Positions 1 to 64,000 of a stretch of 64,000 nucleotides of DNA are shown here, in pieces; within the stretch, counting starts at the first letter, position 1, and each line of letters begins with the position of its first letter. The DNA is taken from positions 1 through 64,000 of the forward strand of contig JAJDWK010000072.1 of assembly GCA_022825675.1 (NCBI GenBank). The letters are read 5' to 3'. The notes under the pieces are model-generated. The model ran no database searches. It saw nothing but the letters and a program-made list of their open reading frames with translations, and was not told where the DNA came from. Origin of the DNA: Anaerolineae bacterium. Its GTDB lineage: Bacteria; Chloroflexota; Anaerolineae; Aggregatilineales; Phototrophicaceae. The translations under genes were made by a program, and so were the position numbers.

Positions 1-3000
1 CGCCAGCGCCCGCTTCCAGCGTTTTTGATGCTCCGCCCCGTAATCCTCCTGCGCATAGACTATTAAGGTGCTAATCAAAGCGGCGTGAGGTCCGCTGGGC
101 ACGGGCGTGTTTGTTGCCGCTGGAATCGGCGTGTTCGTCGGCGGGATGGGCGTGTTCGTCGCCGTTGGCAGCGGCGTATTTGTTGGCGTCGAAGTGGCGG
201 TCGGCGTCGAAGTGGACGTTGCTGTTGAAGTAGGCGTGGGCGTCGGCGTATCATCAACTTGCTGCTGCTGAGACTGCTGCATCTCCGTCAGCGCATCCAC
301 CACCGGCTGCCAGCGGCTGCGGCTGTAAGTATTTGCCATCTGCTTCGCTTCCGCCAATGTCATCGGATTGGCGTGACTGCCATGCCCCAGCGCCGCCAAA
401 GCCCGCGCCCAGCGCTTGTAATGGTCGGAAGTATCAGCCTGTTCATCCCGGTAGCCGATTAAAGTCTGAATCAGACTTGGCACGGGTGTATTCGAGGCGA
501 CTGGCGTATCCGTCGGGATGGGCGTGTCGGTTGGGATTGGCGTATCCGACGGAATCGGCGTCGCTGTCGGCGGACCGGCGGGCGCGGTTTTCACATGCTT
601 CGTGAGAACGGGATTGACCCCGCTCTCCAGATACGCGGTGATGCTGACGGTATAGCTGATGCCTGCCTTCAAACCCCTGAAAGTATGCGCAGTTGTGCCC
701 GCGTTGGGCGTTACGAAGTCGTAATGACCGCCGCCGCTGATTTCAACGAAATAGAGCAGCACCTTGCCCATATCGCTCCACTGGACTTTGATGTGGTCTT
801 TGGATACCTGGAAGATCATGCCCAGACTGCCGTCAGTGGGCAGTTGCGGCTGTTCATCCTTTTGTGGCTGCGTTATCGGCGTGTTGGTGGGGGTTGGGGT
901 GCTCGTCGGCGTGTTGGTCGCTGTGGGAGAAGCTGTGTTAGTGGCGGTGGCCGTATTCGTCGCGGTCGCGGTGGGCGTGGAAGTTGCTGTGGCTGTGCTT
1001 GTCGCGGTGGGCGTAGGTGATGGAGTAGCCGTACTCGTCGGCGTGTCCGTGGGCAGCACGAGCTGGTCTTGCTGCCCTAGCTGCGCGGCTGGCGTATCGG
1101 TCGGCAGGTCAGCCCGCGTATAACTCGCGGATATGGATGCTTTCGGGTAAGCCGAGTTGGGTCCGGGGTGCCAGGTTACGGTGATGTCATAGCGGCTGGA
1201 CAGCGGCATAAATGACAAATAGTAATATGTCCCATAGACGGGCCTGTCGGTGAATGTATGCGGCAGCTTCTTGAAGTATGCCTCCGAGACGCCATCAATA
1301 TCCAAGGTTACCGTGTAGTAGCCGGTGTGGGTGGGACCATCCCAGGTGAAATCTATAGAAGTCGATGTGCTGTCCGAACTGGGCTTGAGCACCCGGTTAA
1401 TGTTGAGGAAAGTCAGCGGCTCGACTTCCGGTATCGGCGTCGGCGTCTGCCCATCGGCGCGCACGCTGATCTTGCGCAGATCCCAGGGATATACCCGTTG
1501 ACCGTTGCTCAATACATAGGGGCTGATCCTTATCTCATATTCCAGGTTTGCCGTCAGCCCGCTAATGGTAATCTGCGAATCAGTTGTGTACAGCTTTTGT
1601 GTCTGGTTGCCCTTGAAGTTCGGGCTGGAATAACTCACGACATAGCCATCAGCGCCGGTGCGCGGCGTCCAATCCCGCGAGATGCTGCTGGTCGTTACAT
1701 CGGTTATCCGATATTCCATCGCCGGGCTGGCAGGCTCGGGCGTCGCGCTGGGGGTGCTGGTCGCGGTTACGGTGGGTGTAGGTGATGGAGTAGCCGTGCT
1801 CGTCGGCGTGGCGGTAGCGGTGGGCGTGGAAGTTTCCGTCGGCGTTGGCGTATCCGTTGCCGCCGCCAGCGTGGTGAAAGCCGCAATGACCGAGTCTTGC
1901 TCTTCATAGTGCAATTTGCCGTTCCGCACCACAACGCGATACCATTTGACCTCGACAATATACTTGGTATTGGGGCTCAGCTCGCTCAAATCCGCCGAAG
2001 TCTTTTGGCTGGGGAAGCTCAAGCCCTCGCCATCAGCGCTGACATTCACCCAATAACTGTCCCAAGCCGATGTGGGACCATCCCAAGCCAGGCTGGCACC
2101 CGTATCGCTGATGTCGCTGACCTGTACTTTGCTGATGGTGGCGCTGGAGCTCTGCACCTGGGGCAGCTGCTGCGGTGGGCTGTCCTGTTGGCTCTGACCG
2201 TCCGCCGCCAGGGTGCGGACATAAGCCCAGCTCAATTTATAAGAGCCGAGCCCTCTATTTTTAGGTCCCCCCAAAATCACCCAATAGAGCGTATTCGCTT
2301 CTAAGCCGCTGACATCGCAGCTGCTCGCGGTGGTTGTATGGCAGTTTCCGGGGCTGTTGACAAAATCGCCGCGGTCCTTGCCCTCGCCAATCAAGATGGT
2401 TATCCCGTAACTGTCATCGGCGTCCGGCTTATCCCAACTGACGCGGAAGCCGCTCTGCGAAATGGCGGAGAAGCTCAAAGTGCGCGGTCCCTCGCTGGGC
2501 GGCAGGGGCGTAACAATGGGCTTCGCTGGCGGGCTCAGGCTGGTGCGCACAAAAGCCTCACTGATATAGCCACCCTGTTTTGTTCCCACAAAATGCGTCA
2601 AATTCACTTTATAGAGTGTATTCGCTTGTAAGCTGCTGACATGGCAGTGCAGCGCGTTAGAGGCGCAATTTGTTGTGCTTAGCTGCTTGCCGCGCTGCGC
2701 GCCCTCGCCCTCGTAGACTCTTAGAATATAAAGAGCATCGTCACCCTGCTTATCCCAAGTGACGAGGAAGCCGTCGTCCGCGACAGCGGGGAAATTCAAA
2801 TTGCCGGGTCCATAGTTGGGCAGAGGCGTGGCAGTGGGGTTCGCGGGCGGCGGCACCGTCGCCGAAGTGCGGAAATACCCAGTCCATGTCGGCGAGTAGA
2901 ATCCTGCACGGATGGCATAACGGAACTGGACCTTATAGCGGGTGCTCGGCTTCAAATTCTTGAAGGTAAAGCTGGTCGCATAAGTCGCGGGCCAGCCGCC

Positions 3001-4437
3001 GTTTGGGACTAATGCACCGCTATCGTAGTCAAACAGCTGCAAGAAGTAGTGGTATACCGGGAGAGTTTGGGGCGGGTCCCAGCTCAGCATCGCGGTGCTG
3101 GTCGTGAAGTGGGACAGGCGCGCATTGAGCGATTTTGCCGGCGGCGGCTTGGGCGTCTTTGTGGGCGGCGGCAAGCCCGCGTCCGCCAGCGCTGTCGCCG
3201 TCAAGGCATAGTCGGGCGTCGCCGAGGGCGTGGGCGTGGCGCTGGGCGGCAAAGTGTGGAAGCTGATCTGGCGCGAATCAATTGGTTGCGCGTAACCCAC
3301 CAGGCTGCCGACAGTGTAACGGTTCACCGTGACTTCATATTGCCTGCCCGGCAGCAAGCCACTAAGCTGGAATTGAGTCGAATCGGTCATATTGTTCCTA
3401 TCCCAGCCGCCGTTCGGGACTGGCGGGAAATAGGACAAGCCGTATGTATAGCCGTGCCGCGCATCGGGACCATCCCAAGTGATGAGGGCGCTGTCATGGC
3501 TGATGCTGCCGGCTTTTGCATTGCCGAAAGGCTTGGGCGTATGGGTGGCTGTCGGCGACGCGGTATTCGTAGCGGTTGCTGTCGCGGTATTCGTAGCGGT
3601 TGCCGTCGCGGTATTCGTAGCGGTTGCCGTCGCAGTGTCGGTTGGAGTTGCTGTGTTGGTAGCGGTTGGCGTTGGCGTCGGCGGCGTCTCAAAACGCAGC
3701 GATTTTGATTTCTTCGCGTAGGTCGAGCCTGGTCCCGGGTTCCAGGTTACGGTCAAGTCATAGCCGGTGGCATCCGGCAGTTGAAAGAAAGCGTAAATGT
3801 CGTATAAGGGTCCAAAGGCTCTAGGCAGTTTTGCGGAATATCCTTGATAGAATAGCTCGGTTTGCCCATCGATATTATCCACAGTTACCGTATAGTAGCC
3901 GGTGTGCGTTGGACCGTCCCAGTCCAGTCTCAAAGTGTTAATCCAGCTCACACCGTTAAACCAGTGTCGCCTGCGCTCAACGGTGAAGGTAGTCAGCGGT
4001 TCGACTTCGGGGATAGGCGTTGGCGTCGAGCCATTGGTGCGCACGCGGACTTCGCGATGTTCAAAAGTGTATACGCGTATGCCGCCTTGCCCAATCCAAT
4101 ACGGAATGATGGTAAAGAGATACGACGTATTGGCTTTCAGACCGCTGAAGGTGATATGGGTGTCGCTGGTACGGCGATCCGCGCTGACGCCCCCGCCGGT
4201 GTACCAGACATCATAGCCATCCGCGCCTTTCATCGGCGTCCAATCCAGCGAGACGCTGTTCAGGGTTACATCGGTAACCTTGACCTCAACGGCGGGACTG
4301 GGGGTTTCGGTGGCGGTGGGCGTATCCGTGGGCAGCACCTGCTGCGCCTGCGCCAGGGACGCGCCGAGAAGCGCGACAATGAGGAAAAGCGGCAGCAAAA
4401 TAGACTGTAGAGGTCGCGTTATACGGCAGGCAAACAT
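1..4437 (-). CDS. Giant secreted multi-domain protein (partial; C-terminus beyond left edge): signal peptide, about 8 fibronectin-III-like modules, Thr/Pro-rich linkers, and at least 2 copies of a C-terminal helical repeat
   Basis: Read by hand: ATG at 4437 (minus), [79 protein letters not shown]..., open without stop for 1479 codons to base 1. Repeated Fn3-like motifs (SLDWTP..GADGYDV...[54 protein letters not shown]). Linkers such as [32 protein letters not shown]. Missing from the ORF track, presumably because it has no stop in the window. Confidence 0.9.
3560..3631 (-). repeat. Three tandem 24-bp units (gcggtattcgtagcggttgc[c/t]gtc) encoding a TATATNTA-type Thr/Ala linker
   Basis: Direct reading of copies at 3560-3583, 3584-3607 and 3608-3631, followed by degenerate copies. 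In frame with the giant protein. Confidence 0.9.
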
Positions 4438-4576
4438 AAACAAATCCTCAAGAAGCGGCGCAAGCGCATAAGCTAAACGAAGTATAGATTATAATCGCGC
4501 AAGTTTCAAGTTTTTCATGGCGCGGCAATTATTAAGACTGTGGATTTTCTCGCGATTCCCTCCGCAAAACGAAAAC

Positions 4577-4605
4577 TTGAGTTTTCCGCCACTTTACTGT
4601 ACATT
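4577..4605 (+). promoter_or_regulatory. Candidate sigma70-like promoter for the first dpp operon (TTGAGT-17-TACATT), overlapped by the palindrome GAAAACT-TG-AGTTTTC (4571-4586)
   Basis: Hexamers and spacing by eye in the divergent intergenic region. Confidence 0.4.
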
Positions 4606-4724
4606 AGGTTCAGTCTGGGCGTCGCTATCAGCCGCATGGGCATTCTGTTGACGTTGCGCATCTGATAGCTTTGCACAGAGACCGTGTATCTATCACATCT
4701 ACAAGCTATGAAAGGAAACACTAG

Positions 4725-6449
4725 ATGTACAGGAAAACTTTGCTCGGCTTGCTGCTTGTCGCGCTCAGCCTTTTGGCTTTCGCGCCAGTGCAGGCGCAGG
4801 ACAATGTATTAAATGTGGCTTGGCCCTATCAAGTGCCGCCGACGGGCCACTTCAACACCTTCGCCTCGGGCGGCATCGCCTTGGGGCAATATCAAGACTT
4901 GCATGAGCCGCCGCTTGCGGTGCTGATGTGGGCAACCGGCGATTATCAAGGCATGGTCGCGGAAGAGTTCGGCTGGGATGACGATGGCAACTATGTCATT
5001 TCGATAGTCGACGGCAATACCTGGAGCGATGGCAGCGCGATGACCGCTGACGACCTCATGGCGACCTTCAACATCTTCCGCCTGCGCGGCGACGCCGTTT
5101 GGGCGAACATGTCCGGCATCGAAAAAGTTGACGACTCCACCGTCAAATTCCACATGGAATCGCCTTCGAGCCTGGCAGAGCGCATCATCCTCACCACCAA
5201 CCTCCGCCCCGCCAGCGTCTTCGGCGATATTGCCGACCGCGCTTCTATGATGAGCCCGGGCGATGATGGCTGGGACGCGCTCTTGCAAGAGCTGACCGAG
5301 TTCCGCCCCGAAATGCCGGTTTCTGGCGGTCCATACACCATCCAGCCGGATACCATCTCCGAAGCCAATTTGATGCTGGCATTAAATCCCGGCGGCTTCG
5401 CTGGCGATATCCAGCACTATGACATGGTGCGCATGTGGAATGGCGAGACGGAAGTTGTTACCCCGCTGGTCGCCAACCAGGAGCTGCACTACATCACGCA
5501 CGGCATCCCGCCCACAACCGAAGAGGATTTCGCCAACCGCGGCATTGATATCGTGCGCTCTGGCATGAACAATGGTCCTGGCTTGTATGTCAACCATGCG
5601 GTATATCCGCTTAACATGGTAGAAGTGCGCCAGGCGATTGCCTACGCCGTTGACCGCATCCAAAACGGCGTCGTCAGCTTGGGCGAATCCGGCGTGGCGG
5701 TGGAATACATGACTGGCATGAGCGACGGCTTGTCCGAAGCCTGGCTGAGCGACGATGTTCTCGATTCCCTCAACACCTATGACCACGACCTGATGAAGGC
5801 GGAAGAATTGCTGATGGGCGTCGGCTTCAGCCGCAATGATGCCGGGCACTGGGTGGACGACAATGGCGATACCCTGTCCTTCGAGCTGACCTTCCCGCAG
5901 GAATATGCTGATTGGTCGGCGGCGGCGGAAAATGCCACCGCCCAGCTCAACGATTTCGGCTTTGATATTTCCGCGCGCGGCGTTCAGTTCCAGCAGCATC
6001 CGCAGGACATCTACAGCAGCAACTTCGAGATGGCAATCCGCAACTGGGGCTTGGGCGATCCCATCCCGGGACGCAGCTATCTGCAAGCCTATAACCGCTA
6101 CAACGGTCAGGGCGAAGTCGCGGGCGAAGGCGGCGGCGCTGGCATGAACTTCGACAACAATGTCGATTTCAGCGGCGGCATGGTCAATGTCTTCGACCTC
6201 TCCAACATGAGCTCGCAAGGCGTCGACAAAGACGCGCAAGCGGAATTGGTCTCGCAGCTGGCGGTTTCTTACAACGAATTGCTGCCGGCGATCCCGCTGT
6301 GGGAGCGTTACACCAACAACGCGCTCAATCGCAATTTCATCATGGTGCCGGATGCTGGCGATTCGATCTTCGCCAACTTCGGCGGCGGCGCTGACAACTG
6401 GATGACCACCCTCATCCTCACGGGCGTAACCGCGCCAGCCGACATGTAA
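4725..6449 (+). CDS. ABC transporter substrate-binding protein, family 5 (Dpp/Opp type)
   Basis: Signal peptide MYRKTLLGLLLVALSLLAFAPVQAQ; SBP family-5 pattern (W.....GNTWSDGSAMTADD...; VRQAIAYAVDR). Confidence 0.93.
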   Translation: MYRKTLLGLLLVALSLLAFAPVQAQDNVLNVAWPYQVPPTGHFNTFASGGIALGQYQDLHEPPLAVLMWATGDYQGMVAEEFGWDDDGNYVISIVDGNTWSDGSAMTADDLMATFNIFRLRGDAVWANMSGIEKVDDSTVKFHMESPSSLAERIILTTNLRPASVFGDIADRASMMSPGDDGWDALLQELTEFRPEMPVSGGPYTIQPDTISEANLMLALNPGGFAGDIQHYDMVRMWNGETEVVTPLVANQELHYITHGIPPTTEEDFANRGIDIVRSGMNNGPGLYVNHAVYPLNMVEVRQAIAYAVDRIQNGVVSLGESGVAVEYMTGMSDGLSEAWLSDDVLDSLNTYDHDLMKAEELLMGVGFSRNDAGHWVDDNGDTLSFELTFPQEYADWSAAAENATAQLNDFGFDISARGVQFQQHPQDIYSSNFEMAIRNWGLGDPIPGRSYLQAYNRYNGQGEVAGEGGGAGMNFDNNVDFSGGMVNVFDLSNMSSQGVDKDAQAELVSQLAVSYNELLPAIPLWERYTNNALNRNFIMVPDAGDSIFANFGGGADNWMTTLILTGVTAPADM

Positions 6450-6465
6450 TTGCGGTATCTTCAGC

Positions 6466-6517
6466 GCAGCGCAGAGTGAACTCTGCGCTGCCAGGGGCGG
6501 GACCCAGTGCCCGCCCC
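6466..6517 (+). other. Two adjacent strong intercistronic hairpins between SBP and permease genes
   Basis: GCAGCGCAGAG-TGAA-CTCTGCGCTGC (6466-6491, 11 bp perfect) and GGGGCGGG-ACCCAGTG-CCCGCCCC (6494-6517, 8 bp perfect); no T tract. Confidence 0.85.
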
Positions 6518-6556
6518 ATTTCGCTAGTCTTAGCTGAAACCTTTTGGAGCCTCTTG

Positions 6557-7660
6557 ATGGCGAGCCACAGCAGCGACCTCGAAAATGCACGGGTGAACTC
6601 GCCTAACCCGGTTAAGTATGTGAGCGACTTCTTCGACAGATATCCTATCCACAAAAATTATTACCTGCGTATTTTTCTGCAAGCGCTGGTGACCATTTGG
6701 GCGGTCATGAGCTTTACCTTCGTGCTGGTGCGGCTGATGCCGGGCAACCCGGTCGATGTGCTCATCGAGCAGATTTTGACGCAAGAAGGCATCTCCTATC
6801 AAGAAGCCTATGACCGCGTCGCCGCCAGCTTCAATATCGACCCTGACGCCTCGATGCTGGACCAATATGTCGACTATGTTGGCGACTTGCTGCGCCTTGA
6901 CCTGGGCACTTCCATCACCTCGCCTGGCACGCGCGTCATTGACGAAATCGCCCGCTTTTTGCCCTGGACGATATTCGCGGTCGGCTGCGGCTTCCTGATA
7001 AGTTTTGTGCTCGGCATCGTGCTCGGCATGACCATGGCATATTATCGCGATTCGGTGTTGGATCATTCGCTTTCGCTGGTGTCGTCATTTTTCACCGGCG
7101 TGCCTAATTATATTTGGGGCTTGCTCATCATTATTGGTCCCGGCATCACCTGGAAATGGTTTAATGTCGGCGCTGCCCGCGGCACCTATGACCCCGGCTT
7201 GACGCCCGGCTTCAACGCGGAATTCATCGCCAGCGCCATCGAGCATGCGCTGCTGCCGATTTTCACCTATGTGCTCGCCACCTTGGGCAGTTGGATGCTT
7301 AGCATGAAGAGCAGCACCGCCAGCGTGCTCAACGATGATTATGTTAATGTGGCGGAAGCGCGCGGCTTAAAAGACCGGCGCATCATTACTTCTTATGTTG
7401 GGCGCAACGCCATGCTGCCGCTCTTCGCCCAGTTGAGCATCAGCATCGGTTTTGTGCTGGGCAGCGGCGTGGTAATCGAAGAAATTTTTGTCTATTGGGG
7501 CTTCGGGCATTACCTGTTTCAAGCGATAACCGTGCGCGATTACACCGGCATCCAAGGCTCGGTCTTGATATTGTCCTCGACATTTGTCTTCAGCAACCTG
7601 CTTGCTGATTTGACCTACGGGCTGCTGGACCCGCGGGTGCGCATCACCGGGGAAAAATAA
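6557..7660 (+). CDS. ABC transporter permease, DppB type (track start 6476; ATG 6557 preferred)
   Basis: Multi-TM; VRLMPGNPVD, LGSWMLSMKSS..NDDYVNVAEARGLKDRRI, C-terminal ADLTYGLLDPRVRI. Confidence 0.92.
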   Translation: MASHSSDLENARVNSPNPVKYVSDFFDRYPIHKNYYLRIFLQALVTIWAVMSFTFVLVRLMPGNPVDVLIEQILTQEGISYQEAYDRVAASFNIDPDASMLDQYVDYVGDLLRLDLGTSITSPGTRVIDEIARFLPWTIFAVGCGFLISFVLGIVLGMTMAYYRDSVLDHSLSLVSSFFTGVPNYIWGLLIIIGPGITWKWFNVGAARGTYDPGLTPGFNAEFIASAIEHALLPIFTYVLATLGSWMLSMKSSTASVLNDDYVNVAEARGLKDRRIITSYVGRNAMLPLFAQLSISIGFVLGSGVVIEEIFVYWGFGHYLFQAITVRDYTGIQGSVLILSSTFVFSNLLADLTYGLLDPRVRITGEK

Positions 7661-7662
7661 GC

Positions 7663-8907
7663 ATGAAGACGGCTGCTTCGCCCAATTTTCTTCTGTCGCT
7701 CCTGCGCATGCCCTGGGCGCTGCTCAGCGGCAGCTACCATTTCATCAACCGTTTGCGCGCCAACCGCGCCGGCTTTATCGGCTTCCTGGGTTTGATCGCC
7801 TATTTCATCCTGACCTTCATCATGCCCTACTTCATCCCCTTTGACAGCGAAGTCAACCTGGACGAGATTGCCGGTCCTGTGGGTTCGCGCATTCAGCTGG
7901 CGGTGCATCGCGACAATGCCCATCTCAAAACTTTTGAAGACTTGGCGAGCAAAACTGTCGGTGTGGTCGATCAAACGGGCGGTCCCAGCTTGATTGCGCC
8001 TTATGCTGACAGCATCACCATCGAAAAATACCGCTGGACCAGCCGCCGCGCTGGTCCTGGCATCCGCGCCGCTTTGCTCGACCTCGCCGACAAAGAGATT
8101 GACGGCATGTTGATATTCTCCAAGACGGTCGAGCAGATTTTGGCGGACGATGAAGACCTGGAGTTACAGGCGGTTTACCGCGAGCACATCGTCATCTCCA
8201 ACCCGGAATTGGGTCCGCCGCATCTCTTGGGCACCGACACACAAGGGCGCGATATCGCCACGCATATTGTGCACGGCGGGCGCATCCTGATTTTGACCGC
8301 CGTCATCGGCGGCGTAATCTCAACATTGATAGCGCTGGTTGTCGGCTCGCTATCCGCCTTGCTCGGCGGTCCACTTGACAGCGCGATGACGGCGCTGTCG
8401 AACCTCATTTTGGCGGTGCCGCGCCTGCCGCTTTTGGTGGTACTGGCGGGTTTGATACGGTTTGACAATACGCTCTTCCTCGGCGTGATGATTGGCTTGC
8501 TGGGCTGGCCCCCCCTGATGCGCGCCATCCGCGCCCAGGTGCTCAGCTTGAGAGAGCGCGATTTTGTGGAGGCGGCGCGTTCGCTGGGATTGAGCACGAC
8601 GCACATCATGTTCCGCGAAATGCTGCCGAATATGATTAGCTATGTGATGATAAATTTTATCTTCGCAATCACCTTCGCGATGTACGAGCAGATTGCGCTG
8701 CTTGTGCTCGGTTTAGCGCCGATTGACGATTATACTTGGGGCGTGATGCTCTACTTCGGCCGTTCCCGCGGTACGCTCTACAACGAAGACGGCGCGAGCA
8801 TGGCGCTGGCGCCGGTGCTGGCAATCGCCTTTTTCCAAGTCTGTCTCGTGCTGTTTGCGCGCGCCTTGGAAGAAGTGTTTGACCCCCGTTTGCGCTCGGC
8901 AGTATAG
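7663..8907 (+). CDS. ABC transporter permease, DppC type, with about 114-aa inserted PBP-like segment
   Basis: HLLGTDTQGRD, RERDFVEAARSLGLSTTHIMFREMLPN and FDPRLRSAV are typical; residues ~71-184 are an insertion (see findings). Confidence 0.9.
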   Translation: MKTAASPNFLLSLLRMPWALLSGSYHFINRLRANRAGFIGFLGLIAYFILTFIMPYFIPFDSEVNLDEIAGPVGSRIQLAVHRDNAHLKTFEDLASKTVGVVDQTGGPSLIAPYADSITIEKYRWTSRRAGPGIRAALLDLADKEIDGMLIFSKTVEQILADDEDLELQAVYREHIVISNPELGPPHLLGTDTQGRDIATHIVHGGRILILTAVIGGVISTLIALVVGSLSALLGGPLDSAMTALSNLILAVPRLPLLVVLAGLIRFDNTLFLGVMIGLLGWPPLMRAIRAQVLSLRERDFVEAARSLGLSTTHIMFREMLPNMISYVMINFIFAITFAMYEQIALLVLGLAPIDDYTWGVMLYFGRSRGTLYNEDGASMALAPVLAIAFFQVCLVLFARALEEVFDPRLRSAV

Positions 8908-8921
8908 GCGAGGAGAGGCGC

Positions 8922-9941
8922 ATGGCGGCAAAGCGGCAGGAAACGGTGCTGGAAGTAGACGATCTCTCGATCGTCTATCGCACCAAACGCGGCGATGTCA
9001 AGGCGACCAACCATGTTTCTTTCAGCCTGAAGCAGGGCGAGGCAATGGCGCTCATCGGCGAGAGTGGCAGCGGCAAAACGACCATCAGCCTGGCGCTCAT
9101 CCGCAAGCTGCCCAAAAACGCCGTGATTACCAGCGGCAGCATTGAGTACCGGCACAATGGCGAGATTCAAGATGTGCTAAGGCTGAGCAAGCGCCAGTTG
9201 CGCGCCTTCCGTTGGAAAGACTGCGCCATGGTTTTCCAGGGCGCGCAGAACGCGTTTAACCCCGTCTTGAAGATCCACAAACAATTTGAGGACACCGCCC
9301 GCTCTCACGGCTGGACAGACAAGCAGGCAGTGCGCGAACGCGCGCTAAACCTCCTGGAATTGGTACGGCTGGACCCCGAGCGCGTTTACGATTCTTACCC
9401 GCATGAGCTTAGCGGTGGCATGAAACAGCGCACGCTGCTGGCGCTGGGCGTATTGCTCAACCCGCAAATTGTCATCCTGGACGAGCCGACAACCGCGCTT
9501 GACATCTTGACGCAGCGCGCCATCATCGATGTCCTAAACGATATGCAGCGGCAGCTGCATTTCAGCATCATCTTCATCAGCCACGATCTTTCGCTGGCGG
9601 CGGAAATGGCGGATACAGTCGCCACCGTCTACGCCGGGGAAATCGTTGAGATGGGCGGCGTCAACGATATATTTTACCAATCGCTGCATCCTTATACTTA
9701 TGGATTGCTGACATCGGTGCCGACGCTGGCGCAAGAGCAAGACCTGCTGCAGAGCATCCCCGGCTCGCCGCCCAACTTGATACACCCGCCCAGCGGCTGC
9801 AAATTCCACCCCCGCTGCGCCTTCGCTACCGCTGCCTGCTCCCAGGATGAACCGCCGCTGATACAGGATTTTGGGGCGCATCTCGCCGCCTGCTGGCACA
9901 AAAAAGCGCTGGCAGAAAGCCGGGAGGAACGGGTTTCGTGA
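8922..9941 (+). CDS. ABC transporter ATP-binding protein, DppD/OppD type
   Basis: Walker A GESGSGKTT, signature LSGGMKQR, Walker B ILDEPTTALD, oligopeptide C-terminal CKFHPRC. Confidence 0.95.
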   Translation: MAAKRQETVLEVDDLSIVYRTKRGDVKATNHVSFSLKQGEAMALIGESGSGKTTISLALIRKLPKNAVITSGSIEYRHNGEIQDVLRLSKRQLRAFRWKDCAMVFQGAQNAFNPVLKIHKQFEDTARSHGWTDKQAVRERALNLLELVRLDPERVYDSYPHELSGGMKQRTLLALGVLLNPQIVILDEPTTALDILTQRAIIDVLNDMQRQLHFSIIFISHDLSLAAEMADTVATVYAGEIVEMGGVNDIFYQSLHPYTYGLLTSVPTLAQEQDLLQSIPGSPPNLIHPPSGCKFHPRCAFATAACSQDEPPLIQDFGAHLAACWHKKALAESREERVS

Positions 9942-10951
9942 CCGCGCCAATCATCGAGCTGAAGAATGTCTATCGCCAATTCAAGAAGGGGCGCGAGCCC
10001 GTGCCCGTCTTGCAAGACATCAATTTCAGCGTCAACAAGCTGGAGTTCCTCTGCCTGGTTGGGGAGAGCGGCTGCGGCAAGACGACAACCGGCAAAATCA
10101 TCTGCGGTTTGCTGCCGCCCAGCAGCGGCGCGGTTGAGTTTGAAGGCAGGGACATCGCCCAGTTAAAAGGCGCTGACTACCGGCGCTTCCGCCGCGCCGT
10201 GCAAATTATTCATCAAGATCCTTATGCCTCGCTCAACCCGACGCAGACTGTCTTTGATATGTTGAGTTACCCGCTAAGCGCGCATAAACTGGCGCGGGGG
10301 CGGCGCGGCATCGCCCAGCGCGTGCGCGACCTGCTCGACCTTGTCGATTTGACGCCGGTCGAAGATTTCATCGACAAATACCCGCACCAACTCAGCGGCG
10401 GACAGCGGCAGCGCGTGAGCATCGCCCGCGCCCTCACCACAGAGCCGGCGGTCATCATCGCGGATGAAGCCGTCAGCATGGTGGATGTTTCCATCCGCAT
10501 TGGGCTGCTGCAGATGATGATGGACCTGCGCGACCGCCTGGATGTAACTATCGTCTTCATCACGCATGATTTGGCGCTCGCCAAATACTTCGCCTGGGAA
10601 GGGCGCATCGGCGTGATGTACCTGGGGCGGCTGGTGGAGCTGGGACCAACGCAGCGCCTCATCGGGTCGCCGCAGCACCCCTACACCCGCGTTTTGCTGT
10701 CGGCAATTCCCGAGCCCGACCCGGAAAAAACGCGCAACAAAGAGCACATCAAACTGCGCAGCGAAGACATCCCGCGTTTGACCGATTTACCCGCGGGCTG
10801 TACCTTTCACCCCCGCTGCCCCTGGTACGAAGAAGGCTTGTGCGACAGCGCCGTGCCCGAATTGCTGATCCCGCGGGGGCTGGATGGCGGCGTAAAAGTC
10901 GCCTGCCTGCCGCTGGAACACGGGAAGGAATTAAAGCTGCATGAGTCCTGA
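9938..10951 (+). CDS. ABC transporter ATP-binding protein, DppF/OppF type
   Basis: [46 protein letters not shown]. Confidence 0.95.
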   Translation: MTAPIIELKNVYRQFKKGREPVPVLQDINFSVNKLEFLCLVGESGCGKTTTGKIICGLLPPSSGAVEFEGRDIAQLKGADYRRFRRAVQIIHQDPYASLNPTQTVFDMLSYPLSAHKLARGRRGIAQRVRDLLDLVDLTPVEDFIDKYPHQLSGGQRQRVSIARALTTEPAVIIADEAVSMVDVSIRIGLLQMMMDLRDRLDVTIVFITHDLALAKYFAWEGRIGVMYLGRLVELGPTQRLIGSPQHPYTRVLLSAIPEPDPEKTRNKEHIKLRSEDIPRLTDLPAGCTFHPRCPWYEEGLCDSAVPELLIPRGLDGGVKVACLPLEHGKELKLHES

Positions 10952-11123
10952 ACTACTGAAGATATTTTATCGGGTAGCGGTCTTCCTCGTCGTGGTTTCC
11001 CTCGGGCTGCTGTTTATTGTGCCGGCGGACAGCGCCGAATATGTTGTAACTTGGATGTCGCTTTTTGTTGGCGCGCTGCTGCTCGTGCTGGTGCTATTTG
11101 TCAACTGGTTCAGCAACCGCTGA
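10941..11123 (+). CDS. Small (60 aa) two-TM membrane protein
   Basis: MSPELLKIFYRVAVFLVVVSLGLLFIVPADSAEYVVTWMSLFVGALLLVLVLFVNWFSNR; overlaps the dppF end, co-directional in the operon. Confidence 0.65.
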   Translation: MSPELLKIFYRVAVFLVVVSLGLLFIVPADSAEYVVTWMSLFVGALLLVLVLFVNWFSNR

Positions 11124-11151
11124 TGCCAGCGCCGCGCGCCGAGAAGCTGCT

Positions 11152-12108
11152 ATGGCGGAAGACCTAAGCATCGGGCTGGATATCGGCGGCACCAAGATGG
11201 CATTTGTGCTCGCCGACCGTGGCGGGAATGTGCATGCCGCCCGCACGCTGCCGACCAACAGCCACCAAGGCATCGACGATACTCTGGCGCGCATCACGCG
11301 GGAAGTCAATCTTTTCATCGAAGCGCATCGCGGCATCCGCGGGCTGGGAATCGGCTTGCCGGGTCCGGTAGATGCCGCGCGCGGCATCGCCTTAAAAGCG
11401 GCGAACCTGGGCTGGGAACATGTCGCCATCCGTGATGCGCTATGCTGGCGGCTGGCGAAACCGCTGCCCATTTATGTTGAAAATGATGTTTCTGTTGGCG
11501 CTATCGGCGAGCAGCTCTTTGGCAGCGCCCAGGGCTTAGGCAATTATGTGTATCTGGCAATCGGCACCGGCTTGGGCGGCGCGGTGATGCTGAATAATCA
11601 GCTTTTGCGCGGCGCTACCCATGCGGAGATGGAAATTGGGCATATTTCGCTGGACCCGGTTGCGGGGCGTCCCTGCGCCTGTGGCGGGCGCGGCTGCCTC
11701 GAAATGTCGATATCGGGCAAGGGCTTGCTGGCTAGCGCGCGTGAATTCCGGGCAGAATATCCCGAGAGCAGGCTGCATGCCGCGCCCATCACAACCCGCG
11801 CGGTACTCCGCCAGGCGGAAGCGGGCGACCCGCTGGCGCTTCACGCATTGGACGAAGCGGCGGCTGCCCTCGGCATCGCCTGCGCCTGGTGCGCCAACCT
11901 CTTTAATCCAGAACTCATCCTGTTGGGCGGCGGCTTGGCGCATGCCTGTTATCATTTGATAGAAAGCAAGGCGCGGCGCGTGATGGCTGCCCACAGCCTG
12001 AAAATGAACTTCGATGCCGCCCGGCTCGCGCTCGCCCAGTTGAAGGACGCGGCGCTGGGCGCGGCGGCTCTGGTCTGGTATCAGCAAAACACGGAGGCAA
12101 GCCTATGA
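11152..12108 (+). CDS. ROK family sugar kinase/regulator-type protein
   Basis: SIGLDIGGTKMAFVLAD, GIGLPGPVD, ENDVSVGAIGE, CACGGRGCLE. ATG 11152 preferred over track start 11065. Confidence 0.92.
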   Translation: MAEDLSIGLDIGGTKMAFVLADRGGNVHAARTLPTNSHQGIDDTLARITREVNLFIEAHRGIRGLGIGLPGPVDAARGIALKAANLGWEHVAIRDALCWRLAKPLPIYVENDVSVGAIGEQLFGSAQGLGNYVYLAIGTGLGGAVMLNNQLLRGATHAEMEIGHISLDPVAGRPCACGGRGCLEMSISGKGLLASAREFRAEYPESRLHAAPITTRAVLRQAEAGDPLALHALDEAAAALGIACAWCANLFNPELILLGGGLAHACYHLIESKARRVMAAHSLKMNFDAARLALAQLKDAALGAAALVWYQQNTEASL

Positions 12109-13526
12109 GAATCGCCATCGCCGGCATCGCGACCGAAAGCTGCACCTTTTCCCCGCTGCCAACACGCCTTGCCGACTTCCGCCTGATGCGCCCGGGCGCG
12201 CCCGAATTCGCGGCGCTCTATCCTTTCCTGGCAGACTACCCCGATGTCGAATTCCTCGGCACTTTGACGGCAAAAGCGATGCCCGGCGGACCGGTAGAAG
12301 CTGCCGCTTACAGCGCCATCAAGGACGAGATCCTTGAGAAAATCGCCGCTCTGCTGCCCTTAAACGGCATCTACCTCGATATGCACGGCGCGATGCATGT
12401 CCTTGGCATGCAGGACGCCGAGGGAGATTTCTACGCGGCGCTGCGCGCTTTGGTCGGCGCGGATTGCCTGCTTGCCGCCAGTTACGATTTGCACGGCAAT
12501 GTCTCCGAGCGCATCATGGCGCATTTGAATATCATCACTGGCTATCGCACCGCGCCCCACATCGATTATTTGCAGACTCGCGCCCGCGCGGTCGCCCTTT
12601 TGACGCGCTGCCTGCGGGACAATATCCGCCCGCGTAAAGCCTTCGTCAAAATCCCGCTGGGGCTGCCGGGCGAAAAAACCAGCACTGAATGGGAGCCCGG
12701 GAAGTCCATCTACGCGGCGATCCCGGCAGAAATAGACGGCAAGCGCGTCCTGGATGCCACCCTGCAAGTCGGCTATGTCTGGGCGGATGAACCGCGCATG
12801 ACCGCCTGCGCCATCGCCCTGGGGCAGGATGAAGCGGCGATTGCGGCGGCGGCGGCGCGGCTCGCGCAAGGCTTTTGGCAGCGCCGCGCTGATTTCCGCT
12901 TCGGCGTCGAGGCGCTTTCTGTTGATGATTGCATCAATCGCGCGCTGGCGGCGGAAGCGCAGCCCGTGCTCATCAGCGATTCTGGCGATAATCCCACCGC
13001 TGGCGGCGTCGGCGACATCAGCTATTTTCTGGAGCGCGCCCTCGCTTTGAACCCGCCCAATCTGCTCTACGCCAGCATTGCCGATGCCGCCGCCGTGAAA
13101 ATATGCCAGGCGGCTGGCAGCGGTACCGAAGTCAGCCTGGAGCTGGGCGGCAAGCTGGATACGGCAAATGGGTGCGCCCTGCCCGTGCGCGGCATCGTCG
13201 AAACCCTCAAAGCTGACGAAATGAATCCACAGGCGGTGCTGAAGATTGGCGGCATCCGCGTGATACTCACGGCGAAGCGCACTGCCTTCCATCGCCGGCA
13301 GCAATTCCTTGAGCTAAATCTGCTGCCGGAAGCCCAGCGGATTATCGCCGTCAAAATTGGCTATTTGGTGCCGGAGCTCAAAGCGATGGCAAAAGAGGCA
13401 TACCTGGCGCTGTCCCCGGGCGCTGTCAATCAGGATATTACTGCCCTGCCCTTTCATCAGATTCAGCGCCCCTGCTATCCCTTTGACGCGGCGATGGAAT
13501 GGTCGCCGACTGTGCAAATGTATTGA
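12105..13526 (+). CDS. M81 family (MlrC-like) metallopeptidase
   Basis: MRIAIAGIATESCTFSPLPT, DMHGAMH, YDLHGN, RTAPHIDYLQTRARA, SDSGDNPTAGGVGD. Confidence 0.88.
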   Translation: MRIAIAGIATESCTFSPLPTRLADFRLMRPGAPEFAALYPFLADYPDVEFLGTLTAKAMPGGPVEAAAYSAIKDEILEKIAALLPLNGIYLDMHGAMHVLGMQDAEGDFYAALRALVGADCLLAASYDLHGNVSERIMAHLNIITGYRTAPHIDYLQTRARAVALLTRCLRDNIRPRKAFVKIPLGLPGEKTSTEWEPGKSIYAAIPAEIDGKRVLDATLQVGYVWADEPRMTACAIALGQDEAAIAAAAARLAQGFWQRRADFRFGVEALSVDDCINRALAAEAQPVLISDSGDNPTAGGVGDISYFLERALALNPPNLLYASIADAAAVKICQAAGSGTEVSLELGGKLDTANGCALPVRGIVETLKADEMNPQAVLKIGGIRVILTAKRTAFHRRQQFLELNLLPEAQRIIAVKIGYLVPELKAMAKEAYLALSPGAVNQDITALPFHQIQRPCYPFDAAMEWSPTVQMY

Positions 13527-13649
13527 TGCCAGAGGCTGACTATCAAATGGTAATTCATATATGGCGCAATTGCCGCAAGAGTTGGTATACTCACAGCGCT
13601 TGATTGTTCGCATCAAAATCATTTCCGTTCACAGATTCAGGAGCATGCC

Positions 13650-15377
13650 ATGAAGAAGTTAGTCAGAGTCCTTTTTGTCCTGGTGCTGCTTTCGCTTGCG
13701 GTCCTCACTGGCGCGCAAGACGGGGGCATTCTCATCGGGACGAATTTTGGTGGCGACCCCACCAATATGAACCCGCTCATCTCCAACAACACCGTTGAGC
13801 TCGGCTTAAACGAGTTCCTCTTCCCCAGCCTGTATAATATCGACCCGGAAACCCGCGCCCCGATGAAGGCCGGGCGCAACGACCAGGACAATGGCCTCGC
13901 CCTGGACTGGACGATATCCGATGATGGCTTGGTCTACACCTTTACCCTGCGCGATGACATCACCTGGAACGATGGCGTGCCGGTAACCGCGCACGATTAT
14001 CAATTCACCTTTGACGCCCTCGCCAGTGGCGAGACCTCCTCGCCGCGCACCGATGTGCTGCAAAGCGTCGAGAGCGTGGAAGCCGTCGATGACACCACCA
14101 TCGTCGTCACCTTGAAGCTCGCCTCCTGCCGTGTCATCGAAGAGCTTGATGACTTCGGCATCTTGCCCAAGCACATCATCGAGCCGATGGTCGCCGATGG
14201 CTATGCCGCGATTGACGAATTGGAATACAACAAGAACCCCAGCGTTACCGCTGGCGTCTTCAACTTTGGCGCGCTGGTGCCAGACCAGCAGACCAGCCTC
14301 GTGCGCAACGACAACCACTGGATGCCGGTGTCTCCCGAAGGCTACATCATCCGCAATGTGCCCGACCAAATTGTGGGCATCGAGCAGTTCCTGGCGGGCG
14401 AAGCCAACTCGGTGGGCACGGCTGGCTCGGCTTCGGTGCCGCAGCCGCGCATGCAGGAATTCCGCGACCGCGCCGAAGCGGGAGAATTCCAGATTTATGA
14501 ATATGTCGATGACGGCTTGACCTTTGTCGGCTTCAACCTCGCCGACCGCAGCAATCCCGTCAACGGTTTGGATGATGACGGCAACATTGTCGACCAAGGC
14601 AAGCACCCGCTCTTCGGCGATGCGCGCGTGCGTCAAGCGCTCGCCCAAGCGGTGAACTATACCGATATCATCGAAGGCGCGGCGGAAGGCGAAGCGGTGC
14701 AAGTCAACAGCTTCGGCACGCCGGCGCTCTGGGGCTATGATGCCAGCATCGAGCCTTGGCAATACAACCCCGATGCCGCGCTGGCGCTGCTGGCGGAAGC
14801 CGGCTTTGTCGATCACGATGATGACGCCTCAACGCCGCTGGTCGCTACCGAAGACGCGCTCTATGCCGAGGCAGGCATGGAATTCAGCTTTGAATTGCTG
14901 ACCAATTCCGGCAATGTTGTGCGCGAAGCCGCTGGCACCATCATCCAGGATCAGCTGGGGCAAATCGGCATTGATGTCGATTTCCAAACGCAGGAATTTG
15001 GCGCTTTGGTGCAATTTCTGCTCGGGCAAGATTTTGACGCCATCATGATAGGCTTCACCAACCTCGACCAGGATACGGACGCGCGCAATGTCTTCACCCC
15101 GGTTGGCGACTTGGTCGGCGGCGGCTTCAACTTCGTCTCCTACAGCAATGACCGCGTAACCGAGCTTTATGATGAAGCGCTCGCCCTGCCAGGCTGCGAG
15201 CTGACAGAGCGGCAAGCGCTGTATCACGAAATCAGCCGCATCCTGCACGAAGACCTGCCTTGGTGGTGGCTCTTCGCTCCCTTCTCCATGTATGCGGAAG
15301 CCAACTCGGTGCAGAATTGGATGCCCTACGCCGAAACCCGCTACGCCAACATGGCTGATATCGCCATCAGCCCCTAA
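13650..15377 (+). CDS. ABC transporter substrate-binding protein, family 5
   Basis: Signal peptide; YTFTLRDDITWNDGVPVTAHDYQFTFDAL; VRQALAQAVN. Confidence 0.93.
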   Translation: MKKLVRVLFVLVLLSLAVLTGAQDGGILIGTNFGGDPTNMNPLISNNTVELGLNEFLFPSLYNIDPETRAPMKAGRNDQDNGLALDWTISDDGLVYTFTLRDDITWNDGVPVTAHDYQFTFDALASGETSSPRTDVLQSVESVEAVDDTTIVVTLKLASCRVIEELDDFGILPKHIIEPMVADGYAAIDELEYNKNPSVTAGVFNFGALVPDQQTSLVRNDNHWMPVSPEGYIIRNVPDQIVGIEQFLAGEANSVGTAGSASVPQPRMQEFRDRAEAGEFQIYEYVDDGLTFVGFNLADRSNPVNGLDDDGNIVDQGKHPLFGDARVRQALAQAVNYTDIIEGAAEGEAVQVNSFGTPALWGYDASIEPWQYNPDAALALLAEAGFVDHDDDASTPLVATEDALYAEAGMEFSFELLTNSGNVVREAAGTIIQDQLGQIGIDVDFQTQEFGALVQFLLGQDFDAIMIGFTNLDQDTDARNVFTPVGDLVGGGFNFVSYSNDRVTELYDEALALPGCELTERQALYHEISRILHEDLPWWWLFAPFSMYAEANSVQNWMPYAETRYANMADIAISP

Positions 15378-15394
15378 CATGTAATCAGTTTTGT

Positions 15395-15427
15395 AAGGGC
15401 GCGCCGGCCTAATGCTGGCGCGCCCTT
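15395..15427 (+). other. Strong intercistronic hairpin between SBP and permease
   Basis: AAGGGCGCGCCGGC-CTAAT-GCTGGCGCGCCCTT: 14-bp stem with one G.U pair; only a short T run after it. Confidence 0.88.
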
Positions 15428-15462
15428 TGCCAATCCCGCGCCACGGAGCCGCCGGAATTCTC

Positions 15463-16545
15463 ATGATAAAATACATTATTCGCCGCCTTGTGCAGTCCAT
15501 CCCGACATTTTTTGGCATTACTGTCTTGTCTTATCTGCTGCTGTGGCTGGCACCGGGCAGCGTCATCGAGCGCCTGTATTTCGCCCCCAATATCAAGGCG
15601 GAGACGCGGGCGCAGCTCGCCGCCCAGCTGGGCATTGACGACCCTTTCCATATTCAATATCTGCGCTGGCTTCTCGGTGATGATTGGCTGCGCTGGGATG
15701 CCGATGGCGATGGCATCGCCGACAGCGCCTTCACCCCGCTTGCCCAGTTGGACGAAGATGGCGATGGCATCCCCGAAGCACCGGGCGATAATTACGGCAT
15801 ATTACGCGGCGACTTCGGGGTTTCTTTTGTCAAGAAGCAAGCGGTAATGGATGTCTTGCTGGCGAATCTGCCCGCCACGCTTGAGTTGGGCATCGCCGCG
15901 ATTTTGACAGCAATTGCGATTGGCATCCCTGTCGGCGTACTTTCCGCCGTGACCCGCGGGCGCTTCTTTGACAATGCCTCCCGCGTGATGGCGGTCATCT
16001 TTGATGCCGTTCCTAATTTTTGGCTGGGCTATATCCTGCTGTTTATTTTTGCCGTTGAATTACGATGGGTGCCGGTTGGCGGGCGCTGTGTGCCCAATCT
16101 TTATGGGCTCTGCCCGTCCCTCTTCGAGCGCTTGATTTATCTGCTCTTGCCCACGATTGTATTCGCCGCCGGTTTTATCGCGCTGTTTTCGCGTTATGTG
16201 CGCACTTCGACGCTTGAAGTGCTCAATCAAGATTACATCCGCACCGCCCGCGCCAAAGGGCTGGCGCCGCAGGTGGTGAACTTCCGCCATGCCATGCGCA
16301 ACGCCATGATTCCAGTCGCCACTTTGCTGGGTCCCATCATCACCAATGTCTGGGCAGGCGCGATTGTCATCGAGACCGTCTTCGCTTGGCCCGGCGTGGG
16401 GCGCATCGCCTTCAACTCGGCGATTCAGCAGGATTACCCGGTTGTGATGGGCATTGTTATCTTCGCCTCGCTGGGCACTATCCTGGGCTTCCTGCTCTCG
16501 GATGTGCTTTATGTGCTCATCGACCCGCGCATCCGCATCTATTAG
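15463..16545 (+). CDS. ABC transporter permease, DppB type, with Asp/Gly-rich Ca-binding-like insertion
   Basis: MIKYIIRRLVQSIPTFFGITVLSYLLLWLAPGS; NQDYIRTARAKGLAPQVVNFRHAMRNAMIPV; YVLIDPRIRIY. Confidence 0.92.
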   Translation: MIKYIIRRLVQSIPTFFGITVLSYLLLWLAPGSVIERLYFAPNIKAETRAQLAAQLGIDDPFHIQYLRWLLGDDWLRWDADGDGIADSAFTPLAQLDEDGDGIPEAPGDNYGILRGDFGVSFVKKQAVMDVLLANLPATLELGIAAILTAIAIGIPVGVLSAVTRGRFFDNASRVMAVIFDAVPNFWLGYILLFIFAVELRWVPVGGRCVPNLYGLCPSLFERLIYLLLPTIVFAAGFIALFSRYVRTSTLEVLNQDYIRTARAKGLAPQVVNFRHAMRNAMIPVATLLGPIITNVWAGAIVIETVFAWPGVGRIAFNSAIQQDYPVVMGIVIFASLGTILGFLLSDVLYVLIDPRIRIY

Positions 16546-16554
16546 GAGCCGCTG

Positions 16555-17463
16555 ATGCAGGCTGACGATAGAAAGCTGAAACTCGACGCGGAAGCCATAT
16601 TAAGCAGCCGCTCGCTGACAGATTTGGCGTTGGCGCGGCTCTGGCGTGACCGGCTGTCGATGATAGCGATTGGCATATTGTTTGTATTAACAGCCGCTTC
16701 CATCGCCGCCCCGCTGATTACTGGCTGGCTCAATGTCGACCCCAACACCACTGACGCCTCGGCATCCAAATATCTGCCGCTGTTTAGCGAGGGACATCCG
16801 CTGGGCACGGACAATCTGGGGCGTGACCATCTGGCGCGGCTGCTCTACGCGGGGCAGGTTTCCTTGTTCATCGGCTTCATGTCGGCATTTCTGGCGCTGG
16901 TGATTGGCGTAACCCTCGGCATCCTCACTGGCTATTACGGCGGCATCATCGACGACCTCGTCAACTGGATTATCACCACGCTCAATTCCATTCCCGTGCT
17001 CGTCCTGCTCATCGTGATTTCCGCCGTCTTCAAGCCGACAGCGGAAGCGTTGATACTCATCATCGTGCTCATCACCTGGACGCCAACCACACGGCTGGTG
17101 CGCGGCGACACCCTGTCCATCCGCTCCCGCGAGTACATCGTCAGCGCCCATGCCATCGGCGCTTCCGACTTCCGCGTGATGCAGGTGCACATCCTGCCCA
17201 ATGTCTTCTCGCTGATGGTGGTCACGCTGGCGCGCAACATCGGCATCGTCATGCTTATCGAGGCGGCGCTAAGCTTCCTCGGGCTTGGCGTGCAGCCGCC
17301 CACCGCCACCTGGGGCAATATGCTCAGCAAGTCAGGACAATTCATCACCAAAGCGCCGCATCTGATGATACTCCCCGGCTTGCTGATAACGATTGTTGTG
17401 CTCTGCCTTTATATCATCGGCGATGGATTGCGCGATGCCTTCGACCCGACCACCACCGTCTGA
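16555..17463 (+). CDS. ABC transporter permease, DppC type
   Basis: GHPLGTDNLGRDHLARLLYAG; REYIVSAHAIGASDFRVMQVHILPN; GDGLRDAFDP. Confidence 0.93.
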   Translation: MQADDRKLKLDAEAILSSRSLTDLALARLWRDRLSMIAIGILFVLTAASIAAPLITGWLNVDPNTTDASASKYLPLFSEGHPLGTDNLGRDHLARLLYAGQVSLFIGFMSAFLALVIGVTLGILTGYYGGIIDDLVNWIITTLNSIPVLVLLIVISAVFKPTAEALILIIVLITWTPTTRLVRGDTLSIRSREYIVSAHAIGASDFRVMQVHILPNVFSLMVVTLARNIGIVMLIEAALSFLGLGVQPPTATWGNMLSKSGQFITKAPHLMILPGLLITIVVLCLYIIGDGLRDAFDPTTTV

Positions 17464-17470
17464 AGCCGCG

Positions 17471-18529
17471 TCAGTCCGTCAAAAACTTGTAGACCGTTGT
17501 TGATCTGAACTGCTGGTTTTGCCGCAGCATTGTTGAAGGGAATTGCGGCTGATTCGGGGAATCGGGGAAGTGCTGCGTCTCCAGCGCCAAGCCATCGCTC
17601 TGCCGATAGAGGCGGCCGCTCGCCCCAACCAGCGTTGTATCCAGCACATTGCCCGCATAGAATTGCAGCCCGGGCTCAGTCGTGAACACTTCCATAATCC
17701 GTCCCACCCGCGGCTCATAGACGCGCGCGGCAAATGCCAGCGCGTCTTCCGCCAAGCCAGCGCGATTCAATACAAAATTGTGGTCATAGCCTTTCGCCTG
17801 CAAGATTTGGCTATGGTTAGAGCGGCTGCCCGCTCCCAGCGCTTTCGGCTTGCGGAAGTCGAAGGGCGTGCCGGCAACTGCCGCCAGCTCGCCAGTAGGA
17901 ATCTGCCCGGCGTCTGTGGGCGTGTAGCGGTCGGCATTTATCGTGACTATATGGTCATAAATCGCGCCTTCACCCTCGCCCAGCAGGTTGAAATAGCTGT
18001 GATTCGTCAAGTTGAGCACCGTCGGCGCGTCCGCTTCCGCCGAGTACTCGATGCGTAATGCGTTCTCTTCGCTGAGATGGTAGCGCACCGTCACCTCAAG
18101 CGCGCCGGGGTAGCCTTCTTCGCCGTCCGCGCTGTGATAGCGCAGTTCAAGCGTATCAGCGCGCAAGGCACGGGCGCGCCAGACGCGCTTGTCAAAACCA
18201 CGAATGCCGCCGTGCAGGGCATTGCCGCCATCGTTGGTGGCGAGCTGATAGTCGACGCCATCAAGCGAGAATTTGCCGCCGGCGATGCGGTTGGCATAGC
18301 GCCCGGTTATCGCGCCGAAATAGGGATGCCCCGCTTCATACTTCGCCAGACTATCAAAACCCAGCGCCACATTCGCCAGCCGCCCGTGACGATCGGGCAC
18401 CGAAATCGAAGTGAGTATCCCGCCGAAGGTAATCGCCTTGACTTGTATGCCGCTGGAATTGCGGAGCGTATATTCTTCAACCGCTTCGCCAGCGGCGGTT
18501 CTGCCGTATTCGCGCATTGTATTGTCCAT
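17471..18529 (-). CDS. galM: Aldose 1-epimerase (galactose mutarotase)
   Basis: GRYANRIAGGKFSLDGVDYQLATNDGGNALHGG; NLTNHSYFNL; GLQFYAGN. Track ORF begins at 18550. Confidence 0.92.
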   Translation of the reverse strand: MDNTMREYGRTAAGEAVEEYTLRNSSGIQVKAITFGGILTSISVPDRHGRLANVALGFDSLAKYEAGHPYFGAITGRYANRIAGGKFSLDGVDYQLATNDGGNALHGGIRGFDKRVWRARALRADTLELRYHSADGEEGYPGALEVTVRYHLSEENALRIEYSAEADAPTVLNLTNHSYFNLLGEGEGAIYDHIVTINADRYTPTDAGQIPTGELAAVAGTPFDFRKPKALGAGSRSNHSQILQAKGYDHNFVLNRAGLAEDALAFAARVYEPRVGRIMEVFTTEPGLQFYAGNVLDTTLVGASGRLYRQSDGLALETQHFPDSPNQPQFPSTMLRQNQQFRSTTVYKFLTD

Positions 18530-18736
18530 TCGATACCGATGTTTACCCAAAGATAATAACGCAGTTTCAAGCCAAGCATTTGCGGGTTTGGGGATTATCG
18601 TGGGAAAATCTCGGTGCCTCGGTGGCAGATTTTAGGCGACCAACCGGGTCTCCCCTACGGCTTGGCATGTTGTGAGGGTATGATACAAAGGGAAAGCTAC
18701 AATGGACGGCAGATGCCAAAGGACTGGGAGGCACTC

Positions 18737-19774
18737 ATGAAATATCGCGCACTGGGACGCAGCGGGGTGATGGTCAGCGAGCTCTGCCTCGGCTGTATGA
18801 ACTTCGGCAATCCAACGCCGGAAGCGGAAAGCTTCGACATGATCGACCGGGCGCTAGACGCTGGCATCAATTTCTTCGATACCGCAAATGTCTATTCCCG
18901 CGGCGGCAGCGAGACCACAGTCGGCAAGGCTTTGCGGCGCAATGGCAAGCGCGAGCGCATCGTGCTGGCGACAAAAGTGCATGGGCGCATGGATGATGAC
19001 GATATCCTGGCAGCGGGCAACAACCGCCGCCACATCATTCAAGCCTGCGAGGCGTCGCTGCGCCGCTTGCAGACGGACTATATCGATCTCTATCAATTGC
19101 ACCGCCCCAACCACGACATCCCGATTGACGAGACCTTGCGCGCCTTGGACGATTTGATCCGCGCGGGCAAAGTTCGCTACATTGGTACCAGCTCTTTCCC
19201 CTCATGGCGCGTGCTGGAATCGCTGTGGGTGGCGAAGGAGCTGGGGCTGAACCGCTTCGTCAGCGAACAGCCGCCATACCATTTGCTCGACCGCAGCATC
19301 GAGCGCGAGATGATACCGATGGCGCAGTCCTACGGCTTGGCGATACTCCCATGGTCACCGCTGGCGCGCGGCTTCCTCACTGGCAAATACCGCCGCGGCG
19401 AGCCCATCCCAGGCGACAGCCGCTTCGGCAGCGATGCCGGGCGCGGCGCCGCCACCGAACACCGCCGTGACCAGCATTTCACCGACCGCCCCTTCGATAT
19501 TCTCGACCTCGTCGAAGCGATGGCAGCGGAAAAAGGCTGCAGCCCCAGCCAACTCGCCCTTGCCTGGGTCAACAGCAAGCGCGGCGTCACCAGCCCTATC
19601 ATTGGACCCCGCACCATGGCGCACCTGGTTGACAATCTCGGCGCAATCAATGTCGAATTGTCGGCGGAAGATCACGCGCGTTTGGATGCGCTTGCCGAGC
19701 CGGAACTGGCGACTGTGCCCTACTATCACGGCAGGATGATCAACTTCCAGCCCAACACCTACGGCTGGCTCTAA
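18737..19774 (+). CDS. Aldo/keto reductase
   Basis: MKYRALGRSGVMVSELCLGCMNFG; INFFDTANVYSRGGSE; YIDLYQLHRP. ATG 18737 preferred. Confidence 0.93.
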   Translation: MKYRALGRSGVMVSELCLGCMNFGNPTPEAESFDMIDRALDAGINFFDTANVYSRGGSETTVGKALRRNGKRERIVLATKVHGRMDDDDILAAGNNRRHIIQACEASLRRLQTDYIDLYQLHRPNHDIPIDETLRALDDLIRAGKVRYIGTSSFPSWRVLESLWVAKELGLNRFVSEQPPYHLLDRSIEREMIPMAQSYGLAILPWSPLARGFLTGKYRRGEPIPGDSRFGSDAGRGAATEHRRDQHFTDRPFDILDLVEAMAAEKGCSPSQLALAWVNSKRGVTSPIIGPRTMAHLVDNLGAINVELSAEDHARLDALAEPELATVPYYHGRMINFQPNTYGWL

Positions 19775-19786
19775 ACACGGCAAGCG

Positions 19787-19815
19787 GGAGGCGGCTTCAG
19801 CGCGATGCCGCCTCC
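19787..19815. terminator. Bidirectional terminator-like hairpin between convergent genes
   Basis: GGAGGCGGC-TTCAGCGCGAT-GCCGCCTCC followed by TTCTTT on plus; overlaps the stop codon of the convergent gene. Confidence 0.6.
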
Positions 19816-21242
19816 TTCTTTAGCGCCATTAGCCTGTCGTAGTCAGCGCTGGATTTGTAAAATTCGTCCAGGGGGTAACAGCCAGAAACCATTCCATTGC
19901 GCGGCGCGGTTGTGCAATCGCTGAAGGTGCGGCATATCCGCTTGCGCTGCAGGCGGTGCCCGGCGAGGTGATCCGCCGGCAGCTCAGGATAGCTCAACGC
20001 CATGCGCCCCAAGCCGACAAAATCTGTCAGCCCGTCACGGACGGCGGCGCTGGCGACCGGTGGCAGCCAATCCTGCAAATAGGAATAGCCAGAGCCGACA
20101 AATGTGAGCTTGGGAAAAGCAGCTTTGAGCTCCGCCGTGACTTTGATTTGCCGCGCCACGCCAACCAGCGGGTCCTCCGGCAGCAAATAGCCATCAGAAG
20201 GCGGGAAGACCGCGGGGCGCTGAATATGGAAATTGTAATAGGGGCTGCCCGCCGTGATGCAAACCAACTGGATATCCAGCGCCTGCAGCAGCGCCAGCAA
20301 GCGCCGCGGCTCCGTCAGGTCATAGCCGACGCCGCTGCCATCCCCGCCGAAGGCATAGGGGTAGCGGTCGTCTTCAAAGGGCATTGGCACGCCCAGGCGG
20401 TCGCGACCAGGCTGGAAGGGGATGCAGTCGATGGCGCTCAAGCGCAAGCCGATATCCAGCCCCGGTGCCAGCGCCCGCACCAGCTCCACGGTATCGCGCA
20501 GGAAGCGGGTGCGATTTTCGAAGCTGCCGCCATATTTGCCCCCGCGGCTGACGGCGCTGAGGAACTCGTGCCCCAAATAGCCGTGACAATGTTTGATGTC
20601 GACGAAGTCAAAACCCGCTTGCTGCGTCAGAGCAGCCGCGCGCCCAAAATCTTCGATGAGCGTCTCGATGTCGCCATCTGACAAAACGCAATCGTCATCA
20701 TCAAGCTGAAATTTTTTGTCCAGCTGTGGATGGCGGTAGAGCACAAGCGGCTCCAGCTGCGCGCCATTGGGGCGGCAAAAGCGCCCGGAATGCGTCAATT
20801 GCAAGCCAATCAGCAAATCGTCCGCGCCAAATGCCGCCCGATGCGCCGCCACCAGCTCCTCGCGCATAGCCGCCAAATCGCCGACAGTTTCCGCATTTAT
20901 CAGCAGCTGCCGGGCGTTGGCGCGCCCGTCATGGCGGACGGCAACCGCCTCCCCGCCCCAAATCAGCTTGGCGCCGCTGCTTCCAAAACGCCGCCAGCGG
21001 CGGCGCGTCAGCTCGCTGGGCTTGCCATCCGCCGTGCCATCCCAGCCTTCCATCGGCAGAATCGCGAAGCGGTTTGCCAGCTTCCAGCCGCGGTAGCGAT
21101 AGGCGCGCGCCAAAGGCGAAGCGGCGCCTGCGGGCGCATCATCGGCGAGCGGCAGCTCCGCGCCAACCGCTTGGCAATACTCGCGGAATTGCGCGGCGGT
21201 TCTCAATTGGGCGACGCGCTTAAATGCCATCGGCAGCCTCAC
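19797..21242 (-). CDS. NADH:flavin oxidoreductase (Old Yellow Enzyme family)
   Basis: [77 protein letters not shown]. Confidence 0.9.
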
Positions 21243-22203
21243 GCAAAATGCCCAGGCGCGCCGCGATATCGCTCAGAATTTGTATATCGCTTTCGGGGCG
21301 CCGCGGCGACAGTTGATGCGTCTGGTCAGATGTAAGCCAGCCGCGCAGCTTCAAGAATTGCGCCGCCGAATGTTTGTAGGCGGGCACAGGCGGACGAAAA
21401 GCGAGGAAACCCAGATATTGCAGCCGGTCATTCAACTCGTGGAAGCCGGCATCACCCGCCTGCCACATGGCATCGCGCTGGGCGAAGAGATCGGGCGCGA
21501 AGGTGCTCAAACCGAGCAGATAATCGCTGCCGTACATCACCATGTCGATTGCCAAATCGTTTCCCGTGTAGACTTTGAAGTCCGGGCGCAAGGCATCCCG
21601 CAGCGCGATGCGCTCCCATTCCTGCTGGCGGCTGAGCGAAGAATGTTTGGCGCCAGTGCAGCTGCTGATGCCCAGCAGCCCGCGATAAGTTTCCAAGTCA
21701 TAAATTGCGCCGAAGGGGGCGAACATCGTGCCCAACTCAAAGGCGATGAAGCCATCGGTACGCGCGCCGATGCGTTCGTAGGCGCGCAGGATGTCAGCGC
21801 CCGGCTGCGCCGTCAGCCCAAAGGACTGGAAGAGTATCGGCTTGCCGCCATAGCGCTGGATGCGCTCGACCTGCTGATAATACGCGTCCAGATGCAAGCT
21901 GTCGCCGGCCGCGTCCGCCACATAAGCGCCGGCGACAAAATCCGCGCCCGCCAGCGCGCTCTGCGTGAGCTGGAGCACGCGCTCCCGCTCCGCTTCGCTT
22001 ATCAAGTTGGCATAGCCAGTATCCATGTTCACGGCGGGAGTCAAGCCAGCGTCGGCGGTGCGCCGAACATGATGGACCAGTCCCTCCCAGTCAATCGCAT
22101 AATCGTCATGGAAGGGCAGCAAAATCGCCGAAATGCCGCTGATTTCCCGCCGCGGGCGGATCATTTCCTGCGGATTAATCGTGCCTAAGGCTGCTGCCTG
22201 CAT
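21220..22203 (-). CDS. Dihydrodipicolinate synthase (DapA) family aldolase/lyase
   Basis: [45 protein letters not shown]...; TIM-barrel aldolase pattern. ORF opens at 22239. Confidence 0.75.
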
Positions 22204-22247
22204 AAGAACTCCCTCTTCCAGCTGTGGAGCGCGCGCCATCTACGCCG

Positions 22248-23021
22248 CTACTCCGCAAATTCAGGCGAAATTGCCGTTACCGGTGCCACGCGATAGCGCG
22301 GATTCTCTTTCAGCAAGCCCAAGTCCTGACCATTCCGCTGCGCCCGCACATCATCACGGAAGAATTGCACGGCATAGCCGAGCCGCGGCGCATCCGTGCT
22401 GTTGGCACCCGAGCCGTGCAGGGTCAAGCGGGTGAAAGCGACGGCATCGCCCGGCATCATGCGCAGCGGCAAGAAGTCTTCCGGCGCGACTTCCACAGTG
22501 CGGTGGCCGTCTTTATCGGCGCTCTCAACCGAGGCGAGCGTGCCTTGCAGGTGTGTGGCGGGCGCCATCTGCAGGCAGCCATTCCGCGGGCTCATTTCCA
22601 CCAGCGCGAACCAGATATTGCAGCCCGGTCCATCAAAGCGCGTGTATTGATTGTCTTGATGAAAATGAAACTCGCCGCCGCCGCCGCCACTTTTCACCGC
22701 CGTGAAGGGCAGATAGACCGTCGAGGGTCCGCCCATCAGCTGCGCCGCCAGCGCATTCAAAGCCTCGCTGTGAATCAACTGCGCCAATTTCGAACCCGCC
22801 AGGTACTGCCGGCTCTGGCGCAGCTTGTCTTTGCTGGAGGCGGCGCGGCGCAGCGCAGCGCCGCTGATGCCCAAGCCAGCCATCACTTGCAGGACTTCCT
22901 CCGCCAAAGCCGCCGCCGCCTCAGGGCTGAGCAAACCCGGCAAACTTAGATAGCCATAGCTGTCATAAAAGCGCTTCTCATTCTCGGTGATGCGCCCGTA
23001 ACGCAAGATTTCCGCCGTCAT
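22248..23021 (-). CDS. Phytanoyl-CoA dioxygenase (PhyH) family protein
   Basis: GYLSLPGLLSPEAAAALAEEV; FHQDNQYTRFDGPGCNIWFALVEMSPRNGCLQMAPATHL. Confidence 0.88.
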   Translation of the reverse strand: MTAEILRYGRITENEKRFYDSYGYLSLPGLLSPEAAAALAEEVLQVMAGLGISGAALRRAASSKDKLRQSRQYLAGSKLAQLIHSEALNALAAQLMGGPSTVYLPFTAVKSGGGGGEFHFHQDNQYTRFDGPGCNIWFALVEMSPRNGCLQMAPATHLQGTLASVESADKDGHRTVEVAPEDFLPLRMMPGDAVAFTRLTLHGSGANSTDAPRLGYAVQFFRDDVRAQRNGQDLGLLKENPRYRVAPVTAISPEFAE

Positions 23022-23208
23022 GTATCGCCTTTTTCCATTTCGCCGCGCCCAAAGCCACCATGAAATTTGGACAATGCCAGCCTTTTGTATATCATCAGCC
23101 CAGCGACCAGATTAGGGAAAGTGTAGCGATTGCAGCGCAAATCGGCTAGCGCAATCTTGAGTTTCGCGGCAATGGTCTCGGCATGCCGCCAGAAAGTACA
23201 GGTGATTC

Positions 23209-23910
23209 ATGTTACTCTCCGAAATGAACTGGATGGCGGTTGAGCAATACCTCCAAAGCGACGACCGCTGCATCCTGCCGACAGGCAGCACCGAGCAGCA
23301 TGCCTACCTCAGCCTGAGCGTGGACAGCATTCTCGCCGGGCGGCTGGCGCGGGAAGTTGGCGCTATTGCTGGCGTGCCAGTCTATCCCACCCTGCCCTAT
23401 GGGCTGGCGCAGCAGTGGACGGCATTTCCCGGCACTGTCAGCTTGCGCGTGCAGACTTATCTGGCGTTAATCCGCGATCTGCTGGACAGCATCTACCGCG
23501 CCGGCTTCCGCCGCGTCCTTTTGATAAACGGGCATGGCGGCAACGCGCCGGCGCAGGGCATGCTGCGCGAATGGATGATGGACAACCCGGACGCGACTGT
23601 GAAGTGGCACAATTGGTATAATGCGCCGCAGACTTGGCAGCAGGTGATGGCGACCGACCCCGTCTGCTCTCACGCCTCGTGGATGGAGAATTTTCCCTGG
23701 ACGCGGCTCAAAGATGTCACCCTGCCGCGCGCGCAAAAGCCGATGACAAAGCTCGATACTTTGCAGCAGCTAAACCCCCGGCAAACGCGCGAGCGCCTGG
23801 GCGATGGCAATATGGGCGGCTTTTATCAGCGCGCGGACGAAGACATGCTGGCGATTTGGGCAGCCGCGGTGCAAGAGACTCTCGCGCTGCTGGAAGGAGG
23901 CTGGGAGTAG
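23209..23910 (+). CDS. Creatininase family protein
   Basis: LPTGSTEQHAYLSLSVDSILAGRLA; LLINGHGGNAPAQGMLRE. Confidence 0.88.
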   Translation: MLLSEMNWMAVEQYLQSDDRCILPTGSTEQHAYLSLSVDSILAGRLAREVGAIAGVPVYPTLPYGLAQQWTAFPGTVSLRVQTYLALIRDLLDSIYRAGFRRVLLINGHGGNAPAQGMLREWMMDNPDATVKWHNWYNAPQTWQQVMATDPVCSHASWMENFPWTRLKDVTLPRAQKPMTKLDTLQQLNPRQTRERLGDGNMGGFYQRADEDMLAIWAAAVQETLALLEGGWE

Positions 23911-24918
23911 ATGCCAATCCTGATTTGGGGCGCGGGCGCGATCGGCGGCACCTTAGGCGCATATCTCGCGCACGCCGGGCAGGACATCCTTTTTGTTGAT
24001 GTTGTCGCCGAGCATGTACATGAAATCAATCGGCGCGGCATTCACATCACTGGTCCCATAGACGATTTTACCGTGCCGGCAGAAGCATGCAGCCCTGACA
24101 GCTTGACAGGTACATTTGACTCAATCCTGCTCTGCACAAAGTCCCAACATACAGAGCAGGCGCTGCAAAGCATTAAGCCCTTGCTGGCTGATGACGGCTG
24201 CGTGCTGTCCGTGCAGAACGGCTTAAACGAACTGCTCATCGAAAAAACTGTCGGGCGGGCGCGCACTCTTGGCTGCTTCGTCAATTTCAGCGCGGATTAT
24301 CACGCGCCTGGCGAGATTCTCTTTGGTGGGCGCGGCGCAGTTGTCTTGGGGGAACTTGACGGCGCGCTGACCGACCGCCTGCGCGGCTATCTGGCGCTCT
24401 TCCGCCTATTTGATGAAAACGCGCAGGCGAGCGAGAATATCTGGGGTTACTTGTGGGGCAAAGAAGCCTATGGCGCGATGCTATTTGTTTCCGCCTTGAC
24501 AAACCAGTCAATCGCCGAGGCGCTGGCGGATGCGCGCTTTCGCCCGCTTTATATCCTGGCGGCGCAAGAAATCTTAAGGCTCGCCGATGCGCTCGGCATT
24601 GAGGCTTATGGCTTCAACGGTTTTCAGCCGGCGGCATTCCTCGCAAATGACAAAGCCGCCATCGCCCAGTCCCTGGATACGCTGGTCGCATTTAACAAGC
24701 TCTCCGCCAAGACGCACAGCGGCATCTGGCGGGATTTGGCGGTGCGCAAGCGCGCGACCGAAGTGCTGATGTACGAGCCATTGCTCGCCCAAGCGCAAGA
24801 AGCGGGCATCGAACTGCCGCTGACGCGCCGCTGGATCGCGATGATACAGCAAATCGAAACTGGCGAACGCCAGCAAAGCCTATTGAACTTGGAGGAGCTG
24901 CGAGCTGAATGCTTATGA
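23911..24918 (+). CDS. 2-dehydropantoate 2-reductase-like (PanE/ApbA family)
   Basis: MPILIWGAGAIGGTLGAYLAHAGQDILFVD; LLCTKSQHTEQAL; LSVQNGLNE. Confidence 0.85.
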   Translation: MPILIWGAGAIGGTLGAYLAHAGQDILFVDVVAEHVHEINRRGIHITGPIDDFTVPAEACSPDSLTGTFDSILLCTKSQHTEQALQSIKPLLADDGCVLSVQNGLNELLIEKTVGRARTLGCFVNFSADYHAPGEILFGGRGAVVLGELDGALTDRLRGYLALFRLFDENAQASENIWGYLWGKEAYGAMLFVSALTNQSIAEALADARFRPLYILAAQEILRLADALGIEAYGFNGFQPAAFLANDKAAIAQSLDTLVAFNKLSAKTHSGIWRDLAVRKRATEVLMYEPLLAQAQEAGIELPLTRRWIAMIQQIETGERQQSLLNLEELRAECL

Positions 24919-25685
24919 ACATCGACTTTGCTGGCAAAACTGCCATCGTCACCGGGGCGGCGCATGGCTTTGGCCGCGCGATTGCGCTGGCTTTTGCCCA
25001 GCGCGGCGCTACGGTCTGGGCATGTGATATCCTGGACGGCGAATTGCAGGAGACTTGTCGGCGCGCGCGCGCCGCTGGCGGCGCTATTCACGGGCGAGTT
25101 GTCGATGTTCGCGAGCGTCAAGCGGTTTTCAGCTTTGTCGCCGAGGCATTGGCAGCCGCTGGCGCGGCGCATATCCTGGTGAATAATGCCGGCGGCGTAT
25201 TGGGTCAAGTCGGACGCCCTTTGGAAGAAATCAGCGAAGACGATTGGAACAGCATCTTCGAGGTGAATGCGCGGGCGGCTTTCTATTTTGCGCAGGCAGC
25301 CGTGCCCAGCATGAAAGCGAGGCGCTTCGGGCGCATCATTAATATCTCCAGCGGCGCTGGTTTGGGCGTCAGCCTCACCGGCATCCAGGCTTATGCCGCG
25401 GCAAAAGCCGCGCAAATCGGCTTGACCCGCCAGTTGGCGCATGAGCTCGGGCGCTGGAATATCACCGTCAACAATATCGCGCCGGGTTTTGTGCTCTCCA
25501 ACCCGAATTCCATCGCGCAATTTGACTCTTACGGCGAGAGCGGGCAGCAGGCGCTCATAGACCGCTTTGCGCTTAAACGGCTGGGCGCGGCTGAAGATAT
25601 CGCGCACGGCGTATTGTTTTTCGCATCGGAGTACGCGGGCTGGATTACCGGGCAAACCTTGTCGATCGACGGCGGGCGGCTGTAA
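24909..25685 (+). CDS. SDR family oxidoreductase
   Basis: GKTAIVTGAAHGFGRAIALAFA; NNAGG; YAAAKAAQIGLTRQLAHE; AGWITGQTLSIDGGRL. Confidence 0.92.
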   Translation: MLMNIDFAGKTAIVTGAAHGFGRAIALAFAQRGATVWACDILDGELQETCRRARAAGGAIHGRVVDVRERQAVFSFVAEALAAAGAAHILVNNAGGVLGQVGRPLEEISEDDWNSIFEVNARAAFYFAQAAVPSMKARRFGRIINISSGAGLGVSLTGIQAYAAAKAAQIGLTRQLAHELGRWNITVNNIAPGFVLSNPNSIAQFDSYGESGQQALIDRFALKRLGAAEDIAHGVLFFASEYAGWITGQTLSIDGGRL

Positions 25686-25711
25686 AGCAGGCAATCTACG
25701 CAGTCTGCAGT

Positions 25712-25751
25712 AAAAAGGGAACCCGCGATGCTGCGGGCTCCTTTATTTTTT
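25712..25751. terminator. Intrinsic terminator between convergent genes
   Basis: AAAAAGGGAACCCGC-GATGCT-GCGGGCTCCTTTATTTTTT. Confidence 0.8.
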
Positions 25752-25761
25752 GGACTGGAGT

Positions 25762-28029
25762 TTAGCGCTGCGCCAGCGCTTCCAGGACGCGCGGCGCTGT
25801 CATCGGCGTTTGCGACAGGCGCAAGCCCGTGGCATCGGCGACAGCGTTGGCGATTGCGGCGACTGTGGGGATAACTGGCGGCTCGCCGACACCGCGCGCG
25901 CCGAAGGGACCGCTGCGCGAGGGAACTTCGACAATTTGTGTTTGAATCGGCGCTGCTTGCACCGAATCCGGCATCGCGTAATCCATCCAGGAGCCGGAGA
26001 GCAATTGCCCATCAGCATCGTAGCGCATCTCTTCCAGCAGCGCCCAGCCGACCCCCTGGACTGCGCCGCCTTGCATCTGCCCTTCCACCGCCAGCGGGTT
26101 GATGGCGCGCCCGACATCCTGCACCACCGCCAAATTGAGGAGGTTGACATCGCCAGTCTCTTCGTCCACTTCAACTTCGGCAATTTGCGCGCAGAATGAC
26201 GGCGCTCTATCGGTGATAGCCTGGCGGCCGTTGCCATGCACCGGCGCATAACGTCCGCCAAAAGTCATGCCTTTGCCGGCGATTTCGCCCAGGCTGATGG
26301 AACGATCGGGGAAGCCGCGCACCTGCACGCGCCCATCGACAATTTCCAGGTCTTCGCTGGATACTTCAAATTCTTCAGCGGCAATCGCCAACGTTTGGCG
26401 GCGGGCATCTTCCGCGGCGCGCAGCACCGCCGCCCCCAGGGTATACAGGGTTTTGCTGCCGCCAACGCCGCCGCCATAGGGCGCACTGTCGGTATCGCTG
26501 TAGACAAAACGCACTTTGTCGGGGCTGATGCCATAGGCTTCCGCCGCCAGCACGGCGAAGCTGGTGGGCGTTCCCGAGAGATCGGCAGTGCCAATTTGCA
26601 GCTGCAGGACGCCATCACGGTTCAGCTTGCAGACGGCGGCACCTGGCTCCAGCCCGCCCATCCAGCCGCCAATCGCGATGCCGATGCCGCGCCCCTGTTC
26701 CCGCGCTTGCTCGCGGTTGCGCCAGAGGGGATGCTGGCGCGCCGCCTCCAAAGTCTCGACCATGCCGATAGTGGGGAAGTCGCCGCCATCGGGCGCGACA
26801 TCACCTTCTTTGGCGGCGTTTTTCAACCGCAGTTCAACCGGATCCATGCCCAGTTGCTGCGCCGCTTCATCAAAAAGCGTCTCGACCGCCATGAAGGCTG
26901 TTGGCGATGTCGGTGCGCGGTACGCGCCAACAGACTGTTTGTTGGTCACAACATTTGTTGATTCCAGCAGCAGGTTGTCGCAAGTATAAAACGAGGCGAA
27001 TTGCATCGCGGCGAAGCCACCCAAACCGCTGGGATAGACGCCGGTATCGGCAGTTACATCCGCCTGCATAGCGAGCAGTTCGCCGCCGCTGTCAAAACCC
27101 AGCTTGCCGCTGATGCGCAGCGCCGGCGCGGGATTGGTCGAAAGCAGCTCTTCGCCGCGGGTCAAAATCAGGCTGACAGGCTTGCCAACAGTGACGGCAG
27201 CCAGGGCGATCAGCGCTTCGTACAAGCCAAATTTCGCGCCAAAAGCGCCGCCCACTGGCATGCCATAGACGGTCACATCAGATTCTGGCACACCCAGAGC
27301 ATCGGCAACATCCAGGCGCACGCCGAAGGGCGACTGAATGCTGCCCCAGAGCGTCACGCCGCCGCTAATCGGATTGGGCTGCACCACCCAGCCCTGCGTC
27401 TCGATCGAGCTTTGATGCACCATAGGCGTTTCAAAAGTTCTTTCGGCGACCACATCCGCCTGGGCGAAAGCGGACGCAACATCGCCTTTTTCCATGCGCG
27501 TTTTGCCGGCGATATTGGAGGCTTCTTCGTCATCGCTTTCCGATTCGCCGCCAGTATCCGCGCCATGGGCAGCTTCATCTTCCGCGCCGGTCGGGATGCC
27601 CGTGGGCCAAATTACGGTAGCGTCATCAGCTAGCGCCGCGTCCATTGAGGTTACGGCTTCCAACGGCTCATAGTCCACCATCACCAAATCAGCGCCATCA
27701 GCGGCGGCGGCGGCGCTATCCGCCAGAACAATCGCCACCGGCTGCCCAACGAAGATGACGCGCTCCCGCGCCAGCATGAGTTTGGCGCGGGAAGACGGCG
27801 TGATGCTGGGCAGGTCGTCCGCGGTCAGCACCGATTGTACGCCCGGGATATCCAAGGCGGCGTTGGCGTCAATTGCGCCGAGTTTGGCGTGGGCATAGGT
27901 GCTGAGCACAAAGCGCGCATGCAGCATGCCCGGCAACTTGAGGTCGCCGATGTATTTCAAGTTGCCCGTTATCTTCGCCGGTCCATCAATCAGGGGGGTC
28001 GGTTTCCCGACAAATGAAAAGTCTGACAT
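25762..28029 (-). CDS. Xanthine dehydrogenase family molybdopterin-binding (large) subunit
   Basis: MSDFSFVGKPTPLIDGPAKITGNLKYIGDL; VGGAFGAKFGLYEALIALAA; GAYRAPTSPTAFMAVET; GARGVGEPPVIPTVAAIANAVADATG. Confidence 0.92.
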   Translation of the reverse strand: MSDFSFVGKPTPLIDGPAKITGNLKYIGDLKLPGMLHARFVLSTYAHAKLGAIDANAALDIPGVQSVLTADDLPSITPSSRAKLMLARERVIFVGQPVAIVLADSAAAAADGADLVMVDYEPLEAVTSMDAALADDATVIWPTGIPTGAEDEAAHGADTGGESESDDEEASNIAGKTRMEKGDVASAFAQADVVAERTFETPMVHQSSIETQGWVVQPNPISGGVTLWGSIQSPFGVRLDVADALGVPESDVTVYGMPVGGAFGAKFGLYEALIALAAVTVGKPVSLILTRGEELLSTNPAPALRISGKLGFDSGGELLAMQADVTADTGVYPSGLGGFAAMQFASFYTCDNLLLESTNVVTNKQSVGAYRAPTSPTAFMAVETLFDEAAQQLGMDPVELRLKNAAKEGDVAPDGGDFPTIGMVETLEAARQHPLWRNREQAREQGRGIGIAIGGWMGGLEPGAAVCKLNRDGVLQLQIGTADLSGTPTSFAVLAAEAYGISPDKVRFVYSDTDSAPYGGGVGGSKTLYTLGAAVLRAAEDARRQTLAIAAEEFEVSSEDLEIVDGRVQVRGFPDRSISLGEIAGKGMTFGGRYAPVHGNGRQAITDRAPSFCAQIAEVEVDEETGDVNLLNLAVVQDVGRAINPLAVEGQMQGGAVQGVGWALLEEMRYDADGQLLSGSWMDYAMPDSVQAAPIQTQIVEVPSRSGPFGARGVGEPPVIPTVAAIANAVADATGLRLSQTPMTAPRVLEALAQR

Positions 28030-28069
28030 CGAGGGTCTCCTTTTTCCGCTTGCGATGTGTCAAAAATCC

Positions 28070-28987
28070 TTAGCCAGCGGCGGCAAATTCCACCACCGGG
28101 TAGCCTTCGGTCTCGGTCCGCTGGCGGAACAGGGCGCTCAGCCGCCGCGTCATTTCGCCGGTGCTGCCAGCGCCAATCTGCCGCCCGTCCAGCTCAATGA
28201 CTGGTGCCAGCTCACCCATTGTACCACTGCAGAACATTTCGTCCGCGCGATAAACTTCGCTCAAGGACAGGTTCTTGACGACAGCGGGGATGCGCTGGCG
28301 CTCACAGATTTCCAAGACTGCCGCCCGCGTGATGCCTTCGGGGCAAGCGCCCGTGTCTGGCGTTTTTACAAGCCCATCGGTCACGATAAAGACATGGGTG
28401 GCGTTGGTCTCCGCGACATAACCTTGATAATCCAGCATCAGCGCGTCATCGACGCCGGCGGCATTCGCTTGAATCTTCGCGAGAATCGAGTTTATCAAAT
28501 TGCAGGAATGGATATTTTGGTCGACGCAATCAGGCGGGATGCGGCGGATGCCAGCTGTAATCAGCCGAATGCCGCCCTTGTCATAGACCGGCGGCTTGTG
28601 TTCCGCCAGTACAATCAAGGTAGGACCCTGCGTGTTGAGGCGGGTGTCCATCCCGCTGGTATATTTGAGGCCGCGGCTCAAGGTCAAACGGATGTGTACG
28701 CCATCAGTCATGTGATTGGCGATTAGGGTCTTGCGAATTTCTTCGATAATCGCCTCATGCGGCGGAATTTCGGCGAATGCCATCGCCTTGGCGGAATGGC
28801 GCAGGCGGTCAAGGTGCGGAATCAGCTTAAAGATGCGCCCCTGATACAGGCGCAAGCCCTCCCAAACGGCGTCGCCGCCTTGCACTGCCGAATCAAAAGG
28901 GCTGATGCCAGCGACATCGCGGTGCAGCAGCTCGCCGTTTATATTTATGAGCAGGTCTTTGTTTTTGGGGTTAAACTCTTGCTTCAT
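28070..28987 (-). CDS. Class IV (branched-chain amino acid-type) aminotransferase
   Basis: VQGGDAVWEGLRLYQGRIFKLIPHLDRLRHSAKAM; CNLINSILAKIQANAAGVDDALMLDYQGYVAETNATHVFIV. Confidence 0.9.
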   Translation of the reverse strand: MKQEFNPKNKDLLININGELLHRDVAGISPFDSAVQGGDAVWEGLRLYQGRIFKLIPHLDRLRHSAKAMAFAEIPPHEAIIEEIRKTLIANHMTDGVHIRLTLSRGLKYTSGMDTRLNTQGPTLIVLAEHKPPVYDKGGIRLITAGIRRIPPDCVDQNIHSCNLINSILAKIQANAAGVDDALMLDYQGYVAETNATHVFIVTDGLVKTPDTGACPEGITRAAVLEICERQRIPAVVKNLSLSEVYRADEMFCSGTMGELAPVIELDGRQIGAGSTGEMTRRLSALFRQRTETEGYPVVEFAAAG

Positions 28988-29721
28988 GTCTTTGTCCCGC
29001 TGATGCAGTAGGGCAGCATTTCTTCGTACAGCGCATCACATTCTTCCAGCAAGCCCCGCATTTTTGCTGGCAGCGCGCGGTCATCTTCCTGATAGGGGGC
29101 GAAGGCGGTCGACGCTTCAACAGCGGCGTACCAGTGCTTCGCCCAGATGCCGTCACTGTCCCGCCTGCCCGCTTTCCAGGAGAGCATCGCCTTGTCAAAG
29201 TGTACATCAAGCGCGGCGCAGAGGCGGCGCAGGCTCCGCTCGGGGCGCTGCAGGACATCGCGCGCCTCAATCACCGGCGGGATGCGCCCCGTTTCCTGGC
29301 GCACGAAGTTAAACAATTCCAGTTGCTGCGGCAAGCCTGTCTGTTCCAAAGTCGGCTCGGGTATCACTTTGGCGAAGGACAGCAGCATGCGGCGCGGCTC
29401 ACGCAGCAGGAAACAATTGTGAACCTGCCGCAGCCAACTGCGGTCGATATGCGGCAGCATGTGCTGCGTCATGTGCTTCTGGTAGCTGATGGCTTCCCTC
29501 CCGCTGCCAGCAAGCAAGTTGGCGACAACCTTGCGCCAGTCGCTTTCGTAGTGGCGTATAATGTCGCTGGCAGCGGGATGATCGTAGCCGGTGCTGAGCA
29601 AATAGTGCGCATAAAATGGTTCATCGACCACCGCCGTATCCCGCCGGCTGGACCAGGAACGCATCAGCGCTGTTGATATATTCCGCGGTCCCGACCACAT
29701 CGCGATAATCCGCTGCGGCAT
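28984..29721 (-). CDS. Sulfotransferase family protein
   Basis: MPQRIIAMWSGPRNISTALMRSWSSRRDTAVVDEPFYAHYLLSTG (P-loop-like PAPS site). ATG 29721 preferred over track start 29970. Confidence 0.82.
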   Translation of the reverse strand: MPQRIIAMWSGPRNISTALMRSWSSRRDTAVVDEPFYAHYLLSTGYDHPAASDIIRHYESDWRKVVANLLAGSGREAISYQKHMTQHMLPHIDRSWLRQVHNCFLLREPRRMLLSFAKVIPEPTLEQTGLPQQLELFNFVRQETGRIPPVIEARDVLQRPERSLRRLCAALDVHFDKAMLSWKAGRRDSDGIWAKHWYAAVEASTAFAPYQEDDRALPAKMRGLLEECDALYEEMLPYCISGTKT

Positions 29722-29765
29722 GCTGCTCCCATCCTGATCGACTTCCCCCGCGAAATTGCGGGCAC

Positions 29766-31028
29766 TTGCCCAAGAGCCCGCCTTGCCACTATAGTGAAGC
29801 AGTCGGCAAACCCCACCAAGTGTACCCGAAAGCGCGCGCGTTGTCACATCACAGCTTCCATAATCGCGGCGCAAGCGGAAAGCGGCTGCTGGCAGCCGCC
29901 GCGATTGCCCTGCTGAGTGCGGCGCTGGTGATTGTGCTTGCCAATGCACTCCGGCAAGCGCCTGCTGCACCGCAAATGCTGATAGAGCAGCAGACAGTCG
30001 AGACCGTCAAACCAAGCGTCTGTGTGCACAGCTTGCTGGAAAACGAAGTGCAGGAAGAAAAAATCTTGCGCTCGCTTGCCCTCACGCGTGAGCTTGGCGC
30101 CAGCGCAATTGTACAGTTCTTCCCCTGGGCGTATTTTGAACAGAGCGACGATGACTTCAGCTGGGAGCGCGCCGACTTTATCATCAAACATGCCCGACTC
30201 CAAGGCTTGCATATTATCGCGCGCTTGGGGCTGGTGCCAGAATGGGCGCGGCGCGGCATATCAGGCTCTACGCTCAACACCTTGCCAAGTGAGTCTTTCG
30301 CCGATTTCGCGGAGTACGCCGCCGCCTTTGCCGCGCGTTATGCCGGCGAAGTCGAGCATATCATCATTTGGAACGAGCCCAATTTGAGCTTTGAATGGGG
30401 CTATCAGCCGGTGGATCCGGCGGACTATGCCAATTTGTTGAAGGCGACGTATGCCCGCGTCAAAGCGGCTAATGCGCAGATGACAATCCTGGCGGGGGCA
30501 TTGGCGCCAACGCTGGAAGCGGCGGGAAGCAGCGCCGGCTGGAACGATTTGGCATACCTGCGGGCGCTTTATGCCGCGGGCGCTGGTGCCTATTTTGACG
30601 CGCTGGCGATTCACAGCTACGGCTTCCTCGACCCGCCGGAAGCGCCGCCCGCCGCGAATCGGCTGAACTTCCGCCGCGCTGAACTCCTGCGGGACATCAT
30701 GCTCGAATATGGCGACGCGGCGAAGCCCGCTTTCATCACCGAGAGCGGCTGGAACGATCATCCGCGCTGGACGGGGGCGGTGCGCCCCTCCCAGCGCAGC
30801 GCCTATACCATCCGCGCCTTTCAATTTGCCGAAGCAAACTGGAGTTGGCTTGAGCGACTCTGCATTTGGGCGCTGCGCTATCCGGCAAATCTCAATGCGT
30901 ATCCGGATTATTCCACGCTCATCAGCCCTGATTTCCAACTGAAGCCGATATATTATGCGCTGCAAGCCCATGCCCGCGGCTGGGAAAGTGAGACGAGACT
31001 GTGGCTGCCACCGCCCGAAAAAAACTGA
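29766..31028 (+). CDS. Membrane-anchored/secreted glycoside hydrolase-like protein (TIM-barrel, GH5/GH39-like)
   Basis: N-terminal hydrophobic segment; HIIIWNEPNLSFEWGYQPVDPADYANLLKATYARVKAANAQMTILAGA; FITESGWNDH (two candidate catalytic Glu). Confidence 0.75.
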   Translation: MPKSPPCHYSEAVGKPHQVYPKARALSHHSFHNRGASGKRLLAAAAIALLSAALVIVLANALRQAPAAPQMLIEQQTVETVKPSVCVHSLLENEVQEEKILRSLALTRELGASAIVQFFPWAYFEQSDDDFSWERADFIIKHARLQGLHIIARLGLVPEWARRGISGSTLNTLPSESFADFAEYAAAFAARYAGEVEHIIIWNEPNLSFEWGYQPVDPADYANLLKATYARVKAANAQMTILAGALAPTLEAAGSSAGWNDLAYLRALYAAGAGAYFDALAIHSYGFLDPPEAPPAANRLNFRRAELLRDIMLEYGDAAKPAFITESGWNDHPRWTGAVRPSQRSAYTIRAFQFAEANWSWLERLCIWALRYPANLNAYPDYSTLISPDFQLKPIYYALQAHARGWESETRLWLPPPEKN

Positions 31029-31807
31029 GGCGCGGCAAAATTAAGCGCTTGCTGGCGGCGGCAGCGCTGACGCTTTTGGCGGCGGGCGCGTTTCTCGCTT
31101 TTCAGCGCCTGCTGCCGCCCCAGCCGGCGCGCGCATTCCCAAGCGGCGCGATTGTAATCGGCGTGGATGCCAGCTTTCCGCCTTTCGCCCTCGATGATGG
31201 CGGCAACTTAAGCGGGCTGGATATCGACCTGGCGCGCGCCATCGCCAGCGAAATCGGCTTGCCGGCGCGCTTCGTCACCCTTAGTTACTTTGGGCTGTAT
31301 GACGCCCTGACGACCAGCAAAGTCGATCTTTTGATTTCGGCTTTGCCTATCGAGCCGGGGCGTACTGACGATGTGAGATACTCGCAGCCATATTTTGACA
31401 ATGGGCTGGTTCTGGCGGTTAACGCGCCATCCGCGCCTGATTTGCAGGCGCTGGCAGGCAAAGCCATCGCCTATGAATACGCCAGCAGCGCCGACAGCCA
31501 ACTGCGCGCTTGGGAAAGCGGCGGAAGCCACTTCCAGCGCCGCCCTTATGAGCTGCCGCGTTATGCCTTGGATGCGCTGCGATATGAGCAGGCGGGTGCG
31601 GCATTGATAGAGGCGACCGCGTTTTTCCTCTATCGCAAAGAGCATCCCGCCTGGGCAGCGGCGTATACATACGCGGCGCGGGCTCCCTATGCCATCGCCG
31701 TCCGCCATGAGCCTTGGGATACACTCCGCCTGCTTGATGCGGCGCTCGCAGCTTTGAAAGAAAGCGGTGAACTGGCTAGAATTATCGACAATTGGGTCGG
31801 CAGTTGA
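31001..31807 (+). CDS. Amino-acid-type (family 3) substrate-binding protein
   Basis: IVIGVDASFPPFALDDGGNLSGLDIDLARAIASEIG; DLLISALPIEPGRTDDVRYSQPYFDNGLVLAV. Confidence 0.88.
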   Translation: MAATARKKLRRGKIKRLLAAAALTLLAAGAFLAFQRLLPPQPARAFPSGAIVIGVDASFPPFALDDGGNLSGLDIDLARAIASEIGLPARFVTLSYFGLYDALTTSKVDLLISALPIEPGRTDDVRYSQPYFDNGLVLAVNAPSAPDLQALAGKAIAYEYASSADSQLRAWESGGSHFQRRPYELPRYALDALRYEQAGAALIEATAFFLYRKEHPAWAAAYTYAARAPYAIAVRHEPWDTLRLLDAALAALKESGELARIIDNWVGS

Positions 31808-31825
31808 TATATACAGGAGAGGGCT

Positions 31826-32794
31826 ATGCGCAAAAAAATCCGCTGGGGAATCTTGAGCACGGCAAATATCGGGCGGCGCGTCATCCCCGCCATCCATGCA
31901 TCGCGTAATGGCGAAGTCGCCGCAGTCGGCAGCCGCACTCTTGAGCGGGCGCGCGCCTTCGCTGCCGAGCAGGCGATACCGCGGGCTTATGGCAGTTATG
32001 AAGCCTTGCTGGCGGATAGCGAGATTGACGCCATCTACCTGCCCCTGCCCAACAGCCTGCATGCGGAATGGGCTGTCCGCTGCGCCGAAACGGGCATACC
32101 CACTTTGCTTGAAAAACCCTTCGCCAGTGATGCGGGCGAAGCGCAAAGCATCGCTGATGCTTTCAGCGAGCGTGATGTCATGCTGGCGGAAGCCTTTATG
32201 TATCGCTTCCATCCCCAGCACACCAAAGTTAAAGAACTCATCGCCGCCGGCGGCATCGGCAGGCTGGAAATTATCAACAGCAGTTTCACATTTCCCATCA
32301 GCGACGAGGGCAATATCCGCTTGAGCAAGGCGCTGGCGGGCGGCTCTTTGATGGATGTCGGCTGCTATTGCGTGAATCTGATGCGATTTATGACCGGCGA
32401 AGAACCCGCCAGCGTCAGCGCTAGCGCCCGCATCGGCGCGTCCACTGGCGTTGATGAAGCGCTGGCGGCAACTTTACGCTTCCCCTCAGGCACCATCGGG
32501 CATTTTGATTGCGGGCTGCGCGCCCAACGCCAGCACAGCTACACGCTCAAAGGCTCGGCGGGCATGATAATTGTGCCGACCAGCTTCGTGCCTGACAGAT
32601 CCGCCGATACGCTAGTGCAGCATTGGCAGGGGGACGACTATGCGGAATATGTCATCCCGGCGGTTGACCAGTATCAGCTGATGGTGGAGGATTTTGCCGC
32701 CGCGCTGCTGTCCGGCAGGTCGCCGCGCTTCCCCGCTGCGGATGCCGTGTGTAATATGGCGGTTGTCGACACGCTGCTGGCGGAGGCGCGCTAG
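31826..32794 (+). CDS. Gfo/Idh/MocA family oxidoreductase
   Basis: [63 protein letters not shown]. Confidence 0.92.
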
Positions 32795-34593
32795 ACGGCC
32801 GCTGCCGCCGCCAGCCGCCTTTCACCCGTTTGCACGCGCCAAAGCGCCGCGTATAAGCCATTTTGCTGCAGCAGCGCGTCATGCGCGCCGCTTTCCAGCA
32901 ATGCGCCATTTTGCAGCACAAATATCATATCTGCATTGCGCACGGTGGACAGGCGGTGCGCGATCATGATGGTTGTGCGCCCCACAACAATGCGCTCCAG
33001 CGAGCGCTGTATCGCCGCTTCGGTCTCGTTATCCACCGACGATGTCGCTTCATCCAGGATGAGAATCGGCGGATCTTTCAACACGGCGCGGGCGATAGAA
33101 ATGCGCTGCCGCTGCCCGCCGGAGAGCTTTTGCCCGCGCTCGCCCACAATCGTGTCATAGCCATCAGGCAGCTCGCTGATGAACGCATGCGCTTCCGCGA
33201 TTTTTGCCGCCGCGACAATCGCCCGCTCCGGCACCTGCGTCAAACCATAGGCGATATTTTCGCGTACACTGCCATGAAAGAGAAAAACATCCTGGCTGAC
33301 CAAGCCGATGGCATTGCGAATATCTTTCTGCTTGAGTTCGCGCAGGTCAAAGCCATCCAGCAGGACGCGCCCGCCAGTAACATCATAATAGCGCAGCAGC
33401 AGCTTCACGATTGTGCTTTTTCCCGCGCCAGTAGCGCCGACAATCGCCACAGTGTCGCCGGCGGGCACATCAAGCGACAGTTGCCGGATCACCGCTCGCC
33501 CGTCGCTGTAGGCAAAATCGACAGTGTCCAGCCACATGTGCCCTTTCACAGTTTCCCGCGGCAGGGCGCTGGGACCATCAAGGATTGTCGAGCCGATGTT
33601 GAGCAGGTCAAGTATGCGCACTGTCGACGCCATCGCCCGCTGGTATTGGTCGAAGGTCTCGCCCAGCTTGGTCAGGGGCCAAAGCAAGCGCTGCGTCATA
33701 AAGATGAGCACGCTGTACGCGCCAATCTCGAGCTGTCCCTCAAAAACAAGCTGCCCGCCAGCGACAGTGATAGCGACAAAACCGGTCACAATCGCCATGC
33801 GTATCAGCGGGGTAAAGGCGGAGCTGTAGCGGATGGCGCGCCGATTGCGCTCCAGGTATTCGTTGCTCTCGCGCCGCAGGCGATCCGCTTCAAAGTCTTC
33901 CGCCGTGAAACTTTTGATGGTGGCGATGCCGCTCAAAGTATTCGACAACTGATGATTTATCGCGCTGACCTGTTCGCGGACGGCAGTGTAAAGCGGTGCC
34001 AGCAGCCGCTGAAATTTCAGCGAGCCCCAGAGGATGAGCGGCATCGGCAGCACCGCCAGCCAGGCAACGCTGGGCGCGATGAAAACAAAAATGCCGCCGA
34101 TGACCACTACTGTCGTCAAAATCTGGATGATGTCGCTGGCACCAATATCGAGGAAGCGCTCCAACTGATTGATGTCGTCATTCAGCACCGCCATCAAGCC
34201 GCCGGTGCTTTGGTCTTCAAAATAGGCGAGTTCCAAATGCTGCACATGGTCATAGGCTTCCACGCGCAAATCATGCTGCATCGATTGCGCCAAATTGCGC
34301 CAATACACGCGCTGGATGTATTCAAAGAGCGATTCCAAAATCCAGATAAGCAGCGTAAGCGCGCCCAAAATCAGCAGCTGATGCGTGAGGTCGGTTACGC
34401 CCATGCGCCCGAGCAAGGAGTTTTGCTGTTCGACCACGATATCAACCGCCATGCCTATCAAAACTGGCGGCATAATATCAAATACTTTGCCGAGCACAGA
34501 ATACAGGGATGCCAGCGCCACCCGCCGCTTGTAGACAGAAGCGTAGTTCAAAAGACGGGCGAAGGGATGCCCATCAGGCATCGGCTTAGACAT
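32791..34593 (-). CDS. ABC transporter permease/ATP-binding exporter (MsbA-like)
   Basis: TM half plus [55 protein letters not shown]. Confidence 0.95.
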
Positions 34594-34708
34594 GTGCTGG
34601 AATTGGTCGCGAAATCGGCATAATCAGGCGATTATAGGGGAGATATCGCCACCGCGCCAGATGGTGAATGGGGCGGGAGCGAACATGACACCGGTATTCA
34701 CCTGCGCG

Positions 34709-35680
34709 CTAGCGGATGAGCCCGCCGCCCGCCGCCCCTGCCACCAGCGCCGCGACCTCAGCATAGTCCACCAGCGGCAAATCGCCGGGGATGGTATATT
34801 TCAGCGCTGACATCGCCGCGCCCCATTTCAACGCCAGCGCGACATCATCATAGGTCAGCCAGGCATAGAGGAAGCCGGCGGCAAAGGCGTCGCCGCCGCC
34901 GATGCGCCCGACTTCGCCCGCCAGTATCGCCGGCTGCCGCCGCTTTTCGCCCGCCGGACTGAGCGCCTGCGCGCCGTCCGCGCCCAGGGTCATCACAATC
35001 AGCGCTTGCGGGTAACGCCGGGAGAGCGCCGCCAGCGCCGCGTCCGCGTTTTGCGCGCCATACAGCGTGTGATAATCGCCCAGCGGGCAGAAGATCACAT
35101 CCGCCAGCGAGAGCGCCGGGTGACAGCCCGCTGCCGCCTCAGCGCCGCTCCAAAGTTTGCTGCGATAGTTGCTGTCAAAGCTGATGCGCCAGCCGGCTTC
35201 TTTTGCCCGCCGCATCGCCGCCAGCGCGGTTTGCGCTGCGCTGTGGCTGATAGCCAGCGTGATGCCAGTGAGATGCAGCAAGCGCGCCCGCCCCGGCGCG
35301 AAAAGGCGCTGCGGCAAGTCACTGGGCTGCATGCGGCTCATCGCCGAATCAGCACGGTCATAGAGTATCTCGCTGGCGCGCGGCGCTGGTGCCTTCTCGT
35401 GAAAATAAATGCCGAGCCGTTCCTCAGGCACCCAGACAACATGGCTGACATCAACGCCGAATTGCGCGATGCGGTTGCTGACATAACGCCCCAGTGGTGA
35501 TTGCGGCAAGCGCGAAAGCCAAGCGGCGCGCATGCCCAAGCGGGATAGCCCGACGGCGGTATTGGATTCGGTGCCGCCTACCCAAATGTCGAAGCGGCGC
35601 GTTTGCTCGATGCGCAGCATGCCAGGCGGCGTCAAACGCATCATCGTCTCGCCCAGAGTTAGCACATCAAATTCTGTCAT
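34709..35680 (-). CDS. PfkB family carbohydrate kinase (2-keto-3-deoxygluconate kinase-like)
   Basis: LTLGETMMRLTPPG; WVGGTESNTAVGLSRLGM; GRIGGGDAFAAGFLYAWL. Confidence 0.88.
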   Translation of the reverse strand: MTEFDVLTLGETMMRLTPPGMLRIEQTRRFDIWVGGTESNTAVGLSRLGMRAAWLSRLPQSPLGRYVSNRIAQFGVDVSHVVWVPEERLGIYFHEKAPAPRASEILYDRADSAMSRMQPSDLPQRLFAPGRARLLHLTGITLAISHSAAQTALAAMRRAKEAGWRISFDSNYRSKLWSGAEAAAGCHPALSLADVIFCPLGDYHTLYGAQNADAALAALSRRYPQALIVMTLGADGAQALSPAGEKRRQPAILAGEVGRIGGGDAFAAGFLYAWLTYDDVALALKWGAAMSALKYTIPGDLPLVDYAEVAALVAGAAGGGLIR

Positions 35681-35767
35681 CGCCTGCCCTGTTGGATTTG
35701 CCGCATTCTCATCACAGCGCGAGCGCCACCGCTAGCGCCCACTTGATGATACCGCTATACTCGCGGC

Positions 35768-36871
35768 ATGGCACATATCGGAATCGACGCGCGGCTGACG
35801 CATTATCGCGTGGGCGGCATCAGCCGTTACACCAGCGCTTTGCTCGCCGCTTTGGCAAAATTGCCATCCCGCCACGAGTTTACCGTCTTTCAAAGCCGCA
35901 AATCCAGGCGGCGTCTCTGCAGCGCTTTTGCCGCCGCCAAGCTCTGGACGCCGCCACATCACCCGCTGGAACGGGCGGCGCTTTCGGTCGAGCTCGCGCG
36001 GCACCGGCTGGACTTGCTGCACAGCCCTGATTTTATCGCGCCTATTAGAGCCGCCAAACGCCATGTCATCACCGTGCACGACCTCAGCTTTGTTCATTAT
36101 CCCGAAACGATGACGGCAGCGAGCCGCCGCTATTATTCTGGACAGATTGAAGCATCGGTCAAGCGCGCCGATCATATCCTGGCGGTTAGTGGCGCGACCA
36201 AAAATGATTTGATTGAGATTCTCAATGTGCCAGCGGACATGATTACTGTGCAGCATCATGGCGTTGATGACGCTTTTCAACCGCTGCCCGCCGCGGCGAT
36301 CCAGCCAGCGCTGAAGGCTTTGGAATTGCCCAGCGAATTTTTCCTCTTCGTCGGCACTTTGGAGCCGCGCAAGAATCTGGTGGGCTTGGCAAAAGCCTAC
36401 CGCGAATTGAAGCGGGCGCTGCCGGATGCGCCGCCGCTGGTCCTGGCGGGGCGCGCCGGCTGGCATTACGAGCAGTTGATGGCGGATGTGACTGCGGTCG
36501 GCATCGGCGAGCAGTTGCTGCTGCGGCATGCTGTTAGCGATGAGCAGTTGCCCGCCTTGTATTGCCAGGCAACCGCGCTGATTCTGCCTTCCTTCTATGA
36601 AGGCTTCGGCTTGCCCGCGCTGGAAGCGATGGCTTGTGGCACGGTGCCGATAGTCAGTGAAGTCTCTTCTTTGCCCGAAATTGTTGGCGATGTCGGCGCT
36701 CTGATAAATCCGCATGAGCCCAGCGCCATCGCCGCGGCGATGGCAGCAGCGCTAACTGACAGCGCCTGGTGTCAAGCGCAGCGTGAAGCCGGGCTGCGCC
36801 GTGCCAGCCAATTCCGCTGGCAAAAATCGGCGCGTTTGGCGCAGGCCTGTTATCAGGCGCTGCTCAACTAA
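35768..36871 (+). CDS. Glycosyltransferase family 4 (GT-B)
   Basis: GIDARLTHYRVGGISRYTSALL; FVGTLEPRKNLVGLAKAY; PSFYEGFGLPALEAMACGTVPIVSEVSSLPEIVGD. Confidence 0.93.
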   Translation: MAHIGIDARLTHYRVGGISRYTSALLAALAKLPSRHEFTVFQSRKSRRRLCSAFAAAKLWTPPHHPLERAALSVELARHRLDLLHSPDFIAPIRAAKRHVITVHDLSFVHYPETMTAASRRYYSGQIEASVKRADHILAVSGATKNDLIEILNVPADMITVQHHGVDDAFQPLPAAAIQPALKALELPSEFFLFVGTLEPRKNLVGLAKAYRELKRALPDAPPLVLAGRAGWHYEQLMADVTAVGIGEQLLLRHAVSDEQLPALYCQATALILPSFYEGFGLPALEAMACGTVPIVSEVSSLPEIVGDVGALINPHEPSAIAAAMAAALTDSAWCQAQREAGLRRASQFRWQKSARLAQACYQALLN

Positions 36872-36877
36872 CCGCGC

Positions 36878-38089
36878 ATGAAGATCCTGCTGCTAAGCCC
36901 AGACCTGCCCTACCCCAGCGAGTCGGGGGCGGCGCTGCGCAACTTCGGCATCATCGAGGGTTTGAGCGCCGCCGGGCACGCGCTCACTCTGCTGACTTTC
37001 GGCGCAGCAGCCGCTCTTTCCGCTGCGAATCCGCTGCATCAACTCTGTGAGCGCGTCCAGGCGCTGCCGCAGCCGCAGCAGAGCAGGCTACAGCGCATCA
37101 GCACCTTGCTGACGAGCGACAGCGCGGACATGCAATTCCGGCTAGAAGATCCCGCCTTCCGCCAGGTTCTTGACGAAACCCTGGCGCGGCAGCCATTTGA
37201 CCTGATTCAATTCTCCGGGCTGGAGCTGGGCGGCTACCTCGGGCAGATAATCAGCGGCAGGCGCGGGGCGAAGATTGTCTACGATGCCTTAAATGCCGAA
37301 GCCCAGCTGCAAGCGACAATCGCGGGAGTGGATAGACGCCGCTTGGATCGCTTGCCCGCTGCGCTGTATTCCCGCGCGCAAAGCCGGCGGCTGGCGCGCT
37401 TTGAAGGGCGTATTTGCCGTCAAGTCGATGGGGTGCTCACGGTCAGTCAAGAGGACCGCCAGCACTTAAGCGCCTATGGCGGCGCGCCCATGTTTGTGCT
37501 GCCCAACGGCATTTTCGCGCGCGCCTATCAGCCGCCGCCAGGCAATATACGCGCGGACAAGCTGCTGGTTTTCAGCGGCAAGATGGATTATCGCCCGAAT
37601 GTTGATGCGATTGAGTGGTTTTGCCGAGCTATCTTGCCGCAGGTTCTGGCGGCGCAGCCCGGTACGCAGCTGCGCGTAGTCGGCAAAAATCCGCACCCGA
37701 GGCTGCAAGCGGTCGCCTCTGGTGCGGCAGTGCAGTTTAGCGGCTGGGTCGAGGCGATTCAGCCGCATCTGCACGAAGCCGCGGCGTATATTGTGCCTTT
37801 GCGCATGGGCAGCGGGACGCGGCTGAAGATATTGCAGGCTATGGCGGCGGGCTGTGCTGTTGTGTCCACTTCGCTGGGCGCGGCTGGATTAAATGAGCAG
37901 GCGCTGGGCGCGTTAATTCTCGCCGATGAGGCGGCGCATTTTGCGCAGGCGGTGCTCGCGCTGCTGGCTGACGCGCCGCGGCGTCAGCGATTGGGCAATT
38001 GCGCGCGTGAGCAAGCCCGCCGCCATTATGATTGGGCGGCGCTGATGCCGCGGCTGCTCACAGCCTATCGGGAGCTGGGACTTGAATAG
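36878..38089 (+). CDS. Glycosyltransferase family 4 (GT-B)
   Basis: MKILLLSPDLPYPSESGAALRNFGIIEGLSAAGH; VPLRMGSGTRLKILQAMAAGCAVVSTSLGAAGL. Confidence 0.9.
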   Translation: MKILLLSPDLPYPSESGAALRNFGIIEGLSAAGHALTLLTFGAAAALSAANPLHQLCERVQALPQPQQSRLQRISTLLTSDSADMQFRLEDPAFRQVLDETLARQPFDLIQFSGLELGGYLGQIISGRRGAKIVYDALNAEAQLQATIAGVDRRRLDRLPAALYSRAQSRRLARFEGRICRQVDGVLTVSQEDRQHLSAYGGAPMFVLPNGIFARAYQPPPGNIRADKLLVFSGKMDYRPNVDAIEWFCRAILPQVLAAQPGTQLRVVGKNPHPRLQAVASGAAVQFSGWVEAIQPHLHEAAAYIVPLRMGSGTRLKILQAMAAGCAVVSTSLGAAGLNEQALGALILADEAAHFAQAVLALLADAPRRQRLGNCAREQARRHYDWAALMPRLLTAYRELGLE

Positions 38090-39272
38090 GGCGGCGCTGG
38101 GGCAGCGCAACCGCCGCTTGAGCGAGAAATTACACCGCGCCAGCCGCAAGCAGCGCGTACGCAATGCCGCTTTGCGCATGGTCGCGGGGCTGCCGCTGCC
38201 GGCGGGACGCGGCGAATGGGAGCGCAGCCTGCTCATCCGCCCCGACCATTTGGGCGATGTCCTGCTTACGATGCCCGCGGTCCAAGCGCTGAAGCAGGCG
38301 CAGCCCGATACCAGCATTCACATGGTATGCGGTCCCTGGTCAGCAGAAGTGCCGGCGGCATATCCCGAAATCGACCGCGTGCTGACATTGGATTTCCCCG
38401 GCTTTGCGCGTGGCGGGGCGCGGCGCAACCCCTATATCAGCTTGCTTCAAGCCGCGCGGCGCTTGCGCCAGATTGGTTATGACAGCGCCTATATCCTGCG
38501 GCGCGATCATTGGTGGGGCGCTTGCCTCGCTTACCTCGCCGGCATCCCGCGGCGCATCGGCTTTGACATGCCAGGGCTGCGTCCATTTCTCACCAGGAGT
38601 GTAGCGCCGCGGCATCAGCATGCGCTAATGCAGAATCTCAGTCTCGTCGAGACTGCTTTCGACGAGCACAGCGGCGGACTTGCGCGCTTGCAATTCCCGG
38701 TAGACCGCGCTGCCAGCGATTATATCGAAGATTGGCTGGAAAATGCCGAAATCCCGCGCCAGCGGCTGCTGATTTGCATCCATCCCGGCGCTGGTGCCAG
38801 CAGCAAGCATTGGTCCGCTGAAAATTGGGCGGCGGTGGCGGATGCGCTCACCCGCCAGTTTGATGCCGCGATGGTCTTCACGGGAACGGCTGCCGAGGCG
38901 TCGATGCTGAGTGAAATTCGGGCGGAGACAAAAGCCGCCAGCCACAGCCTGGCGGGCGGCACATCTGTCAGCCAGTTGGCGGCGCTCTATCAGCGGGCGG
39001 GTGCGGTATTGGGGGCGGACAGCGGTGCAATGCACTTGGCGGCGGCTGTTGGCAGCCCAACCGTCACCCTATTTGGGCCGGCTGACCCGGGCGAGTTCGC
39101 GCCCTGGGGCGATGCCCGGCGGCACATCGTCGTACACAGCGACATCAGCTGCCGCCCCTGTCGCATTCTCGATTGGAGCGCCGATGCGCCCAGCTTCCAT
39201 CCCTGCGTCCGCGATATCAAGCCGCGCCAGGTCATTGAGGCGGCGCGGCGCATTTTGCAGGGATGCGCATAA
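38082..39272 (+). CDS. Glycosyltransferase family 9 (heptosyltransferase-like)
   Basis: RSLLIRPDHLGDVLLTMPAVQALKQAQP; HPGAGASSKHWSAENWAAVADAL; GADSGAMHLAAAVGSPTVTLFGPADP. Confidence 0.9.
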   Translation: MNRAALGQRNRRLSEKLHRASRKQRVRNAALRMVAGLPLPAGRGEWERSLLIRPDHLGDVLLTMPAVQALKQAQPDTSIHMVCGPWSAEVPAAYPEIDRVLTLDFPGFARGGARRNPYISLLQAARRLRQIGYDSAYILRRDHWWGACLAYLAGIPRRIGFDMPGLRPFLTRSVAPRHQHALMQNLSLVETAFDEHSGGLARLQFPVDRAASDYIEDWLENAEIPRQRLLICIHPGAGASSKHWSAENWAAVADALTRQFDAAMVFTGTAAEASMLSEIRAETKAASHSLAGGTSVSQLAALYQRAGAVLGADSGAMHLAAAVGSPTVTLFGPADPGEFAPWGDARRHIVVHSDISCRPCRILDWSADAPSFHPCVRDIKPRQVIEAARRILQGCA

Positions 39273-39273
39273 C

Positions 39274-41013
39274 TCAGCTCAAAACCGCTTCGGCGCGGGG
39301 CGCGACAAAAATGGATTTTTCGTTGCGGAAAGTTACCATGCCAGCGCCGCCGCCTTTGACCGCGCGCACATATTTCACCCGCGTATAATCAACTTGCGCG
39401 CGTGCTTCGGCGCGCAAACTGCTGTACCAAGCGGCAACTGCCGCCGCTTCGGCTATCAGCGATTCTGGGATGCGCCTGCCGTCATTGCGGATGACCACAT
39501 GCGCGCCCGGGGCATCGCGCGCGTGCAGCCAGATGTCTTGCCCATTCGCTTTCTTGAAGGTGACAATTTCATTCTGGCGGCTGTTGCGCCCCACCCAAAT
39601 CACATAACCATCACGGCTGACGACGCGCAAAGGTCCCGACCGCTCGCCGCCGCCGAGGCGCTTTTGGCGGGGACCGCGCCAATGCCCGCGCGCTTGCAGC
39701 GCCTGCAGCACATCATCAATCTCAAGCCAGTTGCGCGCCAGCGCCAAATCCGCCCGCAATTGCGCGATATAGCGCAATTCAAGCTCTGTCTCCGCGATGA
39801 GAGCGGGCAGCGCCGCCCGCGCCGACTTGGCTTTTTCATAGCGGCGGAAGTAGGCTTGTGCGTTCTCCAAGGGGCTGCGCGCGGCGTCAAGCGGGATGCG
39901 CAGCTCGGCGGCGTCAGCATCATAATACGCGCTTAATTCCGTCTGCCCCGCGCTGATTGCATATTGATAGGCGAGGATCAATTCTCCGGATTGCTTTATT
40001 TTTTCGAGCGCGCTGTCATCTTTTAAGCCGGCTTGCAGCGATGCCAGCTTGGCGTTCAAGCGCGCTTCCGCGCCATCCAGCGCCGCCGCGGTCGGCTGTT
40101 TCGCCTTGTGATAGGCGTCATCGCCTTGCAGCGCCGCATAAAACTCGCTGACTGCCGCGCTTGCCGTGGGGCGGGCTTGCCACTGCAAATGGCTGAGTGG
40201 GAAGACGCTGTATGCCACCGGCAAGCCGCCCAGGCTGCCGATGCCCGGCTGCCAGCGTCTGTCTAATAGTGGCATGACGAGCGCCCGCATCGCCGCATGA
40301 AGCGCATCGGCCGCCGTATTTTCAATGCGGGCGGCGCTATCCCCAGTCGCGCGGAAGACGATCTCCTTCGCCATTAGCGGACCGATGCCCAGAATCTTGG
40401 CGGGGAGAAGCCGCCGCGTTTGCATGCTAGGCTTTTGGGCGCTGTCAAGCATCGCGGCGAGGTCAGCGGCGCTCAGCGCGGCGGGATGCGCCTGATCGCG
40501 CGCGGGCGGCGGCACATACTTGTGGTTCGGCAAGCTCAAGCGGTAGCGATTTTCCTCCGGTCCCACACGCTTGATGCAGTCCAGGATTTGCCCATCCTGC
40601 AGCAGCAAGACATTTGCGCGGCGCGGGATAAGCTCGGCAATCAGGCGGAAGCTGCCGTCCGCGCTTTCAAACTGCAATTCCAGCGCCCGTTCCCAAGCGG
40701 GCTGGCTGATTGCAACGAGCGCCGCCCCCGGCAGGTACTTGCGGCAGAGCAGCCCCAGCTGTGTTGGTTTTGGCAGCGCCCGTCGCAGTTTTCCCGGCGA
40801 CAAATGGGCGCGCGGCTGCGCTGGTTCCGCGCTGAGATAGAGATAGTGGCGCTTGCCGCGGGCATAGAGCTCGAAACCGATGCCGAGGGCATCAACATCA
40901 ATGACCGCTTGCAGACGTCCGCCCAAAACGCTAGCCCGCAGCTCATCGGCTATCGCCGAAATCGTGAAGACATCTATCGCCACAGTCCGCCCTTCGTCAT
41001 GATTTTTCGCCAA
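39274..41013 (-). CDS. rqcH: NFACT-family protein, Rqc2 homolog RqcH
   Basis: DVFTISAIADELRASVLGGRLQAV; PGAHVVIRNDGRRIPESLIAEAAAVAAWYSSLRAEARAQVDYTRVKYVRAVKGGGAGMVTFRNEKSIFV. Confidence 0.88.
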   Translation of the reverse strand: MAKNHDEGRTVAIDVFTISAIADELRASVLGGRLQAVIDVDALGIGFELYARGKRHYLYLSAEPAQPRAHLSPGKLRRALPKPTQLGLLCRKYLPGAALVAISQPAWERALELQFESADGSFRLIAELIPRRANVLLLQDGQILDCIKRVGPEENRYRLSLPNHKYVPPPARDQAHPAALSAADLAAMLDSAQKPSMQTRRLLPAKILGIGPLMAKEIVFRATGDSAARIENTAADALHAAMRALVMPLLDRRWQPGIGSLGGLPVAYSVFPLSHLQWQARPTASAAVSEFYAALQGDDAYHKAKQPTAAALDGAEARLNAKLASLQAGLKDDSALEKIKQSGELILAYQYAISAGQTELSAYYDADAAELRIPLDAARSPLENAQAYFRRYEKAKSARAALPALIAETELELRYIAQLRADLALARNWLEIDDVLQALQARGHWRGPRQKRLGGGERSGPLRVVSRDGYVIWVGRNSRQNEIVTFKKANGQDIWLHARDAPGAHVVIRNDGRRIPESLIAEAAAVAAWYSSLRAEARAQVDYTRVKYVRAVKGGGAGMVTFRNEKSIFVAPRAEAVLS

Positions 41014-41016
41014 CGC

Positions 41017-41475
41017 CTACCGCAGCGTCAGCAAGTAGGCGATGATGTGGCCGACTTCTTGCTTGCTCAAGCGCTCGCCATAATTGCCGGGCATGGCATC
41101 GCTGTAACCTGCGACCAGGTGCGCCGATGGGAAAAGAATCGCTTCGTAAAGATATTGCTCGGCGGAAAGCGGCGGACGGCGGCTCGCGGCAAGGCCGCCG
41201 ATATTGGCAAACAATGGCGATACGCTGCCATCGCCAACAAGATGGCAGGCGGCGCATTCATGCGTCTCCAGCAGCGCCGCCCCCAGCGCGGCATCAGCCG
41301 CGGGGAGGGCTTGCGCCAGTTCTGCGTCATAAGCAGCCGGGTCGCCGCCGCCAGAACCTTGAGTATCGCTGAGCATAAGCGCCAGCATTAACAGAAACGC
41401 CAGCGAGACGGCAAGCATCAGCGCGAGAAGCAGCGGCAGCCGCGCTTGACGAGGGCGCTTTTTCTCGGGATTCAT
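41017..41475 (-). CDS. Membrane-anchored cytochrome c family protein
   Basis: N-terminal TM; CAACH heme motif; AMPGNYGERLSKQEVGHIIAYLLTL. Confidence 0.85.
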   Translation of the reverse strand: MNPEKKRPRQARLPLLLALMLAVSLAFLLMLALMLSDTQGSGGGDPAAYDAELAQALPAADAALGAALLETHECAACHLVGDGSVSPLFANIGGLAASRRPPLSAEQYLYEAILFPSAHLVAGYSDAMPGNYGERLSKQEVGHIIAYLLTLR

Positions 41476-41505
41476 GCGGCGCTTGGGGTGTTGGCGCGCC
41501 GCGGG

Positions 41506-41778
41506 CTAAGGGCTTGCCGCCTGCCGGACTTCTTTGACCTGCCAGTTCAGAAGCCAAAAGACCAGCATCACGGTCAAACCGGCACCCAAAACATTAAAGA
41601 TAATAAAACCAGTGACCAAAAGGAAAGCCAAAGCCTGATCAGGCGTTGCCGTCAAGAAATCGCCACTGGGGTCGTTCGTCTGCCTGATGGCGAAATCCGA
41701 CGAAAGCAAGTTTGAGGTGATTGCCCCGCCCGCCAGCAGCACAAGCAATACAATGCCAACAGTGCCCAATGCCTTCAT
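41506..41778 (-). CDS. Small membrane protein (90 aa, 2 TM)
   Basis: MKALGTVGIVLLVLLAGGAITSNLL...FLLVTGFIIFNVLGAGLTVMLVFWLLNWQ; co-directional with the cytochrome c gene. Confidence 0.6.
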   Translation of the reverse strand: MKALGTVGIVLLVLLAGGAITSNLLSSDFAIRQTNDPSGDFLTATPDQALAFLLVTGFIIFNVLGAGLTVMLVFWLLNWQVKEVRQAASP

Positions 41779-41851
41779 GCCGATGCTCCCCTTAAAGCCC
41801 TTCTACCCTTTGCATTGTACTTAACAGCGCCAGGCGGCGCAAGCGGCGGCT

Positions 41852-43144
41852 TCACAGCCGCTGCACAAGCTGCTGCCGCTCGGGACCAACGCTGACGGAA
41901 TTGATGGGCACATCACAGAGCGCCGCCACTCGTGCGACATAGTCCCGCGCCGCCGGCGGCAGCTGCTCAAAACGGCGGCAGCCACTAATATCTTCCTGCC
42001 AGCCGGGCAATGTTTCATACTTCGGCTGCGCGCGCGCCAATTGCTCGTTGGTATCGGGCGGATAGCGATGCAGCGCGCCATCGATTTCGTAGGCAACCGC
42101 CAGCTTCAGCTCGGGCAAGCCCGAAAGGATATCGAGCTTGGTCAACATAAGTTCGCTGAACCCGTTAACGCTGACGGCGTAGCGCAGCATCACGGTATCC
42201 AGCCAGCCGCAGCGCCGGGGCCTGCCGGTGGTGGTGCCAAATTCGTCCCAGAAGTTAGCGCCGCTGCCGCGCAAGTGCAGGGAAACATCGCCTTTTAATT
42301 CTGTCGGCATCGGCCCGCCGCCCACGCGTGTGCTGAATGCCTTCGCCACGCCCAGCACGCGCTCGACGAACAGGGGACCAACCCCGAGCCCGGTCAAAGC
42401 GCCGCCAGCGGTAGGCGATGAGCTGGTTACGAAGGGGTAGCTGCCATGGTCGACATCAAGCAAGGTGCCTTGCGCGCCCTCACAAATGATGGTTTTGCCC
42501 GCTTTCAGCGCCTCGTACAAATATATCGATACATCTTTGATGAAGGGGCGCAGCATATCGGCAGCTTGCAGATAGCTCTCGGCGGCGGCGCGCGCATCCA
42601 ACGATTGCGCTCCTTGCCGCTCAAATGAAGAATTGGCAGTCTCAATCGCGCTGATGAGCCGCTCGGCAAATTCCTCGACATCGAGCAGCATGTCCCCGGT
42701 CCTGATGCCGGCGCGCCCCGTTTTGTCGAGATAGGCGGGACCAATCCCGCGCAGGGTTGTGCCAATTTTGGCAGCGCCCAGCGCCGCTTCTTTTGCGTGA
42801 TCCAGCGCGATATGCGCCGGCGTGATGATATGCGCCCGCGAGCTTATCACCAGCCGCTCGGGGCTAACCTCGATGCCAAGCTGCCGCAAAGCCTCCATTT
42901 CCTTCACCAGGTTGACCGGGTTGACAACCATGCCATTGCCCATGACGGAAACAACATCGCGGTGCAGAATGCCGGAAGGAATTTGGTGCAATTTGAACAC
43001 CTGCTCCCCAAGCGCGACTGTGTGCCCCGCATTGTCGCCACCGGCGTAACGGGCGACAATATCGGCGGAAGCCGCCAGCCAATCAACAACACGCCCCTTG
43101 CCTTCGTCTCCCCATTGCGCGCCGACCAGAATAGTCATTGGCAT
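41852..43144 (-). CDS. purA: Adenylosuccinate synthetase
   Basis: ILVGAQWGDEGKGRVVDWLA; RYAGGDNAGHTV; GTTLRGIGPAYLDKTGRAGIR; EGAQGTLLDVDHGSYPFVTSSSPTAGG. Confidence 0.97.
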   Translation of the reverse strand: MPMTILVGAQWGDEGKGRVVDWLAASADIVARYAGGDNAGHTVALGEQVFKLHQIPSGILHRDVVSVMGNGMVVNPVNLVKEMEALRQLGIEVSPERLVISSRAHIITPAHIALDHAKEAALGAAKIGTTLRGIGPAYLDKTGRAGIRTGDMLLDVEEFAERLISAIETANSSFERQGAQSLDARAAAESYLQAADMLRPFIKDVSIYLYEALKAGKTIICEGAQGTLLDVDHGSYPFVTSSSPTAGGALTGLGVGPLFVERVLGVAKAFSTRVGGGPMPTELKGDVSLHLRGSGANFWDEFGTTTGRPRRCGWLDTVMLRYAVSVNGFSELMLTKLDILSGLPELKLAVAYEIDGALHRYPPDTNEQLARAQPKYETLPGWQEDISGCRRFEQLPPAARDYVARVAALCDVPINSVSVGPERQQLVQRL

Positions 43145-43827
43145 ATCAACTTATCCTGCCTCTCCTGATGTTCAGCCGGCAGCGCCGCGAGCAGCCCCTG
43201 CCCCAGTTGGATTTTGATATCGCTTTCACCCCAGGTTTCCAGGCTGCCGCCTGGTCCCAGCGCCAGCGCCGCGCCCGCTTGCACAGCAATATGCAGCGCA
43301 GAACTCCCTGGCACCGCGGGCGGCAAGCGCGTTATGTTAGCATCCGCAGCGCGCTCATGCCGAAGGCTGACATTGTGCACCAATCCCAAGCCCGCTTCAT
43401 ATTTGCCCGCCCGCGTTTGATAATGCGCGCCGGCGAGCGCCAGGGCATCGCCCTCAAAGAGCGCCAGCGCCCCTTGATTCAGCGCCGCTTTGATGGCATG
43501 GACAGCGGTTTGCCGCAGCAAACCCAACAGGCAATCAACATCATCAGCCGCGGCAATGACCAGCATCCCGGCGGCGGCAATCCGCTCATAGATTTCGTTT
43601 GCATCCGCCGCCAAATCTACCAGGTAGCCAGCTGGCGCGCCGAGGTCTGCCATGTCTTCCATGAGCGCATCCGCCAGTGCTTCGGACGAAGACACATAGG
43701 CGATGCCGCCATCGGCGGGAGCGCGGCTCAAAGCGCGGGCGCGCGTTTCGCCCAAGGGGTCAGCGCGCCCCGACAGCACAATCCAGCCGCCGCTTTCGTA
43801 CCAGCGGAACGGCGCAAGCCCCGTCAT
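43135..43827 (-). CDS. Hypothetical protein (possible class I GAT / S51-like fold)
   Basis: GGWIVLSGRADPLGETRARALSR...MLVIAAADDVDCLLGLL...ALALFEGDALALAGAHY; overlaps the purA start by a few bases. Confidence 0.6.
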   Translation of the reverse strand: MTGLAPFRWYESGGWIVLSGRADPLGETRARALSRAPADGGIAYVSSSEALADALMEDMADLGAPAGYLVDLAADANEIYERIAAAGMLVIAAADDVDCLLGLLRQTAVHAIKAALNQGALALFEGDALALAGAHYQTRAGKYEAGLGLVHNVSLRHERAADANITRLPPAVPGSSALHIAVQAGAALALGPGGSLETWGESDIKIQLGQGLLAALPAEHQERQDKLICQ

Positions 43828-45009
43828 TCAGGCGGATACCCCCAGGTAATCGGCAATGAGCGCGGACATCATGCCGACGCTAAGCGGCAGCGCCTCCTCG
43901 TCAAAGTCAAAACGCGGGTGATGATGAGGGAAATCCAGTTGCCGCTTATGATTTGCCGAGCCCACCAGCAGGAAGGCGCTGGGGCTGCCCTCCATCAAGA
44001 TACCGACATCTTCCGATGCCATCCAAGGCTGGCTGACGACGCTAATCGCATCGCCACAGCGGGAGAATACATCCCGCGCCCTGCCCGCGACTGCCGCGTC
44101 ATTCATCACCGCGCCGATGCCAATGCCAAAATCCACCTCGGCGCGGCAGCCCATGGCAGCGGCAGTGCCTTCCGCGACTTCAGCGATGCGCCGTTTGACC
44201 ATCGCCCGCGTTTCCTCGCGAAACAGCCGATACGAGCCGCTGAAAGTTGCCGTCTGCGGGATGATGTTGCGCGCGCTGCCAGCTTCCAGCTTGCCAACAG
44301 TGATGACAACCAGATCCAGCGGGTCAACATTGCGGCTGACAATTGTCTGCAATGCCAATATCATCTGCGCGCTGCAGACGATGGGGTCTGCGGTTTGATG
44401 CGGCATTGCGCCGTGACCGCCCTTGCCGGTAACCGTTATCTCAAACATGCCTGCACCAGACATCGTCGGACCGTCAACCACGCTCACGTTGCCCACTTCC
44501 AAATCGTTCCAGAGGTGGATGCCTAGGCTGATATCGGGCGCGGGCGCTTGCAGGACGCCATCAGCCACCATCGCGCTGGCACCTTGGCCGATTTCTTCCG
44601 CCGGCTGGAAAACAAATTTCACCCGCCCGCGCAGGGAATCGCGCTGTCCCGAAAGCACTTTGGCGATGCCGAGGGCGATTGTCATGTGCCCATCGTGTCC
44701 GCAGGCGTGCATCTTGCCCGGGACCTGCGAGATATAGTCCGCGCTATTCGCTTCTTGTATCGGCAGCGCGTCCATATCCGCGCGGTAGAGCACCGTAGGA
44801 CCAGCGGCGGCACCTTCCAAGATGCCAACCACGCCGGACTTGCCGACGCCGGTCTGCACTTCCAAACCCAGCGCGCCCAGCTCTTCCGCGACGATGCGGG
44901 CGGAGCGCTGGACTTCAAAGCCGAGTTCCGGGTTTCGATGAAAATCACGCCGCCGCGCGCTCAATTCTTCACGCAGGGCTGCCGCCGCCGCCATAAAATC
45001 ATGCGCCAT
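43828..45009 (-). CDS. M20 family amidohydrolase (N-acyl amino acid/hippurate hydrolase type)
   Basis: RRDFHRNPELGFEVQRSARIVAEEL; ACGHDGHMTIALGIAKVL; FQPAEEIGQGASAMVADG. Confidence 0.93.
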   Translation of the reverse strand: MAHDFMAAAAALREELSARRRDFHRNPELGFEVQRSARIVAEELGALGLEVQTGVGKSGVVGILEGAAAGPTVLYRADMDALPIQEANSADYISQVPGKMHACGHDGHMTIALGIAKVLSGQRDSLRGRVKFVFQPAEEIGQGASAMVADGVLQAPAPDISLGIHLWNDLEVGNVSVVDGPTMSGAGMFEITVTGKGGHGAMPHQTADPIVCSAQMILALQTIVSRNVDPLDLVVITVGKLEAGSARNIIPQTATFSGSYRLFREETRAMVKRRIAEVAEGTAAAMGCRAEVDFGIGIGAVMNDAAVAGRARDVFSRCGDAISVVSQPWMASEDVGILMEGSPSAFLLVGSANHKRQLDFPHHHPRFDFDEEALPLSVGMMSALIADYLGVSA

Positions 45010-45014
45010 AAGGC

Positions 45015-45743
45015 TTACCTCAAATTGATTATGCGAAACTTTTCGATGCGCCGCGGATACTCCGGCGGCGCAGCGGGGTCGAGAGAGCGCTCGCGAATGC
45101 GCTCCGCCATTTTATCCATATCGGAAATCTGGCTCTTGTGCGCGCGCAAAGCCGCGATTTGCGTCTCCACAGAATCGCTGACATCAACAGTATGCGTCGG
45201 CTCGGCGGCACCGGCGATGTACACCGTGCGCACTTTATGCGTGCTTAAGCCCTCGTCCCGTTCATGCTCGATGAAGTTCAGGCGGTCGCGAGCGGTCGGG
45301 AAAACCGCCTCCAATGTTGCCACCCCAATCGCACGGTGATCCGGGTGATTTATCCCGCCGCCGCCGCGCCAAAATACCGTCGGGTCAGTGGTTACAACGA
45401 TGTCCGGCTTCTTCAGGCGGATCATGCGCGTGATGTCCCGCCGCAGTTCCAAAGTCGGGAAGAGCTCGCCGTCTTTATAACGCAGGAATACCACCTCGCG
45501 CACGCCGAGCGCGGCGGCGGCAGCCCGTTCTTCGTCTTCACGCAATGCCGCCAGGCGCTCATGCGTCATCTCGGGGTCAGCGCTGCCCTTGTCGCCGCTG
45601 GTCGCGAGCACAAAAGTAATATCCGCGCCAGCAGCCGCCCACTTGGCGAAGGTGGCGCCAGCAAAAAATTCCGGGTCGTCCGGGTGGGCAAACACACCCA
45701 GAACGCGCTTGTCACCTGCCGTCATGCTGTCAATTTCACCCAT
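45015..45743 (-). CDS. PIG-L family deacetylase (LmbE-like)
   Basis: VLGVFAHPDDPEFFAGATFAKWA; NHPDHRAIGVATLEAVFPTARD. Track start 46031 extends into ricT; ATG 45743 preferred. Confidence 0.92.
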   Translation of the reverse strand: MGEIDSMTAGDKRVLGVFAHPDDPEFFAGATFAKWAAAGADITFVLATSGDKGSADPEMTHERLAALREDEERAAAAALGVREVVFLRYKDGELFPTLELRRDITRMIRLKKPDIVVTTDPTVFWRGGGGINHPDHRAIGVATLEAVFPTARDRLNFIEHERDEGLSTHKVRTVYIAGAAEPTHTVDVSDSVETQIAALRAHKSQISDMDKMAERIRERSLDPAAPPEYPRRIEKFRIINLR

Positions 45744-45747
45744 AGGT

Positions 45748-46971
45748 TCATCGCTTCTTGGTTTCGTCGCCAGCTGGCTTGGGCTGGCGGCTGCTCTGGG
45801 AGCCGCCGCGACGCCGCCCGCGCCTGCGGGAACGGCGGGGGGATTTCCGGCTTTTATCGCCGCCACGCGAGCGCCGGCGCGCGGGTTTGTCGGTTGCTGC
45901 CGCTTCGCCGTCTTTTTCTGGTGTTGATTCTTGCTTTGGCGCGGCCGGGCTTGGGGCGGCGCTGCGCGCTGGCAAGCGGTCGGCTTGACGCTGCCCAACC
46001 GGCATGCCACAGTCGCAGCTGCCATCGCCATGTTTATCGCAGGGCGATTGCGCCTTCTCCGCCAATTTTCGGAATTCTTCCAGCGGGATTATATCTTCCC
46101 GCAGTACCGTCTTGCGCGAGCCTTCGCCAAAATCAACCAAAACAGCATCACGCAGCGGCAGCTGATCGAGCACACGCCCTTCGCCATGGGGCGTTCCGAT
46201 GCGTTTGTTGCGGCGCGGCAGCTTGCGGCGCGCTTCTACATATTGCTCGTATTCATAGACCAAACAGCAGCGCAGACGCCCGCACATGCCCGTGATTTCG
46301 GACGGGCTCAGGGAGATGCCCTGCGCCTTCGCCATCTTGATCGATATCGGGCTGAAATCTGTCAAGAATGTGCTGCAGCAGCGGGTAATGCCGCAAGCGC
46401 CGAAGCCGCCTAAAAGTTTCGCGACATCGCGCGGACCGATTTGGCGCAGCTCAACCCGCGCTTCAAACTTGCGCTGCAAGCGCTTCTGGAGCGCGGTTGT
46501 GTCTATCTTCTGCTCGGCGCTGAAAAGGAAAGTGATAACCGTGCCATCATAATTGTATTGGGCGGCGACAAATTTGGCTTCGGACATGCGCCGCAGGTTG
46601 GAAGCCACTTCCTGGCAAACCTCTAAAGCGGCATCCTGCTGCTGTTCCCAATGCTGCTTCAGCGCCAGGTCGCGCGCGGTTGCCGGGCGCAGAATGCGCC
46701 GCACTTCTCTGCCCGCATCGGGCGCGGCGAAGCCCATCACCTGCCCCATCTGCCGACCGCGCCGCGTATCGACGATGACAAAATCGCCTTGTTCTACTTC
46801 GGGATGGCTGCTGAAATCAAAATGATAGAGCTTGCCTATTTTCTGAAATCGAACGCCAGCGACTCGTTCGCTGCTTTCTGCCACAGCTGCTTGCATAGTG
46901 ACCCTGCCTTTTGCATCGTTTTCCTCCCGGCCAGCGGCAGCCGCTGGGCAACGGGTACATTCTTGGGTCAT
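45748..46971 (-). CDS. ricT: PSP1-domain protein RicT (YaaT) with Arg-rich C-terminal tail
   Basis: FDFSSHPEVEQGDFVIVDTRRGRQMGQVMGFA; DVAKLLGGFGACGITRCCSTFLTDFSPISIKMAKAQGISLSPSEITGMCGRLRCCLVYE. Confidence 0.9.
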   Translation of the reverse strand: MTQECTRCPAAAAGREENDAKGRVTMQAAVAESSERVAGVRFQKIGKLYHFDFSSHPEVEQGDFVIVDTRRGRQMGQVMGFAAPDAGREVRRILRPATARDLALKQHWEQQQDAALEVCQEVASNLRRMSEAKFVAAQYNYDGTVITFLFSAEQKIDTTALQKRLQRKFEARVELRQIGPRDVAKLLGGFGACGITRCCSTFLTDFSPISIKMAKAQGISLSPSEITGMCGRLRCCLVYEYEQYVEARRKLPRRNKRIGTPHGEGRVLDQLPLRDAVLVDFGEGSRKTVLREDIIPLEEFRKLAEKAQSPCDKHGDGSCDCGMPVGQRQADRLPARSAAPSPAAPKQESTPEKDGEAAATDKPARRRSRGGDKSRKSPRRSRRRGRRRGGSQSSRQPKPAGDETKKR

Positions 46972-47043
46972 TCAAAGTGCTATCACTGTACAGCAATCAC
47001 GCGGCAAACGCAATACAGATGCCAGCAGGTTCGCCTGCCCCGC

Positions 47044-47073
47044 TTGGACAGCATTGGGCAACATTGCTAAAAT
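47044..47073 (+). promoter_or_regulatory. Candidate sigma70-like promoter upstream of aspartate kinase (TTGGAC-18-TAAAAT)
   Basis: Hexamers and spacing read by eye, ~60 bp upstream of the ATG. Confidence 0.45.
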
Positions 47074-47132
47074 AAGTAGCATGGGCATTTAATACTTTGC
47101 CTAAGAACAGGTGAAGATTTGCGGCAAGCGCC

Positions 47133-48542
47133 ATGCCAACTCTCGTGATGAAATTCGGCGGCAATACCCTGGGCACGACTTCCGCGCTGGAGCAAGCGCT
47201 GCGCATCGTGCTGGAGCAGGCGGAAAACTGGGAGCATGTCCTGCTTGTAGTCTCCGCGCTGGATGGCGTGACCGATATGCTGCTGGCGGCGGCGCAGCGC
47301 GCGCGCATCGCCGACCAACGCGGATACCGGCGCATCGCCGCCAATTTGCGCAGCCGCCATCTCGCGCTCGTCGAACAATTGGCTTTGGAAGCGCCCGCTT
47401 CACAGACGCTGCAAGCGGAAATTGACCAGCTCATATCCGCTTTGCACGACAATTGCGTGGCAATCGCCCAAAACCTGCATGATGAACTTCTGCCGCGGGA
47501 GAGCGATGCCGTAGTCGCCATTGGCGAGCGGCTCTCGGCGCAGATTGTCGCCGCTTTGTTGCGGCAGCGGGGGGCGCGCGCCGCCGCGGTTGATGGCGCG
47601 GAAGTGATAATCACCGATAGCGCGCATGGCAATGCCGAACCCGACCTTGCCCTCACAGCCCGCCGCGTTGACGCGGTGCTGCAGCCCTTGCTGCAGCGTG
47701 GCATGATCCCGGTTGTTACCGGCTTCATCGGCGCAACCGCAGCTGGCGCTATCACCACCTTGGGGCGCGGCGGCAGCGATTACAGCGCCTCAATTTTGAG
47801 CGCCCTCTTAAGCGTGCGTGAGCTGTGGATTTGGACTGATGTTGATGGCATGATGTCCGCCGACCCGCGTCAGCTGCCAGACGCGCTTAATATCCCGCGG
47901 CTTGGCTACCAAGAGGCGGCTGACCTCGCGTATTTCGGCGCCAGGATTCTGCATGCCCGGATGATTCTGCCGCTCTTGGAGCGCAGCCTGCCGCTGCGCA
48001 TCAAAAATGTCTTTGAGCCCGGCGCGCCGGGAACTTTGGTCGCGCCCAGCCCCGTGGGCGCGCCGCCGACGCTGAAAGCGGTAACCTCGGTTGAGGGCTT
48101 GGCGCTGCGGCGGCTGACGGGCGGTTCCCTCACCGGCGTTACGCGGCTGATATCCGCGGCGCTGCAAGACACGCTCGGCGCGCGCAGCGATGTGATGCTG
48201 GTATCGCAATCGCCCAACAGCAGCTTTCTCTGCCTCGTCATCCCCACCAGCATCGGCAGCGATGGCGGCAAGCGCTTGCGGCGGGCGCTGCAGGCAAAAA
48301 TGACGCAATTCCCCGAGAAATTGCCTTGGGCACTCGAATCGGTCGCGCTGGTTACCGCAATCGGCAATCGGCTCAACGCGGCACCAGCGCTGTTGGCGGA
48401 TGCCATGCGCGCCCTGGGGGATATCGAAATCTATGCCCTGGCGCTGGGCGCTTCGCATTGCAGCCTTACTTTCGCCTTGCCATTGCAGCAGCGGCGGCGG
48501 GCGCTGCTGCAGCTGCATCAACTGATTATCAAAAGCGGCTGA
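47133..48542 (+). CDS. lysC: Aspartate kinase
   Basis: MKFGGNTLGTTSALEQAL; GFIGATAAGAITTLGRGGSDYSASILSALL; WTDVDGMMSADPR; C-terminal ACT region. Confidence 0.9.
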   Translation: MPTLVMKFGGNTLGTTSALEQALRIVLEQAENWEHVLLVVSALDGVTDMLLAAAQRARIADQRGYRRIAANLRSRHLALVEQLALEAPASQTLQAEIDQLISALHDNCVAIAQNLHDELLPRESDAVVAIGERLSAQIVAALLRQRGARAAAVDGAEVIITDSAHGNAEPDLALTARRVDAVLQPLLQRGMIPVVTGFIGATAAGAITTLGRGGSDYSASILSALLSVRELWIWTDVDGMMSADPRQLPDALNIPRLGYQEAADLAYFGARILHARMILPLLERSLPLRIKNVFEPGAPGTLVAPSPVGAPPTLKAVTSVEGLALRRLTGGSLTGVTRLISAALQDTLGARSDVMLVSQSPNSSFLCLVIPTSIGSDGGKRLRRALQAKMTQFPEKLPWALESVALVTAIGNRLNAAPALLADAMRALGDIEIYALALGASHCSLTFALPLQQRRRALLQLHQLIIKSG

Positions 48543-49863
48543 GGTAGCGCTGCAGCTCCCAGGCGGTAACCTGCTGGCTGAACTCGGCGCATTCTTGGCG
48601 TTTGGCGGCGATGTAGCGGTCGCTGACATACGGTCCTAGCGCGGATAGCATGACTTCGTCCATCTGCAGCGCGTCCAGCGCTTCCGCCAGTGTATGCGGC
48701 AGCACAAGCAGTTGCCGCATGCGCCCCGGCGAGCCTTGGACTAGGGTCTCTTCCAGCGGCTCGGGCAGCGGCATCTTGTGGCGAATGCCATCCAGCCCCG
48801 CTTGCAGCATCAGCGCCATCGCCAGATAGGGGTTTGCTGTCGGGTCGGGGCAGCGCAGCTCCAGCCGCGTGTGATATTCCTTGCCGGGGGCGGTGCTGGG
48901 CACGCGGATTAGCGCGCCGCGATTGACATGCGCCCAGGTAACATTCACCGGCGCTTCAAAGCTGGTGCCAAGCCGTTTATAGGAATTGACCAGCGGTGCC
49001 AGCACGGCGCACATGGCGCGGGCATGTTCCAGCTGGCCCGCCAAAAAGTATTGCGCCAGCGCCGACAATCCATATTCGCTTTCGGGGTCAGCAAACAAAT
49101 TGCGCCCAGTTTCCAGGTCGTGCAGGCTTTGGTGGGTGTGCATGCCGGAGCCGGGCAATTCTGCATGGGGGCGCGGCATGAAGCTGCAATAATGGTTGTA
49201 CTTGCTGGCGATTGTCTTCAGCGCGACCCGCGCCGACAGGATATTGTCCGCCGAGCGCAAGGCATCGTCATATTGGAAGTCGATTTCATGCTGTCCGCTG
49301 CCGGTCTCTGAATGTGTCGAATCCACGCGGATTCCCATCGCGCCCAAGGCGGTGAGCATCTGCCGCCGCATGCTGCGTATCGGCATATCCGGGATGTCAA
49401 AATAGCCGGCTTTATCGGTATTGGCGCTGATCAATGGCGCGCCCGCCGCGTCCAATGGGAAGAGGAAGAACTCCAGCTCCATGCCCGTTTTGAATCTGAG
49501 GCGCTGCGCCTCCGCCTGTTCCAGCGCTTTTATCAGCAGGCTGCGCGGGTCGCCGATGAAAGACTCGCCGCTCTGCGTCAGGATGGAACAAATCAGGCGG
49601 GCAGTTTTTTCTTCGCCAGTCGTCCATGGCAGAATTGCGAAGCTGGCGGGGTCGGGCATCAGCGCCATATCACTTTCGGCGACGCGGGCGAAGCCTTCGA
49701 TGGCTGACCCGTCAAAATGCGAGCCATTCTCGAAAACATTCGCCAATTCCCGCGCGGGAATCATGACGCTTTTCACCAAACCGGTGATATCGGTGAACCA
49801 AAGCGCCACAAAGCGCACCTGATTTTCTTCAACCGCCTGGAGGACTGCCGCCGCCGAATCCAT
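48529..49863 (-). CDS. glnA: Glutamine synthetase type I
   Basis: RFVALWFTDITGLVKSVMIPA; FDGSAIEGFARVAESDM; GSGQHEIDFQYDDAL; MHTHQSL; NPYLAMALMLQAGLDGI. ATG 49863 preferred. Confidence 0.95.
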   Translation of the reverse strand: MDSAAAVLQAVEENQVRFVALWFTDITGLVKSVMIPARELANVFENGSHFDGSAIEGFARVAESDMALMPDPASFAILPWTTGEEKTARLICSILTQSGESFIGDPRSLLIKALEQAEAQRLRFKTGMELEFFLFPLDAAGAPLISANTDKAGYFDIPDMPIRSMRRQMLTALGAMGIRVDSTHSETGSGQHEIDFQYDDALRSADNILSARVALKTIASKYNHYCSFMPRPHAELPGSGMHTHQSLHDLETGRNLFADPESEYGLSALAQYFLAGQLEHARAMCAVLAPLVNSYKRLGTSFEAPVNVTWAHVNRGALIRVPSTAPGKEYHTRLELRCPDPTANPYLAMALMLQAGLDGIRHKMPLPEPLEETLVQGSPGRMRQLLVLPHTLAEALDALQMDEVMLSALGPYVSDRYIAAKRQECAEFSQQVTAWELQRYLSRF

Positions 49864-49901
49864 TAGTTGCCCTTGCCGCCTGCCAGTAGCGCATACTGAC
49901 G

Positions 49902-49931
49902 AGTATAGCGAGCGCATTTCCGCGCTTGCAA
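49902..49931 (-). promoter_or_regulatory. Candidate sigma70-like promoter for glnA (TTGCAA-18-TATACT); ATACT-GACG-AGTAT inverted repeat overlaps the -10
   Basis: Direct reading, ~40 bp upstream of the preferred glnA ATG. Confidence 0.5.
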
Positions 49932-49988
49932 TTGACGAGATAGCCGAAATCTGGCGCTGCTAATCATACAAATCTGCCAGTCAATGTC

Positions 49989-50435
49989 TTAGCTCAAAAG
50001 CTGCCAGTATCGCAGCAGCGCGTCCGCCCCCAGCAGATAACTGTGCCAGCCGAAGCCTGCGATTTGCCCCAGGCAAACGCCCGCGAGCAGCGACTGGTGG
50101 CGAAAGGCTTCACGCGCGTGGATGTTGGACAGATGCACTTCGATGACGGGCGTGGCGATGCCGCCGATGGCATCGCGCAAGGCGATGGAAGTATGGGTAT
50201 AGGCACCGGGATTAAATATGACGCCATCCGCCCAGGCTTTTGCGCTGTGCAGATGCTCGATGAGCGCGCCCTCGTGATTGGATTGCTCGGCGCGCAGCCC
50301 CACGGAATAGCGCTCGACATGGGCTTTTACGGCGTCGTTAATCGCGGCGAGCGTCATGCTGCCATAGATCTCTGGCTCGCGGCCGCCCAAGAGATTGAGA
50401 TTGGGACCGTGCAAGAGCAAAATCTGTTTGTGCAT
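49989..50435 (-). CDS. aroQ: 3-dehydroquinate dehydratase, type II
   Basis: [54 protein letters not shown]. Confidence 0.97.
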
Positions 50436-50451
50436 TGCCTTCAGCCCCCTT

Positions 50452-51966
50452 TTATAAGACCGCCAGTATTTCTTCTTTTGATATGCCTTCGATGACAGTT
50501 GCCGCGCCCACCCCTTTCAGCAATACCAGACGCGGCACTCCCGCTTTCCATTTCTTGTCGGTTGCCATCGCCGCGTACCAGCGCTCCGCATCCAGTTGGA
50601 TGTCAGTCGGCAAGCCGATGTGCCGCAGCAATCGCTGAATCCTGGATACCAGCGCGTCATCAATCATGCCCAGATTTCGCGAAAGCAGCGCCGCTTTGAC
50701 GATGCCGATGGCGACGGCTTCGCCATGCGGCACGGCGAATTGCGTGACCTTTTCGATGGCATGGCCGAAAGTATGCCCGAGGTTCAGGTGCGCGCGAATA
50801 CCATGCTCAAAGGGGTCAGCCTCCACCACATCAATTTTGACTTGAATTGCTTGGCGCAGCAAGCGCGCCGCCTGTTCCGGCGCCCAAAGTTCCGGCTCCA
50901 ACAAGGCGGGCTGGGCAATCAAACCATGTTTTATCACCTCCGCCATACCGCAGCGCCATTGCGTCTCGGGCAGAGTCTTTAAGGTATCGGTATCCAGCAG
51001 CACAGTTTCCGGCTGTTTGAAAGCGCCAATCAAGTTTTTGCCCTGCGGCAGGTCGACGCCAACTTTGCCGCCGACGCTGGCATCCACCATGGCGAGCAAA
51101 CTGGTAGGCGCTTGCACAAAGCGGATGCCGCGCATATAAGTCGCCGCCGCGAAGCCCGCCATATCGCCGATGACGCCGCCGCCCAAAGCCAGCAGCGTGC
51201 TGGAGCGGTCGGCACCGTGGGCGAGCATGGCATCGTAGAGCTGCCGCACCGTGCCCAAAGTTTTGTGTTTTTCGCCATCAGGCACGGTGATGAGATCCGC
51301 CCGCGGCAAGCTCTTGACCAGCGCTTCGCCATAAAGCGGCGCCACCGTCTCGTTGCTGACCACGATGACATGCCCCGTCAAGCCCAGGCGCTCGGCATCT
51401 TGGGGGATTTGCTTGAGCAAGCCGCCGCCCAGCACTATCGGGTAGCCGCCAGCCGGCGTCTTGACATAGAGCGCCGTTTCATCAAGGGCGATGATTTCGC
51501 TGGCGAGCTGCTCGGGAGTTTTGCCCATAGTCTCGATTTGATGCGGCAAACTTGCGTAGACTTCGCGGCGGGCGGCATAAAGCTCTTGCCAATTGGGCGC
51601 CAGCGGGCGCTCGCCACTCGCCGTCAGACGGGAATGTAATGCCGCCGCGTCCGCGCTGAGGCAGAAGATTTTGCCGCTGCCCCCCAGCGCCGCCCGCACT
51701 TCATCGTCGATAAGCGTGCCACCACCAGTCGCGATGACGAGAGTCTTGCGCTGCGCCAGCTCGAATGCCAGCTGCCGCTCCAGCGCGCGGAATGCCGCTT
51801 CGCCCTGCTTGGCGAAAATCTGCGCGATAGTCATGCTCGCCCGCGCTTCCAGCAGGCAATCCATATCAACAAATTCGCGCTTGAGCATAAGCGCGACAAT
51901 TGCGCCGACAGTGCTTTTGCCAACGCCCATGAAGCCGGTGAGGATGATGTTAGCGGCGGCTGTCAT
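50452..51966 (-). CDS. aroKB: Bifunctional shikimate kinase / 3-dehydroquinate synthase
   Basis: N-terminal [18 protein letters not shown]...DMDCLLE (SK); C-terminal [55 protein letters not shown] (DHQS). Confidence 0.95.
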
Positions 51967-53141
51967 AGCTCATAACCGAAGCGCCAGGCTTCGTTGTCCA
52001 TAGGCAAGTCTTCCAGCCGGTTACGCCGCAGCGCATCAAAACGGGGGCGCATCTCTTCCAGGCTGTCGCCGCCCAGTTTTTCCAACAGGGCATCCGCCAG
52101 CACAATCGCCATCATCGCCTCGCCCACCGGCACCGCCCGCGGCAACGCGCAGAAATCACTGCGCTCATAGACTGTTGGCTTGGGCGCGCCGCTCGCCAAA
52201 TCGACCGAATCCGCGCCGCGCAGCATAGTTGAGATTGGCTTCATCGCCACACGCACGATGACCGGCTCGCCGGTGCTGATGCCGCCTTCCAAGCCGCCGG
52301 CGCGGTTGCTGCGCCGCGAGAGATTTCCCGCGCCATCGGTGATGATGTCATCATGCACTTGGGAGCCGCGCTTGCCGGCGTTGGCAAAAGCGCTGCCGAT
52401 TTCCGCGCCTTTCATCGCCTGGATGCTGACCATCGCCGCGACCAGGCGGGCATCCAGCTTGCGGTCATACTGCACATGCGAACCCAAACCCGGCGGCAGA
52501 CCGCGCGCAACCACCTCAAAAACGCCGCCGAGCGTGTCCTTGTCAATTTTGACTTGGCGGATTAACGCGCGCATTTTTTCCGCCGCCGCCGCATCGGGGC
52601 AGCGCACTTCATTGTCTTCGTTGCGCGCGATGCGCTCGTCCAGCGGCATAGCGGCAAGGTCAGCGATTACATCGCCCACTTGGGCGACATAGCCATCGAC
52701 GCGGATGCCAAATTCGCCGAGATAGCGCTTGCAGATTGCGCCGATGGCGACGCGCATGGTCGTTTCCCGCGCGCTCGCCCGCTCCAGCGACAGCCGCAGT
52801 TCGCGATAGCCGTATTTCAGCGCGCCAGTCAAATCGGCATGCCCGGGGCGCGGCGTCGTAAGCGGCTCGATATCGCGCTCTTTCCAGCTGCGGAAATCAC
52901 GATTTTGTACTTGCAGGGCGATGGGGGCGCCGGTTGTCGCGCCATTCATGACGCCGGCGGTGATGATGACGCGGTCTTTTTCAATCTGCATGCGCCCGCC
53001 AGAGCCATAGCCTTTCTGCCGGCGCTGCAAATCCCGATTGATGTCCGCAGCCGCAATCGGCAAGCCGGCCGGCATGCCTTCAAGGATGGCGGTTAAGCCA
53101 GGTCCATGGCTTTCGCCAGCGGTGAAAAAGCGAATTGGCAT
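51963..53141 (-). CDS. aroC: Chorismate synthase
   Basis: FFTAGESHGPGLTAILEGMPAGLP; RRQKGYGSGGRMQIEKD; RPGHADLTGALKYG; NRAGGLEGGISTGEPV. Confidence 0.97.
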   Translation of the reverse strand: MPIRFFTAGESHGPGLTAILEGMPAGLPIAAADINRDLQRRQKGYGSGGRMQIEKDRVIITAGVMNGATTGAPIALQVQNRDFRSWKERDIEPLTTPRPGHADLTGALKYGYRELRLSLERASARETTMRVAIGAICKRYLGEFGIRVDGYVAQVGDVIADLAAMPLDERIARNEDNEVRCPDAAAAEKMRALIRQVKIDKDTLGGVFEVVARGLPPGLGSHVQYDRKLDARLVAAMVSIQAMKGAEIGSAFANAGKRGSQVHDDIITDGAGNLSRRSNRAGGLEGGISTGEPVIVRVAMKPISTMLRGADSVDLASGAPKPTVYERSDFCALPRAVPVGEAMMAIVLADALLEKLGGDSLEEMRPRFDALRRNRLEDLPMDNEAWRFGYEL

Positions 53142-53144
53142 AAG

Positions 53145-53984
53145 CTATCCGTCCTCAGTCTCGCCTGCTAAAGCGCCGCGCAGCGCGCCCAGCATCACAT
53201 CAATCGGCGGCGGGACGCCCGTCCATAGCTCAAAGGCGATCGCGCCTTGACGCGCCAACATGCCCAAGCCGCCAATCGCCCGCCCGCCATGCGCCGCCGC
53301 CTGCCGCATCAGCGCGGTGGTGGCGGGGCGATATACCATGTCATAGACAGTAATGCCCGCGGGGAAAGGCAGGCGGCGCGCCCAGGGCGTCCGCTCGCTG
53401 TGCGGGTGCAAGCCGACCGATGTGCAATTGACCAGCAGCGCCATATTCCAGTCAGCGGCCGCTTCCAGCGTCAGCACTTGCACCCCTTCGACACCTGCCG
53501 AGGCGCTCAAGCGCTGCACTAAATTAAGCGCCCGCGCGGCAGTGCGGTTGACGATTGCCACCTCTGCGCCCGCGCGCGTCAAGCCATAGACTGCCGCCCG
53601 CGCCGCGCCGCCCGCGCCCAAAATCAGCGCGCGACTGCCCGCCAGCGGCACATCATGCGCCCGCAAGTCGTTGATGAAGCCATCGGCATCGGTGTTGGTG
53701 CCGATATTGCTGCGAAAATCGACAGTGTTGACAGCGCCAATTGCGCGCGCCTTTTCGTCGGGGCGGACGAACTGCATAATCGCTTCTTTGTGCGGCACGG
53801 TAACATTGATGCCGATATAGCCGTGATTTTTGGGCTCACTTAAGCCAAGCCGCAATATATCCGGCGGGATCGCCATGGCATCATAGTGCCAGTCGCTCAT
53901 GCCCAGCGCGGCGAAAGCGGCATTGTGCATCAGCGGGCTCAGGCTGTGCGCAACCGGGAAGCCGATTACCCCAACGCGCTTCAT
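53145..53984 (-). CDS. aroE: Shikimate dehydrogenase
   Basis: VGVIGFPVAHSLSPLMHNAAFAALGM; GINVTVPHKEAIM; ILGAGGAARAAVYGL; NCTSVGLHP. Confidence 0.96.
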   Translation of the reverse strand: MKRVGVIGFPVAHSLSPLMHNAAFAALGMSDWHYDAMAIPPDILRLGLSEPKNHGYIGINVTVPHKEAIMQFVRPDEKARAIGAVNTVDFRSNIGTNTDADGFINDLRAHDVPLAGSRALILGAGGAARAAVYGLTRAGAEVAIVNRTAARALNLVQRLSASAGVEGVQVLTLEAAADWNMALLVNCTSVGLHPHSERTPWARRLPFPAGITVYDMVYRPATTALMRQAAAHGGRAIGGLGMLARQGAIAFELWTGVPPPIDVMLGALRGALAGETEDG

Positions 53985-54027
53985 ATCACATTCTCAATCA
54001 ATAAGTTCATTTTCATCTCGCGGCGAT

Positions 54028-55356
54028 TTAATCGGGGCGCAGCAGCGCGCCACAATCGGCGAGCGTTTTGGCAAAGCCGGGGAAGCTGTCACTGGCGCAG
54101 GCGGCATCGTTGATTATCGCGCCTTCCGCCGCTATCAGCCCGGCAATGGTCAGGCTCATGGCGATGCGGTGGTCATCATGCCCCTGCGCCTGCCCGCCCG
54201 TCAACTGCTGCGGTCCCACAATGCGGAAGCCATCTTCCCGCTCTTCAATGACTGCGCCCAGCTTTCGCAGCTCGGCTGCCATCACGGCAATACGATCGGT
54301 CTCTTTGACGCGCAGCTCACGCGCATCACGCACGATGGTTTCGCCCTCGGCTTGCGTCGCCGCCACCATCAAAATGGGGAATTCGTCAATCATGCGCACC
54401 ACGGTTGCGCCGCTAATCTCGACGCCGCGCAAAGCGCTTTTGCGGGCGCGGATATCGCCAATGGGCTCGCCCGCTTGCTCAGCGAGATTGCTGACGCTGA
54501 TGTCGCCGCCCATCGCCTCAAGCACTTCTAAGAGGCCTGTGCGCGTCGGATTGAGGTTGACGCCGCGTATCGTCAAGTCGGAATCAGGTACCAGCAAGCC
54601 CGCCACCAAAAGAAAGGCGGCGGAAGAAAAATCCCCGGGCACCGTGATATCCAGCGGCTGCAGCTTTTTCTTCGGCTCGATAGTGATGCGCTCGCTTGCG
54701 TCGAGATTCTCGTCAGCTGCCGCTGTGACGCTCACGCCCATAGAGCGCAGCATTCTTTCGGTGTGGTCGCGCGCTGGTCCCGGCTGGAGCACGGTCGTCG
54801 GCGCATCGGCATAAAGCCCCGCCAGCAGAATCGCGCTTTTGACCTGCCCGCTGGCAATCGGCATCGCATAACGGATGCCCTTGAGCGGCGCCGGCGCGAT
54901 GCGTATTGGGCAGAAGCCATCGCTGGCGCTGATGTCCGCGCCCATCAGCCGCAGCGGCTCGGTGATCCGTTTCATCGGGCGGCGGCGCAGCTGCGCGCTG
55001 CCATCCAGGACGCTGGGGAAGCTCTGCCCCGCCAGCAAACCCGCGAGCAGGCGAATGCCAGTGCCGGCGTTCATCAGGTTCAAAGGCGCTTGCGGCTGGC
55101 GCAAATTGCCGCCTTTGATGCTCAAGCTCGTGGCGTCATGCCGCTCAATGGCAGCGCCCAAAGCGCGCATCGCGCCCAGGGTCGCTTCGGTATCACCAGC
55201 TGCCAGCCAATTGCGTATCCGGGATTTGCCCTCGGCGATGGCAGCAAGCATGACGGCGCGGTGTGAAATCGATTTGTCACCCGGGACCGCCACCGCGCCG
55301 CGCAAGCGCGAGCCGGGGCGCAGGACAAACCGGGTCAGCCTAGCGTTGGGATTCAT
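54028..55356 (-). CDS. aroA: 3-phosphoshikimate 1-carboxyvinyltransferase (EPSP synthase)
   Basis: VPGDKSISHRAVMLAAIAEG; LMNAGTGIRLLAGLLAG; RELRVKETDRIAVMAAEL; DDHRIAMSLTIAGL. Confidence 0.97.
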   Translation of the reverse strand: MNPNARLTRFVLRPGSRLRGAVAVPGDKSISHRAVMLAAIAEGKSRIRNWLAAGDTEATLGAMRALGAAIERHDATSLSIKGGNLRQPQAPLNLMNAGTGIRLLAGLLAGQSFPSVLDGSAQLRRRPMKRITEPLRLMGADISASDGFCPIRIAPAPLKGIRYAMPIASGQVKSAILLAGLYADAPTTVLQPGPARDHTERMLRSMGVSVTAAADENLDASERITIEPKKKLQPLDITVPGDFSSAAFLLVAGLLVPDSDLTIRGVNLNPTRTGLLEVLEAMGGDISVSNLAEQAGEPIGDIRARKSALRGVEISGATVVRMIDEFPILMVAATQAEGETIVRDARELRVKETDRIAVMAAELRKLGAVIEEREDGFRIVGPQQLTGGQAQGHDDHRIAMSLTIAGLIAAEGAIINDAACASDSFPGFAKTLADCGALLRPD

Positions 55357-56224
55357 AATTTCGCGCCCATTTCTTCCGCGCTAAGCGGATTGGTCCCAGC
55401 TTTTGGCTCAGCCGCTGCTCATCCCCTGCCAGCAGCATCGTCTCCAGCATCGCCAATTGCATGCGGAATTGCGCCAGCAAAGTCGCCACCGCCTTGGTAT
55501 TTGTGCTGAGGATATCGCCCATCATTGTAACATCGCTGGCGGCGAGGCGGCTGGTATCGCGGAAGCCGCCAGCCGCCAGTTCCCAATAGGCGGTGTCAGT
55601 CTCGGCTTGGTCGGCGACAGTCGCGATGAGGGTCGCGCTCAGCAGGTAGGGCAGATGGCTGATGCCCGCGACAATTTTATCGTGGCGGTCGGCTTGCATT
55701 TCTATCGGCAGGGCACCCAAGCTCTCGACAAATGCCTGCGCGCGCAGGCGGGCGGCCGGGGTCGTGCGCCGCGAGGGACACAATACAAAGGGGCGATTGT
55801 GGAACAAGCTGCCGTCCGCTTCTTGGATGCCGCCATTTTCCTTTCCCGTCATCGGATGCCCGCCAACGGCGTTGACGCCAATCGGCAATTTTGCCATCGC
55901 ATCAACAATATCCTGTTTGGTGCTGCCGAGGTCTATCAACAGCGTGTTTGAGCGCAGGTACGAGCCGATGCGCATCGACAGCATTTCGATAATCACGCGC
56001 ACGGGGGTCGCCAAAACCACCACATCGGCGCTGTTGACGCCGGCGTACAAATCGGCAGTGGCGGCATCCACGATTTTGCTCTTGAGCGCCTGCTCGCGCG
56101 CCGCCGCATCAAGGTCAATGCCGGTGATATGCTCCGCCGCGCCACGCAGCGCCAGCGCCAGCGAGCCGCCCATCAAACCCAAGCCGACAATCGCCAGATG
56201 GCGCGCTCGAAAACCCGCTGACAT
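55340..56224 (-). CDS. tyrA: Prephenate dehydrogenase
   Basis: LAIVGLGLMGGSLALALRG; DLGSTKQDIVDAM; GGHPMTGKENGGIQEADGSLFHNRPFVLCP. ATG 56224 preferred. Confidence 0.93.
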   Translation of the reverse strand: MSAGFRARHLAIVGLGLMGGSLALALRGAAEHITGIDLDAAAREQALKSKIVDAATADLYAGVNSADVVVLATPVRVIIEMLSMRIGSYLRSNTLLIDLGSTKQDIVDAMAKLPIGVNAVGGHPMTGKENGGIQEADGSLFHNRPFVLCPSRRTTPAARLRAQAFVESLGALPIEMQADRHDKIVAGISHLPYLLSATLIATVADQAETDTAYWELAAGGFRDTSRLAASDVTMMGDILSTNTKAVATLLAQFRMQLAMLETMLLAGDEQRLSQKLGPIRLARKKWARNYESQR

Positions 56225-56613
56225 CAGTCGCCCCCCGCCGGCATATCCTGTGCCAGGTCGGGCCGCAGCACCGCCGCCCCCCGCAGGAATACATGTCGGA
56301 TTTCGTCCAGCGATTTCTCGGTATTCCAGTGAATCAGCACGCGGATGCACATCGGCAAGCCATGTTTGACATCCGCTTCCTGGAAGCCCATGAGGGCGGT
56401 GCGCGTCCAGCCCATCAGGCGCGCGGCTTTGGCGGGGAAGGTGTCGTCCAGCTCGGGCGTCGCGCTGAAGAGAACGCTCGCCACTTCTTCTTCGACGATG
56501 CCGTTGCGGTCAATCATCGCGCGCAGCAATTCCTGCGTCGCTTGTAAAATCGCCTCGTTCGAGTTGGTATCCACCGTGGTGGCGCCCCGTATGCCGCGTA
56601 TCATAAAGCGCAT
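56224..56613 (-). CDS. aroH: Monofunctional chorismate mutase (AroH type)
   Basis: MRFMIRGIRGATTVDTNSNEAILQATQELLRAMIDRNGIVEEEVASVLFSATPELDDTFPAKAARLMGWTRTALMGFQEADV. ATG 56613 with GAGGGG SD. Confidence 0.95.
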   Translation of the reverse strand: MRFMIRGIRGATTVDTNSNEAILQATQELLRAMIDRNGIVEEEVASVLFSATPELDDTFPAKAARLMGWTRTALMGFQEADVKHGLPMCIRVLIHWNTEKSLDEIRHVFLRGAAVLRPDLAQDMPAGGD

Positions 56614-56632
56614 GCTCCCCTCAAAATTACAC

Positions 56633-56662
56633 AAAAAAAGCGCCGAGTGCTTCACTCTGCGC
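56633..56662 (-). terminator. Intrinsic terminator/attenuator immediately upstream of aroH
   Basis: Minus strand GCGCAGAGTG-AAG-CACTCGGCGC-TTTTTTT: 9 bp with one A.G mismatch plus U7, ending 19 nt before the aroH ATG. Confidence 0.85.
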
Positions 56663-56702
56663 CCCTTGTTTGTTCAGCAAGGATAGTTTATGTCAGCGCG
56701 AA

Positions 56703-56780
56703 TCACCCAGACCGGTCTATGCAGTTTGGGCAGTAATAATAGTCTAGTGCAATCGCTCTTGCTAGACTGCGCTCAATCAT
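56703..56780 (-). CDS. Candidate 25-aa leader peptide with three consecutive Tyr codons (MIERSLARAIALDYYYCPNCIDRSG)
   Basis: Codon-by-codon reading: ATG ATT GAG CGC AGT CTA GCA AGA GCG ATT GCA CTA GAC TAT TAT TAC TGC CCA AAC TGC ATA GAC CGG TCT GGG TGA; lies 5' of the aroH terminator. Below the ORF-track length cutoff. Confidence 0.5.
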   Translation of the reverse strand: MIERSLARAIALDYYYCPNCIDRSG

Positions 56781-58416
56781 AGTCAATACTTGCTCCGCTA
56801 GGTATCGGATGCGATTTGTAACGGGATGCGATTCGCCGCCAATTTATATCGCTCGCGTCATTACCTCGGCAGACAATGCGGTTCGCATTGCTCGCACTAA
56901 TGTCCATGGAAACGCTTGGCGCAGTGAATTTCCGTCCGATATCGCTCGTGAAATGGCTCAACCCAATTAACTTTAGCGTATTGGGGATATCTTGTCCAAC
57001 CCGAATTGCACAGATGATCTTGAAGGCGACTTCGTTGGCAATTTGTTCGTTGGGAATGAAGGGCCAAGGCTTAAGGTCGTAATCAATGGTGGTGGACGAG
57101 TTAGAAATCTCGATATCAAGGATACGGATATCATCCGCGTGACGGGAAACGAGTGTTCGGATTTCACTGGCGTCTAATTTGGTTTCGGGACTTGGTACGG
57201 GTGTAGCGCGTCGGGTCGATTGGTTTGCTGAAGTTGATACGTGAGTGTCATCTGTTACTGGCAAAGTTAATATGTCACCGCCTAAGTGAATGTAGTTGGC
57301 ATTAATCCAGCCATCATTTAATTGTAGCCAACTGCCTGATTCATTGCGCCCAATTGCAAACACTTGATCGCCGCGTCGCAGCTGTTCCAGTCTCTCGCTT
57401 CCCGCATACCTAGGTCCGGATCTCAAGTAGACAACGGGAAGTCCTGTAATTGCGCCTTTAATTCCTGCTGGCGAAGATGGCAAACGCATCATATCACCAC
57501 TGACTTCAACCGATTCGGCCGTTATCCAGCCCCGCACGGTTTGCAACCATAAGCCGTCTTCAGTGCGCATCAAGACAAGCTTCTCGTCGCGTTCATCTAA
57601 GATACCGACAATGCTACTGTTTATACTAGGATTGGAATAGACATTCTGCTCCGTAAGCGCCATGAGAGATACGAAATAGGCTTGCGGCAAAGACATCAAG
57701 TCGCCGCTTATATCCATTCCGCTGGCGATATTAAGCCAGCCCATAGGGGTTTTGACCCAGTTGGAATCAGCGGTGCGTTCATAGGCAAAGACTTCATCCC
57801 CGTGCGGGAAAATCTCAAGTACATCGGCTTCCCAAGTCGGCCCGCTGAGGAAAGCAGCGTTTTTGGCAGCGGTAACGGTGATGCTGGCGAAGCTCACTGG
57901 CAACAATAATATATCGCCATCGAATTCGACCTCGCTGGCTGGGATCCATCCCTTCGGTGTCTCTAGCCATGTGCCGTCATGATTCCTTCCAATCGCAACG
58001 GAGAACTGCCCAATAAGAATTTCTTCAGTCGTAATATAGCTGCCGTCCGGCCCGCTACGCAGGCCAAGTTTCGCGAAGGCCTGCAGAGTGAGAGCCCCCT
58101 CAGTCTGCCGCAGAGTCATGATATCTCCGGCTGCCGCGACATTTCGGGAGTTCACCCAGCCTTCCGCACATTGCAGCCAGTCCCCTTCGGCATCCCGCCC
58201 GAAGGCGTTCAGTTCCTCTCCGCTTTCAAATACGCCCAAGACGTTTGAGTAAAAGTCTGGTCTGCTGTGAAATGCAAGGTTTTGCTTCGCAAGTATGGTG
58301 ACTTCATGCGCCTCTTCGTTCCACTGCACTAATGTCGAAATGCGCTCTTGAGCACGCACCGATACTGAAATGACAGCGGCGACAGCTAATACCAAGTAAG
58401 CCAACCGTTTAGGCAT
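56773..58416 (-). CDS. Secreted multi-SH3-like (bacterial SH3b) repeat protein
   Basis: Signal peptide MPKRLAYLVLAVAAVISVSVRAQ, then five degenerate repeats of the type (N.AFHSRPDFYSNVLGVFESGEELNAFGRDAEGDWLQCAEGWVN; VYLRSGPRYAGSERLEQLRRGDQVFAIGRNESGSWLQLNDGWINANYIHLGGDILTLP). Confidence 0.85.
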   Translation of the reverse strand: MPKRLAYLVLAVAAVISVSVRAQERISTLVQWNEEAHEVTILAKQNLAFHSRPDFYSNVLGVFESGEELNAFGRDAEGDWLQCAEGWVNSRNVAAAGDIMTLRQTEGALTLQAFAKLGLRSGPDGSYITTEEILIGQFSVAIGRNHDGTWLETPKGWIPASEVEFDGDILLLPVSFASITVTAAKNAAFLSGPTWEADVLEIFPHGDEVFAYERTADSNWVKTPMGWLNIASGMDISGDLMSLPQAYFVSLMALTEQNVYSNPSINSSIVGILDERDEKLVLMRTEDGLWLQTVRGWITAESVEVSGDMMRLPSSPAGIKGAITGLPVVYLRSGPRYAGSERLEQLRRGDQVFAIGRNESGSWLQLNDGWINANYIHLGGDILTLPVTDDTHVSTSANQSTRRATPVPSPETKLDASEIRTLVSRHADDIRILDIEISNSSTTIDYDLKPWPFIPNEQIANEVAFKIICAIRVGQDIPNTLKLIGLSHFTSDIGRKFTAPSVSMDISASNANRIVCRGNDASDINWRRIASRYKSHPIPSGASIDYD

Positions 58417-58542
58417 ATTATGAATCTCCTCAGCATCGTAGAGCAAACGCAAGCCAACACCTTGTCGTGAATTATTCGCAGAATCTAACCAAAATTATAA
58501 TCCACATTCACGGTTGTAGCTGCCCCTTGCCAAAGCGGAAGC

Positions 58543-58579
58543 AAATAATCCGACCGAAAGATTATTTTGCCGAAGCAAA
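58543..58579 (-). other. Tandem small hairpins downstream of trpA
   Basis: Minus strand TTTGC-TTCG-GCAAA (58566-58579, TTCG tetraloop) then AAATAATC-TTTCGGTCG-GATTATTT (58543-58567), sharing a few bases. Confidence 0.5.
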
Positions 58580-58596
58580 GAAAATCTCTACAGAAA

Positions 58597-59406
58597 TCAA
58601 TTTCTGATCGCCTTGACCATCGCGCTTGCCAGTTCCCGCGCCGCGTCCACACTTTCGCCGCCAGCGCGCACCAGCGCTGAGCCAACGATGAAGCCATCCG
58701 TCAAGGCGCTGACCTGCTTGGCATGCGCTGTTGTGCTGATGCCGAAGCCCAGCACCAGCGGCATATCCGTTTGTTGCCGCAGCCGCGCGATGAAACTCGT
58801 GAGATTCGCCGGCAAATCTTTGCGCGCGCCGGTGATGCCCGTCAGCGATACGACATAAATAAAGCCGCTCGCCGCTTCCGCCGCCAGCGCTATGCGCTTG
58901 TCATCGCTTGTGGGCGCCAGCATAAATACCAGCGCCATGCCTTCGCGGGCGCAGCTGCCGCTGAACATCGCCGCTTCTTCCGGCGGCAAATCGGGCACAA
59001 TCAAGCCGTCAGCGCCCGCCGCCCGCGCATCAAGCACAAAACGCTCGGGACCGTACGCCACCAGCGGGTTGGCATAGCCCATCAGCAGCATCGGCTGCTG
59101 AATGCCGCGCCGGCGCAGCGCCCGCAGCGCTTCCAGGCAGCGCCGTACGCTAGCGCCATTTTCCAGCGCTATCTGAGTCGCCGCCTGAATTGTTGGTCCA
59201 TCCGCGATGGGATCGCTGAAAGGAATGCCAATCTCAAAGCCATCAACGCCGGCCGTCGCCAGCGCTTGTATCACCGCCAGCGATTCTTCATGCGTTGGAT
59301 AGCCTATCGGGAAATAGGGCATAAATGCCGCCCGCCCCTGCGCGCGAGCGCGGGCAAACATAGCTGCCAGCGCGGCAATGCCTTGAATCTCTCGCCTGTA
59401 AGTCAT
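58597..59406 (-). CDS. trpA: Tryptophan synthase alpha chain
   Basis: AAFMPYFPIGYPTHEESLAVIQALATAGVDGFEIGIPFSDPIADGPTIQAA; LIVPDLPPEE. Confidence 0.97.
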   Translation of the reverse strand: MTYRREIQGIAALAAMFARARAQGRAAFMPYFPIGYPTHEESLAVIQALATAGVDGFEIGIPFSDPIADGPTIQAATQIALENGASVRRCLEALRALRRRGIQQPMLLMGYANPLVAYGPERFVLDARAAGADGLIVPDLPPEEAAMFSGSCAREGMALVFMLAPTSDDKRIALAAEAASGFIYVVSLTGITGARKDLPANLTSFIARLRQQTDMPLVLGFGISTTAHAKQVSALTDGFIVGSALVRAGGESVDAARELASAMVKAIRN

Positions 59407-59428
59407 TTGATGTCACTCTGCTCTCGCG

Positions 59429-60652
59429 CTATTCGCCCAAAATGCCGATGACTGTATCCAGGTCTTTATCCCCCCGCCCCGACAGGTTCACCAAAAGCAG
59501 GCTGTCCCGCGGCATTGTCGGCGCCCGCTTAATCGCCTCGGCGAGGGCATGCGCGCTCTCCAGGGCGGGGATGATGCCTTCGGTTTTGCTGAGCGTTTGG
59601 AAGGCTGCCAGCGCCTCCTCATCAGTCGCCAGCGTATAATAGGCGCGCTCTAACTGGCGCAGATGGGCATGTTCAGGACCGACCGAGGGATAATCCAAAC
59701 CGGCGGAGACGCTGTGCGTTTCCATAATTTGCCCATCGCTGTTCTGCATCACATAGGAACGGGTGCCATGCAAAATGCCCGGGCGGCTGATATCAAGATC
59801 GGCAAAGCGCGCGGCATGTTCCCGGCTTTCGATGCCGCGCCCGCCCGCTTCCACGCCGATGAGTTCCGTATCATGGTCATCACGAAAGGCGTGAAACATG
59901 CCGATAGCATTGCTGCCGCCGCCAACGCAGGCGATGCAGGCATCGGGCAAACGCCCCGCCGCTTCCAGAATCTGCTCGCGCGCTTCAAAGCCGATGACGC
60001 TTTGGAAATCCCGCACCATCATCGGGTAGGGATGCGGTCCCAGCGCCGAGCCCAAGAGATAAAAGGTCGTCTCGACATGGGTCACCCAGTCGCGCATCGC
60101 CTCGTTGATGGCGTCTTTAAGCGTGCGGCTGCCGCTCTCTACGGGAATGACTTCGGCACCCAGCAATTTCATGCGGAAGACATTGGGCTGCTGGCGGCGG
60201 ATATCAACGCTGCCCATATACACATGGCAGTCCAAACCCAGCAGCGCCATCGCGGTGGCTGTGCCCACGCCATGCTGCCCGGCGCCCGTCTCCGCGATGA
60301 TGCGCCGCTTGCCCATCCGTTTCGCCAGCAGTCCCTGCCCCAAAGCATTGTTGATTTTGTGCGCGCCCGTATGCGCCAGGTCTTCGCGCTTCAGGTAAAT
60401 TTGCGCGCCGCCCAGCGCTTCGCTCAGCCTTTTTGCATGGGAAATGGGCGTTGGGCGCCCGGTATAAGTCCGCTGCAAATGGCTTAGCTCATGATGAAAT
60501 TGCGGGTCGGCAAGCGCTTCGGCATAGGCGGCTTCCAGCTCATCCAGCGCCGGCATAATCGTCTCGGGCACAAAGCGCCCGCCAAATTCGCCAAAATAGC
60601 CCTGCGCATCCGGCAGATCCGTGACTTGCCTGCGGATATAAGACTCAATCAT
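59429..60652 (-). CDS. trpB: Tryptophan synthase beta chain
   Basis: [77 protein letters not shown] 60652 preferred. Confidence 0.97.
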
Positions 60653-61322
60653 GACTCTGTTCCTCGTTGTCCGTCGCCCCCAGCGTGTGCAAAGAGAACG
60701 CAGAGAGCGAACTTTCGCCATTGAAATAGCGCCGCGCCAAGAGCAATGCCTTGCGGGCATAATCGTCCGCGCTGGGGACAAAATCCGCCCGCGTGATTGT
60801 GATGCGCCGCGCGCCCAAGCCAACAGCGGCGGCGGAAATGGCAGCGGTCTCGCCAGACAGCAGGCGGATGCCAGCGTCAAGCGGCAACTTGACCAAGCCG
60901 GCAAGCTCCGCTTTGCAATAGCGGTAGGCGCTCAAGTCCTGGTCGCATTCATAAAGAAATATGTGATAGATTTGGCGGTCGATACTCTCGCCATAGCGCT
61001 GAACGCCGCGCAGCCTCCCCAGCGGCACCAAGTCTTCAAAGCGCGCGCTTAAGCCCAATTCTTCTTCAAGCTCGCGGATGCCATCACGCGCGGTCTCGCC
61101 CGCTTCCAAATGTCCCCCAACGCTGACATCAATTTTGTCAGGATAAGTGTCCTGCTGCGGTCCGCGCTTTTGCAGCACGACAAATTGCTCGCCATCAGCC
61201 TCGCGCCCCACCACCCAACAGTGAAACACCTGATGCCAATCGCCATCGCGATGGGCGGCGGCGCGACTCTTGACGCCGATGTGCTTGAGCGCCGCGTCAA
61301 ATATGTCGACATATTCCGTCAT
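60645..61322 (-). CDS. NUDIX hydrolase
   Basis: NUDIX box [22 protein letters not shown] matches GX5EX7REUXEEXGU; embedded between trpF and trpB. Confidence 0.9.
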
Positions 61323-61984
61323 GACTTTCCCGCCCGCGCCGCCGCGATAAAGGCGCGCACTTTGCCTTCGTCTTTGATGCCGGGCTGTCCCGCTTCCACC
61401 CCGCTGGCGACATCAACCGCCCAGGGCTGGATAGCGGCGATGCGCTCGGCGACATTTTCCGGCGTCAAGCCACCCGCCAGCATCAAGCGCGGCGCTGCCA
61501 TTTTCGCAGCGGCGGCGATTCCCGCGCCTGCCAATTCCCCGGTGCCGCCATAGAATTTGGGGCTGTAGGCATCTAGCAGCAGCGCTGGGGCTAGCGGGGA
61601 AGCGGGCGCCAGCGGGGCGAAGCGCTCGGCATCCCGCTGCGCTTCCGCCGCGGTTTTGGGGCGGATTGCCTTAAATGCCAGCGGCGACAGCGCCTGTACC
61701 GTCTCGGCAGATTCGTCACCGCTGAGTTGGGCATAATGTAAGCCGACAGTGCGCATAATCACTTGTACATCCGCTGCCGGCGCGTTGACAAATATGCCGA
61801 TGAGCGTCGGGCAGGCGCTGCCCAGCGCCTCCCGCAGCGCGGCGGCAATGTCGCGGGCGGCTGCGGGCGCTACATAACGCGGCGTCTCGGGATAGAAATT
61901 CAAGCCAAGCATATCAGCGCCCGCGGCCGCCACCATCAGCGCATTTTCCGGGCTGCGCAGCCCGCAGATTTTAATTCTGGTCAT
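61319..61984 (-). CDS. trpF: Phosphoribosylanthranilate isomerase
   Basis: TRIKICGLRSPENALMVAAAGADMLGLNFYPETPRYV; LMLAGGLTPENVAERIAAIQPWAVDVASGVE. Confidence 0.95.
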   Translation of the reverse strand: MTRIKICGLRSPENALMVAAAGADMLGLNFYPETPRYVAPAAARDIAAALREALGSACPTLIGIFVNAPAADVQVIMRTVGLHYAQLSGDESAETVQALSPLAFKAIRPKTAAEAQRDAERFAPLAPASPLAPALLLDAYSPKFYGGTGELAGAGIAAAAKMAAPRLMLAGGLTPENVAERIAAIQPWAVDVASGVEAGQPGIKDEGKVRAFIAAARAGKS

Positions 61985-62798
61985 GACCGTGCCTCGGCTG
62001 GCTGCTCAAAGCGCGGGTCAGCGCGGCGGTATCCGCCGCTGTCATCAGCGACTCGCCCACCAAGACCGCCTGCGCGCCCAGCCGCCCCATCGCCCGCACA
62101 TGCGCCGGGCTAAAGATGCCGCTCTCCGCGACCAGCAGCGCCGCGCCCGCGACCATCTTTGCCAGGCGGGCGGTCGTGCCCAAATCCACTTTGAAAGTTT
62201 TGAGGTCACGATTGTTTATGCCAATCAGGGGCGCTCCCAGCCGCAGGGCGCGTTCCATCTCCCATTCGTTATGCGCTTCTACCAAGGCGGCCATGCCCAA
62301 TTCCGCCGCCAGCGCCTGCAGCGCCTGCATTTGAGCATCGGTAAGCGCCGCCACAATCAGCAAAACCGCATCAGCGCCAGCCGCCCGCGCTTCATAGATT
62401 TGATAGGGCGCGATGACGAAGTCCTTCTGCAAAATTGGCGTGGTGACCGCCGCCCGAATCGCGCGCAGATAGTCCAGGCTGCCGCGAAAAAAATGCTCAT
62501 CGGTCAGCACCGACAGGGCTGAGGCTCCATTACAGACATAAGTCGCCGCCGTCAATACTGGCGCGAAGTCTCGCGTAAGCCGCCCTTTGCTGGGGGAGGC
62601 GCATTTGACCTCGGCGAGCAAGGCGACGCAATCGCCGCGTAATGCCGCCGCCATATCCCGCGCTGGCTGTGGCGCGCTTTCCGCCCGCCGCCGCATCGCC
62701 GGCAAGGGGACAGCCGCGCGGCGCTGGGCAAGCTCGGCTACTTTCCGCTGCAGGATGCGGTCAAGCACGGTATCGGTCGCGACAAAAGCAGTTTTCAT
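61971..62798 (-). CDS. trpC: Indole-3-glycerol phosphate synthase
   Basis: ALLAEVKCASPSKGRL; DEHFFRGSLDYLRAIRAAVTTPILQKDFVIAPYQIYEARAAGADAVLLI; IGINNRDLKTFKVDL. Confidence 0.96.
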   Translation of the reverse strand: MKTAFVATDTVLDRILQRKVAELAQRRAAVPLPAMRRRAESAPQPARDMAAALRGDCVALLAEVKCASPSKGRLTRDFAPVLTAATYVCNGASALSVLTDEHFFRGSLDYLRAIRAAVTTPILQKDFVIAPYQIYEARAAGADAVLLIVAALTDAQMQALQALAAELGMAALVEAHNEWEMERALRLGAPLIGINNRDLKTFKVDLGTTARLAKMVAGAALLVAESGIFSPAHVRAMGRLGAQAVLVGESLMTAADTAALTRALSSQPRHGHDQN

Positions 62799-63826
62799 GA
62801 AGCCAGGCTTTGGCTGAAGGCGATGAGCTGGTCGAGCTTGGCGGCGGCATTACCGCTGTTGAGGGAATCTTTCGCGATGCGGATGCCATCGCGTATGGTG
62901 CGCGCTTTGCCCGCCGCCACCATCGCCGCGCCAGCGTTCAACACCACCACATCCCGCTTCGCGCCGCGCTCGCTGCCATCAAGCACGCCGCGCAATATCG
63001 CCGCGTTGGTAGCGGCATCGTCACCTTTGAGGTCCCTAATGCTTGCCGGGTGGAAACCGAGCTCAGTCGGGTCCACATCGCGATGTTCCACCGTGCCATC
63101 TTCCTGCAAATAGCTGATGCGGTTGGGACCAGTCACCGTGAGCTCGTCCAAGCCGCCGTAACCGTTGACCACCATCGCGGATTTTGCGCCCAATGCGCGC
63201 AGCACATAAGCGAGCAAATCGGTCAATTCCGCGGCGAAAACGCCCATGAGCTGGCGTTGAGCGCCCGCCGGGTTCGTCAGCGGACCCAGGATATTAAAAA
63301 TCGTGCGGATGCCCATTTGCCGGCGCGGTCCAATCGCATAACGCATGGCGGGGTGCAATTTGACGGCGAAAAGGAAGCCGATGCCGACTTCGTCAACGCA
63401 GCGCCCGACTTGCTCCGGGCTCAAGTCCAGGTTCAGCCCCAATTCCGCCAGCACATCCGCGCTGCCGCATTTGCTGCTCGCCGCCCGGTTGCCATGTTTC
63501 GCCACCGGGATGCCCGCGCCAGCCGCGACAAAGGCGACTGTTGTGCTGATATTAAAGCTGCCGGATTTATCGCCGCCGGTGCCGCAGGTATCCAGCAAAT
63601 CGCCTTCTACATTAGTCGGCACGGTGCTCGCCGCCGAGCGCATCGCCAGGGCGCTGCCGGTGATTTCTTCAGTAGTTTCGCCTTTCATGCGCAAGCCCAT
63701 CAGATACGCGCCGATTTGCGCTTCGCTGGCGCCGCCTGTCATGATTTGCGTCATCACCGCTTCCGCCTGCTCCGTCTGCAAATGACCATAACGGCTCAGA
63801 ACATCAATCGCTTTTGAAATATCCAT
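62795..63826 (-). CDS. trpD: Anthranilate phosphoribosyltransferase
   Basis: DLLDTCGTGGDKSGSFNISTTVAFVAAGAGIPVAKHGNRAASSKCGSADVLAELG; FNILGPLTNPAGA. Confidence 0.97.
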   Translation of the reverse strand: MDISKAIDVLSRYGHLQTEQAEAVMTQIMTGGASEAQIGAYLMGLRMKGETTEEITGSALAMRSAASTVPTNVEGDLLDTCGTGGDKSGSFNISTTVAFVAAGAGIPVAKHGNRAASSKCGSADVLAELGLNLDLSPEQVGRCVDEVGIGFLFAVKLHPAMRYAIGPRRQMGIRTIFNILGPLTNPAGAQRQLMGVFAAELTDLLAYVLRALGAKSAMVVNGYGGLDELTVTGPNRISYLQEDGTVEHRDVDPTELGFHPASIRDLKGDDAATNAAILRGVLDGSERGAKRDVVVLNAGAAMVAAGKARTIRDGIRIAKDSLNSGNAAAKLDQLIAFSQSLAS

Positions 63827-63844
63827 CTCGCTGTCCTCTATTCC

Positions 63845-64000
63845 TTAGGGAGCGACCGCATCGCTTCGCTCATACTTGAGAAAATTACCAAGAATCTGCA
63901 TGCCATAATAGGTCAATATGCTCTCGGGATGAAACTGCAAGCCGATGACAGGGTGCGATGTATGGCGCAGCCCCATGATTTCGCCGGTCGCCGTCCGCGC
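63845..64000 (-). CDS. trpG: Anthranilate synthase component II (glutamine amidotransferase), C-terminal part; truncated by right edge
   Basis: Read by hand: [51 protein letters not shown]; not in ORF track. Confidence 0.88.

Follow-up and report, generated by a model that had tools for sequence, protein, structure and literature searches.

The DNA immediately upstream of aroH in the window, by which we mean the whole 64,000-nucleotide stretch that was analysed, is very likely to encode a ribosome-mediated transcription attenuator that controls aroH-tyrA-aroA-aroE-aroC-aroKB-aroQ and is derepressed when Tyr-tRNA becomes scarce. Our estimate of the probability of this reading, which is based on sequence comparison and folding, is roughly 0.86. 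An attenuator had been proposed at this place by the first-pass annotation, and the proposal is now backed by comparison of relatives across the genus and the class. The features concerned are listed below in the direction of transcription.

56773 to 58452, minus strand: SH3-domain gene, 559-aa ORF (PF08239), its stop overlapping the leader ATG
56703 to 56780, minus strand: leader ORF MIERSLARAIALDYYYCPNCIDRSG, 25 codons and a stop, read directly (ATG at 56780, stop TGA at 56705-56703)
56733 to 56741, minus strand: three adjacent Tyr codons TAT TAT TAC, read directly, the predicted sensor
56706 to 56730, minus strand: highly conserved core CCCAAACTGCATAGACCGGTCTGGG, from RNAalifold, a single copy per genome
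56695 to 56702, minus strand: TTCGCGCT, predicted 5' strand of the antiterminator, directly after the leader stop (RNAalifold)
56640 to 56663, minus strand: intrinsic terminator hairpin (G)GCGCAGAGTG-AAG-CACTCGGCGC, from direct reading and folding, -15 kcal/mol
56633 to 56639, minus strand: T7 tract of the terminator, read directly
56224 to 56613, minus strand: aroH, chorismate mutase (TIGR01796 / PF07736)
55340 to 56350, minus strand: tyrA, prephenate dehydrogenase (PF02153/PF20463)
49989 to 55356, minus strand: aroA, aroE, aroC, aroKB and aroQ, the remaining operon genes, predicted to come under the attenuator (NCBIfam and Pfam)

Direct reading of the minus strand confirmed the 25-codon ORF with TAT TAT TAC that had been annotated; it has three Tyr codons and no Phe codon. 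Within the core, RNAalifold predicts a hairpin (CCCA/TGGG, CTG/CGG, loop CATAGAC), which is possibly a pause or segment-1 hairpin. The AGTCTAG...CTAGACT hairpin, previously pointed out just 5' of the Tyr codons, is not conserved among relatives. No Shine-Dalgarno site could be established for the leader, and the complete window leader folds no better than shuffled sequence (z = -1.1). Without the bracketed G, the terminator GCGCAGAGTG-AAG-CACTCGGCGC occupies 56662-56640; its 5' part, GGCGC-A-GAG (56663-56655), is held in common with the predicted antiterminator. The terminator and T7 tract lie where the annotation had placed them, and the 19-nt gap before aroH is correct when counted from the ATG at 56613. 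However, the start common to relatives is the next in-frame ATG at 56604 (M-I-R-G), which is probably the true aroH start, and from there the gap is 28 nt. The annotated gene order was borne out by NCBIfam and Pfam, and a glutamine synthetase gene follows the series. Of the 21 terminator-like hairpins in the window, the aroH one alone comes after a short leader ORF containing a Tyr run.

In the proposed mechanism, RNA polymerase would still be within the leader when a ribosome translating it arrives at the Tyr codons. If Tyr-tRNA is plentiful, the ribosome would continue to the stop codon and mask UUCGCGCU; the terminator 5' arm would then pair with the 3' arm, and transcription would end before aroH. 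With scarce Tyr-tRNA, the ribosome would stall on the Tyr run, leaving UUCGCGCU free to pair with GGCGC-A-GAG; the terminator would not form and the operon would be transcribed. Translation of the leader, the stalling, the switch itself and the role of Tyr as the signal in the genus are what we infer from the arrangement.

The overlap between the leader ATG and the stop codon of the SH3-domain gene was also read in four other loci (L007, L016, L021 and L156). Many same-genus relatives have a TTGACA-17-TAnnnT promoter at a fixed place, from which transcription is predicted to start 63-70 nt upstream of where the Tyr run ends; this promoter is absent upstream of the leader in the window. Considering both the missing promoter and the overlap with the upstream stop codon, the leader may be transcribed as part of a longer RNA and translated in a coupled manner, and the SH3-domain gene is a possible source of both the leader transcript and its ribosomes. 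A promoter-like site inside that gene, at 56998-56970, is one of three found, compared to 2.6 expected by chance. Further upstream, trpB and trpA occupy 58597-60904 of the window on the strand of the leader, with the SH3-domain gene in between; in most genus loci that were read, the trp cluster is next to the aro cluster.

The window falls within Chloroflexota, near MAGs labelled Anaerolineae or Chloroflexi. The search for relatives covered 41 genomes, and 24 genomes of the same genus (the window's included) have aroH. The core CCAAACNGCATARNYCRG is found once in each of these 24, and the reversed control was never found. It should be mentioned that the core of one genome (G002) sits on a separate contig fragment, and that the apparent second copy in another (G021) is the overlap of two contig ends. 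One same-genus genome without aroH is also without the core. Leaders of the genus retain the core, the terminator and between two and four Tyr codons, whereas the N-terminal portion of the ORF varies freely.

The sample for the class Anaerolineae consisted of 116 aroH upstream regions, in which at least four Phe/Tyr in eight codons were taken as an aromatic run. A folded terminator together with an ORF whose stop lies 30-80 nt ahead of the T tract is present in 100 of the 116 regions, the median distance from leader stop to T tract in the class being 54 nt. An aromatic run is found in 89/116 regions (68/71 outside the genus and 21/29 within it), for example GYYYYYYYARG, FYFYFYF and YYYWFYFF; most of the genus leaders below the threshold have three Phe/Tyr, and one is truncated by a contig end. 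Two of the 16 regions with no called terminator are short contig ends, and L101, L113 and L115 are among the few of the 16 that still hold an aromatic ORF. As a control, 5 of 124 other terminators in the same kind of loci reach at least four Phe/Tyr. Four control terminators have at least five, three of them being aroH leaders missed by the filter (L064, L067 and L068) and one lying before an apparent DAHP synthase gene; after their removal, the background is 1 in about 120 unrelated terminators. In frame, Phe/Tyr make up 74% of the codons of the run, compared to 15% and 14% when either of the other frames is read, a figure that is partly due to the runs being picked for Phe/Tyr and for which the background terminator count is the better control. 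A terminator kept in relatives that had lost the short ORF or the Tyr codons would have spoken against the first-pass proposal; the opposite was found, as the ORF, the aromatic codon run and the terminator are retained together in genus and class. At the level of sequence, this comparison establishes the leader ORF with its aromatic run, the terminator and their order.

Leaders of a similar kind, such as FYRYFYYFTSPHTAWSLRTV, occur in several genomes outside the class, where a long hairpin with no clear T run follows them. Phe/Tyr-rich leaders precede aroH in loci of the phylum outside the class (L163, L165, L166, L167, L169, L170, L172, L173, L175, L176 and L178); leaders outside the class read RYFYYFTSPH... 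or YTYFFYFTSRK..., and a very stable hairpin comes next, again with no long T run. In a Dehalococcoidia MAG (L066:9440-9560), the leader MKKFFYTYYYFRT and a terminator stand before an apparent DAHP synthase gene, named by sequence reading, just after aroH. A contig labelled as a Bacteroidetes MAG (L049) has the order aroH-aroF-tyrA-aroA as in Anaerolineae and may be misbinned. A Cobalamin riboswitch match of 47.9 bits was recorded at L147:651-801, on the strand opposite aroH. The Phe codons in the class runs are TTT in 157 cases versus TTC in 29; the window has about 60% G+C.

The codon content of the leaders can be compared to the gene content of the operons. Members of the window's genus have tyrA directly after aroH and a run made up predominantly of Tyr; the genome of the window carries aroF and pheA on contigs other than that of the window. 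Most of the other Anaerolineae in the sample have aroF, or in some cases pheA, after aroH, together with a run of both Phe and Tyr. A second Tyr run occurs with aroH-tyrA in G388 (L076, KTYYYCG). The exceptions are L092, with seven Tyr and aroF present, and L030, with a mixed run and tyrA directly after aroH. The sequences sampled thus suggest a tendency toward Phe and Tyr leaders where aroF follows aroH and toward Tyr-dominated leaders where tyrA does. We tentatively propose, at somewhat less than even odds, an ancient Chloroflexota aromatic attenuator with codons that track the operon, combining Phe and Tyr with aroF/pheA and re-tuned to Tyr alone once these genes left, resulting in a natural Tyr-specific attenuator. 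The seeming shift of specificity from Phe and Tyr to Tyr where the operon is without aroF represents a natural experiment.

The same codons bear on an alternative that we regard as unlikely, in which the attenuator is of the same type and its true signal is a general aromatic shortage or Phe, with the Tyr codons serving as a proxy. The window leader, having three Tyr and no Phe, argues against it, and with aroF and pheA elsewhere in the genome, tyrA is thus the branch gene of the operon. A Phe or general aromatic signal would nevertheless fit the mixed runs outside the genus and the Phe codons near the run in some genus leaders. It would also fit the AroR leader of Corynebacterium glutamicum, which has Phe-Tyr-Phe and yet, according to PMC11802643, is affected by Phe limitation only.

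A Tyr-responsive attenuator calls for an antiterminator that competes with the terminator. When the terminator 3' arm is left out of the genus alignment, RNAalifold pairs UUCGCGCU with GGCGC-A-GAG instead of the CTGC-CC/GGGCGCAG pairing that had been suggested by eye, which is not the antiterminator. A first energy test, run from 20 nt before the stop onward with the bare arm, gave no signal (median p 0.5). Inspection of the sequences indicated that the segment is usually further upstream and that the pairing enters the terminator loop; the test was therefore widened to everything between the end of the run and the terminator, 4 nt of the loop were added to the arm, and dinucleotide shuffles served as the comparison. 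The widened test gives p<0.05 for 33 of the 70 leaders from outside the genus (p<0.01 for 19), many of them with 9-13 continuous pairs, such as CATCGCTCCATGC with GCGTGGAGCGATG (L110) and CTGCTTCACGC with GCGTGGAGCAG (L111).

Because the widened region was chosen after the data had been seen, the test relied on is a permutation in which arms are swapped between leaders. For 60 de-duplicated non-genus leaders, in which relatedness is only partly removed, the mean energy with the leader's own arm is -17.3 kcal/mol compared to -14.2 kcal/mol with permuted arms (z = -9.9, 0/5000). The signal resides wholly in the run-to-stop segment (z = -9.7) and is absent after the stop (z = +2.8). Judging from this covariation, which the comparison establishes outside the genus, the segment between the codon run and the stop is the antiterminator strand there. 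In the window's genus, the antiterminator energy is no better than that of shuffles (median p 0.37), and no signal comes from swapping the arms (z = +1.2). The arms of the genus are nearly invariant, so that covariation cannot test the UUCGCGCU/GGCGC-A-GAG pairing. The mutually exclusive fold foreseen in the first-pass annotation thus exists and covaries outside the genus, but within it neither energy nor covariation supports the pairing.

When the complete leader is folded at equilibrium, the terminator is usually favoured even with a stalled ribosome (genus mean 0.60 vs 0.25), and antitermination must therefore depend on co-transcriptional folding. For the nascent arm, pairing with upstream RNA is 0.71 with the ribosome on the run versus 0.36 with the ribosome at the stop in the genus, and 0.65 versus 0.25 outside, differences that partly reflect the amount of free RNA. 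When the families were aligned jointly, gaps were so frequent that no consensus emerged apart from the terminator. Sister genera have, by eye, a candidate CCAC/GTGG-type hairpin whose loop reads CATAG.

The near invariance of the segment after the run within the genus could also be explained by a leader peptide, YYYxPNCIDR, that arrests the ribosome when a small molecule is present, in a TnaC-like manner, with Tyr supply being secondary. This is very improbable, since the frame is lost after GGG (SG and stop versus SGVIRAxN and stop), the DNA conservation extends past the stop codon, and the peptides after the run are quite different in other families; together, these observations point toward a constraint on the RNA. 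Least credible is a T-box riboswitch binding uncharged tRNA-Tyr through a Tyr specifier codon: Tyr T-boxes are known in other bacteria (PMC1262725) and GGGUGAUUCGCG is loosely like the T-box motif, but there is no Rfam T-box match at gathering or relaxed thresholds, there is no space for Stem I between the run and the core, and neither tandem in-frame codons nor a class-wide Phe/Tyr exchange is needed by a T-box. For known riboswitches in general, the window has no Rfam match, and at a relaxed E-value the leader gives only a weak trpB-motif hit (19.9 bits versus a cut-off of 59).

The attenuator reading is a prediction of how aromatic amino acid synthesis is controlled in a bacterial class that is large and for the most part uncultured. 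The open-access papers searched contained no account of an aroH leader in Chloroflexota, and no Rfam family was found for it. Ribosome-mediated attenuation is a known kind of control; as far as could be checked, this member, its phylum and its Tyr run are new. A Tyr-only attenuator would be unusual, Phe or Trp being the signal in the aromatic attenuators for which we found a description. For E. coli aroF-tyrA, a control resembling attenuation was put forward as a hypothesis in 1980, as cited in PMC8632094.

Tyrosine T-box riboswitches likewise place aromatic genes under Tyr control through a terminator, as is predicted for the window, but they recognise the tRNA itself, for which Stem I and the T-box motif are required. 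The E. coli pheL-pheA, pheST and trpL attenuators have tandem regulatory codons, a terminator and an alternative antiterminator (see also PMC11802643) as proposed here; their codons are for Phe or Trp, the window leader has its stop just before the predicted antiterminator strand, and homology is not claimed. The uORFC-13-1 motif, as described in PMC8632094, also combines a predicted uORF and a terminator before a shikimate-pathway gene, but it occurs in Acholeplasma and environmental sequences, precedes aroF only and involves Phe, not Tyr. The AroR leader of the C. glutamicum aroF attenuator (Neshat et al. 2014) shares with the window a leader peptide with aromatic codons, Phe and Tyr in AroR, before a shikimate-pathway operon, and has the ribosome-mediated attenuation that is proposed for the window. 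The phylum and the operon are different, and the window leader carries Tyr codons only, in contrast to AroR, which according to PMC11802643 responds to Phe only.
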